From the IMG/VR virus record IMGVR_UViG_3300012006_000002, positions 1-64,000 of that record: 64,000 nucleotides of DNA. One strand, 5' to 3'. Of this stretch, positions 1 to 64,000 are shown in pieces. This DNA is from a virus. How positions within the stretch are numbered: position 1 is the stretch's first letter; each line of letters opens with the position of its first letter. The translations under genes were made by a program, and so were the position numbers. The notes under the pieces are model-generated. The model was not told the DNA's origin. It saw nothing but the letters and a program-made list of their open reading frames with translations, and ran no database searches.

Positions 1-147
1 TCTCAATCTGGTCCTGACACAATTTTTCTTAATCTTCCGACAGCGTCGTCATCTGTCCGAGGAGCATTGAGTTCTACGGACTGGACGACGTTCAACAGTA
101 AGGCTAGTGCTAGTCGGGCAGTTGCATTTTCAATATTTTTTCGATAA
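1..147 (+). CDS. Tail fibre protein, C-terminal end (partial)
   Basis: The window opens inside an open frame of 48 codons that stops with TAA at 145-147. The visible residues include the motif FLNLPTASSSVRGALSSTDW followed by TTFNSK. This is the common trimeric tail-fibre repeat of the form 'LPTAS..NRG.LSS.DWTTFNNK' found in many phage and prophage fibres. Only the C-terminus is present, so length and start are unknown. It lies 12 bases upstream of the first small adhesin-cassette gene on the same strand and probably shares its transcript. The fibre identification rests on this short repeat motif and on the surrounding fibre genes. Confidence 0.7.
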   Translation, partial: SQSGPDTIFLNLPTASSSVRGALSSTDWTTFNSKASASRAVAFSIFFR

Positions 148-159
148 AGGATTAAAAAA

Positions 160-525
160 ATGGCCGCACCAAATATCGTGTCAGTCGCAACGATGTATGG
201 GAAAACTGTAGGACTTGCAGTTCCTATTACCGCAACCGCAATTGCCTCCAATGCGGCAGCATCAGGAAAATCTCTAAAAATTAATTCTTTAATTATTGCA
301 AATGTTGACGGAACAACAGCGTATAATATTACTGCTGATTTATATAAAAATGGAACTACGTCTTATAGAATAGCCTATTTAATTTCTGTTCCCGCAAACG
401 CAACGTTGGTTTTGCTATCTAGGGAAAGTGCAATATATCTGGAAGAAGGAGATAGTATTCGATTAACCGCAAGCACCGTAAGCAAGCTTGAGGCAGTATG
501 TTCTTATGAAGAAATTGCGGTGTAA
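160..525 (+). CDS. Small virion/fibre-adaptor-like protein (cassette copy A, gene 1)
   Basis: This 121-residue protein starts MAAPNIVSVATMYGKTVGL and ends CSYEEIAV. It is a clear paralogue of the protein at 12581-12940: MAAPN, SNAA.SGK.LKIN, the Y..KN.T central strand, LVVLS-like and S.YLEE.D segments, and the FCSYEE-type C-terminus all recur. The alternating hydrophobic pattern suggests a small all-beta domain. No signal peptide or membrane helix is seen. A good ribosome site (AAAGGA) precedes ATG 160. It is the first gene of a three-gene cassette (160-2548) found again at 12581-15519. Function is inferred from context: a virion surface or fibre-attachment subunit. No named family is recognised. 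Confidence 0.75.
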   Translation: MAAPNIVSVATMYGKTVGLAVPITATAIASNAAASGKSLKINSLIIANVDGTTAYNITADLYKNGTTSYRIAYLISVPANATLVLLSRESAIYLEEGDSIRLTASTVSKLEAVCSYEEIAV

Positions 526-528
526 TAT

Positions 529-1311
529 ATGTCTTTTTTTTCAAATAACGCAGGATACATAGGGTCAAGTCAGCAAAAAAGATCAAACAACATTGACGTT
601 GTCGGCAGAGCAAATTTCGGTGTTGTTTCTTCGGGCCTTGTTTTGCATCTTGATGCAGGAAATACTGCAAGCTATCCGGGTACCGGCACAACATGGACTG
701 ATCTTAGCGGATCTGGAAATAATGGCACTCTTGTCAATGGGGTTACTTGGAGCGGAACCACAGATGGAGGGGTAATGATATGTACCGCCACATCCAGTAC
801 AGTTGGACAATATATTCGAACTGCGGGGCCAAATCTTTCCACGACAAATCATACAATTATGGCAGGAACAAAAATTTTTAACACGGCCATTCAGGGGCGC
901 GTGGTGAGTGGAAGATATAATAATTTTTTATTGGGATATCATGGCGGAGGATATGGAAGGTATTATTCTGAAGGATGGATTAACGATCTAAGTGCAGGAT
1001 TAGGCACAAATATTACCTATCAAAACAACGATACAAACTGGAGAATATTTACTTGCACTGGAAATTATACTTCTGACAGTTGGGCTTTATACGATGGACT
1101 TGCTTTGAGTTTTGGCCCTAACTCTTACGGGTCGCAAGGGCCAAATGCATTTTATCTTGGAACTTTTAATGCTACATCCGAATTCTCAAGTTGTTATATA
1201 TCATTTGTATTAGCATATAACAGAGTGTTGTCTTACGCCGAAATAATGCAGAATTATTATGTTTTTAAAAATAGATACCCGTCGCTGTACACAACAGATT
1301 ACCCGGTATAA
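529..1311 (+). CDS. LamG/concanavalin-like adhesin (cassette copy A, gene 2)
   Basis: A 260-residue protein. The N-terminus MSFFSNNAGYIGSS matches the N-terminus of 12940-14442 (MGYFSGNNNYIGVS) and looks like a shared virion-attachment segment. From about residue 40 the text GLVLHLDAGNTASYPGTG followed by WTDLSGSGNNGTL is the hallmark opening of LamG-like (concanavalin A-like lectin/glucanase) domains in phage tail and capsid decoration proteins. The domain runs to the end, with the late strand FVLAYNRVLSYAEIMQNY typical of the family. Such domains bind carbohydrates, so this is probably a host-surface or glycan adhesin. It begins 4 bases after the previous gene and is followed 10 bases later by the third cassette gene. 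Confidence 0.8.
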   Translation: MSFFSNNAGYIGSSQQKRSNNIDVVGRANFGVVSSGLVLHLDAGNTASYPGTGTTWTDLSGSGNNGTLVNGVTWSGTTDGGVMICTATSSTVGQYIRTAGPNLSTTNHTIMAGTKIFNTAIQGRVVSGRYNNFLLGYHGGGYGRYYSEGWINDLSAGLGTNITYQNNDTNWRIFTCTGNYTSDSWALYDGLALSFGPNSYGSQGPNAFYLGTFNATSEFSSCYISFVLAYNRVLSYAEIMQNYYVFKNRYPSLYTTDYPV

Positions 1312-1321
1312 GAGAAAATAA

Positions 1322-2548
1322 ATGATAAAAAACGGCGGAATCATTGGACCACAGAATCTTCCCTCGCAAGCATCTGCGACAGGGTTTGCTCCTGTGTCAA
1401 TTTCAGGAATATATGATTCTTTTCAGGCATACAATCATGTCAGGCAAGCGACGTGGCCTCAGCAAATTCGCGCAAATTGGACATCTGTCACTCCGTCATT
1501 TACTCCCACCGAAGGAACGGCTTTTACCGTAAAGATCAATTTATCCAAAGCGACGGCTGGATTAACATTACATTATACAATTGTTTCATTAACAGGATCA
1601 GTATTAGCAGCAGATTTTACTGATGGATTAATGACTGGAACATTTACCACATATTCCGAATGGGGAACAACATCTTCGGGAGAATTTACAAAAACGTTGG
1701 TAAGTGAGGATGGAATAGAAACTGATTCATTTTATATTGAAATAAGACTTGCAAATTCTTCCGGAATGTTGTTGGCAACCACATCGACAATAACTCCTAT
1801 AGATTTTCAAAATACTACTGTTTGGAATTTTTTCAGCAATTCTGCCCCCGCAGGCATAACCACGAACACTGCTGATCCTTATGTTTGGAGTGGATCCGCA
1901 TATCAATATGGCTGGAGTTCCACATACGGATTAATGACCGCGGGTTCTGCTACTTTTGCCAGACAATATGTAGTTGGACCAACTCAATCATATGTTGGAG
2001 ATTACCTTATTCAGGCATCTTTTAAGTGCCCATCGAGCAATGCACCAGATCCCAGTATTGCAATTTGGCCAGTAGCAAATGGAAGAACTAATGCCTCAGG
2101 CCAGTCCTCGGCATCTTATGTATGGGGTGCCAATACCAGCAGAATAGCGGTAACTGCCGGAGTTGCAACCAGTTCCTCTAATCTTTTTATTTTTGGCAAC
2201 AATAATAGCGCAAACCCAACCGAAGTTAGCGCATCTTTGGGAAATGTCGGTAGCGGAAATTTTAACTTTGTTGCGGGAACATGGTATACGTTGCATTTTT
2301 GGCACCTACCTTCACTATCCACCTCAAGAGCCGCTTGTACCATTGGTCAAGACGACTGGACTGTTTCAGGGACTCGTTTCCATAATCCATCTACCCTGCT
2401 TCTTGGAAGCACCATCAGCGCGACAACGCAGTTTTATTATTCTTCGAGTACTCAATATTATGTAGGTATATCTAGCGACTGGAACCAAGGATCTTATCCG
2501 CAACCAACAGGGATGAATTTTAGTGGAATGAGGACATCAAAACTTTAG
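1322..2548 (+). CDS. Beta-sandwich fibre/adhesin protein (cassette copy A, gene 3)
   Basis: A 408-residue protein beginning MIKNGGIIGPQ. Residues of about 55-165 (PSFTPTEGTAFTVKINLS through SFYIEIRLANSSG) read like a Calx-beta/Ig-like repeat: an E-G-T/Q opening, alternating beta strands and a T.....EG/D-IE motif near the end. The counterpart in copy B (14473-15519) has a similarly placed repeat (INEGQTISIKL and TEGTEVINFTI). The remaining 240 residues, rich in Ser, Thr, Gly, Trp and Tyr, look like a lectin-type beta-sandwich and do not resemble copy B, so the C-terminal part seems exchangeable. A short A-rich leader with AGAGAA precedes the ATG. Role in receptor binding is inferred from composition and neighbours. 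Confidence 0.65.
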   Translation: MIKNGGIIGPQNLPSQASATGFAPVSISGIYDSFQAYNHVRQATWPQQIRANWTSVTPSFTPTEGTAFTVKINLSKATAGLTLHYTIVSLTGSVLAADFTDGLMTGTFTTYSEWGTTSSGEFTKTLVSEDGIETDSFYIEIRLANSSGMLLATTSTITPIDFQNTTVWNFFSNSAPAGITTNTADPYVWSGSAYQYGWSSTYGLMTAGSATFARQYVVGPTQSYVGDYLIQASFKCPSSNAPDPSIAIWPVANGRTNASGQSSASYVWGANTSRIAVTAGVATSSSNLFIFGNNNSANPTEVSASLGNVGSGNFNFVAGTWYTLHFWHLPSLSTSRAACTIGQDDWTVSGTRFHNPSTLLLGSTISATTQFYYSSSTQYYVGISSDWNQGSYPQPTGMNFSGMRTSKL

Positions 2549-2582
2549 TAGCATAGTACATTGTGTAATCACAGACAAGACA

Positions 2583-2610
2583 TTGTTACTCTGAACAAGA
2601 ATGATATATT
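2583..2610 (+). promoter_or_regulatory. Candidate promoter upstream of 2630
   Basis: TTGTTA (2583-2588), a 16-base spacer and TATATT (2605-2610) lie in the 81-base gap between 1322-2548 and 2630-2995. The -35 box overlaps a 5-6-5 inverted repeat, TTGTT (2583-2587) with AACAA (2594-2598). The match to a sigma-70 promoter is moderate. Confidence 0.35.
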
Positions 2611-2629
2611 TAGAGCAAGGGAAACAAAA

Positions 2630-2995
2630 GTGGCACAAGCATACAAAAGACTCGGAACAATAACCGCAACAGCGGCCGGTAGTCCTGCTGGATCAACAGC
2701 GAATTTGTTGCACACATGTACTGGCACAGCAAGCATTGCCAGCACCATCGTTGTATGCAATACAAGCGGATCATCTGCTACGTATCGCGTCTGTGTGTCT
2801 GCGTCCACGAGTTTTCCTACAGGTTCCGGAGCAAATGCTTATGACGGATATCTTGCATATGACGGAACAGTGAATGCAAATGATTCGGTATTTCTTACCA
2901 TCGGAGTAACTCTAGACGCAACGAATAAATATCTTCTTGTTTCATCAAGTAGCGCTTCAGTGTCATTCAGTGCATTTGGAGTGGAAATGACGTAA
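2630..2995 (+). CDS. Small beta-structured virion protein
   Basis: I place the start at GTG 2630, preceded by AAGGGAAACAAAA, giving 121 residues (VAQAYKRLG...). An in-frame start codon further upstream has no ribosome site. Size and strand pattern resemble the 121- and 119-residue proteins at 160 and 12581: an N-terminal variable part, then TASIASTIVVCNTSGSS, then YRV and a terminal SSSSASVSFSAFGVEMT. It is probably a third, more diverged member of that group. The stop overlaps the next gene's ATG (TAATG at 2993-2997), so it is translationally coupled to the long fibre. No enzymatic motif is seen. A small adaptor or decoration subunit is the best guess. Confidence 0.6.
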   Translation: MAQAYKRLGTITATAAGSPAGSTANLLHTCTGTASIASTIVVCNTSGSSATYRVCVSASTSFPTGSGANAYDGYLAYDGTVNANDSVFLTIGVTLDATNKYLLVSSSSASVSFSAFGVEMT

Positions 2996-5322
2996 TGGTA
3001 ATAAAGACTCTTTCTTCATCTGGGCTAACCATTGCAGCAAATATTGCGGCAGGAACAGGACTGTCTGCGTCTATCTCAAATGGAACGACAACGCTGTCCC
3101 TGACGAATACGGGAGTTGCAGCCAGCACATACCGGAGCGTGACGGTAGATGCCAAGGGAAGAGTCACAGCCGCAACAAACCCGACGACGTTATCGGGGTA
3201 CGGAATTACGGATGCTCAGTCTCTCGATGCTGATTTGACCGCTATCGCAGGACTCGTAGGAACGACTGGTTTCCTCAAGAAAACCGCGGCCGATACATGG
3301 GCATTAGACACCGCAACATACTTGACGGCAAACCAATCCATCACCGTTGACGGAGATGCCACGGGTTCCGGAGCGTCAGCGATTACCTTGACGCTGGCGA
3401 ATACGAACGTTACCGCAGGATCGTACACCAATGCAAACATCACTGTTGACGCAAAAGGACGCATTACCTCAGCAACTAGCGGAAGTACGGTAGGCACAAC
3501 AACGAACTCGCTCACTGCTGGAACTGGATTATCTTTTGATTCTGGCACTACGTTTAATGGGTCGGCCGCAAAAACTCTTTCACTCAATGCAAATCAAATA
3601 TTTACGCAAATCTCCGGATCCAATGCAGGCAGTGGAGTCACTGATACTGCTGGCAGTCCTTTGACGCTCCTTGGCGGAACCAGCACTGGAACTGCTGCCG
3701 GTGGTGCAATCATCTTCCGCACCGCTGCTGCTGGCATAACCAGTGGCACGACAGAGACTTCTGCGTATGAGCGCATGCGAATCACGCCTGCCGGAGATGT
3801 TGGAATTGGAACAACAGCGCCTTCGTCATCTTTGGAAGTGCGCAAAAATTCTTCGACACTTGGCGCAAATTTGATTTTAAATAATACTGATGGATCTACT
3901 GGAAGTTCAGTAGCAATACGATTTGCACTTAATAATGCGTATACTGCAGAAGTACGCGCAGTTCAGACCGATATAAGTCAGTTTACTGGAAACGTTTCTT
4001 CGGGTTCGGGGACTACAGACTTGACTTTTTCTACTTTTGGAGGATCCGGAAATCTCGCAGAGCGTCTAAGGCTAACCGGAAGAGGTGTATTGCGCTTTCT
4101 GGGATCTACAGCCGGATATGTAGGAATCACTTCTCCGGCGACTGGAGACAACACTACCTACACCCTTCCTGCTTCCGCACCATCTGCCGGACAGTACCTT
4201 CGCTCCGATGGAAGCAATAATTTATATTGGTCATCGTTTGTTTCTGCGCAAAGCACTTCCAATTTATCGGTTACTTTTGCTGCTGCAATATCTGCATACG
4301 ACACTGCAACTTCCATAGCCACTTCAACATGGACGGGATCACAGGCCATCACTTTGGACCTTCCCAGTACTGGAGTGACTGCGGGATCGTACACCAATAC
4401 GAACATCACTGTTGATGCAAAGGGAAGAATCACCGCAGCGGCAAACGGCACGGGAGGCGGTGGCGGAGGCGCATCCCTTTCTGTTGGATCTTCATTACTC
4501 TTTAACAGCGGAACAACATTTGACGGATCTGCTGCAAAAACCATTTCGATCAATCTTGCCAATGCCAATACTTGGACAACGGCGCAAACGTTCTCTTCCG
4601 GATTCATTACCAATGGCGTACAAATAACCGCTATTGAAAATCCTACAATTGATCTTGGAGGAAGAACCGGTGGATTAACCCCTCTCGTCAATGATGGATA
4701 CGACAAGGGAATTACTTTTCAGTGGCATAATGGAACTATTGCAAAAAGGGGATTCTTTGGGTTTCAAAGAACAACACAGAATTTCGTCTATATTCCAGAT
4801 GCCACAATAACTGATGGCGTTGTTTCGGGAACACAGGGAACTGTGGTTGGCGTCAATCCTGTTACCCAAGGGCAAATTTCTCTTTCGGCGCAAAACCAAT
4901 GGACCGCTGAACAGAACTTCACTGCCGGAGTCAAGATTTCGGGAAATACCAGCACCTCTCCTTCTCCCGGATTTATCTATGACTCCATTATTCCAAATGC
5001 TATCTCTTCACAATTTGATGGCGTCAAGACAGTTTTTGCGTTAAAAAAAGATCAAACAACCATACTATCAATTGTTGACTCAAAAGACTTGGAACTGTAC
5101 ATCAGCGGCAGAAGACTGACTCCATACGTGAAAGAAATCTCATATCCTTGGATCATGGATTATGATGGATATCGTGGATATCGCGTCAGAAATGGTAGAA
5201 TCACTATATACAATCCTCCCGACGCTGGGGAAAGCTCCTATTCTGTCATAAATAAAATAAGCATTACACAATCAAGCAGAAAATATCCGTTCAGTTCATG
5301 TACAATAGTGCTGGGCGATTGA
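2995..5322 (+). CDS. Long tail fibre protein with trimeric repeats
   Basis: A 775-residue fibre. Residues 1-210 carry repeats with VTVDAKGRVTAAT, YGITDAQ and ITVDGDATGSG, the classic shaft repeats of phage tail fibres. Residues of about 270-400 contain AYERMRITPAGDVGIGTT and the YVGITSPATG..TTYTLP module. At about residue 545 begins ENPTIDLGGRTGG, then DGYDKGITFQWHNG and GFFGF, a knob domain shared with the fibre at 9329-12568 and known from cyanophage and other marine fibres. The last 120 residues have no repeats and may form the tip. It starts by TAATG overlap with the previous gene. The protein is a side or baseplate fibre. Receptor specificity cannot be read from sequence. Confidence 0.85.
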   Translation: MVIKTLSSSGLTIAANIAAGTGLSASISNGTTTLSLTNTGVAASTYRSVTVDAKGRVTAATNPTTLSGYGITDAQSLDADLTAIAGLVGTTGFLKKTAADTWALDTATYLTANQSITVDGDATGSGASAITLTLANTNVTAGSYTNANITVDAKGRITSATSGSTVGTTTNSLTAGTGLSFDSGTTFNGSAAKTLSLNANQIFTQISGSNAGSGVTDTAGSPLTLLGGTSTGTAAGGAIIFRTAAAGITSGTTETSAYERMRITPAGDVGIGTTAPSSSLEVRKNSSTLGANLILNNTDGSTGSSVAIRFALNNAYTAEVRAVQTDISQFTGNVSSGSGTTDLTFSTFGGSGNLAERLRLTGRGVLRFLGSTAGYVGITSPATGDNTTYTLPASAPSAGQYLRSDGSNNLYWSSFVSAQSTSNLSVTFAAAISAYDTATSIATSTWTGSQAITLDLPSTGVTAGSYTNTNITVDAKGRITAAANGTGGGGGGASLSVGSSLLFNSGTTFDGSAAKTISINLANANTWTTAQTFSSGFITNGVQITAIENPTIDLGGRTGGLTPLVNDGYDKGITFQWHNGTIAKRGFFGFQRTTQNFVYIPDATITDGVVSGTQGTVVGVNPVTQGQISLSAQNQWTAEQNFTAGVKISGNTSTSPSPGFIYDSIIPNAISSQFDGVKTVFALKKDQTTILSIVDSKDLELYISGRRLTPYVKEISYPWIMDYDGYRGYRVRNGRITIYNPPDAGESSYSVINKISITQSSRKYPFSSCTIVLGD

Positions 5323-5343
5323 AAATATTTCGGGGAGAAACAA

Positions 5344-8175
5344 ATGGCAAAGCATGTAATTTTGGAATCATACTCATTTACTCCATCTACAAGAACCATT
5401 GTAGTAAATGGTAAATATATCCGTGCCGAACAACTTCTCCTTGTGACAAATGTTACGAGAAATATTGTCATTTATAATTTTAGTGATCCAGATCTGGGGT
5501 TTACCGCATGCACGCCAACAGCGACGCTGGGTGTGGAAACAACCACCATCGTGCTGGCATATAACACGACTGCTCATTCTTCGACTGACAAGTTAAGCAT
5601 TCTTTTTGAGGAGACGTATTCTGAAATTACTCCGTCAGAAACGCTCATGGACCCTGTTGGCAAAATGCGGACAAGCACTCCTCAGTCGCTGATTGATACA
5701 GACTTTGAGTATGGCACGCAACCAACCAAGTGGGAAAGTATTTCTACATTGAATTTGCGACCAAGCGCATTTTATGATGCAACCGTTCCGCTGCTCGGCA
5801 TTTCCAATATTACATCCTCTGGAACTACCGTAACGGTGACGACAACTAGCACACTCGGACTAGCCGTTGGAACTCCCTTTTTTATCATTGGCACATACGA
5901 CACGGCAAACGCCGACGGATGGTGGGTAGTAGATACCATTTCAACCAATGTGTCTTTCACCTATCGTACATTTGTTGCTCCCACGCAGATTTCTTCTACG
6001 TTATTTGACTCATCAAAAACGTATGTATTTGCTGGAACGTTCTATACTGGATCATCAATTCCTATTGCGGCAAATGCAGGTACTGCGATGACGCTGAATG
6101 GAACAATACTGACTTGCACAACAACAAATGAGCATGGGCTGAATGTCGGCAATCACGTATTTATCGTGGGCACAACCGGCGTTACTGGAGTCAATGGAAC
6201 GTGGGCTGTTGCCACTACTCCTACGAAAAATACCTTCACTATCTCCACTGCTCTTACAGGAACAATTACAACTACCACGACTTCGCTCTATTCAAGAACT
6301 CAAGGGTATGTCACACACAGAGCATTTGACGGCGGTGTGCAGTTCAGCAATCAATTGGCATCACATGGATATCAAGTAACACGACAAACAAGAAGGTATT
6401 TTCGATATCAGTCAGGAAAAGGTATTCAGTTTTCTACTGGAACAATTTTCAAACCTTCTCTGCAAGTTGATACAATTACCAGTTCTGGAACAACTGTCAC
6501 TATTACGACAAAATATCCACACGGACTTGCTCCCGGAGCGTATATCAGTGTTTCAGGATGTATTGAAACCGCATATAACGGTATATTCCTTGTTGCCACG
6601 GTGGCTAACGTACTTACATTAACGTATACCGCTGCCACCACTCCTTCGGCGGCTACAGCCACATCCAACGCAACAAGCGGCATTTTTACGGTTGCTCCAT
6701 CGTCATGGTACGGGAGCGCCAACCGTGTCGGAATGTTTGATTATCAAAATGGTTTCTTTTTTGAATTTGATGGACAAACCCTTTATGTTGTAAAAAGAAG
6801 TAGTACGACTCAGTTAAGTGGAACAATTGCTGTCGCTAACGGATCTTCATCAATTATTGGGACGGGAACCGCATTTGCAACTCAACTAAAACCCGGAGAT
6901 TATGTCGTAATTCGTGGAATGTCCTATCTTGTTTCAAATATCAGTACTGATACTGCCATGAATATTTATCCAGAATATCGAGGCACAACCATTGTTGCCA
7001 GAGGAATTCTTTCCAAAACTCTCGAAGTTCGCGTTCCTCAGTCGCAGTGGAATATTGACAAAGCGGACGGAACTGGCTATAGCGGATTTACTCTTGACCT
7101 TTCTAAAATGCAAATGTTTTATATTGATTATTCTTGGTATGGTGCTGGAGCGATTCGATTTGGATTCAAGAATAACCGCGGTGAAGTTATGTATGTGCAT
7201 AGAATGGTCAATAATAATGTCAACACTGAAGCATACATGCGGTCTGGAAATCTTCCGGCTCGATATGAAGTAAATACAATTGCTCCGTATACGTACTTGA
7301 CGCAAACGCTGGCAAATACTGCTCTTTCAGGATCAGATCTTTTTGTTTCCGATACATCGCGTTTTCCTGCATCGGGAACAGTTATCGTATATAACAACAC
7401 CGTAACAACCGGCGCAATCGAATACATTACCTATTCTGGGAAAACTACTACTTCGTTAAATATTACAGGCCGCGCAGCAGCCGGAGGAAACGGATCAGCG
7501 CAAACGTTTACGTATTCTGCCGTTGCTCCACAAAAAGTGGAATTGTACAGTCCTGCACAGGCTAGCACCATTTCTCACTGGGGTTCTGCCGTTTCCATGG
7601 ACGGAAGATATGATGATGACAAGTCTCTTGTGTTTGCCGCTGGTGTAAACACACCGGCTATATTCAATAGCACGATTGTTCGTCGTCCGCTTATTGCGCT
7701 ACGAGTTTCCCCTAGTGTGGATAATGGATTTATTGGACTTCTCGGCCAAAGAGAAATTGTCAATCGCATGCAGTTGATCTTGCGCCAAATGGACGTGTAT
7801 ACCACGCTCGCTTTTTTCAAGATTGATCTTGTTCTTAATGGAACATTTGGAGGAACACTCCCTGTGTGGACAGCCGTTGGCGGCAGTAGCCTTGCGCAAG
7901 TTGCATATTTTACCAATACCGACAATACTGTTCTCTCTGGAGAAACCATTTTGACATTTTTTACCAATCTTGGCGGAGTAACACAACAGGAATTGGCACT
8001 TGTCCGGGATATGGGAAACAGCATTCTTGGTGGAGGAAACACTAATTCTCTTGGGAGTGTGTTAAACAAATTTCCCGATGGTCCTGACGTGATTGCCGTT
8101 TGCGTTGCGCCGGTTATTTCTACAGCAAATGCGTCGATTATCACTCGACTGTCTTGGACGGAAGCACAGGCGTAA
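5344..8175 (+). CDS. Large baseplate/virion structural protein with repeated beta modules
   Basis: A 943-residue protein with ribosome site GGGGAG before ATG 5344. Residues of about 100-130 hold MRTSTPQSLIDTDFEYGTQ-PTKWE, and residues of about 560-650 hold WNIDKADGTGYSG and a YIDYSWYGAGAIRFGF stretch followed by NLPARYE. Both are signatures of a large structural protein conserved in T4-like and cyanophage-like myoviruses. Three copies of a module (SSGTTVTVTT...GL..G....I.G......NG.W.V.T) occur near residues 157-215, 240-300 and 375-435. The C-terminal part is unlike the repeats and contains FLGGVTQQE-type text typical of the family end. It is followed by TAATG coupling to an adhesin. Likely a baseplate- or fibre-associated structural protein. 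Confidence 0.75.
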   Translation: MAKHVILESYSFTPSTRTIVVNGKYIRAEQLLLVTNVTRNIVIYNFSDPDLGFTACTPTATLGVETTTIVLAYNTTAHSSTDKLSILFEETYSEITPSETLMDPVGKMRTSTPQSLIDTDFEYGTQPTKWESISTLNLRPSAFYDATVPLLGISNITSSGTTVTVTTTSTLGLAVGTPFFIIGTYDTANADGWWVVDTISTNVSFTYRTFVAPTQISSTLFDSSKTYVFAGTFYTGSSIPIAANAGTAMTLNGTILTCTTTNEHGLNVGNHVFIVGTTGVTGVNGTWAVATTPTKNTFTISTALTGTITTTTTSLYSRTQGYVTHRAFDGGVQFSNQLASHGYQVTRQTRRYFRYQSGKGIQFSTGTIFKPSLQVDTITSSGTTVTITTKYPHGLAPGAYISVSGCIETAYNGIFLVATVANVLTLTYTAATTPSAATATSNATSGIFTVAPSSWYGSANRVGMFDYQNGFFFEFDGQTLYVVKRSSTTQLSGTIAVANGSSSIIGTGTAFATQLKPGDYVVIRGMSYLVSNISTDTAMNIYPEYRGTTIVARGILSKTLEVRVPQSQWNIDKADGTGYSGFTLDLSKMQMFYIDYSWYGAGAIRFGFKNNRGEVMYVHRMVNNNVNTEAYMRSGNLPARYEVNTIAPYTYLTQTLANTALSGSDLFVSDTSRFPASGTVIVYNNTVTTGAIEYITYSGKTTTSLNITGRAAAGGNGSAQTFTYSAVAPQKVELYSPAQASTISHWGSAVSMDGRYDDDKSLVFAAGVNTPAIFNSTIVRRPLIALRVSPSVDNGFIGLLGQREIVNRMQLILRQMDVYTTLAFFKIDLVLNGTFGGTLPVWTAVGGSSLAQVAYFTNTDNTVLSGETILTFFTNLGGVTQQELALVRDMGNSILGGGNTNSLGSVLNKFPDGPDVIAVCVAPVISTANASIITRLSWTEAQA

Positions 8176-8933
8176 TGTCGAAAAGGGATTACATCAAGCA
8201 CTACTCATCGCCGAATGAGCCATCTGACGCTCAGGCCGGTGATGAGTGGTACAACACTGCAAAAAATAAATTGTACAAAAGACTTATTGATAGCGGAACA
8301 ACAACAGGGTGGCTTGAACTTTCACAAGATAGAACTGTGTCTTCAGGAGCATCATCGGCGATTTCCACTGCCATAGCTGCAACTCCTAGTGCAGTAACAT
8401 CCATTGTCACTATTCCCGGAACGAATTTATCCAACAGGATATCGTTTTCAAACATTCCTTTAACATATAAAAATTTGCAATTAACGGGAAATGTTGTTAC
8501 AACAGGTACTTGGGCAAATTCTAATCTTTGTATAGATTTTTATAAAAGTGGCTCCAGATTAAATTTTTCTTGGATGTGGGGAATGTTTTATAGTTCTGGC
8601 GCGTATAGTGGAACTAATTCTGGAAATAATAATTATGCATATTTTTGGGCTGCTGGCAGCTATGGTAACTCAGCAAGCACCAGTGGATCAATTCAAATAT
8701 TATTTGCTGATTATGTAAATCAAATTGGATCTCATGGAACTATGAATTTTACTCATGGATACAACTCAAGCGGCGGCGCTCTGTTATCAAATTTTGCTTT
8801 TACTAATGCTGCTGGTCAAACACGGCAGGGTTTTGATAGATTTGATTTGTACTGGACAACCGCGCTAGGAAGTGATGGCGGAACGCACTACTGGTCAACA
8901 GATACCAAATTAACGCTGTATGGATTATTGTAA
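8175..8933 (+). CDS. Tail-tip adhesin with C-terminal jelly-roll-like domain
   Basis: The start is ATG 8175, overlapping the preceding TAA, giving 252 residues. The N-terminus MSKRDYIKHYSSPNEPSDAQ followed by AGDEWYN resembles the opening of many short fibre proteins ('P..A..GDeWyN..t..LYKr'). From about residue 75 on, VTIPGTNLSNRISFSNIPLT and YKNLQLTGNV begin a beta-sandwich found at the ends of many fibres ('..F.nIP.TYk.L.l'). It ends with the typical TKLTLYGLL. The same terminal domain is present in 15919-16515 and at the C-terminus of 27731-29683. It is followed by a small CETG-motif protein, the same order as at 15919/16512. Likely a receptor-binding tip. Confidence 0.75.
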   Translation: MSKRDYIKHYSSPNEPSDAQAGDEWYNTAKNKLYKRLIDSGTTTGWLELSQDRTVSSGASSAISTAIAATPSAVTSIVTIPGTNLSNRISFSNIPLTYKNLQLTGNVVTTGTWANSNLCIDFYKSGSRLNFSWMWGMFYSSGAYSGTNSGNNNYAYFWAAGSYGNSASTSGSIQILFADYVNQIGSHGTMNFTHGYNSSGGALLSNFAFTNAAGQTRQGFDRFDLYWTTALGSDGGTHYWSTDTKLTLYGLL

Positions 8934-9322
8934 TGAAAAAAATTGTAGCAAACTGCGAAACGGGAGAAATTGAAGAAATTGAACATGATGAATGGGTGGA
9001 ATCTAGCGATGTACTCCCAATCATTGAATCTATTCCACAGCAAGAATCTGCTGCATTGCTTTCTGCACTTTCTGTCTTGCAAGAAAAAGTATCGCAAATT
9101 AATGAAATGCAACAATCCATCATTTCTTCGTTATCACTTATTGCAAATGCCGGACCTGAAATTCAGATGCCAGATTTTTCTGGTGAATTACCTCCTACCG
9201 GCGAAGGCAAAGGACTGATCACCATTCAGCGTGCGGAAGAATTATTTCAACTTGAAGCATCCAGACTTCTTTCATCATATAACAAGCAAATCATTGATAC
9301 TCTACAAAAGCCTTCGGAGTAA
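8933..9322 (+). CDS. Small fibre-associated protein with NCETGE motif
   Basis: A 129-residue acidic, mostly helical protein, KKIVANCETGEIEEIEHDEW at the N-terminus, with a coiled-coil-like middle (LLSALSVLQEKVSQINEMQQ). The opening 'V.NCETG' motif is shared with the protein at 16512-16796, and both directly follow an adhesin with the same terminal domain. Such small proteins after fibre genes often act as fibre assembly factors or chaperones. That role is inferred from position. Start ATG 8933 overlaps the TAA of the previous gene. No membrane or signal segment is visible. Confidence 0.6.
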   Translation: MKKIVANCETGEIEEIEHDEWVESSDVLPIIESIPQQESAALLSALSVLQEKVSQINEMQQSIISSLSLIANAGPEIQMPDFSGELPPTGEGKGLITIQRAEELFQLEASRLLSSYNKQIIDTLQKPSE

Positions 9323-9328
9323 TACGTA

Positions 9329-12300
9329 ATGCCAGCATCTTCTACGTCAGTAAGCATTAGTGCGGCAAACTCGGCTATTACTGCGCTATCTGTTGATACG
9401 GGAACAGTAAGTCTTGCTGGCGGACTTTCCGTGTCGAGTGGCGTCAATATTCTCGATACCGGACTTGTGCTGTCCGCCATGACGACACCGGCAGCACCGG
9501 GCGCTTCCAAGAACAGAATCTACGCCAAATCTGATGGAAATCTTTATTTCCAATCCGGAACATCGGCAACAGAGAAACGTATTGCTGATACCGTAGGACT
9601 TTCCGCATCAGCATTTACGGACACCACGGTAGCAACAAACATTACGTCTGGCACTATTAGCGCGGCTCGACTTCCCGGAGTCATTCCCACTCTTACGGTC
9701 ACAAATCTTATTGCTAATCTATCTCAAGAATATTCAAGTTTTACCAAGACTGGCACACAGACCCTCAGAATACGATTAGGCACAGCATTGACTACCGAGA
9801 CGGGTGCAAATGCAGGGTCGGAATTCTACATCAGCACGTATGCTGATGATGGATCGACACTTATTGCTACGCCATTTCGCATCAAAAGAGGCGGACAAGT
9901 CTTGGTGGGAACGTGGACTTCCGATCTTAGTGCTGGCGGATACGCATTGAATATGCGTACTACCGCAAGCAATGATGGATTATTTCTTACTGATTCAACT
10001 CGATGGATGTTAACTCTTCCCGGAACAACAGGCGCGGGGTCATATAATAATCTCGTTTCCGCCAATGACAACGCGATTATCTTTAGCGCCGGATCGGTAG
10101 GAACCGGAAATTTCGTATTGGCTCCGTGGTTCAACGGAACGGGCGGCATGCGAATGAACAACTCGGGAGAAGTTGGATTTTCCGGAAATCCTGTTTCTGG
10201 ATACCAACTTGACGTTTCCGGAGTTGCTGGCGTAACTGGAAAGTTGTCCATTGCCCCCTCCGGAACAGGAAAAGATAACGCCTATAACGGGGCTTTAGTC
10301 ATTACCAAACCAACTGCTTCTGGTCAATATATCAATTTGATTCGATCTGGCAATACCGTATGGTCCATTGGGTATGCATATAACAATAATAATTTTGCCA
10401 TTGGCGGCGGAAACGCTACGGATTCCAGTTTTACCGCTCCGGGATTTCAAATAACTACCGGAAATCTTTTCAGCATGGCAGCGGGAACTCCCGTGGGAAG
10501 CACCCTGAGCGTTGGGGGAAATGGAATTACTCTTACTGCCACGTATGGAGCCTTATTGAGTAACAGTTATTATGATACGTCTTGGAAATTTGCTGGAAAC
10601 GGATATGCGTGGGGATTTGGTAATAATTTCAGCGGTGTTACAAATGGTGTTACTCTTGCAATTAGTAGCGTCAATAATTCCAGTGGTGCTACTGCTGCGT
10701 TAACATGGAATCCATATTTCAATTTTCATGCGGTAGGTGTTCTTACCGTTGGCACAACAACTAATTATGGAGTTATTACGGGTTATGGGCAATCCGGAAG
10801 CACCACCAGTGGATGGTTTGGGAATGGCAATGCGGGCAGTTATGCCAACATTACCGTTTCGTCAAATGACAGATCTATGGATTTTGGTATTCGAAGCTCC
10901 ACCTATTCCGGCGGAGAAGCCGCGTATATTTATCTTAGTTCCACAACAACGCCGTTTTCAATTTATACTTCCGCATCGGAACAGATTCGAATTCCCGCTA
11001 CCGGAGGATTGCAAATAAATAACAGCAAGGGTTTGACATTTCTTACTCATGCATCAGAAACCGCAGCTCGGGCAAATTTCACCGACATAATCTATGCACT
11101 TTATACAGGAAGTGATGCATTTCGTATTCAGGTTGGGAATCGCTCACTTGGATGGAATGGAACAACTTCTACTGCAATGTCTGCAGATAATGGATATCTT
11201 GAGATTGCAACAGGCGACAGCGCAACTGAGCCAATTTATGTTAGTCAATACACGTATGTTGCTCCGTATACTACAGGAACAGCGTCGCAATCCGGAAACA
11301 CCATTACCGGATCTGGTACAGGATGGACAGTATCGAACGCTCCGGTCGGATCAGAGTTTGTTTTTACCGGAAGCATTCCCCCTGTTCGGGGAGGAACAAT
11401 CAAAGCCGTTGTCAGCACCACTCAGTTGACTGTAGATGTCAATCAGACAGTGGCAAGCTCAACATACACTATTGGACCAAATAGTGGATTCTTTGGAGCA
11501 TTAAATCGAAGAGCGTCTCTTCTTGACGAGAGTGGATATACGTCTTTTCCATTGCGTCTTGGAATTGGTACTACTCCAACTATTCCTCTGGATATTGTTA
11601 CCAACGACAATGTCACGTATACCAATGTCATGACCGGACTTGCGTCTGCGTTGTCTGTTGGCAATACGGCGTATTTTGGAATAGGAAAAGCAAATAGTAC
11701 AAACAACTCTGTCGCGTGGGGCTTTTATAATGCGGGATCTGGAAGCACGAGCAATCGTTCCGATTTGACATTCTGGGGAGGGTCACCGCTACTGTCCGTT
11801 CTTGCTTCCGGAAATGTGGGAATTGGAATAACCGCCCCTGCTGCAAAACTCGATGTTGCTGGGACATTGAGACTCAACGGCACAACCGCAGGGACAAACT
11901 GGACGCAACTTCAATCTGCGGCGACACCGACAACAAACGTCACCTACACTCTTCCGTCTAGCGCTCCTGCCTCAACGGGATATTTTCTTACTAGCACCAC
12001 GGGCGGAGCAATGTCTTGGGGAAACTCATTAACTGATATTACTTCCACAAATGGAAATATTACCACACTTACTGCTACCACTCTCAATGCAACAACGGTA
12101 AATATTTCCGGAAATCTTACTGTTTCAGGAACATTTACCACCTATAATTCGGTGGTAACAACGATAGAAAATCCTACTATTGATATTGGTGGTGGACTGG
12201 GAGGCATTGCTCCCTCAATTGATGATGGCTATGATCGCGGCATTACATTCCAGTGGCACAATGGAACGTCAGCCAAAAAAGGTTTTTTTGGATTTGACAG

Positions 12301-12568
12301 AAGTGCATCAGCGTTTTTATTTGTTCCTGATGCCACAATTACAAGTGGAGTGGTAAGCGGTACTGGGCTGTCATTAAGCGCAACATCTGTTAGCGCTCCA
12401 ACAGTTATATTTACCGATCAGTCATCTTCTCCCTCTGCTCCGGGATCTGGACTTACCACTCTGTACAGCAAATCGGGTTCGATATATTATCGAAGTGGAT
12501 CTGCTGGATCCGAGACTAGTGTTGCATCAACAGGCAAAGCCATTGCCATGGCAATGGTATTTGGATAA
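9329..12568 (+). CDS. Long tail fibre protein (1079 residues)
   Basis: This very long Ser/Thr/Gly-rich fibre opens MPASSTSVSISAANSAITAL. It contains MTTPAAPGASKNRIYAKSDG with LYFQSGTSATEKRIAD, a module of fibre N-terminal regions, and several 'DVSG.AGVTGKLSI' and GNVGIGITAPAAKLDV segments that are usual in long phage and peptidase-ended fibres. Near residue 950 it has IENPTIDIGGGLGG, DGYDRGITFQWHNG and GFFGF, the knob domain also in 2995-5322. A module GNTITGSGTGWTV...G..F occurs near residue 650. No chaperone-type C-terminal peptidase signature was found. It ends with IAMAMVFG, similar to the end of 39024-43574 (GMSIVFG). Likely a long side fibre. Confidence 0.85.
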   Translation: MPASSTSVSISAANSAITALSVDTGTVSLAGGLSVSSGVNILDTGLVLSAMTTPAAPGASKNRIYAKSDGNLYFQSGTSATEKRIADTVGLSASAFTDTTVATNITSGTISAARLPGVIPTLTVTNLIANLSQEYSSFTKTGTQTLRIRLGTALTTETGANAGSEFYISTYADDGSTLIATPFRIKRGGQVLVGTWTSDLSAGGYALNMRTTASNDGLFLTDSTRWMLTLPGTTGAGSYNNLVSANDNAIIFSAGSVGTGNFVLAPWFNGTGGMRMNNSGEVGFSGNPVSGYQLDVSGVAGVTGKLSIAPSGTGKDNAYNGALVITKPTASGQYINLIRSGNTVWSIGYAYNNNNFAIGGGNATDSSFTAPGFQITTGNLFSMAAGTPVGSTLSVGGNGITLTATYGALLSNSYYDTSWKFAGNGYAWGFGNNFSGVTNGVTLAISSVNNSSGATAALTWNPYFNFHAVGVLTVGTTTNYGVITGYGQSGSTTSGWFGNGNAGSYANITVSSNDRSMDFGIRSSTYSGGEAAYIYLSSTTTPFSIYTSASEQIRIPATGGLQINNSKGLTFLTHASETAARANFTDIIYALYTGSDAFRIQVGNRSLGWNGTTSTAMSADNGYLEIATGDSATEPIYVSQYTYVAPYTTGTASQSGNTITGSGTGWTVSNAPVGSEFVFTGSIPPVRGGTIKAVVSTTQLTVDVNQTVASSTYTIGPNSGFFGALNRRASLLDESGYTSFPLRLGIGTTPTIPLDIVTNDNVTYTNVMTGLASALSVGNTAYFGIGKANSTNNSVAWGFYNAGSGSTSNRSDLTFWGGSPLLSVLASGNVGIGITAPAAKLDVAGTLRLNGTTAGTNWTQLQSAATPTTNVTYTLPSSAPASTGYFLTSTTGGAMSWGNSLTDITSTNGNITTLTATTLNATTVNISGNLTVSGTFTTYNSVVTTIENPTIDIGGGLGGIAPSIDDGYDRGITFQWHNGTSAKKGFFGFDRSASAFLFVPDATITSGVVSGTGLSLSATSVSAPTVIFTDQSSSPSAPGSGLTTLYSKSGSIYYRSGSAGSETSVASTGKAIAMAMVFG

Positions 12569-12580
12569 AAGGAAATAATC

Positions 12581-12940
12581 ATGGCAGCGCCAAATGTTGT
12601 AAATGTATCAACCATCACCGCTAAATCCACAGGATTGCTAGCCACCACTTCGGCTGTGGCACTTCTATCAAATGCGGCATCATCTGGAAAAGTATTAAAA
12701 ATAAATACCTTGCTTTTCTCCAATATTACGGGATCGTCAGCATCTGCTACCGTGTATGTACTAAAAAATGCTACTACTACAGTATATCTTGCCTATGGAA
12801 TTGCATGTCCGGCAACATCGTCCCTTGTTGTATTAAGCAAAGACACAAGTATTTATCTTGAAGAAAATGATGTTCTGTACATACTTGCCAGTGCAGCAAC
12901 TTCTTTGCATGCTTTTTGCAGTTATGAGGAAATTTCCTGA
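12581..12940 (+). CDS. Small virion/fibre-adaptor-like protein (cassette copy B, gene 1)
   Basis: A 119-residue paralogue of 160-525. Both start MAAPN.V.V.T, contain LLSNAA.SGK.LKIN, a short KNATTTVYLAYGIA-like strand, LVVLSKDTSIYLEENDVL, and end CSYEEI. Ribosome site AAAGGA lies before ATG 12581. Its TGA overlaps the next ATG (TGATG at 12938-12942). The gene order (small protein, MGYFSG-type adhesin, beta-sandwich protein) repeats that of 160-2548, so the whole unit looks duplicated. Predicted all-beta with no membrane segment. Role as an adaptor or decoration subunit is inferred from context only. Confidence 0.75.
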   Translation: MAAPNVVNVSTITAKSTGLLATTSAVALLSNAASSGKVLKINTLLFSNITGSSASATVYVLKNATTTVYLAYGIACPATSSLVVLSKDTSIYLEENDVLYILASAATSLHAFCSYEEIS

Positions 12941-14442
12941 TGGGATATTTTTCAGGAAATAATAATTATATTGGAGTTTCCACAAGAAATTCTGGAAGCG
13001 GCGGAATGAGATACGCATTCTTATCAAAAGGAAGTACTGATGTTTCATTTAGAGTAAATGGAGGATCTACTTCTGTTAATACATATTTTTTTGGTTTTCG
13101 AAACGAAATGGACTACATTGACGTGACATCTGGAGGAAAATGCATTGTGCGTTGTGTCGGCGGCGCTGGCGGACCCGGTGCATGGAGTAGCAATACCTAT
13201 CACGTAGGAGGAACCGGAGGATATGTAGAGGCAATTTATACACTTGCTCCCGGACGATATTACCTATTTGCAGGACGTGGCAATAATGGATACAGCGGCA
13301 GCGGCGGCTCTGGAGGAGGATCATCAGACATACGGACTGTATATAACGGAGGAACAACATTTTCTCAAGCATCTTTTATTGAAACGGCGTCATTAAACTC
13401 CCGCTTCATTGTGGCGGGAGGTGGAGGCGGCGCTCATGGAGGCTCCTATGGGCACTACGATCTTCCAAATGATCGACCGGGAAGTGGTGGTCCAACCACA
13501 GCGTTTACCAATACCACTTCAACGCAAGATGCGGGACACGTTGGTACAGGAGCAAGCACTACTGCTGCTGGACTAGATGGAGGAAATAGTATGAATTCCA
13601 CCTATACCGGCAATGGAGCATATGGATTTGGCGGTAGCGGCACAGGAGGAGCTTCATATACCACTGTATCGGCAACTTTCTCTGGATATGCTTGGCCAAA
13701 CGGAGGCAGCGGTAGTAGCTGGGCGAACGGCGGCGGCGGCGGTGGATGGTATGGCGGAGCAGCAAACTGGCCATGCGGGGGAGGTGGATCAAACTATTTG
13801 CAATCATATGGATCTGCAACATTAGTTTCTACGACTACAAATTCCACAGCCAATACAAAAAATCTTCTGCGAAATGGAGAATTTTTGTATCAATATTCTT
13901 ACGGCAATACTCAAGCGGGAGTATTTAATTCTCGATGGTATAATCTGTACTTGAACGGAGGTAGTACGCTGACGTATAACAGCGCAATAACCAATCCTGC
14001 CGGAGGAAATGGTGTTCTGCAGTTTTATACCGGAACTGCTGCTAGTTATACGTACTGGTCTTGGTACGTTACCACAAATCCATATACTGCAGCCGCTTTG
14101 CCTGCGGGAACCTACACAGTTTCCTATTGGGCGCGTATTGCCTCTGGCTCTTCCACAAACCTCAACAATGCTCAACTTTGGAGAAACGGTTCTGTTGATA
14201 CGTATAACGCTACTGGGGCAAATCCCACATTGACAACAAGTTGGCAGCGCTTTTCGGTAACTGCAACACTTACTTCGACTGGCGGTTCTGCTTTGGAATT
14301 TTTTCCTTTTCACTCGGGTTCACTAACTCCAAATTACACTGTGTATATTTGGGGTTTTCAATTAGAGCAATCATCTACTGCTACTGCATATGTTCCGTCA
14401 TGGGGAAACGGATTTATAGAAATTCTTCCTTATGTGCAATAA
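12940..14442 (+). CDS. Glycine-rich adhesin with C-terminal carbohydrate-binding-like domain (copy B, gene 2)
   Basis: A 500-residue protein. The N-terminal segment MGYFSGNNNYIGVS matches 529-1311. Residues of about 55-300 form a glycine-rich domain (IVRCVGGAGGPGAW, GSGGSGGGSSDIRT, FIVAGGGGGAHGG), the type that folds as polyglycine-II bundles in phage adhesins. Residues of about 308-500 (NLLRNGEFLYQYSYGNTQA, YTVSYWARIASGSSTNLNNA, SWQRFSVTATLTSTGGSALE, VYIWGFQLEQSSTATAYVPS) form a carbohydrate-binding-like jelly roll common at phage virion surfaces. It shares only the attachment end with its copy A counterpart, which has a LamG-like domain instead. Likely receptor-binding. Confidence 0.75.
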   Translation: MGYFSGNNNYIGVSTRNSGSGGMRYAFLSKGSTDVSFRVNGGSTSVNTYFFGFRNEMDYIDVTSGGKCIVRCVGGAGGPGAWSSNTYHVGGTGGYVEAIYTLAPGRYYLFAGRGNNGYSGSGGSGGGSSDIRTVYNGGTTFSQASFIETASLNSRFIVAGGGGGAHGGSYGHYDLPNDRPGSGGPTTAFTNTTSTQDAGHVGTGASTTAAGLDGGNSMNSTYTGNGAYGFGGSGTGGASYTTVSATFSGYAWPNGGSGSSWANGGGGGGWYGGAANWPCGGGGSNYLQSYGSATLVSTTTNSTANTKNLLRNGEFLYQYSYGNTQAGVFNSRWYNLYLNGGSTLTYNSAITNPAGGNGVLQFYTGTAASYTYWSWYVTTNPYTAAALPAGTYTVSYWARIASGSSTNLNNAQLWRNGSVDTYNATGANPTLTTSWQRFSVTATLTSTGGSALEFFPFHSGSLTPNYTVYIWGFQLEQSSTATAYVPSWGNGFIEILPYVQ

Positions 14443-14472
14443 TTTTTTTGCAATGAAAAGTATGAATATATC

Positions 14473-15519
14473 ATGAAAAGAAAAAATGGATTAATACTTT
14501 CATCGGGAACAAGTACTGATGATCTGGGTAGAACTTCTGCAGGAATATCCGAAATTACAGAAATATTTTATAATACGTTGTGGCCATCCGTAAATATTAT
14601 TAATTCTCAAGCATTTATTAATGAAGGACAAACAATCAGTATTAAATTGATTGCAGTTCCCGATGGTACCTACACGGCAACTGCGAATTTAGTATCTGGA
14701 AATTTCTTGAATATTAGTGATTTTCAATCAAATTTAACAACTTTTTCTATCGTTGTTTCTTCTGGCGTGGGAACAGGAACTACCACTCTTGCACTTGATG
14801 GATTTACTGAAGGAACTGAAGTAATAAACTTTACTATTACTAATAGTGTTTATGCAGTAATTGGAACAACACAGAATTATACAGTTTCTGATATCAGCAC
14901 TGGAGCAACTGAGCCAATATATACTCCTTCAGCATATTCTACAGTGTCAGCAACTTCTCCATCTGCGTTTTCTTATCTTGCAATTCCGGGAGGAAGCAGG
15001 ACATTCCTCAATTACATAACAAGTTTTGGAGTTGTTGGATCGTCGTCAAATACCGGATCGACTACATGGAATGCATCATATAGTGGAAATATTGGATACA
15101 CTGCTAGCCCAATTGCTACAAACAATTATTTTACTCAGTATAATCGCGTACAATTTATTGCCGGAGATGGAACTGTTGATGCTCTGGACTGGGCAGTGAT
15201 TAATTTTGGCGTTGCTAATGGCAATGGTGATTTTGACGGAAACGCGCCGGTTAACGCACATTTTGGAGGAGAGGATACTACTAGCGGAGGAGCGGGTGCA
15301 GTAGGAGTAACAGTAGGAAGAATCTGGGGATTTTCAGCCAGCCTTGGATGGACATTATTGTATCAACTTCCTCTTGGTTCAAGTTCCGGAAATTCATACA
15401 ATCACACAAACGGAGCGTGGTTTGCCTCTGGAACAACAGTATCTACAGGGAATGGAAAACGATTAGCGTATGATACGCTTACTATCACACATGTGGGATT
15501 TAGCGTAGGAACATCCTGA
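14473..15519 (+). CDS. Beta-sandwich adhesin (cassette copy B, gene 3)
   Basis: A 348-residue protein starting MKRKNGLILSSGTS. Residues of about 45-150 resemble a Calx-beta/Ig-like repeat (INEGQTISIKL, TTTLALDGFTEGTEVINFTI). The remainder, with YSTVSATSPSAFSYLAIPGG and FAGDGTVDALDWAVINFGVAN-like strands ending ITHVGFSVGTS, looks like an unrelated beta-sandwich. The counterpart in copy A is 1322-2548, which has the same early repeat but a different C-terminal part. No strong ribosome site is seen: the leader is A/T-rich. Probably a virion surface protein. Carbohydrate binding is plausible but not shown by a motif. Confidence 0.6.
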   Translation: MKRKNGLILSSGTSTDDLGRTSAGISEITEIFYNTLWPSVNIINSQAFINEGQTISIKLIAVPDGTYTATANLVSGNFLNISDFQSNLTTFSIVVSSGVGTGTTTLALDGFTEGTEVINFTITNSVYAVIGTTQNYTVSDISTGATEPIYTPSAYSTVSATSPSAFSYLAIPGGSRTFLNYITSFGVVGSSSNTGSTTWNASYSGNIGYTASPIATNNYFTQYNRVQFIAGDGTVDALDWAVINFGVANGNGDFDGNAPVNAHFGGEDTTSGGAGAVGVTVGRIWGFSASLGWTLLYQLPLGSSSGNSYNHTNGAWFASGTTVSTGNGKRLAYDTLTITHVGFSVGTS

Positions 15520-15529
15520 GGAAATTGAC

Positions 15530-15919
15530 ATGCCAACAAGTGCAGCATCATTACAAATAACAGGATCTGCCGGAACGTCATTGTCCGTTGACGCCGGATC
15601 AGTGTCGTTGGCTGGTTCGCTTTCCGTTGCCGGTGCGTTTAGCGCAGCAATTCTCTCCATTACATCTGCCCTGACTCTTACCATCGCTCATCATATTGTT
15701 CTTTGCGGCGGAACATCAAGTTATACCGTCACGCTTCCCACCGCAGTAGGAATCGCCGGAAGAATATATCAAATCAAGAAAACCAGCACTTCTGCCTATA
15801 CACTTACCATTGCTACTACTTCTTCCCAGACCATAGATGGAAGCACGTCATTAGGGTTTACAACACAGTATAATAACTATGTAGTTGTTTCTGATGGCGC
15901 GAATTGGAGCATACTGTAA
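15530..15919 (+). CDS. Short fibre protein with TIDGS/SDGANW domain
   Basis: A 129-residue protein. The N-terminus (SAASLQITGSAGTSLSVDAG, VSLAGSLSV) resembles the start of 9329-12568 and may be the attachment segment. From about residue 50 it carries the widespread fibre-tip domain: HHIVLCGGTSSYTVTLPTA, GRIYQIKKTSTSAYTLTIAT, QTIDGS and VVVSDGANWSIL. This domain occurs at or near the tips of many phage and R-type pyocin-like fibres. Ribosome site GAGGAAATTGAC precedes ATG 15530. The final TAA overlaps the ATG of 15919-16515. Likely a short fibre or fibre-tip subunit acting with its neighbours. Confidence 0.8.
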   Translation: MPTSAASLQITGSAGTSLSVDAGSVSLAGSLSVAGAFSAAILSITSALTLTIAHHIVLCGGTSSYTVTLPTAVGIAGRIYQIKKTSTSAYTLTIATTSSQTIDGSTSLGFTTQYNNYVVVSDGANWSIL

Positions 15920-16515
15920 TGAGTTTTATCGTAAGCAGCGGTGGTGGTGCAAGCGCAGTTACTCGGATTTATACTACGACGCTTGCATCCGACACAGCCT
16001 CAGTAGATATCACTGCAATACCTCAAACGTATACGAATCTGGAATTAATTGTGCATGCCGCCGGGACTTCTTATGTACGCACTGTTGGAATATATTGCAT
16101 CCCGTTTAGCGGTGTCAATCAATCATCTTATCTGGTCAATGGATATCAACAGGAACAGTTTTACTCGGGATCTAGCAGCCCAAACGGTTCGATTTTGAAT
16201 TTTACGAGTGACGCTACTGCGGGGATTATGCCGGGAAGCCAGTCAAATCCCGGCCCGGCGCAATACTTGTTTGGAACTACCAAGATATTTTTGACAAATT
16301 ATTCCTCTGCTACATCATCAAAAGGATGGATGTCAGAGTCTCACCATTCAGGGACTAATAATGCGTCGGTAAATACCAGCACATTGTTTCACAGTGCGGC
16401 GCATTTTTCCCAAACAAACTCGGTTCAATTAGGGGCCATTGATAGGCTGTATGTCTATCCAACCAGTGGTAATTTTCGAACAGGATCAGTATTTACGCTC
16501 TATGGATGGTCATGA
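15919..16515 (+). CDS. Tail-tip adhesin with IPQTYTNLEL-type domain
   Basis: A 198-residue protein starting at ATG 15919 (overlap with the preceding TAA). From about residue 20 it holds LASDTASVDITAIPQTYTNL, then ELIVHAAG and a beta-rich body, ending SGNFRTGSVFTLYGWS. This is the same terminal fibre domain as in 8175-8933 and at the end of 27731-29683. The protein is almost the domain alone, joined to a short N-terminal SSGGGAS linker, so it may be the exchangeable tip of a multi-subunit fibre with 15530-15919. It is translationally coupled at both ends (TAATG before, ATGA after). Receptor binding is inferred from this domain's usual location. Confidence 0.75.
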   Translation: MSFIVSSGGGASAVTRIYTTTLASDTASVDITAIPQTYTNLELIVHAAGTSYVRTVGIYCIPFSGVNQSSYLVNGYQQEQFYSGSSSPNGSILNFTSDATAGIMPGSQSNPGPAQYLFGTTKIFLTNYSSATSSKGWMSESHHSGTNNASVNTSTLFHSAAHFSQTNSVQLGAIDRLYVYPTSGNFRTGSVFTLYGWS

Positions 16516-16796
16516 TGAATAACGAAGAGATAGCCATCGTCATCGAAATAAACTGCGAAACCGGCGTCGAGACGACTCGACGCTTAACACCGCAAGAGAT
16601 CGCGCAACGGACAGTTGATATAGCGAAAGCAGAATCTGATCAAATTGCCAAAGAATTAAAAGCAGCGCAAGAAGAAGAAGAAAGGCAATCACTTCTTTCA
16701 TGGATCGCTTCTCAATCAACACTTCCACAAGCCGCTAGGAATGCCTTGGCTAGAGCAGCGGGTATTGATACAACTACATCATCTTCTCAAATTTGA
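16512..16796 (+). CDS. Small fibre-associated protein with NCETG motif
   Basis: The ATG at 16512 overlaps the previous TGA, giving 94 residues (MMNNEEIAIVIEINCETGVE...). The 'NCETG..E..RRLTPQEIAQR' opening is related to that of 8933-9322, and the rest is helical and acidic with a coiled-coil-like KAESDQIAKELKAAQEEEER. Both copies follow a fibre-tip protein with the same domain, so an assembly or trimerisation helper is a reasonable inference. It is not a known peptidase. It is the last gene of the leftward fibre region, before an A/T-rich gap of 39 bases with a possible promoter. Confidence 0.6.
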   Translation: MMNNEEIAIVIEINCETGVETTRRLTPQEIAQRTVDIAKAESDQIAKELKAAQEEEERQSLLSWIASQSTLPQAARNALARAAGIDTTTSSSQI

Positions 16797-16819
16797 TATA
16801 CTTTTAGTAGGTATATTAT
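16793..16819 (+). promoter_or_regulatory. Weak candidate promoter before 16836
   Basis: TTGATA (16793-16798) with TATTAT (16814-16819) at a short 15-base spacing. The region contains an inverted repeat ATATAC (16796-16801) with GTATAT (16811-16816). It sits between the adhesin block and the tail-shaft genes and is A/T-rich, so it may be chance. Confidence 0.25.
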
Positions 16820-16835
16820 ATAAAAAGGAAATCAT

Positions 16836-17252
16836 ATGGCAGGTGAAATTGCACTCAAGAAATTATATGGAGATATTGCGGGAGCGTATGTCATTGATGA
16901 TCTTAATGAAGCGCAAAGACATTATTTCATGTCGAAGAATCTCATTGTCATTCCGGCCATATTGACAAAAACTGTTCTGTCAAGTCCATTATTTGAACTA
17001 TCCGGACGAACACATTTTACCATTGAGGTAAGTAATTCCGGATTGAGTGCCGGAACATTCGTTTTGCAGGGATCAGTTACTGGGCAGAAATGGGTAGATA
17101 TTACTTCTACCCCCATTGCCTATAATGCTACTGCGCCTGTTACCGTAAGTTCTGAATTTCCATTTCGATTTTATCGCATTTTTGGATCGAACGTTGCCAG
17201 CGCCGGTTCAACCGAATATATAACTGTTTATTTGGCCGCAATTGCAAAGTAA
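16836..17252 (+). CDS. Small virion-like protein of unknown function
   Basis: A 138-residue protein with a strong ribosome site (AAAAGGAAATCAT before ATG). The N-terminus MAGEIALKKLYGDIAGAYV is helical, followed by a beta-rich body: LFELSGRTHFTIEVSNSGLS, FVLQGSVTGQKWVDITSTPI, FPFRFYRIFGSN. The pattern resembles the small 'discoidin-like or decoration' beta proteins of phage tails, but no family is recognised with confidence. It sits between the fibre-tip block and the sheath, 10 bases before the VTPE-repeat protein. A structural role near the tail is inferred from position. No transmembrane or catalytic motif. Confidence 0.55.
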   Translation: MAGEIALKKLYGDIAGAYVIDDLNEAQRHYFMSKNLIVIPAILTKTVLSSPLFELSGRTHFTIEVSNSGLSAGTFVLQGSVTGQKWVDITSTPIAYNATAPVTVSSEFPFRFYRIFGSNVASAGSTEYITVYLAAIAK

Positions 17253-17262
17253 CAAGGAGAAT

Positions 17263-17553
17263 ATGATGGCACGATCAACAGCGTCCCCTTCGGTCGAGGA
17301 AGAGTCTTTGGAAGTAACCCCCGAAGTAACCCCCGAAGTGACCCCCGAAGTAACCCCCGAAGTACTTCCTGCAGAAGAGATTCCTCCGGTTGAATATGGC
17401 CAATTTCTTCAATCATGGATTAATGATCAATCAGGAATTGAGCCGGAAGCACTTGGCGGCTTCGCGTGGCACGCGAAACAAATGAACTGGCATGGAGACA
17501 CCCCTTCCGGTTGGACTGCGAAGTTTCAAAGGTGGATTAATAGTAGTGCGTAA
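17263..17553 (+). CDS. Small protein with VTPE tandem repeats
   Basis: A 96-residue protein. The two possible starts are ATG 17263 and 17266, after AAGGAG (17254-17259). I list the first, but 17266 has better spacing. Residues of about 16-32 are four tandem VTPE units (12-bp DNA repeat at 17311-17358). The C-terminal 50 residues (YGQFLQSWINDQSGIEPEAL and GFAWHAKQMNWHGDTPSGW, ending KFQRWINSSA) form a small globular Trp-rich domain. Its last part resembles the 'W..kF..WI' ends of several phage proteins. Function unknown. It directly precedes the sheath gene by 59 bases, so it may be virion-associated or involved in tail assembly. Confidence 0.55.
   Translation: MMARSTASPSVEEESLEVTPEVTPEVTPEVTPEVLPAEEIPPVEYGQFLQSWINDQSGIEPEALGGFAWHAKQMNWHGDTPSGWTAKFQRWINSSA
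17311..17364 (+). repeat. 12-bp tandem repeat (GAAGTAACCCCC), four copies
   Basis: Four near-identical copies of a 12-bp unit (one has GTG in place of GTA), followed by a half unit. In frame they encode VTPE repeats, giving a flexible acidic Pro-rich linker. Such in-frame repeats can change copy number by slippage without a frameshift. Confidence 0.85.
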
Positions 17554-17612
17554 TGGCAAACTATAGAAAGAATAATTTCAAGTCGTAAATTTCGCACACA
17601 AAGGAGTATCTC

Positions 17613-19898
17613 ATGGCTGTAGGATTTCGCGGAGTAACATTGATTGCCCCCGGCGTAGCTTCATATATTGATGATTCCAAGGCGGCATCCGCAGCCACAT
17701 TCACTCCGAACGCTGTTGCGGTTGTGGGCGAGGCTGATAGAGGCCAGCCCGGTGTAGCGGTAGCGTTTACTGACTCGTCAGCCGTCAATGCATTTTACGG
17801 GCCGTCCACTGCGTCAAAGTCGCTTACTGATGGATTGGTACGAGCGCTTGCCAGCGGCTCAAGCGTGGTCTACGGAGTGCGCGTTGGAAGAGCAAAGCCG
17901 TTTACTGCTAGTTTGTATGGCGCTACCACATTGGCTCAAGCAATTTCGTTGGTTACCAAAGAATATGGAAGATTTTGTAAAGCATGGTCTATAACTGTTG
18001 GTCCATCTACAAAAACTTTTAACCCAAATGGAGTATCTATAGGACAAAAAATTTCATTAAAAATTCATGACGGATCTACTTATATCACAGATAATATTGG
18101 AAGATCAGTAATTGCCCTATTAAGCACTACAGCTAATGCTGGAAGTGTATCTGTTACCAATACAACTGTTACGCTTACGACTAGCACAAACAGTGTTTAT
18201 GTTTATAAGTATACTGATTACCCAAGATTGCAAAATCTTGTGGCTGCAATCAATCAAGATGGTGCATTTATGGCTTCTGTGTCGACAGGAACCAGTGATC
18301 AATTCTTCACTTCTTCCATAGATTATATTTCAGGAGGAGTTATTCCAGCCAGTACTGGAACTCCATATTATCTTGTATCTACTTCTGCAGAAATAGTATC
18401 TGCAATTAATTACGGAATATTATCTTCATTTCTTACGGCAACTCTTGTAAGTTCGGAATCTTCAATTGTTCCCGGAGTTACGCAATTTTCATACAAAACA
18501 AGTTCAAATGGGGCGTCATTTACTGGAACAATTAATAATCTAGCAACACCAACGGCGGCAGCAGGACGGTATCTTACAGTCACTAAAATGAGCGGCGCTA
18601 TCAGCGCTTTGGCATCTACTTCTACTTCTTTTACCGTTACTCATCCATTTGGACTTATACCACTAGGAACAAGTGTCAATATTTCCGGATGTGTTACTAC
18701 AGGTTTCAATGCGACATGGACTGTTGCCTCATCTACTCCTGCTACCACAAGTCCAGTCGCCGCTGGAACTATTACTGTTTCATCTACCTTAGGAACAACC
18801 ACGCTTGCAGTTCCCAGCTCAGGGTCACTTGGAGAGTTATCCATTAATGGTGGTGGAATCATTGTTCCAAATATGACAATTTCCGGCACAGGCGTTCCTA
18901 TCGGAACGGTTATCGCCTCTCCGTTTTCCGCAACCGGGACCGGAAGCGGAGGAATTGGAACATATTTGCTTAATGTCGCCGGTTCCAGTGAGTCAACCAG
19001 TACGGCAAATGTGACATCAGTAGCAATGCTTGGATCTTCAACAGTTGGAACGATTGCTGATTACGATCCTGAAATAACTGCTTCTGACTGGACTGATGCA
19101 TTTGTCGCTTTACAAACTGTTCCCGCATCACTCGTTGTTCCAATGACTAGCCAAGAATCATATCATGCAACCGCCCTTGCACACGCTCAATCCATGTCAC
19201 TTCCCACAGGAAGAAGTGAGCGCATTGTTGTATGCGGCGGTTCGCTTGGAGAAACATATCTTCAGGCGCAGGCGCGAGCAGCAGCATTAAATGACAAACG
19301 CGCCGTGCTTGTTTGGCCGGGTATTAAAGACTTTGATGCCAACCAGTTTCTTGTTACTTTGCCGCCCTATTATCTGGCAGCGCAAATTGCAGGTTTATTA
19401 TGCGCACAAGAAGATGAAGCAACTCCTTTGACAAATTCTCTTATTCAGTTATATGGAATAGAAAGTGTTTCTTCTAACAAAATTATTGACTCTCTTGTTA
19501 GTAATGGTGTTTTTACCGTTCGAAATGATCTTGGAAGAGGTTTTGTCGTTGTTCAGGGATTAACTACATGGACAGGCGATATGAAAATGGCGCGTCGAGA
19601 AATCAGCACAGTTCGCGCTGCGGATGCAGTTATGAGAACTGTCAGAAACGAAGTTCAAAGATATGTAGGTGCTAAATCAAGTTCGGCTCTTGTGTCTACC
19701 ATTGAATCAACGGTACGAAATGTTTTGGACAGATGTGCTGATAGAGGTCTAATTTATGCTGACCCAGCAAACCCTGCTCGATATCCAGCATACGGAAACA
19801 TTGTTGTCAAAACTTTCGGCGATGCATACTATATTGATTTTAATATTTCGCCAGCTAAGCCAGTAAATTACTTGCTTATAACTGCGTATGTATCGTAA
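17613..19898 (+). CDS. Tail sheath protein
   Basis: A 761-residue contractile tail sheath with ribosome site AAGGAG before ATG 17613. The N-terminus (VTLIAPGVASYIDDS...VAVVGEADRGQP, FYGPS) and C-terminus (KRAVLVWPGI...LPPYYLAAQIAGLLCAQEDE, VRAADAVMRTVRNEVQRYVG, VRNVLDRCADRGLI, YYIDFNISPAKPVNYLL) carry the family signatures: initial P-G-V, the AAR/AG...D region and the long terminal arm used to link neighbouring subunits. Residues of about 325-470 (18585-19022) are an extra beta-rich insertion made of two mobile modules also seen in other virion proteins here. It sits before the tube gene. Sheath subunits form the contractile outer cylinder. Confidence 0.95.
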   Translation: MAVGFRGVTLIAPGVASYIDDSKAASAATFTPNAVAVVGEADRGQPGVAVAFTDSSAVNAFYGPSTASKSLTDGLVRALASGSSVVYGVRVGRAKPFTASLYGATTLAQAISLVTKEYGRFCKAWSITVGPSTKTFNPNGVSIGQKISLKIHDGSTYITDNIGRSVIALLSTTANAGSVSVTNTTVTLTTSTNSVYVYKYTDYPRLQNLVAAINQDGAFMASVSTGTSDQFFTSSIDYISGGVIPASTGTPYYLVSTSAEIVSAINYGILSSFLTATLVSSESSIVPGVTQFSYKTSSNGASFTGTINNLATPTAAAGRYLTVTKMSGAISALASTSTSFTVTHPFGLIPLGTSVNISGCVTTGFNATWTVASSTPATTSPVAAGTITVSSTLGTTTLAVPSSGSLGELSINGGGIIVPNMTISGTGVPIGTVIASPFSATGTGSGGIGTYLLNVAGSSESTSTANVTSVAMLGSSTVGTIADYDPEITASDWTDAFVALQTVPASLVVPMTSQESYHATALAHAQSMSLPTGRSERIVVCGGSLGETYLQAQARAAALNDKRAVLVWPGIKDFDANQFLVTLPPYYLAAQIAGLLCAQEDEATPLTNSLIQLYGIESVSSNKIIDSLVSNGVFTVRNDLGRGFVVVQGLTTWTGDMKMARREISTVRAADAVMRTVRNEVQRYVGAKSSSALVSTIESTVRNVLDRCADRGLIYADPANPARYPAYGNIVVKTFGDAYYIDFNISPAKPVNYLLITAYVS
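18585..19022 (+). other. Inserted beta-domain region inside the tail sheath gene
   Basis: The sheath frame here encodes two modules: SFTVTHPFGLIPLGTSVNIS with FNATWTVASSTP (a copy of the 'VT...G.....I.G...FNGTW.V' repeat of 5344-8175 and 27731-29683) and GTITVSSTLGTTTLAVPSSG with GTGVPIGTVI and GSGGIGTYLL (a copy of the 'GTTLTV...GVGTY' module). The rest of the sheath is of ordinary type, so these are probably surface-exposed decorations. Confidence 0.7.
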
Positions 19899-19921
19899 CG
19901 TTTTAGGATAGGAGAAATACT

Positions 19922-20557
19922 ATGTCAGGTTCGAGTACTTCGGCGACAGGAAATAGCAGTCAGGTTTTAGTTGGTGGAAAAATTCTTGTTCGAATGGATG
20001 GAAAAATTGTTGGATTTGCCAACAGTGCGAGTTGTACTGATGCATATGGATTAAATGCCATCCATGTACTCGGCCAATTGCATCCTGTTGATTATGTTCC
20101 TACAGACGCAAGGCACACTATTAACATGAATGTTCTTGTAATGAAAAGCGGAAGTTTAATCAAGGCAAATCTTGAGCCAACTGGCGCAGGAAGTTTTGGA
20201 CTATTGTCAACGAGCGCGTCAATTGCCGGAACAAAATTTGACAACACTCAACAAGATCTTCGATCAAGCGCTTATTACAAAACAGATGAAGGCATTCCGG
20301 GAAGTTTGCGGGTTCTTCATGGCAAAAATTTTGATATTGAAATTATTGCTCCTGACCTAGATTCTCCCGCAACAAAGCAGTACGTTGTTGTAAAATACAA
20401 AAACTGTTATTACAACACTGGTTCGGTTTCTTTTAGTGCAAACACTATTACTGTGCATAATTGTCAATTTCTGGCTTTATATCGCGAAGGATTTTTGACT
20501 GCTGACACAACATCTTTCCCCAAGGATGAATTGATTGATTTGACTAAGACCATCTAA
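19922..20557 (+). CDS. Tail tube protein
   Basis: A 211-residue protein 23 bases after the sheath, with ribosome site AGGATAGGAG before ATG. Signature segments of myophage tail tubes: GGKILVRMDGKIVGFANSAS, then NAIHVLGQLHPVDYVPTDAR-HTINMNVLVM, and a strand-rich body ending YKNCYYNTGSVSFSANTITVH and NCQFLALYREGF. The '.VLG...P....P......' region is typical of XkdM-like and other contractile-tail tube proteins. Gene order sheath then tube then chaperones then tape measure is the canonical arrangement. The tube stacks hexameric rings inside the sheath. No unusual insertions are seen. Confidence 0.9.
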   Translation: MSGSSTSATGNSSQVLVGGKILVRMDGKIVGFANSASCTDAYGLNAIHVLGQLHPVDYVPTDARHTINMNVLVMKSGSLIKANLEPTGAGSFGLLSTSASIAGTKFDNTQQDLRSSAYYKTDEGIPGSLRVLHGKNFDIEIIAPDLDSPATKQYVVVKYKNCYYNTGSVSFSANTITVHNCQFLALYREGFLTADTTSFPKDELIDLTKTI

Positions 20558-20570
20558 TTTGTAAAATCTC

Positions 20571-20599
20571 TTGCAACTTAATTCGACGTGTGATACAAT
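20571..20599 (+). promoter_or_regulatory. Strong candidate promoter for the tail-chaperone gene
   Basis: TTGCAA (20571-20576), exactly 17 bases, then TACAAT (20594-20599), lying in the 75-base gap after the tube gene. The -10 sits in the loop of a perfect 14-bp inverted repeat (20580-20615). The expected start near 20606 is followed by TAGGAGA and the GTG start of 20633. Confidence 0.6.
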
Positions 20600-20615
20600 A
20601 GTCACACGTCGAATT
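20580..20615 (+). promoter_or_regulatory. Perfect 14-bp inverted repeat around the -10 (operator or terminator)
   Basis: AATTCGACGTGTGA (20580-20593) and TCACACGTCGAATT (20602-20615), 8-base loop TACAATAG. The right arm is followed by TATTTT. It could be an operator covering the promoter, a weak terminator for the sheath/tube transcript, or both. Confidence 0.6.
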
Positions 20616-20632
20616 TATTTTAGGAGATACTT

Positions 20633-21079
20633 GTGACTACTGACCAAGAAATGATGCCGCCACAGAGAATGCTGGATTCTGGTTCTTCCTTGACAGACGC
20701 TATTAAATCATCTGCATCAATCGGACCAAAATTTGCTAGCGACACAAAAGAATACAGTCCCGCAAAGGCTCACGAAATTGATGGACCTGCGGGGAAAATT
20801 GGTGTGATTAGAGGGCACATGAATACGCAGCGACTGGCCGGAAAGGCTGTTGCAACTGCTCTTACTGGTATTCAAGTTGATCAACGAACATATGAAATGA
20901 CATGGATGTCAATTATGTTGCAGTTTGTTACTCAAGCGCCGGGTTATCTTCCGGCATATTGCAACGGAAATATTGACAAATTTATTGAAAATATTTACGA
21001 AATGGAAGATCTTGTGTACTACTATCGTGAATGGGAAAATTGGAGGAATTCTTTTCGCGCTTCAAGAGCGGGAACATAG
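20633..21079 (+). CDS. Tail assembly chaperone, short form (G-type)
   Basis: A 148-residue protein beginning with GTG 20633 after TAGGAGATACTT. It follows the tube and precedes the tape measure, the usual place of lambda gpG/Mu gp41-like chaperones that coat the tape-measure protein during tail assembly. The sequence is helical in the C-terminal half (TYEMTWMSIMLQFVTQAPGY, EMEDLVYYYREWENWRN). Near the end it overlaps an open frame in the +1 frame (21057-21599) that has no well-placed start of its own, as expected for a gpG-gpGT type programmed frameshift. The zero-frame stop is TAG 21077-21079. No close named homologue is asserted. Confidence 0.75.
   Translation: MTTDQEMMPPQRMLDSGSSLTDAIKSSASIGPKFASDTKEYSPAKAHEIDGPAGKIGVIRGHMNTQRLAGKAVATALTGIQVDQRTYEMTWMSIMLQFVTQAPGYLPAYCNGNIDKFIENIYEMEDLVYYYREWENWRNSFRASRAGT
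21042..21059 (+). promoter_or_regulatory. Candidate programmed +1 (or -2) frameshift site
   Basis: In the chaperone frame the codons are TGG AGG AAT TCT TTT CGC. Slippage of the P-site Phe tRNA from TTT (21053-21055) to TTC (21054-21056) would continue as GCG in the frame of 21057-21599. A Shine-Dalgarno-like GGAGG (21042-21046) lies 6 bases upstream of the TTT, as in known stimulated frameshifts. A -2 shift gives the same frame. Confidence 0.55.
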
Positions 21080-21599
21080 GGATTATCTTAAAAAACGAGC
21101 CATTCAAGAAATAAACAATGAAGAAATTTTTGAATGGTATCGACAGCAATACAATATTCCATTACACGAATTTCGTAATTTAGAAGTAGAATATGACGAT
21201 ATTGTCGTAGATTTTTATCGTCGTCAATATTGGAACGAAATTCGTCTTGGAGTGCGTAAATGGGATGATGTCTCTATTGAGATGAAAATGCCTCCCTTTA
21301 CATTATACAGGCCAAGCGGCGGAGCATTACCTGTTCCAAACGGATATAATTATGAAAATGATTACACAGTAAAACTTGAATCATATACTTCTAACTCTTC
21401 TTCTACTGACATTACATCGAACAAATTATTAAAATCTTCTGTTGTAACACCGAAGGAGGGAACGTTTGACATGAGTCCTAATCAGGAATCTGAATACAAA
21501 CTTTCAGAAGATGAATTTGCTTCAATGATGAAATCAGCAGAAACAGATACTTCTGTTTGGGATGAATTGGAATCTTTTGATAGTTTGTCGCAGGTATAG
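21057..21599 (+). CDS. Tail assembly chaperone, frameshift extension (GT-type)
   Basis: This is the downstream segment of the probable fusion of about 322 residues (141 from the short form plus about 181). The codons after the shift read ALQEREHRDYLKKRAIQEIN, then FEWYRQQYNIP, then an acidic C-terminus ending DELESFDSLSQV. An upstream ATG at 20925 exists in this frame, but the residues it would give before the overlap are a basic, shadow-like translation of the short chaperone, and no ATG/GTG/TTG with a ribosome site lies near 21057. A GTG at 21027 lacks a ribosome site. It ends 12 bases before the tape-measure start. The extension in lambda-like systems binds the tape measure. Confidence 0.65.
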   Translation, partial: ALQEREHRDYLKKRAIQEINNEEIFEWYRQQYNIPLHEFRNLEVEYDDIVVDFYRRQYWNEIRLGVRKWDDVSIEMKMPPFTLYRPSGGALPVPNGYNYENDYTVKLESYTSNSSSTDITSNKLLKSSVVTPKEGTFDMSPNQESEYKLSEDEFASMMKSAETDTSVWDELESFDSLSQV

Positions 21600-21611
21600 G
21601 ATCATATCATC

Positions 21612-24600
21612 ATGCCACCTCCTCCTGCGCCAAGACCCGCACCAGCGCCCCGGCCACCACAACAAACAGATGCGCTTCTTCAGGCTATTCTGGACGCAAT
21701 AACTAATCCTTCAACAATGCCGGGGCCGAATCCATGGACGTTGCCGGGGCCGAATCCATGGACGTTGCCGGGGCCGAATCCATGGACGTTGCCGGGGCCG
21801 AATCCCCAGACGCAACCGGGGCCGAATCCCCAGACGCAACCGGGACCGAATCCCCAGACGCAACCGGGGCCGAATCCCCAGACGCAACCGGGACCGAATC
21901 CCCAGACGCAACCGGCACCGAATCCGCAGACGCATTCGGATCCGAATCCACCCACGCCATTGAAAGATCTTGTTGCTGCGTCATTAAAAGGATTTGCAAC
22001 TAGCGTTAATTCGTTCACCGCACAAGCCGAAGTAGATGACTATCGCATAGGTCAATTATCTCGCAGACATCTTGATGACACAACTCAAAGTATACAGAGT
22101 TATCGAGAAAGAATTCGTGATTTAACTATTGGCACTGGCATGAGTCATGATGAAGTCTATCAATATGCTCAAACAGCCGGACGATATGGTGCTGGAACGG
22201 GGCGTCAAAATACTTTTGACAGTTTGACTCAAGCCAAAACATCAGCAAAGATGTCTTTTGTTCTCGGCGCAAATGCTGAAAATTACAATGACACCATATC
22301 GGCTTTTGGGCGCGCCGGAGCAGTGGGCGCTTCTGGTCAAAGCGGAGGCTTCACGCAAGATCAAAGACAATTCGCCGTAGTTATCGCAGAAACGCTTGCT
22401 TCTGGAAAATTGTTTGATCGTCTCGATGAAGTTTTGTCTAGCATGACAAATCTGGCCAGCCACATTGCCAGTAGGGGCGGAGATGTTGACCCAAGCATGC
22501 TTGGACGTGCGCTGGCATCGGCCAACAACACAGCCCGAGAATTTGGAGGAGCAAAACTTCAGGAAAGAGCTCCTGATTTGTTGTCCAAAATTGATCAAAC
22601 AACCTCCAATCTTGTCAATGATCCCGCGGCATTTGCTGTTTATAACAGAATGCATCCGTCTGCCGCAGGAAATGTTGGCATACAGGATATGCGCGCTTTT
22701 CGCAGAACAATGGAAGGCGGCGACATCATTGAGAAATCTCGGGTATATGGAGGTTTGTATGAACTCCATGGCGGTAATCTTGCAAACCTACGACCGGGAG
22801 GAAAACTTTCCGAGCAAGACATGATTGCTCAGCATAAGTTGTCTCAAGATTATGGCATGACTACTGATGACTATGAAAACACTTTGCGAATTGCCAGTGG
22901 TGTTTCCAGTGGAACAGGGATGCAGCGACTTAACGCTGTTCAGGGATCGTCCGAATATCAACAATTGGCGCGAACAGGATCTGCTGGAGCTGTCAGTACG
23001 TATGCGCGCGTTGCTACTTCAGAAACAAAAGATGACCTTGCAGCAACATTGCAGAAACTTATTACCAATGTTTCCGAAACTCCCGGAGCTGCTCAACTTC
23101 CGGGATCAAAAGAATCATTATTTGTTGGAAAATTAACTGGTTTAAAAAATACCCTTGATTCATCTGGGGATCCCGACTCAATTCGAAATTCACTGATGTC
23201 GTTGATTGCAGGAAACGAGTCAAACACTTCTTCGACTAAAGTAGATTTGGATGTTGGAAATAGACTGAATCAATCAAGAATACAAACAGTTGAATTAAAT
23301 GAAGCGTTCATGAAATTGGCTGGTAATGTAAATCAATTAAATTCACTTCTTGAAATAGATCGAATTAAAGCAACAGCGATGCGGGTGGGTGCTGGATCAA
23401 CTACCCAGTATATTGATAATCCCGGAAATGCCTTGGCCGTAGGCACCGGAACGAACCAACTGCAACGGTTAGCCTCTGGCGCAGCGGTACAAGCCATAGA
23501 CAAGGGTGGAGATTTTATGGAATTCGGATCCAGTTTTCTTGGATCTGCGTCTTCTGCTTCAACACTTCTTGATTCTGCCACATTGAAAGGCGCAATTGGG
23601 AGAGCGCCAAGATTAGCCAGAGCCGGGGTAATGGCTCTCGGAGCTGCTGGAACGGGCTACGCTGCCGTAAAGGCGTTAAACGCAGCACATAGAGAGTTTG
23701 ACGATAATGTTACATATGTAGACGAAGACGGTAAAAACGACAGTTGGAAAACTTTTGCCAGCAAACATGAAGCATTGATAAGGACTGGCGTTACGGCATT
23801 AAGCGGAATTACGGGAGCTGTGTTTGGCGGACCCGCCACGGCATTGGCGGCCGCAGGCGTCAGTGGATTAGCCATGGATTATGCTTACGATGCACTGGGA
23901 ATTAATAAAGTCAAACGCCTCCGACCAGACGGATCTTCTGCCGGAGGGGGTGATGCTTCTGCACCGATCAGCACTGATACCGGAACAGGAATTGTTTCAA
24001 TTGAGCAAACAATGGTTAACGAAATGCGAGTTAGCCGTCTTGTTGTTGAAGGCCTTGAAATCGGAGTCTCAGTTGGAGGAGCAGGCGGGGGATGGGATGG
24101 GGGATCGGGTGGAGGAAGCGCCTCATCTGTCAGACCTCCTCTCGGATCGAAGCGAGTATCCGGACCGGGTTCCGCGCCGGGATCATCCCCCTCTCAATAT
24201 TCTGCCCAATACGCAAACTGGAGATCTGCTACTGGAAAAGGTGATGATGAATTAAATAAATATGTTGATGAGGCAGCAGAAATGTATGGCTCGCAGGGTG
24301 TCACAAGGGATCTTCTGTTTTCCATGATGGCTTCAGAAAGTGGATTCAATCCCGGTGCTACATCAAGCGCAGGAGCGCAAGGACTCATGCAACTCATGCC
24401 GCAATATCACAAGGGCGTGAATGCATATGATCCTCACGACAATATCATGGCGGGAGCCAAGCACATTGCAGGAAATCTTGCGGCCAATGGAGGAGATATG
24501 GAGGCTGCTCTTGCCGCATACAACGGCGGTCAAGGAAATGTCAATCTTCCTTCCGCAAGAGGATATGCACGCAGAATCATGGGAAGAATGGACGGCACAA

Positions 24601-25352
24601 GCATTCCTTCTGGCGGGGGGCGAAATGTTGCTTCGCCTATTGCTGGACAGGAAGGTGTCGATTGGAGCGTTGGCACGCCTTGGATGGCAAATGCAAATGA
24701 TCCAAGAGCAGCAGCATATTACGCAGCAACCGGAAATGCATATAACTGGGGCGTAGATCTTATTGGAAAAGGAAAGCCCCTGACTGCGCAAGCGGCCATT
24801 GGCGGTACAATTAGCAAAGTTTTTAACGAAGCACCAGATACTCCCAGTGGCATTAACAACGGACAGTCTAATATTAATTCTGGGTGGGGAAATCAGGTTG
24901 AAATACGTGGAGATGATGGAACTATTCACAGAATGTCGCATCTTGCTGCAGTTCAACAAGGCCTGAAAGTAGGAGACCGCATTGAAGCCGGAGCCAAAGT
25001 TGGAATGGTGGGTGCCACTGGTCGAGCCACAGGACCACATCTTGACTGGGAAGTGCTTAAAAATGGCAAGCAAATAGATGCCATGGAATGGCTTCACAAC
25101 GCTCAGGCAAATGGAGCGCAAATTACTACCGGAGGATCGGCCGTAGATGGTGCAAACTTGTCAAATTCCGGCAGCGCACCCAGCGGCCCCCAACGGCTTG
25201 AAATTCAAATCAAGCTTTCTCAAGACAAGGATGGAAATATTGTTGGTAAAGTAGAAGGATCTACATCTATCAACATTAACTTAGGCGGCGACACAATACG
25301 CGCAGCACAAAGCAGGAGCGGATTACCTACTGGATGGGTAAGGAGAAGATAG
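21612..25352 (+). CDS. Tape-measure protein with SLT and M23-like domains
   Basis: A 1246-residue protein after the chaperone pair. Residues 37-115 are Pro-rich octapeptide repeats (three PGPNPWTL, five PGPNPQTQ, then PAPNPQTH and a variant). The long middle is helical and Gly/Ala/Ser-rich with a hydrophobic stretch near 675-700 and 735-760. Residues of about 861-990 are a soluble lytic transglycosylase domain with E909 in SESGFNP, AGAQGLMQLMP, ALAAYNGG and YARRIM. Residues of about 1025-1170 resemble an M23 peptidase (YNWGVDL, GNQVEIRGDDG, HRMSHL, GPHLDWEV), but the first His of the HxxxD motif is N1045 and the last His is D1145, so zinc binding is doubtful. It sets tail length and helps cross the cell wall. 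Confidence 0.9.
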   Translation: MPPPPAPRPAPAPRPPQQTDALLQAILDAITNPSTMPGPNPWTLPGPNPWTLPGPNPWTLPGPNPQTQPGPNPQTQPGPNPQTQPGPNPQTQPGPNPQTQPAPNPQTHSDPNPPTPLKDLVAASLKGFATSVNSFTAQAEVDDYRIGQLSRRHLDDTTQSIQSYRERIRDLTIGTGMSHDEVYQYAQTAGRYGAGTGRQNTFDSLTQAKTSAKMSFVLGANAENYNDTISAFGRAGAVGASGQSGGFTQDQRQFAVVIAETLASGKLFDRLDEVLSSMTNLASHIASRGGDVDPSMLGRALASANNTAREFGGAKLQERAPDLLSKIDQTTSNLVNDPAAFAVYNRMHPSAAGNVGIQDMRAFRRTMEGGDIIEKSRVYGGLYELHGGNLANLRPGGKLSEQDMIAQHKLSQDYGMTTDDYENTLRIASGVSSGTGMQRLNAVQGSSEYQQLARTGSAGAVSTYARVATSETKDDLAATLQKLITNVSETPGAAQLPGSKESLFVGKLTGLKNTLDSSGDPDSIRNSLMSLIAGNESNTSSTKVDLDVGNRLNQSRIQTVELNEAFMKLAGNVNQLNSLLEIDRIKATAMRVGAGSTTQYIDNPGNALAVGTGTNQLQRLASGAAVQAIDKGGDFMEFGSSFLGSASSASTLLDSATLKGAIGRAPRLARAGVMALGAAGTGYAAVKALNAAHREFDDNVTYVDEDGKNDSWKTFASKHEALIRTGVTALSGITGAVFGGPATALAAAGVSGLAMDYAYDALGINKVKRLRPDGSSAGGGDASAPISTDTGTGIVSIEQTMVNEMRVSRLVVEGLEIGVSVGGAGGGWDGGSGGGSASSVRPPLGSKRVSGPGSAPGSSPSQYSAQYANWRSATGKGDDELNKYVDEAAEMYGSQGVTRDLLFSMMASESGFNPGATSSAGAQGLMQLMPQYHKGVNAYDPHDNIMAGAKHIAGNLAANGGDMEAALAAYNGGQGNVNLPSARGYARRIMGRMDGTSIPSGGGRNVASPIAGQEGVDWSVGTPWMANANDPRAAAYYAATGNAYNWGVDLIGKGKPLTAQAAIGGTISKVFNEAPDTPSGINNGQSNINSGWGNQVEIRGDDGTIHRMSHLAAVQQGLKVGDRIEAGAKVGMVGATGRATGPHLDWEVLKNGKQIDAMEWLHNAQANGAQITTGGSAVDGANLSNSGSAPSGPQRLEIQIKLSQDKDGNIVGKVEGSTSININLGGDTIRAAQSRSGLPTGWVRRR
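21720..21956 (+). repeat. 24-bp tandem repeat, about ten units, in tape-measure N-terminus
   Basis: Units of the form CCGGGGCCGAATCCATGGACGTT (23 of 24 bases split by the motif) repeat in frame. The first three encode PGPNPWTL, the next five PGPNPQTQ, then PAPNPQTH and SDPNPPT. There is slight divergence towards the end. The repeats also keep long frames open on the opposite strand, which are shadows. Confidence 0.9.
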
Positions 25353-25353
25353 T

Positions 25354-26976
25354 ATGTCTTCACGAATAGGTGGCGACGACTGGATGGTGGATAGCGACCG
25401 TGTGCGCCCTAAGACACCTTATCCGGAACCAAAGAAATCCAAACAAGGATCTACTATTGGATCTTTTCGTCATCAGATTATTGTTGGAGAACTTGACATC
25501 AGCGATTATGTTCTGGGCGGTCAAATTACCAGAACTTTATCCAATCCTGTTGGGTCATGGACTGTTAATTTACGACCTTTGTTAGGTCAAAATGATAATA
25601 GAATTAAAAGACTTGATATTGGATTAAATAATTTAGCGGAGTTGCGACTTGATAGATCCACTGAAGGAAAACCTCAACTTGTAATGAGGGGATTTGTCGA
25701 TGCGGAAGAATTTTCAGAAAAACCTTCTCAATCAAATGACGGAAGTCCGGGAAGAACATATACTCTTTCGGGCAGTGATACTGGGAAAATGCTGGAAAGA
25801 AGGCAAATTTTTATTCCCAATGATATTAGCGCGGCATCAATACATCAATTTTTAAGCAAACAATCTCCTATAGGTGTATTAAGTGAAATTTCTCAAATGG
25901 AAATTACCGATATGCGTGGCATTAATTCAAGTTTTGTTATGCCAATAAGCAAATGGGTCAATTTTTTTATTCAAAAAGTTTACAAAACAGAGTATGAGCG
26001 CGTTGTAAACATGACAAGAAATTCTGGTCAAAAAATATTTACAATGTCTACTCAAGTGGATGTTCCAATGATTGCATCAAAATTGGAAAGATTTCATGTA
26101 AGTCTTGCGCCATTGATGAATAATCAAAACGGAAGCATGTGGAATTTTATAGAATATTACTGCAAAAAACCGTTTATTGAAACATTTATTGAAGATAACG
26201 AAGATTCAACGATTTTTAATGTTCGCTGGAGTCCCCATAAAAAAGAAGTCATGAGAGACGGAAATCGTCGTCACGAATATCCTATGCAATCCAACGGATT
26301 ACGATGGTTCAATAGAGATGTTGAACGATTTGGAATTTATACTTCTGCAATACTTGAAAGAAGAATGAGAAGACAGGAATCTGATCGTTACACATATTTT
26401 AATACTATTCTTCATCCTTTCTTAAGTTCATCTGGAATAAATATTCCTGTTGGCGGTGGAGATCAACCTCACAACAATCCTTACTATGATACTGCTGGAT
26501 TTGACCAGTTTGGGTACCGGCCAATGGTTTCCGAAGTTCCTTGGCTTCCTCTTGTTGATTATGCTCTAGACACTTCCAATCCAAGGTATGGGCTTGAAGT
26601 TGCAAACACGCTTGCTGATTTGACTCAATGGCTTGTAGATAGTTTTACTTATACTGATCAACTGTATCAAGGATTTATTACTCTTATTGGAAACACTGAT
26701 ATTACCGTAGGAAGCGAATTGCACATCAAGGATACTGATGAGGAATACTATGTTGAAAGCGTCGAGCATATATGGCAAGTCTGGCCTTCTCCACAATTTA
26801 TTACACGCCTTGGCGTTACCAGAGGAACAATAAACGAATATTTGACTGCAGACACTAGTGTTGCTTCTGATCCATTTACACTTCCTAGAAGCAAATTTAT
26901 TCAAACTGGAAATTACAACAAACCAGTTACTCCAATTTTTGGATTAGTAACAGGCGGAGATACTGACAGTGACTGA
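25354..26976 (+). CDS. Tail hub protein (gp27/XkdQ-like)
   Basis: A 540-residue baseplate hub, starting 1 base after the tape measure (TAG-T-ATG). It shows the late-control D/gp27-like pattern: an N-terminal beta part with IIVGELDISDYVLGGQITRT, then SWTVNLRPLLGQND, then RTYTLSGSDTGKMLERRQIF, and a second half with ITLIGNTDITVGSELHIKD and EYYVESVEHIWQV. These correspond to the conserved 'gp27/XkdQ' segments that form the hub ring beneath the tail tube. Its GTG-started neighbour 26969 overlaps by 8 bases. It connects the tube with the spike in the next gene. Identification is by family pattern, not by a catalytic residue. Confidence 0.8.
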   Translation: MSSRIGGDDWMVDSDRVRPKTPYPEPKKSKQGSTIGSFRHQIIVGELDISDYVLGGQITRTLSNPVGSWTVNLRPLLGQNDNRIKRLDIGLNNLAELRLDRSTEGKPQLVMRGFVDAEEFSEKPSQSNDGSPGRTYTLSGSDTGKMLERRQIFIPNDISAASIHQFLSKQSPIGVLSEISQMEITDMRGINSSFVMPISKWVNFFIQKVYKTEYERVVNMTRNSGQKIFTMSTQVDVPMIASKLERFHVSLAPLMNNQNGSMWNFIEYYCKKPFIETFIEDNEDSTIFNVRWSPHKKEVMRDGNRRHEYPMQSNGLRWFNRDVERFGIYTSAILERRMRRQESDRYTYFNTILHPFLSSSGINIPVGGGDQPHNNPYYDTAGFDQFGYRPMVSEVPWLPLVDYALDTSNPRYGLEVANTLADLTQWLVDSFTYTDQLYQGFITLIGNTDITVGSELHIKDTDEEYYVESVEHIWQVWPSPQFITRLGVTRGTINEYLTADTSVASDPFTLPRSKFIQTGNYNKPVTPIFGLVTGGDTDSD

Positions 26977-27727
26977 TTCTGAATATATTCCTAGCAGCAT
27001 TTTGGGATCTTCAAGTCTTTCTGATCATAGGTCAGGAAGGGTGAATTCCTACTCAAGGGTTCCCGGAGCAATATATGCTCGCGTCATCGGTGTTAATTGG
27101 GCTGCTCGTACCGTTGATTGCATTGGGCTGCATACGCAAGCAGGAGCGGGGCCATGGTATGGAGTTCCTGTAATGTCTTCCGTATTCACTCAATCAGAGG
27201 GATTGCACTGGCTTCCGTCGATATCCAAGCCATCCGAAGAGAATCCTCAAGCAAATGCAAAACTAGAAGGCACAAATGACGGACTTGCAATTCTTGATTT
27301 TGTGTACGGTGATCCGTTAAATCCAATTTGTCTTGGATTTATATCACCGGGAGCAAATCAATTTTCTTTTGACGAACCCGGAACAAAAATTACTCGTCAT
27401 TCAAGTAATGTGTATGATCGTTTGACAGCAAATGGAACCTATGAATTTTCTTTTCCAGATGGGACATTTTTAAAAATTGCTCCCTCAATTGAAGGATATA
27501 ATTTAACTGATTTAACTGGGAAAAATGTCAGAAATTCTGCGGAAAATCCGTGGTCAATTCCAAAAGATTCTCCAAGAATTATTTCATTTTCTCATCCTTC
27601 AGGAACATCTATCACTATTGATTCTACAGGAAATATAAACATTTATTCCGCGGGATCAATAAGTATTGTCAGTAGCAATGGATCTGTTTCTCTTCGAAGC
27701 AGATCAGATAGTTTTACGATTGATTAA
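26969..27727 (+). CDS. Baseplate spike protein (gp5/gpV-like, OB-fold and beta-helix)
   Basis: A 252-residue protein starting with GTG 26969 in an 8-base overlap with the hub gene. Residues of about 25-125 look like the gpV/gp5 OB-fold: PGAIYARVIGVNWAARTVDC, GPWYGVPVMSSVF, GDPLNPICLGFISPGAN (the last is the usual 'YGDP..P...G.' ending). Residues of about 195-252 are a short beta-helix (SGTSITIDSTGNINIYSAG, SISIVSSNGSVSLRS), like the membrane-piercing needle of contractile tails. No lysozyme domain is inserted, unlike T4 gp5. No terminal metal-binding PAAR-like HxH motif was recognised. It caps the tube and is pushed through the cell envelope on contraction. Confidence 0.8.
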   Translation: MTDSEYIPSSILGSSSLSDHRSGRVNSYSRVPGAIYARVIGVNWAARTVDCIGLHTQAGAGPWYGVPVMSSVFTQSEGLHWLPSISKPSEENPQANAKLEGTNDGLAILDFVYGDPLNPICLGFISPGANQFSFDEPGTKITRHSSNVYDRLTANGTYEFSFPDGTFLKIAPSIEGYNLTDLTGKNVRNSAENPWSIPKDSPRIISFSHPSGTSITIDSTGNINIYSAGSISIVSSNGSVSLRSRSDSFTID

Positions 27728-27730
27728 TTA

Positions 27731-29683
27731 ATGCCTATTACCACTAATTCATTAAAATTAACCTCTGATTTAAAATTATCTTCCATTGCAACTCCTGCTG
27801 CTCCGGGAGCTGGGCTTGTTGTTATATACACCAAGTCTGATGGAAAAATTTATTATCGAGCTGGAGCAACTGGCGCTGAAAGCGTTGTTGGAGTTGGAGG
27901 TTTTGGCAACTACACGATTCCGTCAGTTGACGGATCAAGCGGATATGCACTTGTGACCAACGGATTGGGTACATTAAGTTGGGCACCCTCGCCAGCTCAA
28001 GCAACCACGACGCTGACTAGTCTTGGCATTGGTGCCGCAGCTCCTCCAACCGGAAGATTGGACATATCTGCTGATGGATATGCTAAAGAATTATCAAATT
28101 ATTCTTCTACAAGTATTATGAACATTTCTGGCACAATGTCTTTAAATCAGCCAACAGGAAGTCAGATGAGTTTGCTTCAAACATTTTCTACATCTGTTTC
28201 TTCTTTACGAATAGATAATATTTTGAAGTTTACTTCAACTGGAACGTATTCGTTTTTTGCGGGATCGTCCACCGGCATCGTTGCGGGCATACTATGCCAG
28301 CCAACATATTGGCTCGCTACTGAAAATACTACTTCCCCATCTACTTTAACTGTAGCGCGAGGCATGCAGGTTAGAGTTACTGCAAAAAAAAGTGGCACTG
28401 GATTGGTGAGAATATTTAGCATAGCCGGAATAGAAATATATCCTCCTGCCTATCAAACAGACTCTGCTCTGCAATTATTTCCAACAGGTGTTGCCAGTCT
28501 TTCTACGGATTCGGGATATAATGAATGGTATGGTGTGGCAGGAATTTCCATATATAATCAAGGAAATTCTTCTGTCAAAGAATCTGTTGGACTGGTTGTT
28601 CATGCTCAATCTTCCTCGAATATTACTACTGCAATACTAAGTATTACGTCCAGTGCAAATCCTCCTTCATTTACTATTACTCACGCCATTAAAACAAACG
28701 ATGCTACTCCCGTATGTCCGGCTATTCCCGTCGGAACTCCAGTGACAATTTCTGCAGTAAATACTGATTTTAACGGAACGTGGAGAGTTGCAAGTTCCAC
28801 AGGAGGATCTGCCACTGGAACAATTACTTTTTTAACTTCATCAGCACTAACGGCACCATCAGTAACTCAGTCAAGTACAATTACTCTAGATACCGCATTC
28901 TCTGCAATTTTCCGAGGCGGCCGTGTTGGAATCGGCGTCGATCATCCCAAGTCGGAGCTTGATGTCAAGGGCACATTGTTACTGACCGGCTCTGTCAGCG
29001 GCTATGTAGGATTTAAACCAGCTACGAATGCTGGATCTACTATATATACACTTCCTTCTGCTGCTCCATCTTCTGGATCGTATTTACGATCAGATGCCTC
29101 AAATAATTTATATTGGTCTGATGCGGTATCATCACGGGCGGTCGCAACTGTCAGCAGAACACTTGTGCCAATTTCAAATATTATTGTTGCAGATGATACT
29201 CCCGTTTCATCTATTGTTTTTACTGCTATTCCTCAAATTTATAAAGATCTTTTTATTAGGTTTACTTCTTTAATAAATGATCAATATAATCAATATGTAC
29301 AACTAAGATTTAACAATAGTACAAATTTTTACTACAGCACTGATGAAATTAGTTCTGGAGCGGGTAATGCCAATAATCAATATCCATCTCTTAATTATAT
29401 TATTTGCGGAAGGTCAGCATCAAACATTTATAATGCAGAAAATACCTCAGAAGGAGAAATAAATATTCCAAGATATTCTTCCACAGTAAATGCAAAATCT
29501 GTTTATGGTAGAAGCATTCAACCTCAAGAAATTATTTCAGGAGGTAGCGGATCTCCTACTGTTTGGAGCATAGGCGGTCGATCAAGTCAAACATCAGCGA
29601 TAACCACCATTTCTTTTACTCCCAGTTCTGGATCATTTGTTTACCCTACTTCTTTTTATTTATATGGCGTTTCTGAAGCATAA
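27731..29683 (+). CDS. Fibre protein with repeats and IPQIYKDL-type C-terminal domain
   Basis: A 650-residue Ser/Thr-rich protein. Residues of about 15-45 carry TPAAPGAGLVVIYTKSDGKI with YYRAG, an N-terminal module also present in 9329-12568. Near residue 300 it has NPPSFTITH, GTPVTISAVNTDFNGTWRVA, a copy of the beta module seen in 5344-8175 and the sheath. Then RVGIGVDHPKSELDVKGTL and YVGFKPATNAGSTIYTLPSA are fibre repeats, and the C-terminal 150 residues (SIVFTAIPQIYKDLFIRF ... FYLYGVSEA) are the terminal adhesin domain also in 8175-8933 and 15919-16515. Its location between spike and baseplate genes suggests a short baseplate-attached fibre. Confidence 0.75.
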   Translation: MPITTNSLKLTSDLKLSSIATPAAPGAGLVVIYTKSDGKIYYRAGATGAESVVGVGGFGNYTIPSVDGSSGYALVTNGLGTLSWAPSPAQATTTLTSLGIGAAAPPTGRLDISADGYAKELSNYSSTSIMNISGTMSLNQPTGSQMSLLQTFSTSVSSLRIDNILKFTSTGTYSFFAGSSTGIVAGILCQPTYWLATENTTSPSTLTVARGMQVRVTAKKSGTGLVRIFSIAGIEIYPPAYQTDSALQLFPTGVASLSTDSGYNEWYGVAGISIYNQGNSSVKESVGLVVHAQSSSNITTAILSITSSANPPSFTITHAIKTNDATPVCPAIPVGTPVTISAVNTDFNGTWRVASSTGGSATGTITFLTSSALTAPSVTQSSTITLDTAFSAIFRGGRVGIGVDHPKSELDVKGTLLLTGSVSGYVGFKPATNAGSTIYTLPSAAPSSGSYLRSDASNNLYWSDAVSSRAVATVSRTLVPISNIIVADDTPVSSIVFTAIPQIYKDLFIRFTSLINDQYNQYVQLRFNNSTNFYYSTDEISSGAGNANNQYPSLNYIICGRSASNIYNAENTSEGEINIPRYSSTVNAKSVYGRSIQPQEIISGGSGSPTVWSIGGRSSQTSAITTISFTPSSGSFVYPTSFYLYGVSEA

Positions 29684-29739
29684 GTAATTCAATTTTATGC
29701 TGAAAATTTTTTTCTGTAGCCAGAATAAATTCTTGTGAG

Positions 29740-29748
29740 TGCTATACT
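29740..29748 (+). promoter_or_regulatory. Extended -10 promoter candidate before 29777
   Basis: TGC (29740-29742) plus TATACT (29743-29748) gives an extended -10, in the 93-base gap between the fibre 27731 and 29777. No good -35 is present. A GGGAG lies downstream at 29759-29763 but 13 bases from ATG 29777. Confidence 0.45.
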
Positions 29749-29776
29749 AGATATATCAGGGAGATAGCAATACGAC

Positions 29777-32359
29777 ATGTCAATGTATGATCCAAGCATT
29801 TATAGTGATCAAACTGGAAGGTTTACCGCTGCAACGAATGAAGTTGGAGCAATTCCAGACGTATCTCCACTCTCATCTCCTCCTAAAACAATTTTTGATC
29901 AGGATTCAACTGTCTTTTGCTCATTGACGCTTATTGATAAAAATGGAGAACTTAAACTTGAGTATCAATTTTACGTAAGTCCAGAATCAATTTCTATAGA
30001 AGTTCCTTCACGAGTTGCTGTATATCAAAGCATACTTGGCAATACCTACATTGACCATCTCGGTCAAGGAGTATCGAGCATTTCCTTGGCTGGAACAACT
30101 GCTTTTAAGGGAAAACACGGCATCGGGTTTGGCTACGCACAGTATGCAATATTGCGTCAAATTATTGATCTTTATAATGAAGAATGCAGAGCGGGAAATG
30201 CCAGATCTGTTCGATTGAGACTGGCGCTGAAGTTTCCTGACTCTCCAGATTATGGCGAATGGGATGTTACACTCAGAAATTACGTTTTATCTCGAAATGT
30301 AGCTCAGCCTCTTTTGTTTAGATATCAATTAACGCTTCTTTGCCTTGGGAAAAATTCTCAAGAAATCGGCGTTGATATAGAGCCTCGCCTATTGCAAGAG
30401 TTGCCACTTGTTTCAGCGGACATAATACGACAATCGCAAATTGTGTCGCCTGCGCCAATAGTGGCCGCAGGATCGGATGAAAAAAGTGAGCCAGTTGTAA
30501 TCGTATCAAGCGGAGACGGCAAAGGACCGGGGGATGTGGCGCCACCGGGATGGTATTACTATTCTGTTCCGGACTGGAGTTCCCCCACTTTTCTTCCCGC
30601 AAGAACTAGCACCGGAGCGGCCGTGGTGTATAGGAACAATATTGTAAAAATTGCGGATTTTTCAAGTGATTTTCCTACGGCTGTTACGAATATTTCTCTT
30701 ACTATTCCTACTCATGTTTCAAATAATAGATTAATAGTTTTGTTTATAGGCCCATGCCATGGCGGCCAAGTACCAACAGTGTCCTGTACTGGTTTACAAT
30801 TTTTACAATTAGAGGATGCACAGGCCATCACTCCGTGGAAATTTATGACTATTCCTTTAGGATATACTGGTTATGATAATGGAATCACCAAGGTTTATTA
30901 TGCGTATTTACCTACTAACGAAACATTTAATGCAACGATTACGATTACATTTGTTGCAGGAGCAAACAGATATTGGGGTTCAGTAGCTGGCGCATGTTTT
31001 GCAGGAGTTGATCCAACAAATGGAATAACAAAAATAATACGAGAAAATCCAAAGACTCGCCACAAAACTCCTGACCACAACGATACGGGTCGCTTAAAAT
31101 CTGAGTTTAAAGTGCCTGTTGGAACAGCGCTGTCAACGACAGATGTTGCTCTTGGATATATTTCAGTCAATATTGAAAATACTGCTTTGTTTAACTCTAA
31201 GGTATCGCTAAACCGTAGGTATTTTACTGATATTAATTCTTCTATGACGTGGTATGAAGTTATGTTGCAAAATGAAAAAAAATCTTATACGGAATATAGC
31301 GGATATCCATGCCCCGGAATGACCATTTGGCATGATCCCAGAGTATTTACTAGCGATCCGCCTACACTTTTGGAAGACCTTAAGCCAACACGATCTGGTC
31401 GTTCAGTACCTTCTGTCGCCAATGGGGGGGTTTTTTCATATTATGTTGGAGGGTATATATTTCAAATTCTCAAGAGTTTTTGGGAATTAATTGATAAGTA
31501 TTTTTTTCATGAAAAATCAAATCATAGCAACGCACGATTAATAACTTCAAAATTCAACACACTTTCTAGTTTTAATCTAGACGCATACAATACCAATTTG
31601 GGAGGTCTTGTTCTTGCCAACGGTAAATCCCAAGCAATAAGTACTAATGCTTACACTTTTTTTGGAAAAACATACATTGTCGAAAAAACACTGGAAGATC
31701 CTTGGATTTCTTATGAAGATAGAGTGGATGGACCCTCTGGACCAAAAATTACACAGGTAGTTAAACAATGGACTCACAATTCAAATCCCGACGGATATCA
31801 TCCAGATGTTCAAACTAACTACTACAGGGTGCGGACACAACTATGTGATCAAGATCCTGACGACAAGCAATATTACACAAAAGGATATTTGATTTGCTCA
31901 ACTGACCAAAAGGGATCCATGAATGAGGGCTTGGATCCGAAAAATCTGCTTACGTTCTCAATTAGAGATTATTGGGGATATCATTTGAACGGATCATATG
32001 TCCTGCTGAAAGCCTATAATCTACCGTCTCATACCCCGACAGCAACTCCCGCAAGTCCCTTGAGTCCAACAGCGCCTTCAACTCGCGCTACTATGACTCC
32101 TGCAACTAGGGCATTGCTGGTAAAAGCAGACGTTCTTCCGAGAAATATTCTCGAACTTATTAGAGAGTGGATTAATCCGGATCATCAAACCGGAACCGCA
32201 CCATTTGATCAATGTGTTGATAGACTGAAAAAAGACAATTCTGCCATTTTGGGAACATATGATGTATTTCAAGACCTCCCCTCAAATGTTGTGATTAAAG
32301 TTGCAATAGACGATTTGCGAGCAATAGTGCCCGCACTTCCCCCTCCCCCTGTTCCATAA
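29777..32359 (+). CDS. Baseplate protein with N-terminal wedge-adaptor-like domain
   Basis: An 860-residue protein. Its N-terminal 220 residues contain LTLIDKNGELKLEYQFYVSP, VYQSILGNTYIDHLGQGVSS, ISLAGTTAFK and WDVTLRNYVLSRNV...PLLFRYQLTLLCLG. These read like the domain in baseplate-adaptor proteins (XkdP/gp53-type region) of contractile tails, in which a conserved R..T....yvd.lG.G.s.i.L.GtT pattern occurs. The middle and C-terminal parts have no recognised domain and include an unusual stretch with many His, Trp, and Pro before a Pro-rich end (PALPPPPVP). It may bind fibre proteins. It sits after the fibre gene and before the gp25-like gene. A baseplate role is strongly suggested by position. 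Confidence 0.6.
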   Translation: MSMYDPSIYSDQTGRFTAATNEVGAIPDVSPLSSPPKTIFDQDSTVFCSLTLIDKNGELKLEYQFYVSPESISIEVPSRVAVYQSILGNTYIDHLGQGVSSISLAGTTAFKGKHGIGFGYAQYAILRQIIDLYNEECRAGNARSVRLRLALKFPDSPDYGEWDVTLRNYVLSRNVAQPLLFRYQLTLLCLGKNSQEIGVDIEPRLLQELPLVSADIIRQSQIVSPAPIVAAGSDEKSEPVVIVSSGDGKGPGDVAPPGWYYYSVPDWSSPTFLPARTSTGAAVVYRNNIVKIADFSSDFPTAVTNISLTIPTHVSNNRLIVLFIGPCHGGQVPTVSCTGLQFLQLEDAQAITPWKFMTIPLGYTGYDNGITKVYYAYLPTNETFNATITITFVAGANRYWGSVAGACFAGVDPTNGITKIIRENPKTRHKTPDHNDTGRLKSEFKVPVGTALSTTDVALGYISVNIENTALFNSKVSLNRRYFTDINSSMTWYEVMLQNEKKSYTEYSGYPCPGMTIWHDPRVFTSDPPTLLEDLKPTRSGRSVPSVANGGVFSYYVGGYIFQILKSFWELIDKYFFHEKSNHSNARLITSKFNTLSSFNLDAYNTNLGGLVLANGKSQAISTNAYTFFGKTYIVEKTLEDPWISYEDRVDGPSGPKITQVVKQWTHNSNPDGYHPDVQTNYYRVRTQLCDQDPDDKQYYTKGYLICSTDQKGSMNEGLDPKNLLTFSIRDYWGYHLNGSYVLLKAYNLPSHTPTATPASPLSPTAPSTRATMTPATRALLVKADVLPRNILELIREWINPDHQTGTAPFDQCVDRLKKDNSAILGTYDVFQDLPSNVVIKVAIDDLRAIVPALPPPPVP

Positions 32360-32385
32360 TATTTGTATTGCGATTAGGAGTATGT

Positions 32386-32928
32386 ATGCCTGTTTCCGTA
32401 ATTTCTTCATCTGTTGTGCCAAATACAACGTTTAGCCGTGATTCGTCTACTTTACTTGAGTTTAATCCAGACATACTTTCTCTTATTAATACGTATACGT
32501 CAATTAATAATTTTAATTTTTTCTTAAAGTCCGCATCTTCTTATAGAGACGCAACTCCCGAGCATACGAAAATATTATTAGGAAAAATATTTCATGCTTG
32601 TGCAAAAATTTTTTCTGGTATTAAATTAGAAGGTCAATTTATCGCCACAGTTCATACAGATATTTATTTATCTCAACTATGCATGATTTGCTATACAATG
32701 GAATCTTGGATGATTGACAATAGATTTAAATCTTCAATCAAACTATCATCCGGCGGCGATGTTGTATTAGACATGAACGCTGAAGCATCACTAGCGTTTG
32801 ATGACATTAATAATTGGAATCTCTTTTCTTCTCTTTTTTCCGAATCTTCAACAAGCGCTCCGTTTGATTTAAATGAAAAACTATTTATATTGTTGAGCGG
32901 ATGTTCTTTTAATTTTTCTACGAGGTAA
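32386..32928 (+). CDS. Unknown baseplate-region protein
   Basis: The start ATG 32386 has AGGAG five bases upstream. An earlier in-frame TTG at 32368 is less likely. The 180-residue product (MPVSVISSSVVPNTTFSRDS...) has a helical central part (TKILLGKIFHACAKIFSGI, DIYLSQLCMICYTMESWM) between beta-rich ends. No family is recognised. Neighbours are two baseplate genes on the same strand, 4 bases from the next gene, so it is probably a baseplate component or assembly factor. No signal peptide or membrane helix. The three Cys residues do not form an obvious metal site. Confidence 0.5.
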   Translation: MPVSVISSSVVPNTTFSRDSSTLLEFNPDILSLINTYTSINNFNFFLKSASSYRDATPEHTKILLGKIFHACAKIFSGIKLEGQFIATVHTDIYLSQLCMICYTMESWMIDNRFKSSIKLSSGGDVVLDMNAEASLAFDDINNWNLFSSLFSESSTSAPFDLNEKLFILLSGCSFNFSTR

Positions 32929-32932
32929 TAAA

Positions 32933-34531
32933 ATGTCATTTTATAAAAATTATATTGTAAAACAAAATGACACTATAGAATTAATTGCTGATAAATATTT
33001 GGGCGGATCTCAAAATGCGGGTCAAATTATTGAAATAAATAAATTAAGATTTCCTTATATTTCTTCTAATCCTAAAGATAAATTAAGTTTATCAAAAACA
33101 GAATCGTCGCTTACATCCGCTTTGACATATGGATCCACTTCAATAAATCTATCATCTTATATTTCATCTAAATCTATTAACGAGCAGTATCTTCGTTCAA
33201 GATATATTTTTTTCATATCATCAAGCACCTCAACAGGGTCATTTAAATATGATAAATTTTTTATAAAAAAATATTATTCTCGTGATGAACTCGTTCCATC
33301 AAATACAGATGGCAATCCAATTACAATACCGTCTGGAACACTTGTGTTTGATTGTCCGGTTGTTGCTCCTCCATCAATCTCCGCGCAAGATGCGGGACTT
33401 CTTTCCTTTTCTCAAAATTGCGTTTTTTCCGGATCATTATCCGGAACTACCCTAACTGTTACTTCAATTTCTTCTGGATTACTTTCTGTTGGAATGAGTA
33501 TTTTTTCTACAGAACTATCTGGAGGATCTAAAAAAATAACGGAAAATTTAACTGGATCTGGCGGTGTTGGAACATATCGTATTGTAAATGATTCAAATAT
33601 ATCTGGTTATTACAAAAATTTATTTGCATCTTTTGAATCATCTTCCGTGCCTTTTGCAAGAAAATATTATGTAAAATATTCTTACATTTCCTCTTCTGGA
33701 GAGACACTAGCATCACCGCTTCCTCGTGATCCATATTATGGAAACAGTTTTTCTTTTTCAGTTCCAGCTAATCAATTATTAACTGTTTCGTCTCCGTTGG
33801 TTTGGCCAGACGGAGTGATTGCTGTTAAATTGTATATTGGAACATCTATTGGATTTGAATCATATCAAGCAACTCTTTTTAGTACAAACAGCTCATACAT
33901 AGAACCTGTCAATGGATTAAATAAAACAACTATCTATCCTCCCACATCTAACACTGCTTTAATTGGATTTTCTTCGACGTATTCATCTGGAACTGAATTT
34001 TCAGTTCACGAAAATAGTGATCATTTATTTTCAAGAGTTGTTAGCTATGGAGAAATATTATTTCTCCCATCTAAATTAATGACGCAGTCATTGATTTATA
34101 ATAATTCAAAATCCAATCAATTTATTAGCAGTCTTGGGTCCGATATGAAACTTGACACATCTGGACAACTGATTTTTCAAGGCATTTATGGTGGAGATAT
34201 TGGAACAGTCTCTAATGTGGAAAATCTTCGTCAGTCTTTAAAAAATCGACTTACTACGCGATTTGGCGAATTAACTACTCAGCCAAATTACGGAAATAAA
34301 GCATTGGCATATATTGGTTATAAATATAGATCGTCGTTTTTAATGATGGTTCGATCTGCGTTTATTGAGTGCGTCAAACAAGAGCCTAGAATACAAAAAA
34401 TAGTTTCTCTTGAAATATATTATAATAAAAATTTGTCCGCAGTAATAATAAAAAATTTAATTGTAAAGGTATCCGAAGGGGATTCTCCTGATACTCAGAT
34501 CAGTATTGATAGTCTTGCGCTTCGAACCTAA
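32933..34531 (+). CDS. Baseplate wedge protein: LysM-like N-terminus, gp25-like C-terminus
   Basis: A 532-residue protein. The first 50 residues (YIVKQNDTIELIADKYLGGS, IIEINKLRFPYIS) resemble a LysM domain, as in baseplate proteins that attach to the spike complex. Residues of about 430-532 (LKNRLTTRFGELTTQPNYG, ALAYIGYKYRSSFLMMVRSA, EPRIQKIVSLEI) are a gpW/gp25-like domain of the wedge. In between lie a 'GSLSGTTLTVTS...GVGTYRI' module near 165-225 and a beta/FN3-like part (YYVKYSYISSSGETLASPLP). So LysM and gp25 functions are fused here and the linker carries mobile modules. It precedes baseplate J, as in many contractile-tail operons. Confidence 0.75.
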   Translation: MSFYKNYIVKQNDTIELIADKYLGGSQNAGQIIEINKLRFPYISSNPKDKLSLSKTESSLTSALTYGSTSINLSSYISSKSINEQYLRSRYIFFISSSTSTGSFKYDKFFIKKYYSRDELVPSNTDGNPITIPSGTLVFDCPVVAPPSISAQDAGLLSFSQNCVFSGSLSGTTLTVTSISSGLLSVGMSIFSTELSGGSKKITENLTGSGGVGTYRIVNDSNISGYYKNLFASFESSSVPFARKYYVKYSYISSSGETLASPLPRDPYYGNSFSFSVPANQLLTVSSPLVWPDGVIAVKLYIGTSIGFESYQATLFSTNSSYIEPVNGLNKTTIYPPTSNTALIGFSSTYSSGTEFSVHENSDHLFSRVVSYGEILFLPSKLMTQSLIYNNSKSNQFISSLGSDMKLDTSGQLIFQGIYGGDIGTVSNVENLRQSLKNRLTTRFGELTTQPNYGNKALAYIGYKYRSSFLMMVRSAFIECVKQEPRIQKIVSLEIYYNKNLSAVIIKNLIVKVSEGDSPDTQISIDSLALRT

Positions 34532-34562
34532 AAGCACGTGCTTTGTTACAGATTGGTATAAT
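34531..34562 (+). promoter_or_regulatory. Palindrome plus TATAAT before the baseplate J gene
   Basis: A perfect 14-bp palindrome (AAAGCACGTGCTTT, 34531-34544) directly follows the stop of 32933-34531. TTGG then TATAAT (34557-34562, TGG forms an extended -10) lies 5 bases before the ATG 34568. There is no Shine-Dalgarno site, so transcription from this -10 would give a leaderless message. Confidence 0.4.
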
Positions 34563-34567
34563 GCATC

Positions 34568-37399
34568 ATGGTAGAATCATATGGCTTTCGACTTTTAACT
34601 CAAGAAGAAATCATGTCAAAAATGGCTAGGTATTTATCTGGTCATACTGAATTTATTAATGATTTTAATGAAGGCAGTGTTACCAGATCTTTACTAGAAT
34701 CTATTTCGCAAGAAATGTTTCGACAGAATTTGACATATGCCCAAGGTATAATGGAATCTGTTCGATCATCTCTTAAGCAAACTTTTAATCAACCACTTCT
34801 TGAGGCATCCAAATCTTACGGGTCTCTTCTTTTAAAAAGAAAACTTTTACCTCCTCCTGCTGACTTAATTGCTGTTCGTCCAACGTTGTCATCTACTGAT
34901 GGCTTTAATACAAGAATTAGCGTCGAGGGATGGATAAATGGATCAGAATTTGAAATCAAAACTATTACCGCTCCAGCTTCCTCTGTTGATTATCCAAATC
35001 CTGCTTCTATCTTAACCAATTCTGTTTTTATTGGAATGAATATTTATTGCAGTACAGATACAGTATCTTCAGACACGCAAATTGCTGAATTTATTACCGG
35101 TACTGGTGGAACCGGAAAATATAAATTATCAAATGGATTAAACACTATAGGATCTCTTCAATCTCCAAAAACATTCATCTTGTATGGAACAGTTTGTGGT
35201 CCAGTGGATTTAGCAATTACAGCAACTGACGCTACGGCTGCATCTGCATCACTGATTGCTGGATCAGCAACTTATTATTGGAGCATGACAACAGTTTATG
35301 GGTCAAAAGAATCTGTGGCAACATCGCCTATATCTGCGTACTTGACCGCACCATCCACAGTAACATTAAGATGGACTTGGGATGCTCTGGCAACAGAGTA
35401 TTATGTTTATAGATCAACTAGTAAATATATGTTTAATTCTATTGCTTGGAAAATTACTAATCCAGCAACATCTAGCACTGGATATGTTACCACTACCGAC
35501 ATAAGTACCAATCTCACGAAACGCCTTTGGCCCGGAAGTGCTTTATGTTATGCTGTAACATCAGTAAATGTAACATTGGGAGTTGTTGCAGAAAGTGCCG
35601 GTAATTCAGTACTTGCATTTCCTACTAAATCAAGTTGTGCGTATTCTTGGCCTATTGTTGAATCTACTGATTCGTTATCTGCTGTTCAGTCATATCAAAT
35701 TTACAGATCTGATTATGATTATTCTGTTTTACCTACTGGAGAAATTAACGCTACTCCTATTCTTGGAGGCTCTTTAACCAACGGTTTTACTTACTATTAT
35801 AAAGTTACAGCGCTAACTGGAATTGCAGAAGGATGTCCTTCTGATTATTATGGAACATTTACTGCGGATGCAACATATAAATCTGCATATGTTTCTTGGT
35901 CTTCATCAGTTGGTGCAATTGGATACAGAATTTATAGATCAACTAATGCATCTTTTCCTTCCTCCGCAATTGATTTTTATGATTATTATTCTAGCAATAC
36001 TTTTTTTATTGATGATAATACCAAATTTTCAACAGGGGGCGCATCTTTACCGTTTTCACGATTAATTGCCATTTATCCTTCATCGCAAAATTTAAAACTT
36101 AATGATACAACTTATACTCCATCTCTTCTTGATTGTGGAATTATAGGATATGCAACTACTACCGGAAAAAGCAGAATTCCTCCTTTTAATTCATCCGCTT
36201 TTTCGGTAAGTGGCCCGTTGGATATTCCTGCAGGAACACAATTTTCTATTCCTAGCACTCAGCAATTTTATACCCTAAAATCTTCATATACTATGCCTGC
36301 CTCATCAACTTCCATATCCGTCATTGTTGAATCTGATTTGTATGGAATTTCATCAAATACTCCAGAAAATACTATTACAAATGTTGTTTCACCTTTATAC
36401 GGAATTGATACAGTTACAAATCCTGCTGCATTTATTAATGGCAGAAATCATGAATCTGAAGAAGAATGGAGAATACGATTTAGTCAAACTTTGGCAAAAT
36501 TATCCAGAGGCACAATTGATTCTATTTCGTATGGAGTTCTTTCTGCCAATCTTACAGATACAAATGGATATATTTATGAATCAGTAAAAAAATCTTTTGT
36601 TTATGAGCCTTCCACAAATGTTGTGAATGTATACATTCATAATGGATCATCAGTCTCTCAATCCAGTCCTGAATTATTAGCTAAAGTTCAATCAATTATT
36701 AATGGATATATTGACACCTCCGGAAATGAAATTGCCGGATATAAACCGGCAGGCATTCCAGTTACTGCATACGCTGCAAATATTCAACTACAATCTGTAT
36801 CTGCCAATATAGTCACTAGCTCCGGATATCCACTATCTATTGTTTCTGAATCAGTTCGAAGAGAAATTGTTTCGTATTTTGATTCACTACAAATAAGCAA
36901 CGGATTATCCACTCCCTCAATTACTAGTGTAACTTGCGCTACATCGGGAAATTCATCATATAACTACAAAATTGTTGGATTTGACTCTTTTGGAAATTAC
37001 ACATATCCATCTCCTATTTTTACAGTAGATAATGCCAGTTCAAATATTGCCAGTCCCGGAAATGTTATTACTTTTTATAATAGCAACCCGTATATAAAAT
37101 ATTACGACATTTTGCGATGGACGGGCAATTCATGGGGACTTGTTGCAACTGTTTCGTCTACAGTTTCCAGCAATACTATTATTTATACAGATAACGTTGT
37201 CACTCTTGCTGATTATATTTTTTCCACTACTGCTGGTTCTGCTAATTTTTATTCGGATACATTAATTTCTCGTATTTTAAAAATAAACGGAATTTTGTCA
37301 GTTACTTTATATGTTCCAAGTTCATTAGGAACTCATCAGGATTATATAGAACCTACACTTGGCAGCATTCTTGTTCTAGGAAAAGTATTGGTGAAATAA
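34568..37399 (+). CDS. Baseplate J-like protein with FN3-like insertions
   Basis: A 943-residue protein. The N-terminus has the family pattern DFNEGSVTRSLLESISQEMF. The baseplate J core is at residues of about 590-790 (SPLYGIDTVTNPAAFINGRN, ESEEEWRIRFSQTLAKLSRG, ISYGVLSANLT, AGYKPAGIPVTAYAANIQL, ESVRREIVSYF). Residues of about 225-465 hold three FN3-like repeats (ATYYWSMTTVYGSKESVATS, ATEYYVYRSTSKYMF; LTNGFTYYYKVTALTGIAEG, AIGYRIYRSTN) and a fourth near 815-880. The start is ATG 34568 or 34613; no ribosome site decides it. It belongs to the gp6/gpJ family that forms the baseplate wedge ring. Confidence 0.85.
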   Translation: MVESYGFRLLTQEEIMSKMARYLSGHTEFINDFNEGSVTRSLLESISQEMFRQNLTYAQGIMESVRSSLKQTFNQPLLEASKSYGSLLLKRKLLPPPADLIAVRPTLSSTDGFNTRISVEGWINGSEFEIKTITAPASSVDYPNPASILTNSVFIGMNIYCSTDTVSSDTQIAEFITGTGGTGKYKLSNGLNTIGSLQSPKTFILYGTVCGPVDLAITATDATAASASLIAGSATYYWSMTTVYGSKESVATSPISAYLTAPSTVTLRWTWDALATEYYVYRSTSKYMFNSIAWKITNPATSSTGYVTTTDISTNLTKRLWPGSALCYAVTSVNVTLGVVAESAGNSVLAFPTKSSCAYSWPIVESTDSLSAVQSYQIYRSDYDYSVLPTGEINATPILGGSLTNGFTYYYKVTALTGIAEGCPSDYYGTFTADATYKSAYVSWSSSVGAIGYRIYRSTNASFPSSAIDFYDYYSSNTFFIDDNTKFSTGGASLPFSRLIAIYPSSQNLKLNDTTYTPSLLDCGIIGYATTTGKSRIPPFNSSAFSVSGPLDIPAGTQFSIPSTQQFYTLKSSYTMPASSTSISVIVESDLYGISSNTPENTITNVVSPLYGIDTVTNPAAFINGRNHESEEEWRIRFSQTLAKLSRGTIDSISYGVLSANLTDTNGYIYESVKKSFVYEPSTNVVNVYIHNGSSVSQSSPELLAKVQSIINGYIDTSGNEIAGYKPAGIPVTAYAANIQLQSVSANIVTSSGYPLSIVSESVRREIVSYFDSLQISNGLSTPSITSVTCATSGNSSYNYKIVGFDSFGNYTYPSPIFTVDNASSNIASPGNVITFYNSNPYIKYYDILRWTGNSWGLVATVSSTVSSNTIIYTDNVVTLADYIFSTTAGSANFYSDTLISRILKINGILSVTLYVPSSLGTHQDYIEPTLGSILVLGKVLVK

Positions 37400-37403
37400 C
37401 ATA

Positions 37404-39011
37404 ATGTCAAATCCTTCTACTTTATCTGAAGATACTAGCATTATTCAAAGATTATTTGAACAACTGCCATCTGCTTTTTCTCGTGAAGAAGAACCCAGAG
37501 ATATTCTTACTTTTTCTTTTGTAGACTCAACAAACACTATTTTTTCACAATCTACCTCCTCATCGTTCATTTCCTTTTCAATAAAAGATTTTGTTTTGAA
37601 TATTTCCTCAAATATTGTGTATATTGAATCAGAACATCTTGATTTATCACAATTCACATTTGATTCATTATCTAATTATTTTAATTACAAATATTTTTAT
37701 CAAGGATTAAAATGCACTATTTCTTCTCAGTATGCTTTTACTGATTCCAATCTTCCCGCAACCATGCTGTGCGAGGGAGGATATTTTTTAACTGGCCCTT
37801 TTTCCACTTCTTCTTCTCTTACAATATCTCGATTTACAAGTAATAATTTTTCATTAATTTCATCATTAGCGTTATCACTGCTTGACAATAATAAAAAAAT
37901 GACTTCAACTCTGGGTCAAATTGATCTTCGTGTAGCATCCGGCTACTGGCTGGATTATTGGGGTCATTTGCTAGGAATTGATAGAAATACTACGGATATT
38001 GAAAATGATGATCAATATAGATTAAGAATACAATTTCAATCTCTTGGTGTGCGATCAACAAATTTGGGGATTCAAAAAGCTGTCTCTACATCTGTGCAGC
38101 GAAAGTGTTTTGTTTCTGATGGCGGTAAACCATATGTTTTTAGTGGATCTTATACAAGTTCTGCAAATACTCCACTTCCAAGTATTGGAACAATTTATCC
38201 TTCTTATTTATGGATATCGACCGCAACTTCTTTAACGTCTACTACCACTGTTGGCAGTATTAGAAAGAACTCCGTCGAATCTACTGCTGTTTCACTAGGA
38301 ATTCCTATGATTAGCACAACTGCAGGTTTGAACACAGTTGTTTTTAGCAGTGTTTCATCTACCTTTGTTGATTTTTTTAAAGTTGGGGCCATCATTGATG
38401 GATATAAATTAATAGTGCCAGATGGCACTACTGCTGCATTTGAAGTTGGAAAAACATATACTGTTATTGCTCTGCCCAGCAACAATCCGCAACAAGCACT
38501 TCGGTCTGTTGCAGGTTTTGATCCCGCAAATAGTGCAATTACTTTTACAACAAATGCGATTTATTTATCCACAACAAATGTTCTGGCAAGCAGAATCCCT
38601 GTTGCCACAATAGGATCATCTTTTGTGGCAGCAAATACCGGAACAACTGCGACAAATAACAACTATTCTCTTGCTGGAGGAAAATTTGAACTCAATCCTT
38701 TTCCAGATAATTGTTATATTACCAACCTTACTGTGTCTAATACATCTGACTCAACCTCAAAAAATATTACTGTAACATTATCGAATAAACTTCTTTATAC
38801 ACTAGAAAGTGTAATTGTAAATATTTATGCACCACAGTGGTCAATTCCTTCCGAAAAACTTGGACCCACAACTGGGTCGGGAACATTTGCGGTGAGAATA
38901 CAATTAAATAGCAACGAAACAACACTCCCTCAACCTGTTATTTCTGCGGCTACTTCCGCAATTAATGCGTGGCGACCTGCGGGAATGCCTTATGTGATAC
39001 AATCATACTAA
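37404..39011 (+). CDS. Tail protein I-like baseplate component
   Basis: A 535-residue protein 4 bases after baseplate J. Residues of about 165-215 hold STLGQIDLRVASGYWLDYWG, HLLGIDRNTTDIENDDQYRL, the gpI-like signature ('aSG.WLD.wG.llGi.R....d..YR.ri'). The C-terminal 60 residues (LGPTTGSGTFAVRIQLNSNE, AINAWRPAGMPYVIQSY) are also typical of a wedge protein that joins baseplate to fibres. The N-terminal 160 residues are Ser-rich and unlike the family, with many Phe and Ile. It sits between baseplate J and the long fibre, in the expected order J-I-fibre. Confidence 0.75.
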   Translation: MSNPSTLSEDTSIIQRLFEQLPSAFSREEEPRDILTFSFVDSTNTIFSQSTSSSFISFSIKDFVLNISSNIVYIESEHLDLSQFTFDSLSNYFNYKYFYQGLKCTISSQYAFTDSNLPATMLCEGGYFLTGPFSTSSSLTISRFTSNNFSLISSLALSLLDNNKKMTSTLGQIDLRVASGYWLDYWGHLLGIDRNTTDIENDDQYRLRIQFQSLGVRSTNLGIQKAVSTSVQRKCFVSDGGKPYVFSGSYTSSANTPLPSIGTIYPSYLWISTATSLTSTTTVGSIRKNSVESTAVSLGIPMISTTAGLNTVVFSSVSSTFVDFFKVGAIIDGYKLIVPDGTTAAFEVGKTYTVIALPSNNPQQALRSVAGFDPANSAITFTTNAIYLSTTNVLASRIPVATIGSSFVAANTGTTATNNNYSLAGGKFELNPFPDNCYITNLTVSNTSDSTSKNITVTLSNKLLYTLESVIVNIYAPQWSIPSEKLGPTTGSGTFAVRIQLNSNETTLPQPVISAATSAINAWRPAGMPYVIQSY

Positions 39012-39023
39012 TGGAGAATAAAC

Positions 39024-42000
39024 GTGAAGCCAAGTAATCCATATTTAGGGGCATTGCCATTACGAACCAGTAGAATTTCCAGCATTGATGTTGATGGAAA
39101 AGCTTGGGATTCCGTTCTTTTTCAACAATCAAAATCTATTCTTGATTTTGATTTAAATGTAATGCAGAGAATTTTGCAAGAAAATATTGCACAATTATCA
39201 AGATCAATATTTTATTCTGGATTTACTCGTTCATCTTCATTAACTGCAGATAGCAATAATGTTTATCTTGCCGTATCAAGAATCAATGCTCTTGGAAATA
39301 TCATCAGACTTATTGATACAAATGGTACTGATGGAAGAATTTCTATTCCAATATCTTATACAACCAATGTAAATACATCTCAGTATTCAAGAATTTTTTT
39401 ATGGATTGAAATCTGGTTTCAGGAAATTATTCCGACAACTATTTCTGAATCTTTTGACGGATCATCGCCGGTTGAATTTAAATCTTCTGTTATTCCTTAT
39501 GGAGGAGGAGTTCAAAATAATTCAACTTTAACAAACGAATTATATGATCCAACATTTGGATCTGAAACAACTCGCAGAATTCAAACAAGATGGAGAATTC
39601 GTCAAACTCCAGCAATAGATCCTACTCCAGTAGTTGCAGAAGCTTCTTCAATTAGCGTGACGGCAAATCAAAGCGGAGCATCTGGAACTATTGTAGTTCC
39701 AAATCCAACGAATCTATCTGGAACGATTACTGCAGCAGGAAACACCGTAAAAATGTACGGTGTTAATACAAGCGCTTTATATCCAAAAATGATTCTTGTT
39801 CAAACAAATACCACCGGGGGGAATTTTGGCAGCGCTACAGCCGGAACAACAGCCACTATTGTATCGGTTGATAAGCTTGATGGAGGGTCCACCCCAGCAG
39901 GGGTCATCACCATCAAGGCAAATGGAACATCATCTTGCGCTGTTGGATCCGTATCTTTTACGACCTCAGGATATATGCACGGCACAACATTTGTGGTTCC
40001 TCCTTTGGGATCTCAAAAACTTATTACTGCAAATACTACGTATGGATTTCCTTCAGAAACAACACTTGGAAGTAAAACAGTGTTTGGCGTTGACCAAGCA
40101 AGATCCGATTCATATAATATTAATTTTGCGAATAATGTTTCGTATGTTTCTTCCAGACTTTCCGGCATTACTGTCGCGGCATCATCCGTAAGCACAGCTA
40201 CACTTTACGACACGTATGCGTATAAATTATCTTACTCTTACACTGATATATCTGAAAATGAATCACTAGCAAGCATGACTTCCAACACTGTTTCAAATTT
40301 TGCTGGAAATCTTGCGAATACAGGTTTGGCAAGTACTACTTATTCTAACAAGATTACTTGGACCGCATCCACGTCAGCTAAACAATACTATATTTATCGC
40401 AATATTTTTCGTGGTCAAATTACAAGCATTGCTGGCAACAGCACTACTGGAGCAGTATATACACTAGCGAATACAAATTCCTATGCGTTACCAATTGGAA
40501 CTAAAGTAACGACTACTGGAGCATCCGTCAGTAACTATAATGTTACTGATGGAATTGTTACTGCATCTACTACAAATACTTTTACTATTGGTAGCATTAC
40601 TATTACCACCTCTACTACCGTAACTAACGGTGTGGCAAAACCAGATTCACTTCCGTTTTCCTCCGCGCAACTTATTGATACTATTATTCTTTCGGCACCA
40701 GCGACAACAAATTCTGCAGGAGTTGTTGCTAGTGGCATGACTGCAACAATTCCTGCATCTGCTACTTCAGTAACACAAAGTAATTCAGCAGCACTTCTTA
40801 ATGCAGCAGGTACAGGTTCTTTGTATTCTTTGACCGGAATTAATACAACTCTTCTCAAGCCGGGAATGATCATATCTTCTACTTCTAAAATTAATTCAGG
40901 AACTCACAGAATTCTCTCCATTACCACCTCTTCTTCAACAAACGGAACGGTGCTTTGCTATGGAACTTCTGCTCCTACTACTACTGGTTCCACTGCGACA
41001 ATTACTGATCTTTCGGTAAGTGTAGACGCCAACACTCCGGTATATTACGATAATATTAACAGTTTTTCAGAATCGCCATTTACCAAACCTTCAACAATAA
41101 CAGTTCAGGCGGTCTATCCTACAAATGTTGCTCCTTTTGAGACCATATCCGGAAGCGGTGGGGATCCCCGAGTATTTGCTCAGGGCGGCCGTATTGAGGT
41201 TATACTTACCGGATCTATTAGCGCCAGTGGCGTACTTACAGTTGCTGCATTAAATACTAATGGATATTTGCAAGTTGGACAACGAATAACCGGAATTGGT
41301 GTTCCCGATAATGTTTTTATTACTGGAATAACAACGGCTTTTAGTAGTAGTGGCAACGGAACTTATACGGTATCTGGAATTTCATCAGCTATTTCATCCA
41401 CTACTTTATATGCTTGGTTTACTCCTTCTAAAACTTTTCAGCGATCAAGCAAAGTTACCGGCTTTACGGAATTATATGATCCTTATGTGTACGTTGCTGG
41501 AGATGGAAGTTCTTCAGATGCGTCAGTTCTTAACACTGTTGATGGACGAGTATATGGTTTGCCTTTGGCATATGTATACAAAGACGACTCATCAGTTGTT
41601 TTAACTGATTTGCGAAATGTAATAAATTCATTAAATACCGGAACCATAAATGCCACTACGGACATCACTACGACAAATCCGATTTCTGGACTTGCCCTGC
41701 GACTTGCTGCGTCAAGTACCGGAACATCGCTGACTGTTTCTGGGGGCGGATCAACGAACGCAGACCTTTCCTTAACGCCAAAAGGCTCCGGAGTTGTTTC
41801 AGTGGCTACCAGCCTTGCCGTTCCGGCCGGAACAGCAACATTGCCTTCGTATTCATTTGCGGGACAATCATCTACGGGTCTGTATTATTCTCTTTCTAGC
41901 GCTGGAGTAAGTCAAATTGGACTATCTGTCGGTGGAACACCTGTTGTTACTGTCAGCCCTTTATCAACTGTTTTTGCAAGTACTTTGACAAGTGCAGGCA

Positions 42001-43574
42001 TTGTCACAGGAACAGCTTTTTCTTCCACCGGACTAGAGGGCGGTTCAGCCGGAAGATATTTAGGGAGAACAAGCAACGGCGCTCCCTCTAACGGCACCTA
42101 CTCTATTGGCGATTATGTTGTTGATACTTCAGGATATGTTCGCGTTTATAATGGAACTGCGTGGATTATTGCTGGAGCTAATGCAGGAGACCCAAACACA
42201 TGGTCAGGTTTGCAAAGTTTTGTGAGATCAAGTCTCAACATAAGTTCAGCAGCAGACACTGTTGTAAACACGACCATTGGACCCGGATCTGCAACCATTG
42301 CTGCAGATTTAAGTCCTAATTATGTTTCTGGAGCAAGATTTGTATCTCCGACATATTCCAATAATGGCACTACAAAAACAATTGGATCTGCAGTAAACGT
42401 CGATATTGCAAATCTTCCCATTGCTGCAACAAATGTTTCTATTACAAATTCATATGGACTTCGTATTACGGGTACAGCAACAAACGCTACAAATGCCTAC
42501 AGTCTTTATGTATCGGGTTCTACTGGATCTACTTTGTCCTATGCAATGTATGTTGCAAGTGGATTATCGTATTTTGCTGATAACGTAACTATTGCAAAAA
42601 TTACTAAAATTACTGATAGCACTGATGCTACTAGCACAACTGCCGATGCTGCTCTTGTCATATCGGGTGGTCTTGCTGTTGCCAAGAAGCTTTATGCCGG
42701 TTCTTTGTACGGCCCGCTTATTGGAACCGTAGGTGCTGGGACAGGAAACGCTAACACGGGAGCGTTTACCACTCTAACTACTAGCGATACTACCGAAGCA
42801 ACAAATACTTCTACTGCCTCCGTTGCTATCACCGGAGGTCTTGCTGTTGCCAAGAAAATTTTTGCTAATCAGTTTAACGGCCCTCTTGTTGGAGCCGTCA
42901 CTGGAAATGTCACTGGAAATGTGACCGGATTGCAGACCTATACGATTGCAGCAGGCAGTACTGCCGACCTTATTTCCGCAACAATGGCTACAAGTGATTT
43001 TTTCAGGATTAGAGTAGGGGGAAGCGCTGATGCCGGTTATGCGGAAATAGCAACTGCTGATAATGGATCGGAACCAATACATGTCCGTCAGTATACTTGG
43101 GGGTATCTTAACGGAAGTTCTGGAGACACTGATTCATGGAAAAACCCAACCCGAACCGCTACTCTTCTTGATGCATCTGGAAACACTTCTTTTCCGGGAA
43201 CATTATCAGCAGACAAAATGAGCGGCGGTGCAGCACCACGTTGCTTTATTCCTGCCGGAGCATTTACATCACTTAACGCAACGTTGTCAACAGACACTAC
43301 TACTGGACAATATCAATGGACATTTGCTGCTGCAAATACTGCGTATGTATATTTAGTTGTTCCTGCAAACTACGGTGGAGGGACATGCTCGTTTACTATT
43401 CATGGCACTGCAACGGGTAATCTTACTGCAAAATATGGAACAACATCTGCTGCTGACACAACATTTACTTCAGGAGCAACAATACTAGTTGCTAGCACGG
43501 CATACTATATTAAATTAACATGTGCCGTATCACAAACGGCAACTTTGACAGGCATGTCAATTGTATTTGGATAA
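39024..43574 (+). CDS. Very long tail fibre protein (1516 residues)
   Basis: A long fibre beginning with GTG 39024 after ATGGAGAATAAAC. Residues 1-200 (YLGALPLRTSRISSIDVDGK, ILDFDLNVMQRILQENIAQL) differ from the repeats and probably attach to the baseplate. The body has FN3-like (YAYKLSYSYTDISENES, KITWTASTSAKQYYIYRNIF) and 'GRIEVILTGSISASGVLTVA ... GNGTYTVSG' modules, then fibre repeats (SLTPKGSGVVSVATSLAVP, STGLYYSLSSAGVSQIGLSV) and two similar segments with TTADAALVISGGLAVAKKLY and STASVAITGGLAVAKKIFAN. The end (FFRIRVGGSADAGYAEIATA, GMSIVFG) resembles 9329. It is the longest fibre in the window and lies directly after the wedge genes. Confidence 0.85.
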   Translation: MKPSNPYLGALPLRTSRISSIDVDGKAWDSVLFQQSKSILDFDLNVMQRILQENIAQLSRSIFYSGFTRSSSLTADSNNVYLAVSRINALGNIIRLIDTNGTDGRISIPISYTTNVNTSQYSRIFLWIEIWFQEIIPTTISESFDGSSPVEFKSSVIPYGGGVQNNSTLTNELYDPTFGSETTRRIQTRWRIRQTPAIDPTPVVAEASSISVTANQSGASGTIVVPNPTNLSGTITAAGNTVKMYGVNTSALYPKMILVQTNTTGGNFGSATAGTTATIVSVDKLDGGSTPAGVITIKANGTSSCAVGSVSFTTSGYMHGTTFVVPPLGSQKLITANTTYGFPSETTLGSKTVFGVDQARSDSYNINFANNVSYVSSRLSGITVAASSVSTATLYDTYAYKLSYSYTDISENESLASMTSNTVSNFAGNLANTGLASTTYSNKITWTASTSAKQYYIYRNIFRGQITSIAGNSTTGAVYTLANTNSYALPIGTKVTTTGASVSNYNVTDGIVTASTTNTFTIGSITITTSTTVTNGVAKPDSLPFSSAQLIDTIILSAPATTNSAGVVASGMTATIPASATSVTQSNSAALLNAAGTGSLYSLTGINTTLLKPGMIISSTSKINSGTHRILSITTSSSTNGTVLCYGTSAPTTTGSTATITDLSVSVDANTPVYYDNINSFSESPFTKPSTITVQAVYPTNVAPFETISGSGGDPRVFAQGGRIEVILTGSISASGVLTVAALNTNGYLQVGQRITGIGVPDNVFITGITTAFSSSGNGTYTVSGISSAISSTTLYAWFTPSKTFQRSSKVTGFTELYDPYVYVAGDGSSSDASVLNTVDGRVYGLPLAYVYKDDSSVVLTDLRNVINSLNTGTINATTDITTTNPISGLALRLAASSTGTSLTVSGGGSTNADLSLTPKGSGVVSVATSLAVPAGTATLPSYSFAGQSSTGLYYSLSSAGVSQIGLSVGGTPVVTVSPLSTVFASTLTSAGIVTGTAFSSTGLEGGSAGRYLGRTSNGAPSNGTYSIGDYVVDTSGYVRVYNGTAWIIAGANAGDPNTWSGLQSFVRSSLNISSAADTVVNTTIGPGSATIAADLSPNYVSGARFVSPTYSNNGTTKTIGSAVNVDIANLPIAATNVSITNSYGLRITGTATNATNAYSLYVSGSTGSTLSYAMYVASGLSYFADNVTIAKITKITDSTDATSTTADAALVISGGLAVAKKLYAGSLYGPLIGTVGAGTGNANTGAFTTLTTSDTTEATNTSTASVAITGGLAVAKKIFANQFNGPLVGAVTGNVTGNVTGLQTYTIAAGSTADLISATMATSDFFRIRVGGSADAGYAEIATADNGSEPIHVRQYTWGYLNGSSGDTDSWKNPTRTATLLDASGNTSFPGTLSADKMSGGAAPRCFIPAGAFTSLNATLSTDTTTGQYQWTFAAANTAYVYLVVPANYGGGTCSFTIHGTATGNLTAKYGTTSAADTTFTSGATILVASTAYYIKLTCAVSQTATLTGMSIVFG

Positions 43575-43589
43575 AAGGAAAATTTTTAA

Positions 43590-44426
43590 ATGCCATTTAA
43601 ATGGAAAGACAAAATTGTTAGTTTTGGAAGTTCAAGTAGTGATCTTGCTGTAAGTGCAGGAACTTCCTATACAATTCCAGCAAACACAACTTCTCATTGG
43701 GTCAATGCAACCATTTCGGGAAACCTCTACGTACATAGAACCGCAGATTTTAGAGTAAGTGGAACTTTGACTATTGGATCCACGGGAAATATAATTGCAG
43801 TAAACAATGTCGCGGGAGAATCTGGGTCAGGAACCGCTTATGCTGCAACGACGGCTGATGACACGTTGCCCGCTTCTTCTAACGGAGCGAACGGAACTGG
43901 TGCTGGTAAAAATTCTCTTAAAATTATGGCAAATAAACTTATAAATAATGGGACTATTAGTGCTAGTGCGGACTATAACAATACGAATAGCGGAACTGGA
44001 GCTAGTGGCGGATTCATATGGATTATTTCTCCTGATATTTCAGGAGGGGCAGGAATAAGGATAAGTTGCGATGGCGCTGAAGGAGGTCCAGCTTGGGCTA
44101 GTGAGAGATATTGCGTAGGCAATGGGGTGTGGTTTGCTAATTGTGCCGGTGGCGGTGATGGGTGCTATAATTATGGAGGCTCCGAATATGTGTCGGGAAC
44201 CTCCGGTAAACACAACTCCTCGTCGGAAGGAGAATACTGTGTTGGTGGCGGGTCTGGACCCAAAGGAACGTCAGGAACAGCTTCATCTATTCTCATCGTC
44301 ACTTCTAAGAATCCATCTGGAGGAACAGCAAGCAATCAAACAGTTTCTTTGGATACTACCATGAAAAGTTTGTCTCTTGGTACAATTCTTTGGTTTGAGG
44401 AAAATAAACAATGGAATACACCGTAA
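43590..44426 (+). CDS. Gly/Ser/Cys-rich tail-tip adhesin
   Basis: A 278-residue protein after AAAAGGAAAATTTTTAA. It has beta-helix-like repeats in the N-terminal half (ISGNLYVHRTADFRVSGTLT, IGSTGNIIAVNN, KLINNGTISASADYNN) and a Gly-rich second half with Cys residues (ISCDGAEGGPAWASERYCVG, FANCAGGGDGCYNYGGSEYV, GEYCVGGGSGPKG). Seven or so Cys in this segment are unusual for the fibre proteins here and could form disulphides or bind metal. Its position after a long fibre and its composition suggest a fibre-tip or adhesin protein. The last 16 bases overlap the following gene. Confidence 0.65.
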   Translation: MPFKWKDKIVSFGSSSSDLAVSAGTSYTIPANTTSHWVNATISGNLYVHRTADFRVSGTLTIGSTGNIIAVNNVAGESGSGTAYAATTADDTLPASSNGANGTGAGKNSLKIMANKLINNGTISASADYNNTNSGTGASGGFIWIISPDISGGAGIRISCDGAEGGPAWASERYCVGNGVWFANCAGGGDGCYNYGGSEYVSGTSGKHNSSSEGEYCVGGGSGPKGTSGTASSILIVTSKNPSGGTASNQTVSLDTTMKSLSLGTILWFEENKQWNTP

Positions 44427-45274
44427 AACACGATGTTGCATTTGGAGATGGCTCTCATCATCATTCTGTTTATATTTCAGATAAATCGCAAGATAATTTT
44501 ATAAAAGAAATTTTAGAAAATCAAGTGAAAACAAAAAATATTGATAACATTAGTTCTATTGTTTCCTATATAAAAAGTAATACAATATATGTGGAAAAAA
44601 ACGGATTATATATGGAAAGACATTTGGGAATTGGAAGACCCGACGAAAACGGAAACATTATAGTAACTCCATTTCCACATATTGGAACTTTTTGTCATGT
44701 GGTTTATTTCTTTAACTCTTCACCAGATTGGTGGAAAAATATTCAAATAATTTCAGAAAAATACAATATTTTTTATTTTTTAGAAGCCATTGAATATTTT
44801 AAACAACGGGTGGGAGTATCTCTTGCTGGAAGTAGTGAATTAAGGCCAGATTATTACTATATGGCTAAAAATATTGCTTTATCTACAGAAGGATGGGATT
44901 TCAATGATCCTCCATTGGAGTTCATAATTTTTGGAGATAAAGAAAAACTTCCAGTTCCAAGATTTAGTGTAGTCGATACAAAAGGATTAATTGTGGGATT
45001 ATCCTCTAAAGATGGAGCGGTGAAAACCGCAAATGTTGTAGATGGTGGCAATAATTACGACATCAACGATGAGGTAGATGTATATTTTGTTGGATCAGAG
45101 GGAGCAAAACTTCGAGTTGCGGAAGTCGAAAACGGTTCAGTTACAAAATTGACTATTATCAATGAAGGAAAAAATTATCCGCTTTTTTGCACCGCAATAA
45201 CGGGGTTATATAATTTTGAAAGCAATATTAGAGGACAATATTTTTTTCCTCAACATGAGGCTTTGTTTGAATAA
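44411..45274 (+). CDS. Unknown protein with C-terminal GGNNY/GKNY beta repeat
   Basis: A 287-residue protein, ATG 44411 inside the end of the previous gene (16-base overlap) with GAGG about 9 bases upstream. The N-terminal 200 residues are mixed alpha/beta with an unusual HHHSVYISDKSQDNFIKEIL and FPHIGTFCHVVYFFNSSPDW segment. Residues of about 205-265 (ANVVDGGNNYDINDEVDVYF, VGSEGAKLRVAEVENGSVTK, LTIINEGKNYP) form the 'v.nGG.gY.....v...G......A.v..G.vt.i.v...G.nY' beta domain common in phage structural proteins. Function unknown. It may be a virion protein or an assembly factor for the fibres. It is followed 17 bases later by another unknown gene on the same strand. Confidence 0.5.
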   Translation: MEYTVKHDVAFGDGSHHHSVYISDKSQDNFIKEILENQVKTKNIDNISSIVSYIKSNTIYVEKNGLYMERHLGIGRPDENGNIIVTPFPHIGTFCHVVYFFNSSPDWWKNIQIISEKYNIFYFLEAIEYFKQRVGVSLAGSSELRPDYYYMAKNIALSTEGWDFNDPPLEFIIFGDKEKLPVPRFSVVDTKGLIVGLSSKDGAVKTANVVDGGNNYDINDEVDVYFVGSEGAKLRVAEVENGSVTKLTIINEGKNYPLFCTAITGLYNFESNIRGQYFFPQHEALFE

Positions 45275-45291
45275 TATGGAAAGATATATTT

Positions 45292-46080
45292 GTGAATGAT
45301 CTGTGCGCAAAAAATAGCGATAAATTTGAAGACACTTTGTCGCAAGAAACAACAACGATTTATTGGTCCGCTTGGACACCTTCTTCATCATGGGCTTTTG
45401 CTAAATTAATTCAGAAAAATTTTCGATGGTTATCTCAAGATTCAATCGGTTTGCATACTGACATCGGAAGAGGGCAGCATTTACTGGGATGTCCAGCACA
45501 TAGAAGTGTCAAATCTGATACATTAATTTTAGATTTTCCCATAAATATTCATGTTGTTTTTGACGAAGTTGGAAATCCAATTGTAGAAAACAAATACAAT
45601 AATTTTATCAATAAAGATTCAGGCAGAACTAGTACTCATGATGATACAATGTCTAATAGATATGCTGTTCAATTTAAAGGAGCTCCCATTTTCTTTTGCG
45701 AAGAAAGCCTTGATATTGAACTATTTCCTCCGTACATGCATAATGTTTCTTCAACGCAATATGGAGCGCTCACTGCCGGAAAATTTGATATTGGCCAATG
45801 GTTTCGACCATTATACATAGACTATATGTTGTGGAATAATGTTCGAGAAATCATCTTAAAAGAAGATGAGCCATGTATGTATATTAAATTTCATACTAAT
45901 AAACGTATTAAATTGCAAGAATTTAAATATAACGATTTTATAGCATCTGTTGCATGGGCTTGTGAAAATATTTCCAAAACATACAAAGACAGACAATCTC
46001 TTCAGCAACGATACGATCTTTTTGGAAAGGGTTCTTTAAAAAAGGCTCTTTTGCAAGAAATCAAACAAAATCTGCTGTGA
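45292..46080 (+). CDS. Conserved phage-type unknown protein (WFRP motif)
   Basis: A 262-residue product starting with GTG 45292 after GGAAAG. It has several sharp motifs: SSSWAFAKLIQKNFRWLSQD, GRGQHLLGCPAHRSVKSDTL, LDFPINIHVVFDEVGNPI, IELFPPYMHNVSSTQYGAL, KFDIGQWFRPLYIDYMLW and CMYIKFHTNKRIKLQEFKY. I recognise the general pattern of conserved phage proteins of unknown function that occur near fibre or tail genes, but cannot name a family or activity. The chain is mixed alpha/beta and soluble, with one GCPAHR motif that might coordinate a metal. It ends before the 105-base gap containing a strong promoter. Confidence 0.5.
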   Translation: MNDLCAKNSDKFEDTLSQETTTIYWSAWTPSSSWAFAKLIQKNFRWLSQDSIGLHTDIGRGQHLLGCPAHRSVKSDTLILDFPINIHVVFDEVGNPIVENKYNNFINKDSGRTSTHDDTMSNRYAVQFKGAPIFFCEESLDIELFPPYMHNVSSTQYGALTAGKFDIGQWFRPLYIDYMLWNNVREIILKEDEPCMYIKFHTNKRIKLQEFKYNDFIASVAWACENISKTYKDRQSLQQRYDLFGKGSLKKALLQEIKQNLL

Positions 46081-46108
46081 AAAATTTTCACAAATACGTA
46101 GGTTCTTA

Positions 46109-46138
46109 TTGACATCCCAATGGGTGATGTGCTACCAT
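46109..46138 (+). promoter_or_regulatory. Candidate promoter before 46186
   Basis: TTGACA (46109-46114), 18-base spacer, then TACCAT (46133-46138) preceded by TGC (extended -10). The spacer holds the near-palindrome CCCA-A-TGGG, framed by ACATC and GATGT. It lies in the gap after 45292-46080 and marks the start of the GC-richer accessory region. Confidence 0.5.
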
Positions 46139-46185
46139 AAAACCAAGGAACAAGTTTCCGCCAATACAAACAAGGAGCATGAAAC

Positions 46186-46557
46186 GTGGCGCGCGCAAAT
46201 AATGTAGTGGATGCGGAGTTCACAATGGAAGAGACGGAAGTCATTGCCAGCAATCCTGAAGCGACGGACGAGGCCATGGAGTACGATCAGTTCGTTGACG
46301 TACTTGCAGACGGCAAGTACGGTGGCGAAATCTGGGCTGAAGCTGAGCGCGAGAAGATCCGGGCACAAGCAGAGATTCGGCTCTCCAGCAAGCGGAACAA
46401 TGAGCAGCGACTCAATGCTGCGACAGAGCGTCTTCGGAAGGCTGTTGATGACCAGAAGGCTGTCGAGGAGGAGTTCCCCTCTGCGCAGAAGTGGGGCAAG
46501 TACTACATCTCCCTAGAGGCTGTAAACGCCAAGCAGGCTGAAGCCAATACTCCATAA
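46186..46557 (+). CDS. Unknown acidic helical protein
   Basis: A 123-residue product starting with GTG 46186 after CAAGGAGCATGAAAC. Residues 10-35 are very acidic (FTMEETEVIASNPEATDEAM) and residues 50-115 are a long helix rich in Arg, Glu and Ala (WAEAEREKIRAQAEIRLSS, RLNAATERLRKAVDDQKAVE), consistent with a coiled coil. It is richer in G+C than the preceding tail genes, with frequent GCG, CGG and GAG codons. Its own promoter (46109) precedes it and a strong terminator (46583) follows, so it is probably transcribed alone. No domain is recognised. Confidence 0.55.
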   Translation: MARANNVVDAEFTMEETEVIASNPEATDEAMEYDQFVDVLADGKYGGEIWAEAEREKIRAQAEIRLSSKRNNEQRLNAATERLRKAVDDQKAVEEEFPSAQKWGKYYISLEAVNAKQAEANTP

Positions 46558-46582
46558 TTATTTTGGCTTGATACTTCATGAT

Positions 46583-46614
46583 AAGGGTTGCCAGTTGGCA
46601 ACCCTTATTTTTTT
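46583..46614 (+). terminator. Rho-independent terminator after 46186-46557
   Basis: Perfect 10-bp stem AAGGGTTGCC (46583-46592) and GGCAACCCTT (46597-46606), 4-base loop AGTT, followed by ATTTTTTT. A classic strong terminator. It makes 46186-46557 a separate transcription unit and insulates the M23 gene that follows. Confidence 0.9.
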
Positions 46615-46617
46615 AAC

Positions 46618-46626
46618 TGCTACACT
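46618..46626 (+). promoter_or_regulatory. Extended -10 promoter candidate before 46661
   Basis: TGC (46618-46620) plus TACACT (46621-46626), 4 bases after the T-run of the preceding terminator. The expected start near 46633 is just before a 7-2-7 inverted repeat (TGTAGAT/ATCTACA, 46632-46647) that lies directly upstream of the AAGGAGGTG ribosome site. No good -35. Confidence 0.4.
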
Positions 46627-46660
46627 TCTATTGTAGATTCATCTACAGAAGGAGGTGTGA

Positions 46661-47407
46661 ATGTTTCCACTTTTGGATTCCCGAGATAATAACCCTACAA
46701 TGGGTGGATATGATTTTGGTGAATGGAGTACTTACTCAAATCAATTTCATCCCGGACTCGATTTTAATGCAGGGAATGGGGGTGATGGAGACATCGGATT
46801 ACCATTGGTGACTGTTTGCAAGTCTGCTCTGCGTGCCAGTGAAGAGACTGCACGAGGGTATGGAAAACATCAATGGTGGGAAATTCTAGAAGGTCCGCAT
46901 ATCGGTTCGTGGATTCATTACTGCCATGCGCACAATTTTGTTCATTCGGAGATTGGAACCATTTCTGGTCGAGGAGAAAAAATCGGCGAGTGCGGAAAAT
47001 CAGGCGGACAACAATTTGCTCATCTCCATTTTGAGGTTAAGAATGACAAACCCCCAACATGGGGATACTGGGGTGGTGGTTTGACAAAGGATCAAATGCT
47101 TGCCACATACACCGATCCCTTGCAGTTTTGCAAAAATTATGATGACTATGTTCCAAGCGAAGAACAAAAAGGAGAATACGATATGCTGAGTGATGGAGAA
47201 AAGTCCCTGATCAATGCAGTTCGAGAATTGAATTACATCTCATATGCCGAACCAGTTGTTCGCTTGATGGCTGGCCTCAACGCAACTGCCACCAGTGTCG
47301 AGGAATGGATCAACGAAAACGGCGCTTTGCGAAGCCAATTGGCGTTAGCAGGAGAAGCGGCCAAGGCGGATGAATCTTACGATGGAGATCACCCGGAAAA
47401 ACAATAA
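46661..47407 (+). CDS. M23-family peptidoglycan endopeptidase (endolysin)
   Basis: A 248-residue protein with the best ribosome site in the region (GAAGGAGGTG before ATG 46661). It has the full M23 set: H30-P-G-L-D34 (HxxxD), catalytic-type H86/H91 in IHYCHAH, and H121-L-H123 in AHLHFEV, with GEKIGECGKSGGQ between. These match a zinc-dependent DD-endopeptidase or glycyl endopeptidase. There is no signal peptide, so release needs a holin such as 48601-49017. The C-terminal 90 residues are helical (SLINAVRELNYISYAEPVVR, EEWINENGALRSQLALA) and may bind the wall or modulate activity. Flanked by terminators on both sides, so it is monocistronic. Confidence 0.85.
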   Translation: MFPLLDSRDNNPTMGGYDFGEWSTYSNQFHPGLDFNAGNGGDGDIGLPLVTVCKSALRASEETARGYGKHQWWEILEGPHIGSWIHYCHAHNFVHSEIGTISGRGEKIGECGKSGGQQFAHLHFEVKNDKPPTWGYWGGGLTKDQMLATYTDPLQFCKNYDDYVPSEEQKGEYDMLSDGEKSLINAVRELNYISYAEPVVRLMAGLNATATSVEEWINENGALRSQLALAGEAAKADESYDGDHPEKQ

Positions 47408-47428
47408 TTTTTCATGTTCCGCATTTTG

Positions 47429-47463
47429 AAAACGAGCCGTAGTGGCTCGTTTTCTATTTTTCC
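47429..47463 (+). terminator. Rho-independent terminator after the M23 gene
   Basis: Stem AAAACGAGCC (47429-47438) and GGCTCGTTTT (47444-47453), 5-base loop, followed by CTATTTTT. It lies 21 bases after the stop of 46661-47407. An in-frame start codon at 47442 lies in this hairpin and is therefore not a gene start. Confidence 0.85.
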
Positions 47464-47470
47464 AAAAGTA

Positions 47471-47479
47471 TGCTACCCT
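47471..47479 (+). promoter_or_regulatory. Extended -10 promoter candidate before 47508
   Basis: TGC (47471-47473) plus TACCCT (47474-47479), just after the terminator T-run, with a poor -35. Together with TGCTATACT, TGCTACACT and TGCTACCAT elsewhere it fits a recurrent extended -10 pattern of this phage. Confidence 0.3.
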
Positions 47480-47507
47480 CAATGTATCTTTATATTGCGG
47501 AGAACAT

Positions 47508-48569
47508 ATGACACGATCAATTGGCAAAACTCCAGAAACACGGCTTAATGATGTCCCTCATCCGTCAATCGACGGATTCCCCTTGGAAACAGAGGAAGAA
47601 CACATTCTTGCGCGGGTGCCATTCAGTCCAGATGGGAAAATCAAATTTGAGGATGTTTTTCGGGTTACCAAGGAATTGCAGAAGATCAAGAAGGATTCTC
47701 AATATAGGGTAGAAAAAGCATACTTGGACCTGAGGCATGCTGACGGACCGATTGCAATGGTCTATTCGTCCGACTGGCATCTTGGTTCTCTAGGCTGCGA
47801 TTATGACAGCATGCAGCGAGACCTTGATTTTCTTCTTTCCACCGCCAACATCGGGCTTGCTACCGTTGGTGATTTGAAAGATAATTTTGCCTCATTCCAT
47901 AATGTTGCTGCTATTCATGGTCAAGGATTTGCCGGAGATTTGCAAAATCTTGTTCTTGAAGATATTTCCACCAGACTTGTCCAAGCAAATAAATTATGGA
48001 TTATTACTTGGGATAATCATTCCGTAGAATTTGATGAAAAAGTCATTGGATATGAAGCAGCTAATTATATCTGGCGAAATGGAGTTCGACTTAACAAGAC
48101 AATTGCCCTTGAGGGAGAAGGTTTTGTAGAACTTCATATTGGCGAAACGTTTTATACGCATATTATTGTGCATCAATCTCGATCACATAGCAGCGTTCAC
48201 AAACTTGCTGGAAACAAGCGAATCTATCAGACGAGATTCCCGGCTCATGTGATTGCAACAGGGCATACACATAGCCCAGATTATGAACAATATACGCACT
48301 ACGAACTGGGACAATCTTTGGGATACGGTTTTGGCGGTCGATCCTATCTTGTAAAAACCGGAACATATAAAACAAACGATACCTATAGCCAACGATATTT
48401 TGGTCAGCCAAGCATAGGCACTCCAACAATTGTGTATTTTCCAATGCCAAAAAACATGCACAAGCATATATGTTTTCCAAGCGCAGAGGATGCTGTTCGT
48501 TACATGAACGGTCCTGCGTTCATGCATGACTTTTCCGAAACAACAAGGCGGTCTGTGCATCCCACGTAA
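47508..48569 (+). CDS. Calcineurin-like metallophosphoesterase
   Basis: The start is ATG 47508 (GCGGAGAACAT upstream), giving 353 residues. The metallophosphoesterase motifs are in order: SSDWHLGS (D-x-H), TVGDLKDN (GD), TWDNHSVEF (a variant of GNH[ED] with D-N-H), VHQSRSHSSVHK (H), and ATGHTHSPD (GHxH). So it is a dinuclear-metal phosphodiesterase or phosphatase. The N-terminal 65 residues have no match and may be regulatory. The C-terminal 60 residues include YRSYLVKTGTYKTND and a HNK-type end. Phage relatives are often of unknown role (nucleotide or RNA processing). Distinct from the second phosphoesterase at 52390. Confidence 0.8.
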   Translation: MTRSIGKTPETRLNDVPHPSIDGFPLETEEEHILARVPFSPDGKIKFEDVFRVTKELQKIKKDSQYRVEKAYLDLRHADGPIAMVYSSDWHLGSLGCDYDSMQRDLDFLLSTANIGLATVGDLKDNFASFHNVAAIHGQGFAGDLQNLVLEDISTRLVQANKLWIITWDNHSVEFDEKVIGYEAANYIWRNGVRLNKTIALEGEGFVELHIGETFYTHIIVHQSRSHSSVHKLAGNKRIYQTRFPAHVIATGHTHSPDYEQYTHYELGQSLGYGFGGRSYLVKTGTYKTNDTYSQRYFGQPSIGTPTIVYFPMPKNMHKHICFPSAEDAVRYMNGPAFMHDFSETTRRSVHPT

Positions 48570-48570
48570 A

Positions 48571-48603
48571 TGCCATACTCTTTTATGAAAGGAAAAGAGT
48601 ATG
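48571..48603 (+). promoter_or_regulatory. 11-bp inverted repeat with start codon in its arm, before the holin gene
   Basis: CATACTCTTTT (48574-48584) pairs with AAAAGAGTATG (48593-48603), loop ATGAAAGG. The loop carries the AAAGG ribosome site and the right arm ends in the holin ATG (48601). TGCCATACT (48571-48579) overlaps the left arm and could be a -10. It may be an operator or an RNA hairpin that hides the ribosome site. Confidence 0.55.
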
Positions 48604-49017
48604 ATAAAATTGTTTACTTATTTTGCTCAAGCCGGTCTTTCTTTTGGCATTTTTACTCCTGAAGAACAAGCATTTATTTCGTCTATTATTGACGATATTC
48701 TTGCTTTAGTGATGGCGTTAGCTATTGCATCAGTTGCTATTGTTGGACCAATGCTTTTGAGGTCTGTGCAAAAAAAAGTTGAAACTTCTCATCATGCCAG
48801 TCAATGGGAATTATTGGCAACAATAGCAACTTTTGCAGTAAAGTCTGCACAGCAAACCATTGATCATGAAAATAAAACACTTAAATTTGATTACGCATAT
48901 AAAATAGTTGAAACTATGGCTCAAAAAAATGGAATTAAATTCATGACCGAAGAACTTGGAAGAGTGCTTATTGAGTCTGCGGTACACACCATAAAGAAAG
49001 ATACACCAAGTACATAG
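48601..49017 (+). CDS. Holin, LLH-family
   Basis: A 138-residue protein with one clear transmembrane helix at about residues 33-57 (ILALVMALAIASVAIVGPML). The cytoplasmic part holds WELLATIATFAVKSAQQTID, KTLKFDYAYKIVETMAQKNG and ELGRVLIESAVHTIKK, the pattern of phage_holin_LLH proteins ('...aV.aAEq....g..K...A...v...l....i.......iEaaV..l'). So it probably forms the membrane lesion or acts with the endopeptidase (46661) and transglycosylase (50232). It lies directly behind an unusual hairpin that contains its ribosome site. It ends 4 bases before the HNH gene. Confidence 0.8.
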   Translation: MIKLFTYFAQAGLSFGIFTPEEQAFISSIIDDILALVMALAIASVAIVGPMLLRSVQKKVETSHHASQWELLATIATFAVKSAQQTIDHENKTLKFDYAYKIVETMAQKNGIKFMTEELGRVLIESAVHTIKKDTPST

Positions 49018-49021
49018 CAAT

Positions 49022-49618
49022 ATGGAATATTCGAAACAATCTCAAGTAGAAAAAATACGAAAAGTACACAGAAATCCGGAACAATTACGTAGAATATTGA
49101 AAATTCCTACTCCGACAACTCTTGAAAAAAGTCAGCAATTGAGGTATGAAAAATGCTCCATACCTCAATGCATTTCTTACGGAACGTCAGATCATCCACT
49201 AGACCTACATCACATTATTCCTCGATCTCAATCAATTGCTCATAGGGATGAATTTACAAATCATCTTTATATTTGCGGCGATTTTTTCCCGAAAAATCAT
49301 CATAAGGCAATGCACGGCGAGGCAACTCCGGGGCTGGAAGATCTTCAGAAACTGGGATTTTTCGGATCGTGGGAGGCCAACGCAGACCCAGCACCGACAA
49401 GAAGCCTTGACGAGACTGGTCCGATCCTGCTACAGTTCTCACAGGTGGACTCGATAGCTCGGTCCCTGATTTCAACAAGTGTTGAATATCTTCTTGATTA
49501 CGCTAAGAAGCGTGGTATAATTTCTCCGGATATAACGTTATCGGATAATAACGTTATTTTTCTTAAAAACTATTCCGATACTAACGGAATATCCGGAGTA
49601 GCTAGCTACCGGAAGTAA
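49022..49618 (+). CDS. HNH endonuclease
   Basis: A 198-residue protein. The nuclease core lies at residues of about 46-105: C-S-I-P-Q-C (zinc-type C-x4-C), HPLDLHHIIPRSQS (the HH of the HNH), NHLYICGDFFPKNHHKAMHG (with N and the final H). It is a free-standing HNH enzyme, of the type spread as homing endonucleases or used in packaging. The C-terminal 70 residues are helical. Its 3' end contains a promoter-like sequence (49494-49521) and hairpins. It has no strong ribosome site and may be a recent insertion between the holin and 49686. Whether it is active was not determined. Confidence 0.75.
   Translation: MEYSKQSQVEKIRKVHRNPEQLRRILKIPTPTTLEKSQQLRYEKCSIPQCISYGTSDHPLDLHHIIPRSQSIAHRDEFTNHLYICGDFFPKNHHKAMHGEATPGLEDLQKLGFFGSWEANADPAPTRSLDETGPILLQFSQVDSIARSLISTSVEYLLDYAKKRGIISPDITLSDNNVIFLKNYSDTNGISGVASYRK
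49494..49521 (+). promoter_or_regulatory. Candidate promoter inside the HNH gene for 49686
   Basis: TTGATT (49494-49499), 16 bases, then TATAAT (49516-49521) preceded by TGG. The spacer holds the dyad ACGCT-AAGA-AGCGT (49500-49513). It is inside the 3' part of the HNH gene on the same strand. Confidence 0.45.
49533..49564 (+). terminator. Terminator/attenuator-like hairpin just after the internal promoter
   Basis: TAACGTTAT (49533-49541) and ATAACGTTA (49548-49556), 6-base loop, followed by TTTTTCTT. It is about 12 bases after the -10 of the internal promoter, so a transcript from it would either stop after about 30 bases or be attenuated. Confidence 0.5.
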
Positions 49619-49656
49619 TTCTTACGGATAGTACCGAATAAAACGGTAATTGTCCG
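49572..49656 (+). repeat. Cluster of CGG/CCG-rich hairpins
   Basis: Three more hairpins follow within 85 bases: ATTCCG/CGGAAT (49572-49590), TCCG-GTAGC/GCTAC-CGGA (49592-49613), and CGGA..TACCG/CGGTA..TCCG (49625-49656). They span the end of the HNH gene and the leader of 49686. Each stem uses CGG/CCG blocks, which suggests a structured leader or repeated regulatory elements. Confidence 0.5.
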
Positions 49657-49685
49657 AAGAGAGAATTATTAGGATTTTACGGAAT

Positions 49686-50210
49686 ATGAGTACTACTATT
49701 GATCCGGTAGCAGACTGGATTCAAAAGGAAATTGTTCCTGCCATACAAGAATCAAGTACATTGTTGTATGAGTTCAGCAGATTGGAATTAAGAGATATTG
49801 TTCAGTCACACGAAATGTTGTGGAAACTGATCACTCTGAACCATAGATTGGGGTTATTGTATGCAGATTGCATTGAACTCAAAAGCGAATTTGAGACACA
49901 GTGCAACGAGGTGCAGTCACAGGTATTGTTGATGCTTGGAGCGCGTTCCGAGTATCGTCTTACCGCGGAAGCTGCTCGATCAGCGGGAGAATTGGCAAGC
50001 AGCAACATCTCGGCATTAACTGCCCTGTATCCCAATGTTGCAAAAATGCTCTCTTCAATTATTCCCGGCGAAGAGCCTAGACGAAAATTGAACAAACTTT
50101 CCGCAATGGTGGATAAGTTGAAGTCAATTCAGAGGGATGTTCAAGAGTCCATAAATGGAATCAAGCATCTCGGAAACAGAGACCTGCAGCATGCTGTACA
50201 TGGTCTCTAG
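49686..50210 (+). CDS. Unknown helical protein
   Basis: I use ATG 49686 (174 residues, STTIDPVADWIQKEIVPAIQ...). An upstream TTG at 49650 is possible but lies in a hairpin arm. The protein is almost all helical with heptad-like spacing: LLYEFSRLELRDIVQSHEML, KLNKLSAMVDKLKSIQRDVQ, ESINGIKHLG. The central AAEAARSAGELASSNISAL-like part suggests a bundle. No family is recognised. It is 22 bases upstream of the transglycosylase gene. Its own 3' end contains a 7-bp inverted repeat (AGAGACC/GGTCTCT, 50178-50208). It may belong to the lysis region as a structural or regulatory protein, but that is only positional. Confidence 0.5.
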   Translation: MSTTIDPVADWIQKEIVPAIQESSTLLYEFSRLELRDIVQSHEMLWKLITLNHRLGLLYADCIELKSEFETQCNEVQSQVLLMLGARSEYRLTAEAARSAGELASSNISALTALYPNVAKMLSSIIPGEEPRRKLNKLSAMVDKLKSIQRDVQESINGIKHLGNRDLQHAVHGL

Positions 50211-50231
50211 TAATTTATTACTGGAGTTAAT

Positions 50232-50747
50232 ATGCCTTCATTCAAAGAACTCTACGAGCCTGTTGCAAGATTGGCTGCAAGAGAGAACAACATCAACGAG
50301 AATATTTTTTGTGGTTTGATTACCATAGAAAGTAAATGGAACCCAAATGCAGTCAACCCGGACTCTGGTGCTGCAGGTATTGCTCAGATCATGAGGATCT
50401 GGCATCCCGGAGTGAATGTTTTCAATCCTATTGAATCCTTGTACTATTCAGCAAAATTAATACGATCATATTTGAATGTATTCAATGGTGATTACGACTG
50501 GGCATTGGCGGCGTATCACATGGGAATCTCTACGGTAACATCCATGCATACTACATCGGGACAGTTACCATTTTACGAGTTACGTAATTACGTCTATCCT
50601 GTGAATCAATTAGCAATGGAATGCGTCATTCATCAGCCAGTATCAACGCTTATCCCCTCAGTGATGCCTAGCGTTACTCCTGAGGCGTCCTTGCTTGATC
50701 CCCTGTATCTTCTTCTTCCATTGTTGTTTGCCTTGCTTAAACAATAG
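50232..50747 (+). CDS. Lytic transglycosylase with C-terminal hydrophobic segment
   Basis: A 171-residue protein with GGAG before ATG 50232. SLT-type motifs: E33 in CGLITIESKWNPNAVNPDSG, AAGIAQIMRIWHPG (GxxQhM-like), YYSAKLIRSYLN and DWALAAYHMGISTV (ALAAYNxG-type). The Glu is in the usual catalytic position, so it is probably an active soluble-lytic-type muramidase. The last 17 residues (LDPLYLLLPLLFALLKQ) are strongly hydrophobic and could anchor the enzyme in the inner membrane, unlike typical phage lysozymes. Hairpin AGTAAT-TT-ATTACT precedes the ribosome site. Acts in lysis or in cell-wall remodelling. Confidence 0.8.
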   Translation: MPSFKELYEPVARLAARENNINENIFCGLITIESKWNPNAVNPDSGAAGIAQIMRIWHPGVNVFNPIESLYYSAKLIRSYLNVFNGDYDWALAAYHMGISTVTSMHTTSGQLPFYELRNYVYPVNQLAMECVIHQPVSTLIPSVMPSVTPEASLLDPLYLLLPLLFALLKQ

Positions 50748-50749
50748 AT

Positions 50750-51010
50750 TTATCCTCTCGGCGCAATTTCTCGCGAAAGAGGGGTTGCGTCGGTTGATCT
50801 GGTATCGGTCGAGCTTTCAGAAGCTGCATTTTTTGCCCGGAGACTTGTGCTGTAGAATGTTCCCGTAGCCGCACCGACGACACCAGTAAGGACCGGGATA
50901 GCTCCGGGATTTTCTACTACTACGGCAAGATAAATAATTGCCAATATGGACAAAAACCCAATAACAACACCAGCGTACTCAAAAATTGTCGGCGGCTCTT
51001 GAAGTTTCAT
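50750..51010 (-). CDS. Small two-TM membrane protein (possible holin partner)
   Basis: The only gene on the minus strand. The start ATG (complement of 51008-51010) has a perfect GAGGAG seven bases upstream, so the 86-residue product is MKLQEPPTIFEYAGVVIGFL... It has two hydrophobic segments (about residues 10-34 and 38-55) joined by VENPGAIPV, and a polar Ser/Thr-rich C-terminus. The size and two-helix hairpin fit a holin, antiholin or other small phage membrane protein. It converges on the transglycosylase gene (2 bases apart) and diverges from the tRNA gene. A TATAAT on the minus strand (51043-51038) lies in a 6-4-6 palindrome upstream. Confidence 0.6.
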   Translation of the reverse strand: MKLQEPPTIFEYAGVVIGFLSILAIIYLAVVVENPGAIPVLTGVVGAATGTFYSTSLRAKNAASESSTDTRSTDATPLSREIAPRG

Positions 51011-51029
51011 TATGTTACTCCTCATTTAT

Positions 51030-51045
51030 AGTATATAATTATACT
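51030..51045 (-). promoter_or_regulatory. Palindromic -10 region of the minus-strand gene
   Basis: AGTATA-TAAT-TATACT (51030-51045) is a palindrome that contains a TATAAT on the minus strand (51043-51038). It lies upstream of the GAGGAG ribosome site of the minus-strand membrane protein. No good -35 box was found. Confidence 0.35.
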
Positions 51046-51065
51046 TAATAAATACAGTGCCTTTT

Positions 51066-51152
51066 GCTGGGATGATGAAATCGGTAGACATACCTGACTT
51101 AAAATCAGGAGGCGGACATTCCGTCGTGCGGGTTCGAGTCCCGCTCCCAGCA
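51066..51152 (+). tRNA. tRNA-Leu (anticodon UAA)
   Basis: A complete class II cloverleaf. Acceptor GCTGGGA (51066-51072) pairs with TCCCAGC (51145-51151). The anticodon stem CCTGA/TCAGG encloses the loop CTTAAAA with anticodon TAA. The long variable arm expected for Leu is present, and the T arm is GCGGG-TTCGAGT-CCCGC. The base after the acceptor is A, then CCT, so CCA is not fully encoded and would be added by the host. It is a solitary tRNA and could serve TTA/TTG codons of the A/T-rich late genes. It overlaps no coding gene. A promoter for 51201 lies just after it. Confidence 0.97.
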
Positions 51153-51154
51153 CC

Positions 51155-51183
51155 TTGCTAGAGTTGATTCCGTCTGCTATACT
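51155..51183 (+). promoter_or_regulatory. Promoter for 51201
   Basis: TTGCTA (51155-51160), 17 bases, TATACT (51178-51183) with TGC just before (extended -10). It directly follows the tRNA gene and precedes the GGAGGACACG ribosome site of 51201. A good sigma-70 match. Confidence 0.65.
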
Positions 51184-51200
51184 GTAGGCAGGAGGACACG

Positions 51201-51515
51201 ATGAATAATTGGCGCGAAAATGATGAACGAGTCATCACAGCCAAGGATACTCAAGACGCACTTCGCATCATTGCGCTTGCGCAGCGTGGGCATGGTTTGA
51301 CGAGGTTCAGGATTATTGATGAACCCGGCTCCGGCCCTCTGGTTGACGAAATCAACAAGTGTGCCGCAGGATGGGGTGTCGGATACGACACGCTAGAGAA
51401 GTATCGCCAGTTCCTGAACAAATCCCGCCCCGGCCACGGGCTTCGCATTACCATTGATCCGATGTGTTACCGGCGAGGCGCAGACTTGATCCGCTCTCTG
51501 AAGGGGTTCATCTAG
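51201..51515 (+). CDS. Unknown small protein
   Basis: A 104-residue protein with AGGAGG upstream of ATG 51201 and its own promoter. The sequence has several sharp motifs: ITAKDTQDALRIIALAQRGH, RFRIIDEPGSGPLVDEINKC and PGHGLRITIDPMCYRRGADL, suggesting a compact alpha/beta fold. I do not recognise a family. It is GC-richer than tail genes. It may act early in infection with the 51523-57291 block, which has similar promoters. No membrane segment or signal. It ends 8 bases before the start of the next promoter region. Confidence 0.55.
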   Translation: MNNWRENDERVITAKDTQDALRIIALAQRGHGLTRFRIIDEPGSGPLVDEINKCAAGWGVGYDTLEKYRQFLNKSRPGHGLRITIDPMCYRRGADLIRSLKGFI

Positions 51516-51522
51516 ATCGGGC

Positions 51523-51551
51523 TTGACAAGCGTTCCCGCTTGGCTTATAGT
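51523..51551 (+). promoter_or_regulatory. Strong promoter for the candidate small RNA
   Basis: TTGACA (51523-51528), exactly 17 bases, TATAGT (51546-51551), a near-consensus promoter. The spacer holds the dyad AAGCG-TTCC-CGCTT (51528-51541). The expected start (51556-51558) is just before the first stem of the RNA. No ORF of note begins here. Confidence 0.75.
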
Positions 51552-51555
51552 TGAG

Positions 51556-51702
51556 ATGTCGCGTCGGCATCCCCCTTGCTAACCAGTTGCCTTACTGGGG
51601 ACGCGACAAGGCAGCGCAGATACAGAGCCTGTAGTTCTGTAGATTCGTTGTCTACCCGCCTGAATCCCCTTCGGTTTGGAACAAGACCGAAGGGGATTTT
51701 GC
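51556..51702 (+). ncRNA. Candidate structured small RNA (about 147 nt)
   Basis: This 304-base intergenic region has a strong promoter at its 5' end and a perfect terminator at its 3' end, with no start codon and ribosome site that would make a convincing protein. The RNA begins with a 9-bp stem TGTCGCGTC (51557-51565)/GACGCGACA (51600-51608) that encloses CCAGT/ACTGG (51583-51598) and a C-rich loop with CCCCCTT (51571-51577). A second hairpin, GTAGA-TTCGTTG-TCTAC (51639-51655), is followed by a 13-bp terminator stem. Unlike a tRNA, no acceptor or anticodon arm is found. A regulatory RNA is the best explanation. Confidence 0.65.
51663..51702 (+). terminator. Terminator of the small RNA
   Basis: Perfect 13-bp stem AATCCCCTTCGGT (51663-51675) and ACCGAAGGGGATT (51686-51698), 10-base loop, then TTGCTTTC. 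It ends the transcript that starts at 51556 and lies upstream of the next promoter at 51739. Confidence 0.85.
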
Positions 51703-51738
51703 TTTCAGTTTCTGACAATTTCCCAGTATTCGCTCGAT

Positions 51739-51767
51739 GTTGACGAAACCGTCTGCATTGTGTATAC
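51739..51767 (+). promoter_or_regulatory. Promoter with GACG-AAAC-CGTC dyad, for 51820
   Basis: TTGACG (51739-51744), 17 bases, TATACT (51762-51767). The dyad GACG-AAAC-CGTC (51741-51752) overlaps the -35 box and start of the spacer. The same dyad pattern recurs at the promoters of 53418 and 55762. Confidence 0.7.
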
Positions 51768-51819
51768 TTGATGCAGGTGGCCCGCCCAAGCCGGAGTCGC
51801 CAGAAAGAAGGAAGGCACG

Positions 51820-52371
51820 ATGCCCTGCCACGACATTCTTATTGAAACAGCAATCAAGCAAGTGACCAATGAACAGATCAGCGAGACTGTTCCGATGTGG
51901 GACATGATGGCATCTGTCCTTACCATTGATGTTCCCAATGATTTTGGCGCTCGTCCAAATTACGAAAACAATTTGGTTCTTTATCGAATGGCCGGAGGGT
52001 CACTAGATGCAGAACTTGTGCAGCGATACCAGCAGTCCTACGTTGCGCGACAGATCTTTGCCGCACTGGAAGCAGACGGCTACGAAATGCACGCCTACGT
52101 CTCTCCTGATCATGAGGGAACTTGGGTCATTAACGCCAGAGATGTGACTCGAAACGCAACCATCGGCGTTGTTGTCTACAAGACTCTTGAATTTGAGATT
52201 GATTTTCTCGATGTACTTCATGATGATTCTGTCTGGCTCGTGGGCGGTGAATTTGGTCGAGTCATAGAGAAAGTCCAAGCAATGGGACTTGCGACAGAAG
52301 TTGTTAAAATGGACATTGACAACAACGCAAAAGCAATATATTCACAAGAATCAAACGCTTTGTATTCATAA
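51820..52371 (+). CDS. Unknown protein in the shared-dyad promoter block
   Basis: A 183-residue protein, GGAAGG before ATG 51820. It reads as a compact alpha/beta protein: TNEQISETVPMWDMMASVLT, VQRYQQSYVARQIFAALEAD, GYEMHAYVSPDHEGTWVINA, VVVYKTLEFEIDFLDVL. No enzyme motif or family is recognised. Its 15-base spacing to the next gene (a phosphoesterase) and the shared promoter pattern suggest co-regulation with the phosphoesterase and AAA/DUF3150-like genes. Expression may be early. The A/T-rich C-terminal tail (NAKAIYSQESNALYS) is near the end of the more GC-rich region. Confidence 0.5.
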   Translation: MPCHDILIETAIKQVTNEQISETVPMWDMMASVLTIDVPNDFGARPNYENNLVLYRMAGGSLDAELVQRYQQSYVARQIFAALEADGYEMHAYVSPDHEGTWVINARDVTRNATIGVVVYKTLEFEIDFLDVLHDDSVWLVGGEFGRVIEKVQAMGLATEVVKMDIDNNAKAIYSQESNALYS

Positions 52372-52389
52372 AATAGAAGGTAAAATAAA

Positions 52390-53325
52390 ATGGACGCCAA
52401 ACACAAAGAACGCGCACTCATTGTTTCGGATATTCACAGTAACGCACATGCATTGCGCGCAGTTATTGATGATGCAACCAAGGCATTAAAGGGAAGGAAA
52501 AATTTTCACGCATCAGGGCTTCCGTTTCACGAAATCTGGTGCGTTGGCGATCTTGTTGGCTACGGACCTGAGCCGAACGAAGTCATTGACATGCTGCGCA
52601 AATTTCAAAAAGAAGGCATTGCTGTTCACGCGGTAAAGGGAAACCACGATACTGCTGTCGCTGGAATAACAAATGCAAGAGATCACATGCACACGGCAGC
52701 AGCTCAGTGTGCAGAACATAATGCCTCAATCATAACTCCAGAAAATCAGCGTTGGCTTGCAAGTCTTCCAGATACTGCTCAAGTTGGCCCAAAGATCGAA
52801 AATCCTGCTGGATTAACTGGAAGCCGAAGCATGTTCACGCTTGCTCACGGAACTCCAGACAGTCCGCAGGGAACGTATGCAGATTCATATGAATCCGCGC
52901 TTTACGGATTAGATCATCTTGATGCGGATCATGAACACACTCCGTATACTCCTCATGTCATTGTTGGTCATACGCATGATCCGAGGGCTTTTCAGTTTGA
53001 TCCGGATCATATCGTCGAACACCCTGCCGAAGATGGATCATTTCCATTCCTTGGTCCTGCAGCAAATGATTATTCCTTGTTGCACAATGACAAATTGCAC
53101 ATCTTGAATAATCAAGGAAACGGCCGATTCGTGATCAATCCCGGCAGTGTCGGGCAGCCTCGCGATCACGACCCGCGTGCATCCTACGGAATTGCTGAAG
53201 TAACTGCTTCGGGTATTCGCATCATGCACCGCAGGACTCCTTACGATGTTCCGTCCGTTCAAAAGAAGATGAAAGCCGAGGGTCTGCCCGCCTCGATGTA
53301 CCAACGTCTTTCCCTTGGGCGCTAA
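52390..53325 (+). CDS. Metallophosphoesterase (YfcE/MJ0936-like)
   Basis: A 311-residue protein with all phosphodiesterase motifs: D14-I-H16 in VSDIHSN, GDLVGYGPEPNEV (the GD motif with the following GPEP typical of YfcE-like enzymes), GNHD, HGTP, VGHTHDP and NPGSVGQPRD. The full-length family fold is present with no truncation. Such enzymes are cyclic or linear nucleotide phosphodiesterases or serine/threonine-type phosphatases with two metals. The gene is in the block with shared-dyad promoters and is followed by the AAA+ gene after 92 bases. Unlike the phosphoesterase at 47508, it has a canonical GNHD. Confidence 0.85.
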   Translation: MDAKHKERALIVSDIHSNAHALRAVIDDATKALKGRKNFHASGLPFHEIWCVGDLVGYGPEPNEVIDMLRKFQKEGIAVHAVKGNHDTAVAGITNARDHMHTAAAQCAEHNASIITPENQRWLASLPDTAQVGPKIENPAGLTGSRSMFTLAHGTPDSPQGTYADSYESALYGLDHLDADHEHTPYTPHVIVGHTHDPRAFQFDPDHIVEHPAEDGSFPFLGPAANDYSLLHNDKLHILNNQGNGRFVINPGSVGQPRDHDPRASYGIAEVTASGIRIMHRRTPYDVPSVQKKMKAEGLPASMYQRLSLGR

Positions 53326-53338
53326 ATATCTTTTCCCC

Positions 53339-53367
53339 TTGACATAGACGAACCCGTCGTATACACT
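53339..53367 (+). promoter_or_regulatory. Promoter with GACG-AACC-CGTC dyad, for 53418
   Basis: TTGACA (53339-53344), 17 bases, TACACT (53362-53367). The dyad GACG-AACC-CGTC is at 53347-53358, in the same phase as at 55698. The leader then has GGCGGG-AAT-CCCGCC, a small hairpin, before the AAAGGA ribosome site. Confidence 0.75.
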
Positions 53368-53417
53368 TGTTCTAGGCGGGAATCCCGCCCAAGGACTCTC
53401 CGAAAGGAACTACTCTT

Positions 53418-55346
53418 ATGGCCAGTACCGAAATTGCTCCCAGCCCCGAGTGGGCAAAGACCGTCGTCAAGAAGTACCTCACTGGAGAAGGCCATGCCTA
53501 CCTTCTCTATGGGCCGGGAATTCATGACATCAGCGCCTTGTCCTACGACCTGCACGCCAATCTGTATCACACGTTTGGCAACAAGGCGACGCCCAACAAG
53601 CCCGTGCAACTTGACTTCGATATCGTTGTTCGTTACGACCGCGTTGCTGGGTTCCGGTTCATTGGAACGGAAAAGAAGCGCAGCGATGATCGTGAGCGAT
53701 TCAAGGCAATCGTCGAGAAGATTCGTGCCAACGCTCCGGCTGGCGCAGCAAACGCAGCAGGAATTCGCGGAGGAATGTCTAGCGGAATTTCTTCCGCTCC
53801 AAAGTCGGATATCTTGGAACAATCCAAGAATCCTGCACTCGCCATTCCGCTATTGACTGACGCGCTTTCTCAAAGCGAAGTGCGACTGTGCGTTATTCTG
53901 GATGAGTTCCAGAGTATTTGTCCTCGTGGCGATTGGGACAAGATTGGCGAAATGTTCACCAATTGCATTATTGCCGCAAGATCATGGGGTCTGGACTTTG
54001 ACAACATAGGTGGTCATGGTCGTAAATGGACCAAGGGTGGGGCTGGGCACATTATTATCGGTATAACCGATGATAAGTCGGAAATCAATGCCGCCCTCTC
54101 AAAGGGACGTAGCATTTCTGGCTGGATTCCGATCAATGTCGGCTTTCCTTCTCCAGTAGAGCGCGAATACTATATCTCTGAGAGGGTCATGACCCCGGCA
54201 TACCTTGAACAGGTCGAGATTGACTTTGGCGACAATGTTGCCGAAGAAGACCGGGCAAAGTGGCTGGCAAGTGCAACTGGCGGACTGAGTATTCGCGCTA
54301 TCGAAGACATGCGCCTTGCTGGCGACCGTCACCGCATGCTTACTCGTGACATGGTTCAGAAGATTATCAATGAAACCATTTCCGAACAGTTTGCTGGTCA
54401 GGGCGGATCCGAGTACCTGACGGTCATCAATCCCACAAAGGGTCTTCGCGACTATGGGTTTCCGGCGTATCTGATTGAATACATGGAATGGTTTATCAGG
54501 CAATTCCGTGCTGGCAAACTCAGGAACGCAAACATCCTTGAGGCTGGCCCTCCCGGCACCGGAAAGAGCATCCTTGCGTATGCCTTGGCCTACGAACTTG
54601 GATACAAGTGCGTTCACTGGAGTCCTGCCCTCACTCAGAGCAAGTGGGTAGGGGATTCGGAGAAGCAGACGCAGCAGGTGTTGGACTGGGTTGAAGCCAA
54701 CCTTCCTTGCATGGTTTTCATTGACGAAATCGACGTTGCGCTTACCTCGCGCGATGGCGGCGTTGGTGATAGCTCCGGGGTTGGATCAAAGATGCTTAGC
54801 ATCTTGATGCCTTGGCTGGAGCGGGACGAAATCAAGGGCAAACTTCTTCTTGTTGGCGCAACAAACCGTGCTGATAACATTGATGCAGCAATGAGGCGTC
54901 GCCTGCAGACAGTTCTTCCTATTCTTCCTCCAATGACACCAGAAGATCGTCGAGCGGTATTGGAGAATGTTCTTATCCGCGAGCAGGGCATAGATCGCAA
55001 TTTGATCGAAATCCCAGAAGAAGTTGTTGCAGACGGTGCTACAAAGTGGTACACACAAGCCAACTTGTCTATTCTTGCTGAGAAGGCAGCGTCTATTGCC
55101 TCACGGAAAGGCGATGAGTTTTCATCACGAGTCGGACATTTTCTCCAACTGGCTTCCGCTTCATACCGTGTTGATACAACGCGCACGGAAGCACTCTCCT
55201 ATCTTGCTGCTTCTCAGTCATCTGATACCGACCTTCTTCCTCCGGGCTTTCAAGTGAAGCAGGAGCGGGAAGTCAAGAAAATCTTGCGAGAGATTGAGGC
55301 AGATGATGACGATGAGGTCGGGCCTAGCGAACGGGGAGTTCGCTAG
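53418..55346 (+). CDS. Tandem AAA+ ATPase, first domain degenerate
   Basis: A 642-residue protein. The C-terminal AAA+ (residues of about 355-560) has GPPGTGKS (G377-S384, with K383), Walker B MVFIDEID (I435, D436, E437), the sensor GATNRADNIDAAMRRRLQ (arginine-finger region) and a lid ending near 600. The N-terminal half (1-330) looks like a second AAA domain of the same type: LLYGPGIHDIS (G32-S39) in place of Walker A, without GK[ST], and a Walker B-like CVILDEFQS (about 156-164), then a lid with LASATGGLSIRAIEDMRLAG. It resembles Cdc48/FtsH-type hexameric ATPases with a dead first ring. The partner is the DUF3150-like 55762-57291. Substrate unknown. Confidence 0.8.
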   Translation: MASTEIAPSPEWAKTVVKKYLTGEGHAYLLYGPGIHDISALSYDLHANLYHTFGNKATPNKPVQLDFDIVVRYDRVAGFRFIGTEKKRSDDRERFKAIVEKIRANAPAGAANAAGIRGGMSSGISSAPKSDILEQSKNPALAIPLLTDALSQSEVRLCVILDEFQSICPRGDWDKIGEMFTNCIIAARSWGLDFDNIGGHGRKWTKGGAGHIIIGITDDKSEINAALSKGRSISGWIPINVGFPSPVEREYYISERVMTPAYLEQVEIDFGDNVAEEDRAKWLASATGGLSIRAIEDMRLAGDRHRMLTRDMVQKIINETISEQFAGQGGSEYLTVINPTKGLRDYGFPAYLIEYMEWFIRQFRAGKLRNANILEAGPPGTGKSILAYALAYELGYKCVHWSPALTQSKWVGDSEKQTQQVLDWVEANLPCMVFIDEIDVALTSRDGGVGDSSGVGSKMLSILMPWLERDEIKGKLLLVGATNRADNIDAAMRRRLQTVLPILPPMTPEDRRAVLENVLIREQGIDRNLIEIPEEVVADGATKWYTQANLSILAEKAASIASRKGDEFSSRVGHFLQLASASYRVDTTRTEALSYLAASQSSDTDLLPPGFQVKQEREVKKILREIEADDDDEVGPSERGVR

Positions 55347-55372
55347 GCCACACTGCCCCGAAAGGAATTATC

Positions 55373-55696
55373 ATGAGTACTTTTAAAAACAACACGTCGC
55401 TGCCAATATTCAGAGATCCAAAATTTCAAGATATGTTAGTCAAACAATTTGAATACTCTATGAAATCAAATATAGAAGAATTATTCAATGCAATTGAAGA
55501 AATGATGAATCTAGATCATATGAAAAATCCAAAGTATACATCTGATGTGTATGACAAAATAGCAAAAGCAACACATAATCTCAGATTCCGATTGATTCAT
55601 TCACTTCCTGATTATCAAATTGACGACACTGTCGACCAAATTGTGTCGCAGATCATGGATAGTCTTTCCAATATGCCGACCGAATACCCCCACTGA
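55373..55696 (+). CDS. Unknown AT-rich helical protein
   Basis: A 107-residue protein with GAAAGGAATTATC before ATG 55373. It is mostly helical (PKFQDMLVKQFEYSMKSNIE, ELFNAIEEMMNLDHM, VDQIVSQIMDSLSNMPTEYP), acidic, with a DDT motif near the end. It is distinctly A/T-richer than the AAA gene before and the DUF3150-like gene after, which suggests separate origin. Despite that, it fits in the same operon (26 bases after the AAA gene), and the promoter for 55762 overlaps its end. It may be an adaptor for the ATPase, but nothing in the sequence proves it. Confidence 0.5.
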   Translation: MSTFKNNTSLPIFRDPKFQDMLVKQFEYSMKSNIEELFNAIEEMMNLDHMKNPKYTSDVYDKIAKATHNLRFRLIHSLPDYQIDDTVDQIVSQIMDSLSNMPTEYPH

Positions 55697-55697
55697 C

Positions 55698-55726
55698 TTG
55701 ACACCGACGAATCCGTCTGATAGTAT
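55698..55726 (+). promoter_or_regulatory. Promoter with GACG-AATC-CGTC dyad, for 55762
   Basis: TTGACA (55698-55703), 17 bases, TAGTAT (55721-55726). Dyad GACG-AATC-CGTC at 55706-55717, in the same phase relative to -35 as at 53339. It starts 2 bases after the stop of 55373-55696. Confidence 0.75.
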
Positions 55727-55761
55727 TATCTTGTGGGCACTGCCCCGGAACTGGAGAAAAA

Positions 55762-57291
55762 ATGACCGTTACTCTTACGAACCCGCAAACCCTAGAAGAA
55801 CAGTCCGAATCGCTACGCCAGCAACTTGGGCTGGAGGTGGCTCCCAAAATCATCAATCCTGATTCAGTCACAAAGATTTTTGAATCCGGCGTCTTGGCAA
55901 ATGTTCGCGTGACCGCTGAGCGATTCAACTTTTCCATCAAGTTGTCTGACTTGGGAATTGTTCCTACTCGCGAAAACCGAAAGGAAAAGTTGGTTAGCGC
56001 CATCGACTCGGTTCTCAGAAATTCTCAGCGCGCATCTTTGCTGCCCAAGGATGAAATGTTCCATTACGTGGATGGCAAGAAAGTTGCCATTCCCATGCCA
56101 GAGATTACTGACCGGGCTGTAAGGTTCTTGTTTCCCACTCGCTACGACGAGGATAAGGGACCGGCTTCTGCTTCTGAAGCATCATGGGATGCCATTCCAT
56201 TGTATGGAATGACTTTCATTCCGCTCGCTTCTTGGGTTCGCTGGAGCAAGCAGTATGAAGAGGCGAAGACAGAGCATCTTCGTGCGGCACAACTCATCGT
56301 TGATAACTATGATCGACTGAGGAGTGCATCAGTCAATCATTACGTGCAGATTGCCCTTGATGTGTACAACCGGCTTCAGAAGACTGCGCCTCAGCAATTG
56401 ACGCGCACTATCCAGTTGAATGACCTTACAGCGCGACGCTTTGGCGGAACCGCTGGCGAGTCAATGGAGGTGCAGATCACACCTGTCCAGTGGGTGCGTC
56501 GCTGGAAGCGTGTTGTTCTTCGCGCTTGGCCCACCAAGCAAGATATCATCAATAAGTATCGAGTAGATGCCAAGTTTTTTTGGGCACCTCTGCCGTCCAA
56601 GGTTGCCGAAGACCGCATTCTTGCTGATGAAAAGATTCGGAATCGAAACTCTGAAAATACTGCAATCAGTCAGATCAGGGATGTTGTGAATAGCACCATG
56701 TCTTCTCAGGCGCATGAACTTACAGTGTCTTATGTCAGAACTATCGTAGAGCGCACCGAGATGGTTTTTCTTGGATTTCTCAACTTTGTTCAGAATGACA
56801 ATCGTGCAATTTCTCCCAGACAGTTAAATGCAGTACTCCGTGTCGTAGATATGATCAGCCAGATGACAGCGGATGTGTCTGGACTTGATGGAATCAAGCG
56901 TCAGGCGGAATTGATCGAGGCATATGTCGAGCAAAGCAAGTCGCTATTAGCTTCATCTTCGAACAAGAAGGGTCGCAAGTCTACTGCTGAGGAAATTTCC
57001 AAGGATCTTCCGAGCATTATTGCACAAGCAGTTCAGATCGTTCGCGAAGAGGCCGAGTCACTTATCGGATTCGAAGCGCGCCGGACAGTGTACTCAGCCG
57101 AAGACCCGATGCAAATTCTTGCCTCCATAAACTCTTCCCAGTCAGGTCAGTCTCCAGTTGTTCGTCGCGCGTCAGTCAGCACAGAGGATGACGCTGTCGA
57201 ATTTATCGAATGGGAAGATACTGACGCCCACGAGCCGCTGCCTCTCGATGAGCAGGAAGATGAACTTGCCGCAGTCCGCCGCGTGCGATAA
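55762..57291 (+). CDS. DUF3150-like partner of the AAA+ ATPase
   Basis: A 509-residue protein. Its N-terminal 130 residues (VTKIFESGVLANVRVTAERF-NFSIKLSDLGIVP) fit the DUF3150 pattern (G-V-L-V-x-L then a d-LG-I). Two later segments, FIPLASWVRWSKQYEEAKTE and AAQLIVDNYDRLRSASVNHY, give the expected WL-x-helix region. DUF3150 proteins are usually encoded beside MoxR or CbbQ-type AAA proteins. That is family knowledge, and the adjacency here to a Cdc48-like ATPase is unusual. Residues of about 330-480 are helical. The last 50 are acidic, with a SVSTEDDAVEFIEWEDTDAH region. Function: probably a substrate or adaptor of the AAA machine. Confidence 0.6.
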   Translation: MTVTLTNPQTLEEQSESLRQQLGLEVAPKIINPDSVTKIFESGVLANVRVTAERFNFSIKLSDLGIVPTRENRKEKLVSAIDSVLRNSQRASLLPKDEMFHYVDGKKVAIPMPEITDRAVRFLFPTRYDEDKGPASASEASWDAIPLYGMTFIPLASWVRWSKQYEEAKTEHLRAAQLIVDNYDRLRSASVNHYVQIALDVYNRLQKTAPQQLTRTIQLNDLTARRFGGTAGESMEVQITPVQWVRRWKRVVLRAWPTKQDIINKYRVDAKFFWAPLPSKVAEDRILADEKIRNRNSENTAISQIRDVVNSTMSSQAHELTVSYVRTIVERTEMVFLGFLNFVQNDNRAISPRQLNAVLRVVDMISQMTADVSGLDGIKRQAELIEAYVEQSKSLLASSSNKKGRKSTAEEISKDLPSIIAQAVQIVREEAESLIGFEARRTVYSAEDPMQILASINSSQSGQSPVVRRASVSTEDDAVEFIEWEDTDAHEPLPLDEQEDELAAVRRVR

Positions 57292-57299
57292 TCTTTCCC

Positions 57300-57321
57300 G
57301 CGGGGCTGGATCCAGCCCCGC
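57300..57321 (+). repeat. Perfect 22-base palindrome before the primase gene
   Basis: Left arm GCGGGGCTG (57300-57308), centre GATC, right arm CAGCCCCGC (57313-57321), a strong 9-bp hairpin in RNA. It lies 8 bases after the stop of 55762-57291 and 15 bases before the primase start. There is no T-run, so it is not an ordinary terminator. It could reduce readthrough or be an operator. Confidence 0.6.
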
Positions 57322-57335
57322 ACTCACCGAGGGGG

Positions 57336-59474
57336 ATGCCTGTGACAAGTACGCTAGAGGACACTCTCTCCATCCTTTTTTCATATGTCGATAAGGGATG
57401 GAATATTTTCCCAATAGAAAAGAATGGTAAACGCCCAGTTGTTGTAAGCCGGGGGAAGGATAACTCTGGAGAAGAGTTTGAGGTTAGATTGAAGTGGAAT
57501 ACATTTCAATACAACAAGAATACCAAGGATCAGATAAAGACTTGGTATTCTCAGTTTCCGGAGTGCAACTGGGCAGTTGTGTGCGGCAAGATATCAAATC
57601 TTGTTGTAATGGATGTGGATGGGGATCTGGGAATTGCTTCTCTTCAAAAATTTCATCCGGAAATACAATCAACAAAGACATGGATGCAAGCAAGCCCACA
57701 TGGGTTTCACATGTTTTTTCTACACCCCGGCAGTGACGTAAAAAGTTTCCCTATTCTGCCAAAAGTTGACATCAAAGCAGATGGTGGATACATTGTTATC
57801 CATCCATCAAAAATTGATGAAGAGCAGTACAGAATCCTGATTGAGGCTCCCCTTGCAACATGTCCGGGGTGGATCGTCCGTGGTGAATCCTCACGAGACG
57901 ACAATGAATCTGAGGCTGCCCCCGTTTCTGCCGAAAAGACCAGACCCCAATGGGTTTCTGATCTTATTGCTCATGGCTCTCCTTCTGGAACACGAAATCC
58001 AGACGCTGCTCGCCTTGTAGGATATTTCTGGAATAAGGGAATAGGCAAGGACATTATCGAGACCATCATGGCTCCATGGGCGGAGCGTTGTCAGCCTCCC
58101 TTTTCAATGAGAGAACTTCAGACAGTGATTCGAAGCATTTGTTCATATCAGCAAATGGCAAAGAATCACGGAGTGGTTGACCCTCCTACGATGAGTTCTA
58201 GTGGTACTGGCATGAAATACACTTGGCATACGTTCAAGGTGGATATTGTCATATCAAAAGTTCTGGATACTGATCGCTTCGGACTTGTTGGGGAGTGGGA
58301 GGTGCAGACGAATGGCATTCCCTCCCTGCCAAAATATCTCTATGGCCCCGTGGCAGTTACAATGAAGGACGGACAGAAATTGTCCGCGCTGGTCACGGAA
58401 CTTGAGAAGCGGATGTTTGGACCTCCGTGGCGTCAGATGGTCAGTGACGTAGCGCGGCTAAGCATCGGTCAGTTCACTCGGGGGCAGCCATGGAGCCTTC
58501 TGCGAGATGCGCCCCGCGCACAGCAGATGGGATACGCACACAGGCCTCTCCTGTTGGCCAAGGAACCCACCCTTTGGTTCAGCGCGGGTGGTGGCATGAA
58601 AAGCTACCTAGCCCTCGCTCTGGGCATACAAATGGAAACGGGCATTGATCTTGGGCTGGGAACTCCGCTGGTCCGGAATCATGTCGCGTACCTTGACTGG
58701 GAATGGGATATTGGCCAACATGCGCGACGATTGGATACAATAATATCTCCGTCAGACCAAGAGCGACTTGGCGTCAATATTGTCTACCGGAATTGTGGAG
58801 GCAGACCGCTTCGCAATCAGATTGACGAACTAAAGCGACTTATCGCACAAGAAGGAGTGACGTATGTCATTATTGACTCTGCTAGTCCTGCTTGTGGTCG
58901 TGCTAGCGATAATGACGAGATTGTGGCGTTCTTTCAGAGCATCTCACAACTCAACGTGGGGTCATTAATTCTCGCTCACATCACGAAGAATGATAGAAAT
59001 TCTCAGGATGATGTCCAAACTGCTTTCGGTGGAGTGCAGTGGGAGAATCAGGCTCGATCAACGTGGCATATCCGCAAGGTTCAGGAAGAGGGAAGCAACA
59101 TATCCGACCTCGTCATGACACACCAGAAAATAAATGCTGGTGCAATGAATCCCCCGATTGCGATACGATTTCAATTTCCTTATGAAGACGAGCCGGGTGG
59201 ACTGGTAAGTTTCCAGATGATGAATCCCTCTGATCTTTCTCCTGAATCACTGAAAGACAGCGGGATAAGTTTCAGGGATAAGATTAAGTTTGTCCTGAAA
59301 AACAAATCCATGTCGGTAGAAGACATTGCCGAGGCCATGAGCATGAGTCCATCACCGGGCTTGGTCAATACCCTTAAGGCCATGGAGCAGAACACCCTGA
59401 CACGAATCGTGAGGAATGTCGGTGGCCAGCAGGTGGAGTGCTGGGGGCTTCGGTTTGGACGAACAGCAGATTGA
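57336..59474 (+). CDS. Primase-polymerase/helicase fusion
   Basis: A 712-residue replication protein. ATG 57336 is adjacent to GAGGGGG. GTG 57342 has better spacing and may be the real start. Residues of about 1-190 are an AEP Prim-Pol: GWNIFPIEKNGKRP, D93-V-D95 in VVMDVDGD, SPHGFHMFF (H125) and DIKADGGYIVIHPS (D145, D149). Residues of about 390-590 are a RepA/DnaB-type RecA helicase with a variant Walker A, SAGGGMKS (416-423), Walker B YVIIDSASP and VAYLDWEWD. The C-terminus (VEDIAEAMSMS...LVNTLKAMEQNT) is winged-helix-like. This is the main replication initiation and fork protein of the phage. Confidence 0.85.
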   Translation: MPVTSTLEDTLSILFSYVDKGWNIFPIEKNGKRPVVVSRGKDNSGEEFEVRLKWNTFQYNKNTKDQIKTWYSQFPECNWAVVCGKISNLVVMDVDGDLGIASLQKFHPEIQSTKTWMQASPHGFHMFFLHPGSDVKSFPILPKVDIKADGGYIVIHPSKIDEEQYRILIEAPLATCPGWIVRGESSRDDNESEAAPVSAEKTRPQWVSDLIAHGSPSGTRNPDAARLVGYFWNKGIGKDIIETIMAPWAERCQPPFSMRELQTVIRSICSYQQMAKNHGVVDPPTMSSSGTGMKYTWHTFKVDIVISKVLDTDRFGLVGEWEVQTNGIPSLPKYLYGPVAVTMKDGQKLSALVTELEKRMFGPPWRQMVSDVARLSIGQFTRGQPWSLLRDAPRAQQMGYAHRPLLLAKEPTLWFSAGGGMKSYLALALGIQMETGIDLGLGTPLVRNHVAYLDWEWDIGQHARRLDTIISPSDQERLGVNIVYRNCGGRPLRNQIDELKRLIAQEGVTYVIIDSASPACGRASDNDEIVAFFQSISQLNVGSLILAHITKNDRNSQDDVQTAFGGVQWENQARSTWHIRKVQEEGSNISDLVMTHQKINAGAMNPPIAIRFQFPYEDEPGGLVSFQMMNPSDLSPESLKDSGISFRDKIKFVLKNKSMSVEDIAEAMSMSPSPGLVNTLKAMEQNTLTRIVRNVGGQQVECWGLRFGRTAD

Positions 59475-59475
59475 T

Positions 59476-59868
59476 ATGGCGTCATTCAACGTATTTGATG
59501 TAATGAAAAAGTCTCCCCCTCGACAAAAGGGGGAGACTTCGTCGTTTCTGTCCATAGCCGAAGCAATTGACACAATGGACAAGCTAGCCAGCATCTTGAT
59601 TGCCAGCAATATCCAATGGAAAACAGGAAACCAGCGAACGTTTGCTCATTCGAGCGATATGAAATCAATAAATGAAAATGCCAGAAAAGCAGCGCTGTTC
59701 ATTTATTCCGAAGAGCAAAAGGGATCTTTGCTCATTCGCAAATTTTCCGCAGAGTGCTGGAGCGAACTTATTGCAATTACCTCTGTGGCTGAGGTACAAT
59801 CGTTCTGTCAGTCAACTTCAATGAACCCATCAGTTCTTTGCAGAATAATTCTGACAGAAAAACAATGA
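59476..59868 (+). CDS. Unknown small protein after the primase
   Basis: The start is ATG 59476, one base after the primase stop. An upstream in-frame ATG at 59416 would lie inside the primase end and has no ribosome site. The 130-residue product (MASFNVFDVMKKSPPRQKGE...) has a helical middle (SIAEAIDTMDKLASILIAS, MKSINENARKAALFIYSEEQ) and a polar end with SFCQSTSMNPSVLCRIIL. No family is recognised. Its position between the primase and a RuvC-like gene suggests a replication or recombination role. It has a 3-base gap before the next gene. Confidence 0.5.
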   Translation: MASFNVFDVMKKSPPRQKGETSSFLSIAEAIDTMDKLASILIASNIQWKTGNQRTFAHSSDMKSINENARKAALFIYSEEQKGSLLIRKFSAECWSELIAITSVAEVQSFCQSTSMNPSVLCRIILTEKQ

Positions 59869-59871
59869 GTT

Positions 59872-60561
59872 ATGGCATTTAATAAATCAAGAAAATCCTC
59901 TACGCCCGACATTGCACTACCTGCACTTACTGGAAAATCTTGGCCAACCATATCAAGAATATTATGTATTGACGAAAGTCTTAATGATAGCGGAGCAGCA
60001 CTTTTTGTTGATTGCGTATATCAAAAAGTTATTGACGAAGAGTCAAAAGATAATATCGGGCTTTTTCTAACAATCAAAAAAAATCAATCGCAAGTATTTA
60101 AAATTATTAAATACTTCAATTGGGTTGATCAAATGATTAAAGACCACAATCCAGATGTGGTGATTGGCGAAACGCATCCGTTTACTCGTGGCAATCTCAA
60201 GACAAGCAGTGCGACACTAGAAGTCATGGCTGGAATCAGGTACATTACCATGCTTGCGTGTGGATTATCTTCAGTGCCGTATGTTGAATTTTCAACAAAT
60301 CATGTAAAAACCATTATGTGTGGCGCTCCGTCAGCGTCAAAGGAAATGGTTCAAATGATTTTGAAGGGCTGCGGATACGATCTTCCAGTCTATTGGGGAC
60401 AAGCACAAGAAATAAATGGTAATGTATGCGACGCTATTGCAATGGGTGAAGTTATCTGCAGAATGCAAAAACAAGAAATACTTCGCATGCAGTATAGTGT
60501 AGTTGTTGGACCCGGGCGTTCTCAAACACAAAAGCGTGCATCAACCAAATTTCAAGGATAA
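59872..60561 (+). CDS. RuvC-like Holliday junction resolvase
   Basis: A 229-residue RNase H-fold nuclease with the expected acidic residues: D34 in ILCIDESLNDSG (beta-1), E100 in VVIGETHPF (end of beta-4), and D187 in GNVCDAIAMGE (the terminal 'D.adAla.a' helix). A fourth, D95, lies just before the second. These are the RuvC-like Holliday junction resolvase motifs. It follows the primase-helicase and is coupled to a helical gene five bases later. Role: resolving branched replication or recombination intermediates before packaging. The C-terminus (GPGRSQTQKRASTKFQG) is basic and probably binds DNA. Confidence 0.8.
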   Translation: MAFNKSRKSSTPDIALPALTGKSWPTISRILCIDESLNDSGAALFVDCVYQKVIDEESKDNIGLFLTIKKNQSQVFKIIKYFNWVDQMIKDHNPDVVIGETHPFTRGNLKTSSATLEVMAGIRYITMLACGLSSVPYVEFSTNHVKTIMCGAPSASKEMVQMILKGCGYDLPVYWGQAQEINGNVCDAIAMGEVICRMQKQEILRMQYSVVVGPGRSQTQKRASTKFQG

Positions 60562-60565
60562 GAAA

Positions 60566-61012
60566 ATGAATTCCGGCGCAGTAAAGCCATTTCCACAAAT
60601 CAATTATTTTTCTCATGATTTCAAGGAACCAGAAACAATATCAGAATGTCAGGATAGACTTTTTGAATTACAGCAAAATTTGCATAAGATTAATCAGCAA
60701 ATTAATGATCCGCACAGAATGGAAAAACTAGATATTTCCAATGAGGAATATCAGATGTGGAAACACAAGGCAATTCATGCAAGAAATGCCAAAAGAATGC
60801 AGCAAAAAATTTTGAATCAATGGCTGCAATCGCAGAAAGTCAAGAGAGCGCTGGATGCGATTAGCGGATCAAATCCGGTAGCAATTATTGAAAAGTTAGT
60901 AGAAATTATTACCTTTTTAAAAAATAAACATAATTTTGAATTAACTGATGAAATGTCTGATATAATTTCATTGGCTAATAACATAGTATCCAATGATCCA
61001 ATAGGAAGATGA
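60566..61012 (+). CDS. Unknown coiled-coil protein
   Basis: I use ATG 60566, preceded by AAGGATAAGAAA, giving 148 residues. An in-frame start at 60503 would lie inside the resolvase gene. The protein is helical with a coiled-coil segment (SECQDRLFELQQNLHKINQQ, EEYQMWKHKAIHARNAKRMQ) and a C-terminal KLVEIITFLKNKHNFELTDE. No family is recognised. The gene is A/T-rich like the small genes that follow. It may bind nucleic acid or scaffold a replication complex. A one-base gap separates it from the next gene. Confidence 0.5.
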   Translation: MNSGAVKPFPQINYFSHDFKEPETISECQDRLFELQQNLHKINQQINDPHRMEKLDISNEEYQMWKHKAIHARNAKRMQQKILNQWLQSQKVKRALDAISGSNPVAIIEKLVEIITFLKNKHNFELTDEMSDIISLANNIVSNDPIGR

Positions 61013-61013
61013 C

Positions 61014-61463
61014 ATGCGACCAGACGACACCATGACAAATTTAACGGATGACCTGCGTCATATTACTGAAGGTTTTCCTGCGCACCCGATACTAGAAAAT
61101 TATCCAGTATTATGGGATGAAGAGGGTGACGAGTGGATTTTTCGAAGAACGACAAATGTGCTTGTTCCAAAATTGGTAGACGTTGTTGATATCAAAGAAC
61201 CAGATGTCAGATATACAGTAGCTGCCATCCGGAGGTCAGTACAAAACGGCGGTGGTATTGATTTTGTGATTTGGCTTGAGGCTGATGTTCCTGATGAAAA
61301 AACTGGAATAAAGAAAAAAGTATCACAGTTATGCTTTGGCCCATCCCATGCCGAAAACATGAATCTAGTTAATTCTACGATAAGCACAACAATGATGGCT
61401 TTTGAGCAAGTGTACAAAGATCCCAAATGGATAAGTCAATTTGAAAAAAGGATCATTGTCTAA
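61014..61463 (+). CDS. Unknown protein of mixed alpha/beta fold
   Basis: A 149-residue protein with AGGAAGATGAC before ATG 61014. It contains FPAHPILENYPVLWDEEGDE, RYTVAAIRRSVQNGGGIDF, IWLEADVPDEKTGIKKKVSQ and AENMNLVNSTISTTMMAFEQ, suggesting a compact domain with several beta strands and a terminal helix. No catalytic signature. The stop overlaps the ATG of the next gene (TAATG). It lies in the chain of small genes between recombination and packaging genes and is of unknown function. Confidence 0.5.
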   Translation: MRPDDTMTNLTDDLRHITEGFPAHPILENYPVLWDEEGDEWIFRRTTNVLVPKLVDVVDIKEPDVRYTVAAIRRSVQNGGGIDFVIWLEADVPDEKTGIKKKVSQLCFGPSHAENMNLVNSTISTTMMAFEQVYKDPKWISQFEKRIIV

Positions 61464-61798
61464 TGTCGGATTTGAGTGTCCGGGCGTTTGATCAAGCACA
61501 ACGAAGAAAAAGATATCCAGAAAGAAGAGGGTCTCTTGGTGTCGCTTGCATGCAAAGAGATATTATTACTGCGCAAAAATACTTGTCAATTGCATCTGAG
61601 ATTCTGTGGCAGACATCAATTGATAAAGAATATGAAATGCCTATATTAATGACGGCAGAATCAAAATTACAGCACACACTCAATGAATGTCTGGCGAAGG
61701 CTGGATTGCAGTTATTGCAATTAAGTGGATGCTTGGGAATAGATTTTGTTACGCTCATGCGACAACGCCTTGAAAGAGAAGAATTGGCAGTACTCTAA
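61463..61798 (+). CDS. Unknown helical protein
   Basis: A 111-residue basic N-terminus (SVRAFDQAQRRKRYPERRGS) followed by a helical part (DIITAQKYLSIASEILWQTS, AESKLQHTLNECLAKAGLQL, MRQRLEREELAVL). ATG 61463 overlaps the stop of the previous gene and its own TAA overlaps ATG 61798 of the zinc-ribbon gene, so it is coupled on both sides. No family is recognised. The Arg-rich start could contact DNA or RNA. Its proximity to a small zinc ribbon suggests a shared nucleic-acid role, which is inference. Confidence 0.45.
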   Translation: MSDLSVRAFDQAQRRKRYPERRGSLGVACMQRDIITAQKYLSIASEILWQTSIDKEYEMPILMTAESKLQHTLNECLAKAGLQLLQLSGCLGIDFVTLMRQRLEREELAVL

Positions 61799-61956
61799 TG
61801 GCAAATAAATTAAAATATAAATCAAAAAAAAAGAAGTATTATTGTTCAAATTGCGAAAAGGAAACAATTGAACATAATGGAGAAAATGACATTACAAGAA
61901 GATGCAAAATATGCAAGAAAGATTGTGTCTTTATTCCCTATGAGGAGGAATGGTGA
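61798..61956 (+). CDS. Zinc-ribbon protein of 52 residues
   Basis: A short gene, coupled by TAATG upstream and TGATG downstream. The product begins MANKLKYKSKKKKYYCSNCE and ends YEEEW. C16-x2-C19 and C36-x2-C39 form a zinc-ribbon knuckle pair, with a further Cys at 43. The N-terminus is strongly basic (KYKSKKKKYY), which suits nucleic-acid binding. Such small phage ribbons occur in regulators and DNA/RNA-binding factors. It sits between two unknown genes in the packaging-proximal cluster. Confidence 0.7.
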   Translation: MANKLKYKSKKKKYYCSNCEKETIEHNGENDITRRCKICKKDCVFIPYEEEW

Positions 61957-62210
61957 TGAGAGCGGAGCCTGAATGGGTAATCAGCGCAGTAAAAAACGAT
62001 TTAACCGCGACGTGGTGGTCGGCGGCTGAAGCATTGTTTTTGTCAAACCCAGATAATGTTCCGGAATCCATTCATTTCATGTTAGATCCAACATGGAAAG
62101 AGCAAGAAGTGGTAGCGACCAAACACGACATCAGAGCGGTTCAGGCATGGGCGACTGGAATTCACGGATGGAACTCGCAAAAAAGTCCTCTTGAATTTCT
62201 TAAAATATAA
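61956..62210 (+). CDS. Unknown small Trp-rich protein
   Basis: The start is ATG 61956 (overlap with the preceding TGA, seven bases after GAGGAGG). ATG 61950 is too close to the ribosome site. The 84-residue protein has many Trp (EWVISAVKNDLTATWWSAAE, EVVATKHDIRAVQAWATGIH), is mostly helical, and ends SPLEFLKI. No family is recognised. It is in the chain of small genes running to the terminase. A role in DNA packaging is only suggested by position. Confidence 0.5.
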   Translation: MRAEPEWVISAVKNDLTATWWSAAEALFLSNPDNVPESIHFMLDPTWKEQEVVATKHDIRAVQAWATGIHGWNSQKSPLEFLKI

Positions 62211-62229
62211 TACACATCGGAAGGCATCT

Positions 62230-62502
62230 ATGATTACCCAAATGCACACGCCCTTGCCGGTCGTCACTCCAAGAGGAAAGGGCTGGGCGTATTTTATTAT
62301 TGATAGATCGCAGGAACATTATCTTGAATGGGTAGTATTCCTTGACGACGGAGGATGTTGCTGGACGTTTCCAAATACGGAAATTCGTATTCAGGATAAT
62401 TGGTCAATGGGAAGAACAAAAATTCACGATTTTTCGTATCAACCTTCCGCTCCATTGCCAAAAGTAAACCAATCCTCGTATCCTACAAAAAACGAAACAT
62501 AA
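62230..62502 (+). CDS. Unknown small beta-structured protein
   Basis: I use ATG 62230 (GGAAGG upstream), 90 residues. An in-frame start at 62191 overlaps the previous gene and has no ribosome site. It contains TPLPVVTPRGKGWAYFIIDR, YLEWVVFLDDGGCCWTFPNT and EIRIQDNWSMGRTKI, which suggests a small SH3-like or beta-barrel fold. No family is recognised. It ends one base before the small terminase subunit gene, so it is likely in the same transcript and may be packaging-related. Confidence 0.5.
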   Translation: MITQMHTPLPVVTPRGKGWAYFIIDRSQEHYLEWVVFLDDGGCCWTFPNTEIRIQDNWSMGRTKIHDFSYQPSAPLPKVNQSSYPTKNET

Positions 62503-62503
62503 A

Positions 62504-63544
62504 ATGGAGAGTATCTCTGACGTTGTGCGTCGTCAATTTCGGGAACAGGCAATGAAAGATATTGCAGAATCTTCTAAATCATCGCCAAAAAAGCGACCAA
62601 TCGTTGTTGAGTCCGTATCGTTGCCTGTATTTCCCGCAGAAGATCGAATGCAAAGTAGAAGAAAAATAAAAGATTCTTCTTTAGTTGTCAATACATCAGA
62701 CAATGATGAAAATGTATCAAGACCGGAAAACATTGAATCTGATAATTCGGAAGAAATTGAAAACACAGGAACAATTTATTCAGACATGCCAGACGGTACT
62801 CCGGGCGAAGACCCATTAACTCCAGAAGAAGCCGCGTTGCAACTTGCTCTGGCTGTGCGAAAAGGTCACGAAAAAGGCAAACCAGATATTGATTGGCATC
62901 TGGTGAAATTATTGTATGTAAACGGCGGATGGACTTATGAGCGTATTGCCAATGAATGCAATATTTCCTTTACATTAGTAAGGCTCAATGGCCGAAAGGG
63001 AAGATGGCCTGAGGCGCGAGAATCATACAGGCTAGAGCAGTCCTCAAAAATTCAGGAACGAATGGCTCTTGAGGAAGATCGGCTAAGAGATTGGCAGATC
63101 ATGAAGCGACGCCAAGCTGGAATTGATGGATTCAATTGGCTTGTAAAAGCAATGTCAAACTTGCGCGATGATGCTAGTCCGGAGTCCATTGCCAAACTGG
63201 GTGGACTTATTGACAGAATGATGTCATCAGTTACCGGCATGGCACCTGTAGAAGGCGCGCCGGGGGCAGTAAGCGTTCAGGTTCAAAATAACATAGGATC
63301 TAATGCATTTGCGCCAAATTCTCCCCAAGCAAAACTGGCTGCTGTATGGACAAAAAAGGTTGGAGAAACTGAGGAAGATCATACAAAGCGCTTGGCATTC
63401 ACCATACGAGATTTGTATATCGAGTGTGACAGGGCTGGATTGTATGAAGATCTGAAACTGGATCCTGAGGGCCAAAGACAGATGCGCTTAAGAAATAGAT
63501 TAGGCTTATCTGAACCAGTATCCATTTTGGAAGATAAACAATGA
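62504..63544 (+). CDS. Terminase small subunit
   Basis: A 346-residue protein next to the large subunit (its TGA overlaps ATG 63541 as ATGA). Residues of about 125-165 contain DWHLVKLLYVNGGWTYERIA, NECNISFTLVRLNGRKGRWP, a helix-turn-helix as in small terminase subunits that recognise pac or cos DNA. A Ser-rich, acidic region lies between residues 50 and 110, and a coiled-coil-like helix (IQERMALEEDRLRDWQIMKR) follows the HTH. It is longer than most small subunits, with extra N- and C-terminal parts. It binds the packaging site and stimulates the large subunit ATPase. Confidence 0.8.
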   Translation: MESISDVVRRQFREQAMKDIAESSKSSPKKRPIVVESVSLPVFPAEDRMQSRRKIKDSSLVVNTSDNDENVSRPENIESDNSEEIENTGTIYSDMPDGTPGEDPLTPEEAALQLALAVRKGHEKGKPDIDWHLVKLLYVNGGWTYERIANECNISFTLVRLNGRKGRWPEARESYRLEQSSKIQERMALEEDRLRDWQIMKRRQAGIDGFNWLVKAMSNLRDDASPESIAKLGGLIDRMMSSVTGMAPVEGAPGAVSVQVQNNIGSNAFAPNSPQAKLAAVWTKKVGETEEDHTKRLAFTIRDLYIECDRAGLYEDLKLDPEGQRQMRLRNRLGLSEPVSILEDKQ

Positions 63545-64000
63545 CATCCATGGTACAATCCGTACCTCCTCCGACAGGAATTGAAGATGGATTACGAAAA
63601 TGGAGAATTGAAAAAACCATTGATGATCCATTTGAATTCGGAAGAATATATTTTCCCAAATACTGGTTTCAGGCCTCTCCGGAATTTCATAAAGATATTA
63701 TGGATTTAGCGACTCGTAAAAATCCTGCAGACTGGGTTGGCAAAGAGATGCTTAATACGCTTGTTCTTGCCGCTCCAAGAAATCATAGCAAATCAACTCT
63801 TATTACATTTTTATATGTCATATGGTCGTTAGTGACGCAAAGAAAATTTTTTACTGTTATTATCTCTGATATTGCAAGAATCTCTGTTGGTCATACAAGA
63901 AATATTAAAGAAGAGTTTGAGTCAAATGAAAGATTATGCAATGATTGGGGTATAATTCTTGGAAGAGAGTGGGAGACTTTGTCGGGAGCCGCAAAAAATG
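63541..64000 (+). CDS. Terminase large subunit, N-terminal part (partial)
   Basis: Starts with ATG 63541 in overlap with the small-subunit stop and runs off the window (153 codons). Residues 78-86 (APRNHSKST) are the Walker A motif in the terminase form 'APR.hGKST', here with HS in place of HG. The preceding DPFEFGRIYFPKYWFQASPE with the following FHKDIMDLATRKNPADW and the downstream LITFLYVIWSLV and FTVIISDIARISVGHT are typical of large terminase N-termini. The ATPase powers DNA translocation. The nuclease domain would lie beyond the edge. The start is supported by the ATGA coupling. Confidence 0.85.
   Translation, partial: MTSMVQSVPPPTGIEDGLRKWRIEKTIDDPFEFGRIYFPKYWFQASPEFHKDIMDLATRKNPADWVGKEMLNTLVLAAPRNHSKSTLITFLYVIWSLVTQRKFFTVIISDIARISVGHTRNIKEEFESNERLCNDWGIILGREWETLSGAAKN

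Follow-up and report, generated by a model that had tools for sequence, protein, structure and literature searches.

Gene order and overlapping reading frames

The window, that is, the whole stretch of 64,000 nucleotides that was analysed, comprises bases 1-64000 of a 102,766-base IMG/VR virus record, and all of the features described below lie on its + strand. A tail sheath gene (17613..19898), assigned by matches to PHROG 279 (E=7e-46) and PF04984, is followed by the gene for the tail tube protein (19922..20557), which was identified by its position after the sheath gene and by a match to PHROG 985 (E=3e-19). Two overlapping ORFs, the second of which has no start of its own, sit between the tail tube gene and the gene for a tape measure protein/tail lysin with SLT and M23 domains (21612..25352). 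The first of the two, which defines frame 0 (20633..21079), begins with GTG six bases after a Shine-Dalgarno sequence (AGGAG, 20622..20626) and ends with TAG (21077-21079); its product of 148 aa matches the tail assembly chaperones of PHROG 25000 (E=9e-4). The second ORF occupies the +1 frame (21057..21599) and would supply an extension of 180 aa; 20633-21055 joined to it encodes a long chaperone of 321 aa. AlphaFold models of the two chaperone halves were of low quality, with pLDDT values of 45 and 58; Foldseek returned nothing significant.

Other features of the neighbouring genes were recorded. Matches of the 761-aa sheath protein to named phages, among those listed, cover only approximately the last 270 residues, and the first ~480 residues are without a match among the matches listed. 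A small ORF ahead of the sheath gene contains a repeat encoding VTPEVTPEV... (17242-17553), and a tandem repeat of PGPNPQTQ/PGPNPWTL units (21718-21940) lies near the N-terminus of the tape measure protein.

Conservation of both frames and of a single TTT_CGN

A search of IMG/VR for relatives of the frame-0 protein yielded, together with the window, 12 distinct loci of 67-78% identity. The +1 ORF extends 173 to 223 codons beyond the frame-0 stop in 11 relatives (two of them identical) and in the window, and L016 has the same two-frame arrangement. The -1 frame is never long in any of the 12 distinct members, and in the window it is open for only 11 codons past the frame-0 stop. When the +1 protein was used as the query, the same contigs were returned, and neither an in-frame fusion nor any other layout was seen. 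The +1 protein is itself conserved, with 24 invariant columns. An earlier, sequence-only reading of this DNA had proposed that the tail chaperone gene contains a programmed shift and had called for alignment with related phages; all 12 distinct family members keep the same two-frame layout, and TTT_CGN is present in 53 of 53 distinct contexts of the wider survey described below. This sharing of the layout refutes the notion that the split frames arose through gene decay or an error in sequencing or assembly, an explanation of negligible probability, given that the arrangement is repeated across 12 contigs, which come from several metagenomes, and across dozens of isolate genomes. Decay is also opposed by the third-position excess detected in close pairs, which the +1 ORF shows as well, though less strongly than frame 0.

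Could the second ORF be a separate gene with its own start? The window offers two in-frame candidates, GTG at 21027 and a codon at 20925 that had been taken for ATG but is in fact TTG. Such a gene is nevertheless highly improbable, because no start codon is conserved in the +1 frame: GTG 21027 is found elsewhere only in L005 and L008, the only start in L004 is a GTG directly after the shift, and L006 has no start within 60 bases of the site, its first lying 62 codons in, inside the conserved domain. The window has no +1-frame ATG past the shift before position 21282, which is 76 codons into the +1 segment. Furthermore, a separate gene would leave the conservation of TTT_CGN unaccounted for.

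The conserved frame-0 protein finishes at W-R-[NG]-S-F-R, and each family member carries TCN_TTT_CGN at this end. In the window the sequence is TCT_TTT_CGC (21050..21058), preceded by a TGG codon (21041..21043) that places Trp four codons before the shift codon, as in all 12 members. Within the stretch that permits a +1 shift, exactly one in-frame TTT_CG is present per family member, and in L010 a TAA codon lies directly after TTT CGT, so that the shift cannot be later. The Phe codon at the site is TTT in 12/12 members; among 20 invariant residues with two-fold-degenerate codons it is the sole position restricted to one codon, the other 19 being variable, and another invariant Phe column has TTT in 5 members and TTC in 7. 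The Arg codon is CGN throughout (12/12), whereas four other invariant Arg columns include AGA/AGG, and the Ser codon is TCN (12/12), whereas another invariant Ser column includes AGY. TTT_CGN occurs in the window's genes at a frequency of 0.0009 per codon pair, and the chance of finding it within the window's 60 permitted codons is ~5%; since its presence in a single window is a 5% event, the argument rests on conservation.

The site in SPO1-like, PHB04-like and haloarchaeal viruses

Sheath comparisons led to SPO1-like and PHB04-like phages, whose chaperone loci were found to contain the same motif: TCC_TTT_CGT in SPO1, TCC_TTT_CGA in PHB04, TCC_TTT_CGC in Dolphis and ACA_TTT_CGC in an Exiguobacterium phage. 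In phages of Listeria (ACG_TTT_CGC_TAC_TGA), Enterococcus (TCC_TTT_CGA_TAC_TAG), Staphylococcus (Sb-1, TCC_TTT_CGT_TAC_TAA) and Brochothrix (CGA_TTT_CGA_TTC_TGA), the permitted overlap is just 6 codons each, and TTT_CGN lies inside it. The haloarchaeal viruses HSTV-2, HF2 and HRTV-14 each have one in-frame TTT_CGN in the overlap. A scan of IMG/VR with PHB04-like chaperones added 24 complete loci (some redundant), each with one TTT_C in the overlap, which is always TTT_CGN; similar scans gave no relative for the SPO1 chaperone and a single identical record for the Listeria one. The short chaperone had no relatives in GTDB genome contigs and, by tblastn, none in named phages.

After identical contexts were removed, 53 distinct contexts remained, which are kin by descent within lineages rather than independent trials, and in 53/53 the permitted overlap contains a single in-frame TTT_CGN. 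The codon in the E site is TCN in 37 of the 53, and that in the A site is CGC in 27, CGT in 13, CGA in 12 and CGG in 1. Phe is encoded by TTT in only 12-15% of cases in PHB04, Dolphis, HSTV-2 and HF2, yet the site is TTT.

The short chaperones of the window's family and of Herelleviridae are related by hhalign (E=1.5e-5, probability 80; 1.2e-5 in a separate profile comparison), and the C-domain of the family's extension is related to the PHB04-like extension (E=4e-7). Direct profile comparison of the family's extension with the SPO1-like extension was not significant; SPO1-like and PHB04-like phages are related to each other in both parts (1.6e-7, 1.1e-9). The same type of comparison uncovered no detectable relation between halovirus and bacterial phage chaperones. 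Judged from these profiles, the site is common to one homologous bacterial lineage, and the haloviruses have it without detectable homology.

In three of the phage records, a gene annotated as "RNA polymerase beta subunit" follows the chaperone gene: L041:6780-7136 (Staphylococcus phage Sb-1), L038:5607-6074 (Lpa804) and L086:1433-1900 (Lactobacillus 3-521). These genes overlap the +1 chaperone extension, and each looks to be part of the long chaperone under a wrong annotation.

Proposed slippage, candidate stimulators and known systems

In the best reading, the locus encodes the tail assembly chaperone of a contractile-tailed phage, and the gene is very probably expressed via +1 programmed ribosomal frameshifting. 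Most ribosomes would read 20633-21079 and produce the short chaperone of 148 aa. A minority, presumably at a low rate, would slip at TCT_TTT_CGC: while the P site holds peptidyl-tRNA-Phe paired with TTT and CGC is still to be decoded, the tRNA (anticodon GAA) could shift forward by one base and pair with the overlapping TTC. The skipped base would be C at 21056, as the frames and their conservation indicate, and reading would resume at GCG CTT CAA... and continue until 21599 to give the 321-aa long form. If they work like lambda G/GT, the short and long products may cover the tape measure protein and bring in tail tube subunits. The sequence-only reading agrees here with the DNA: GGAGG is at 21042-21046, TTT at 21053-21055, C at 21056 and the +1 frame at 21057-21599, and its predicted junction peptide (...SFALQEREH) fits the translated junction, ...NSFALQEREH. 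Its proposal of Phe-tRNA slippage at TTT_C into the +1 frame is compatible with every context, TTT to TTC re-pairing being possible in 53/53. Its description of the site as TTT_C stood, but it had noted neither that CGN belongs to the motif nor that a Trp is conserved at -4, and the precedent of SPO1 had been overlooked.

The same reading frame would be reached by a -2 shift at this place, as in phage Mu, giving ...NSFFALQ...; this had been offered as an alternative, and the chaperone of the Halorubrum phage HRTV-14 (L089, 883-1666) is annotated as "putative programmed translational -2 frameshift". Re-pairing of Phe-tRNA on TTC is perfect, whereas after a -2 shift the tRNA would face the mismatched CTT in the window and the still worse CGT, AGT or GAT in relatives; a conserved slippery run is absent, and conserved re-pairing two bases back was not found across the E-site codons of the 53 contexts. 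In addition, mass spectrometry of influenza A PA-X, which has the same motif, defined both the site and the +1 direction (PMC3498833). A -2 shift is accordingly very improbable, and the shift is best read, from the pairing possibilities, as +1 at TCT_TTT_CGC; for the HRTV-14 site (AAG_TTT_CGC_AGA), too, +1 probably fits better. A lambda-type -1 shift was rejected, as the slippery heptamer is missing and the extension lies in the +1 frame, and so was transcriptional slippage, since the window has a run of just TTTT and its relatives one of TTT.

GGAGG (21042..21046), six bases before TTT, had been regarded as a possible stimulator. In prfB, a Shine-Dalgarno-like element lies approximately three bases upstream and a stop codon occupies the A site. 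A prfB-like +1 shift at the same site, driven mainly by GGAGG, would draw on this element and on AAGGAG in many PHB04-like loci, but the A site here holds the sense codon CGN, the spacing is unlike that of prfB, and GGAGG is missing in 9/12 family members (those with it at six bases are the window, L005 and L008) and is without a counterpart in most Herelleviridae. An element that is not conserved cannot be generally required, and we regard a shift of the prfB type as quite improbable. The codons AAG GAG, which place AAGGAG five to six bases upstream, occur in 11 of 24 distinct PHB04-like contexts (L025, L026, L029 and others), and are perhaps a lineage-specific stimulator. Trp at -4 is present in 12/12 family members and in 24/53 contexts overall. 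A conserved Trp four codons before UUU in fseA has been suggested to act through the nascent peptide (PMC5009743), and a nascent-chain Trp four residues upstream may likewise help the shift in Herelleviridae and the window's family, although its conservation may reflect protein homology alone.

A hairpin with z=-3.6 is predicted in the window at 21095-21142, ~40 bases past TTT_CGC. We found no conserved 3' RNA structure: the relatives had z values of -2.1 to +0.4 and differing structures. Altered decoding by phage-encoded tRNAs was rejected, since the 102,766-base record yielded only tRNA-Leu(TAA). CGN codons are not rare in these genomes, a point against the +1 reading in that a pause at the site is left without a cause.

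A +1 chaperone shift was already noted phage by phage. The GenBank record of SPO1 gp10.2/gp11.1 bears a '+1' slippage note, the Adastra record has a '+1 frameshift product', and an 'unusual +1 frameshift' was reported for Moonbeam (PMC4299906). For haloviruses, TTT-CGC was proposed as the shift site of the HF1 group (PMC7230728), and the HSTV-2 chaperone shift was listed as very likely +1 (PMC5009743). Our text search of the literature, in which subscription papers are thinly covered and which is therefore a weak negative, returned no paper naming TTT_CGN as a bacterial-phage chaperone shift site. The addition made here is one shift site uniting these lineages. We lean toward the view, with only modest confidence, that UUU_CGN, mostly preceded by UCN, is an ancient +1 signal, intrinsic to the ribosome, that sets the ratio of short to long chaperone in several lineages of contractile-tailed viruses of bacteria and archaea and acts on bacterial, archaeal and eukaryotic ribosomes, with the -4 Trp as a possible aid in Herelleviridae and the window's family. 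The single site in 53/53 loci tells annotators exactly where to join the ORFs and indicates that several phage records probably misname the extension. It also provides a natural bacterial and archaeal system in which to ask why UUU_CGN slips ribosomes forward across three domains.

Among known systems, SPO1 shares with the window the gene position, the +1 direction, TCC_TTT_CGT, Trp at -4 and a homologous short chaperone. It differs in belonging to another phage group (Herelleviridae), in the frame-0 tail after the shift and in the extension, which is tied to the window's family only via PHB04-like phages. The HF1-group and HSTV-2 haloviruses likewise have two overlapping chaperone ORFs that need a +1 shift, but their hosts are archaeal, they have no Trp at -4 and their proteins show no detectable homology. 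Lambda G/GT resembles the window in gene order and in the logic of a short and a long chaperone (PMC5009743), but uses a -1 shift on a slippery heptamer rather than +1 on UUU_C. UUU_Y is +1-prone in bacteria (PMC5009743), and in fseA (msi172-msi171) of a rhizobial ICE a +1 shift occurs at UUU with Trp four codons upstream (PMC5009743); that gene is unrelated, and the likeness concerns UUU and Trp. The site of influenza A PA-X, UCC_UUU_CGU, has the same pattern of E-, P- and A-site codons, the +1 direction and no evident structure (PMC3498833), but is read by a eukaryotic ribosome in a gene of unrelated identity and role. As in the UUU_CGN +1 class to which PA-X and the amalgaviruses belong, the window has the motif in frame inside the overlap and lacks a conserved 3' structure.
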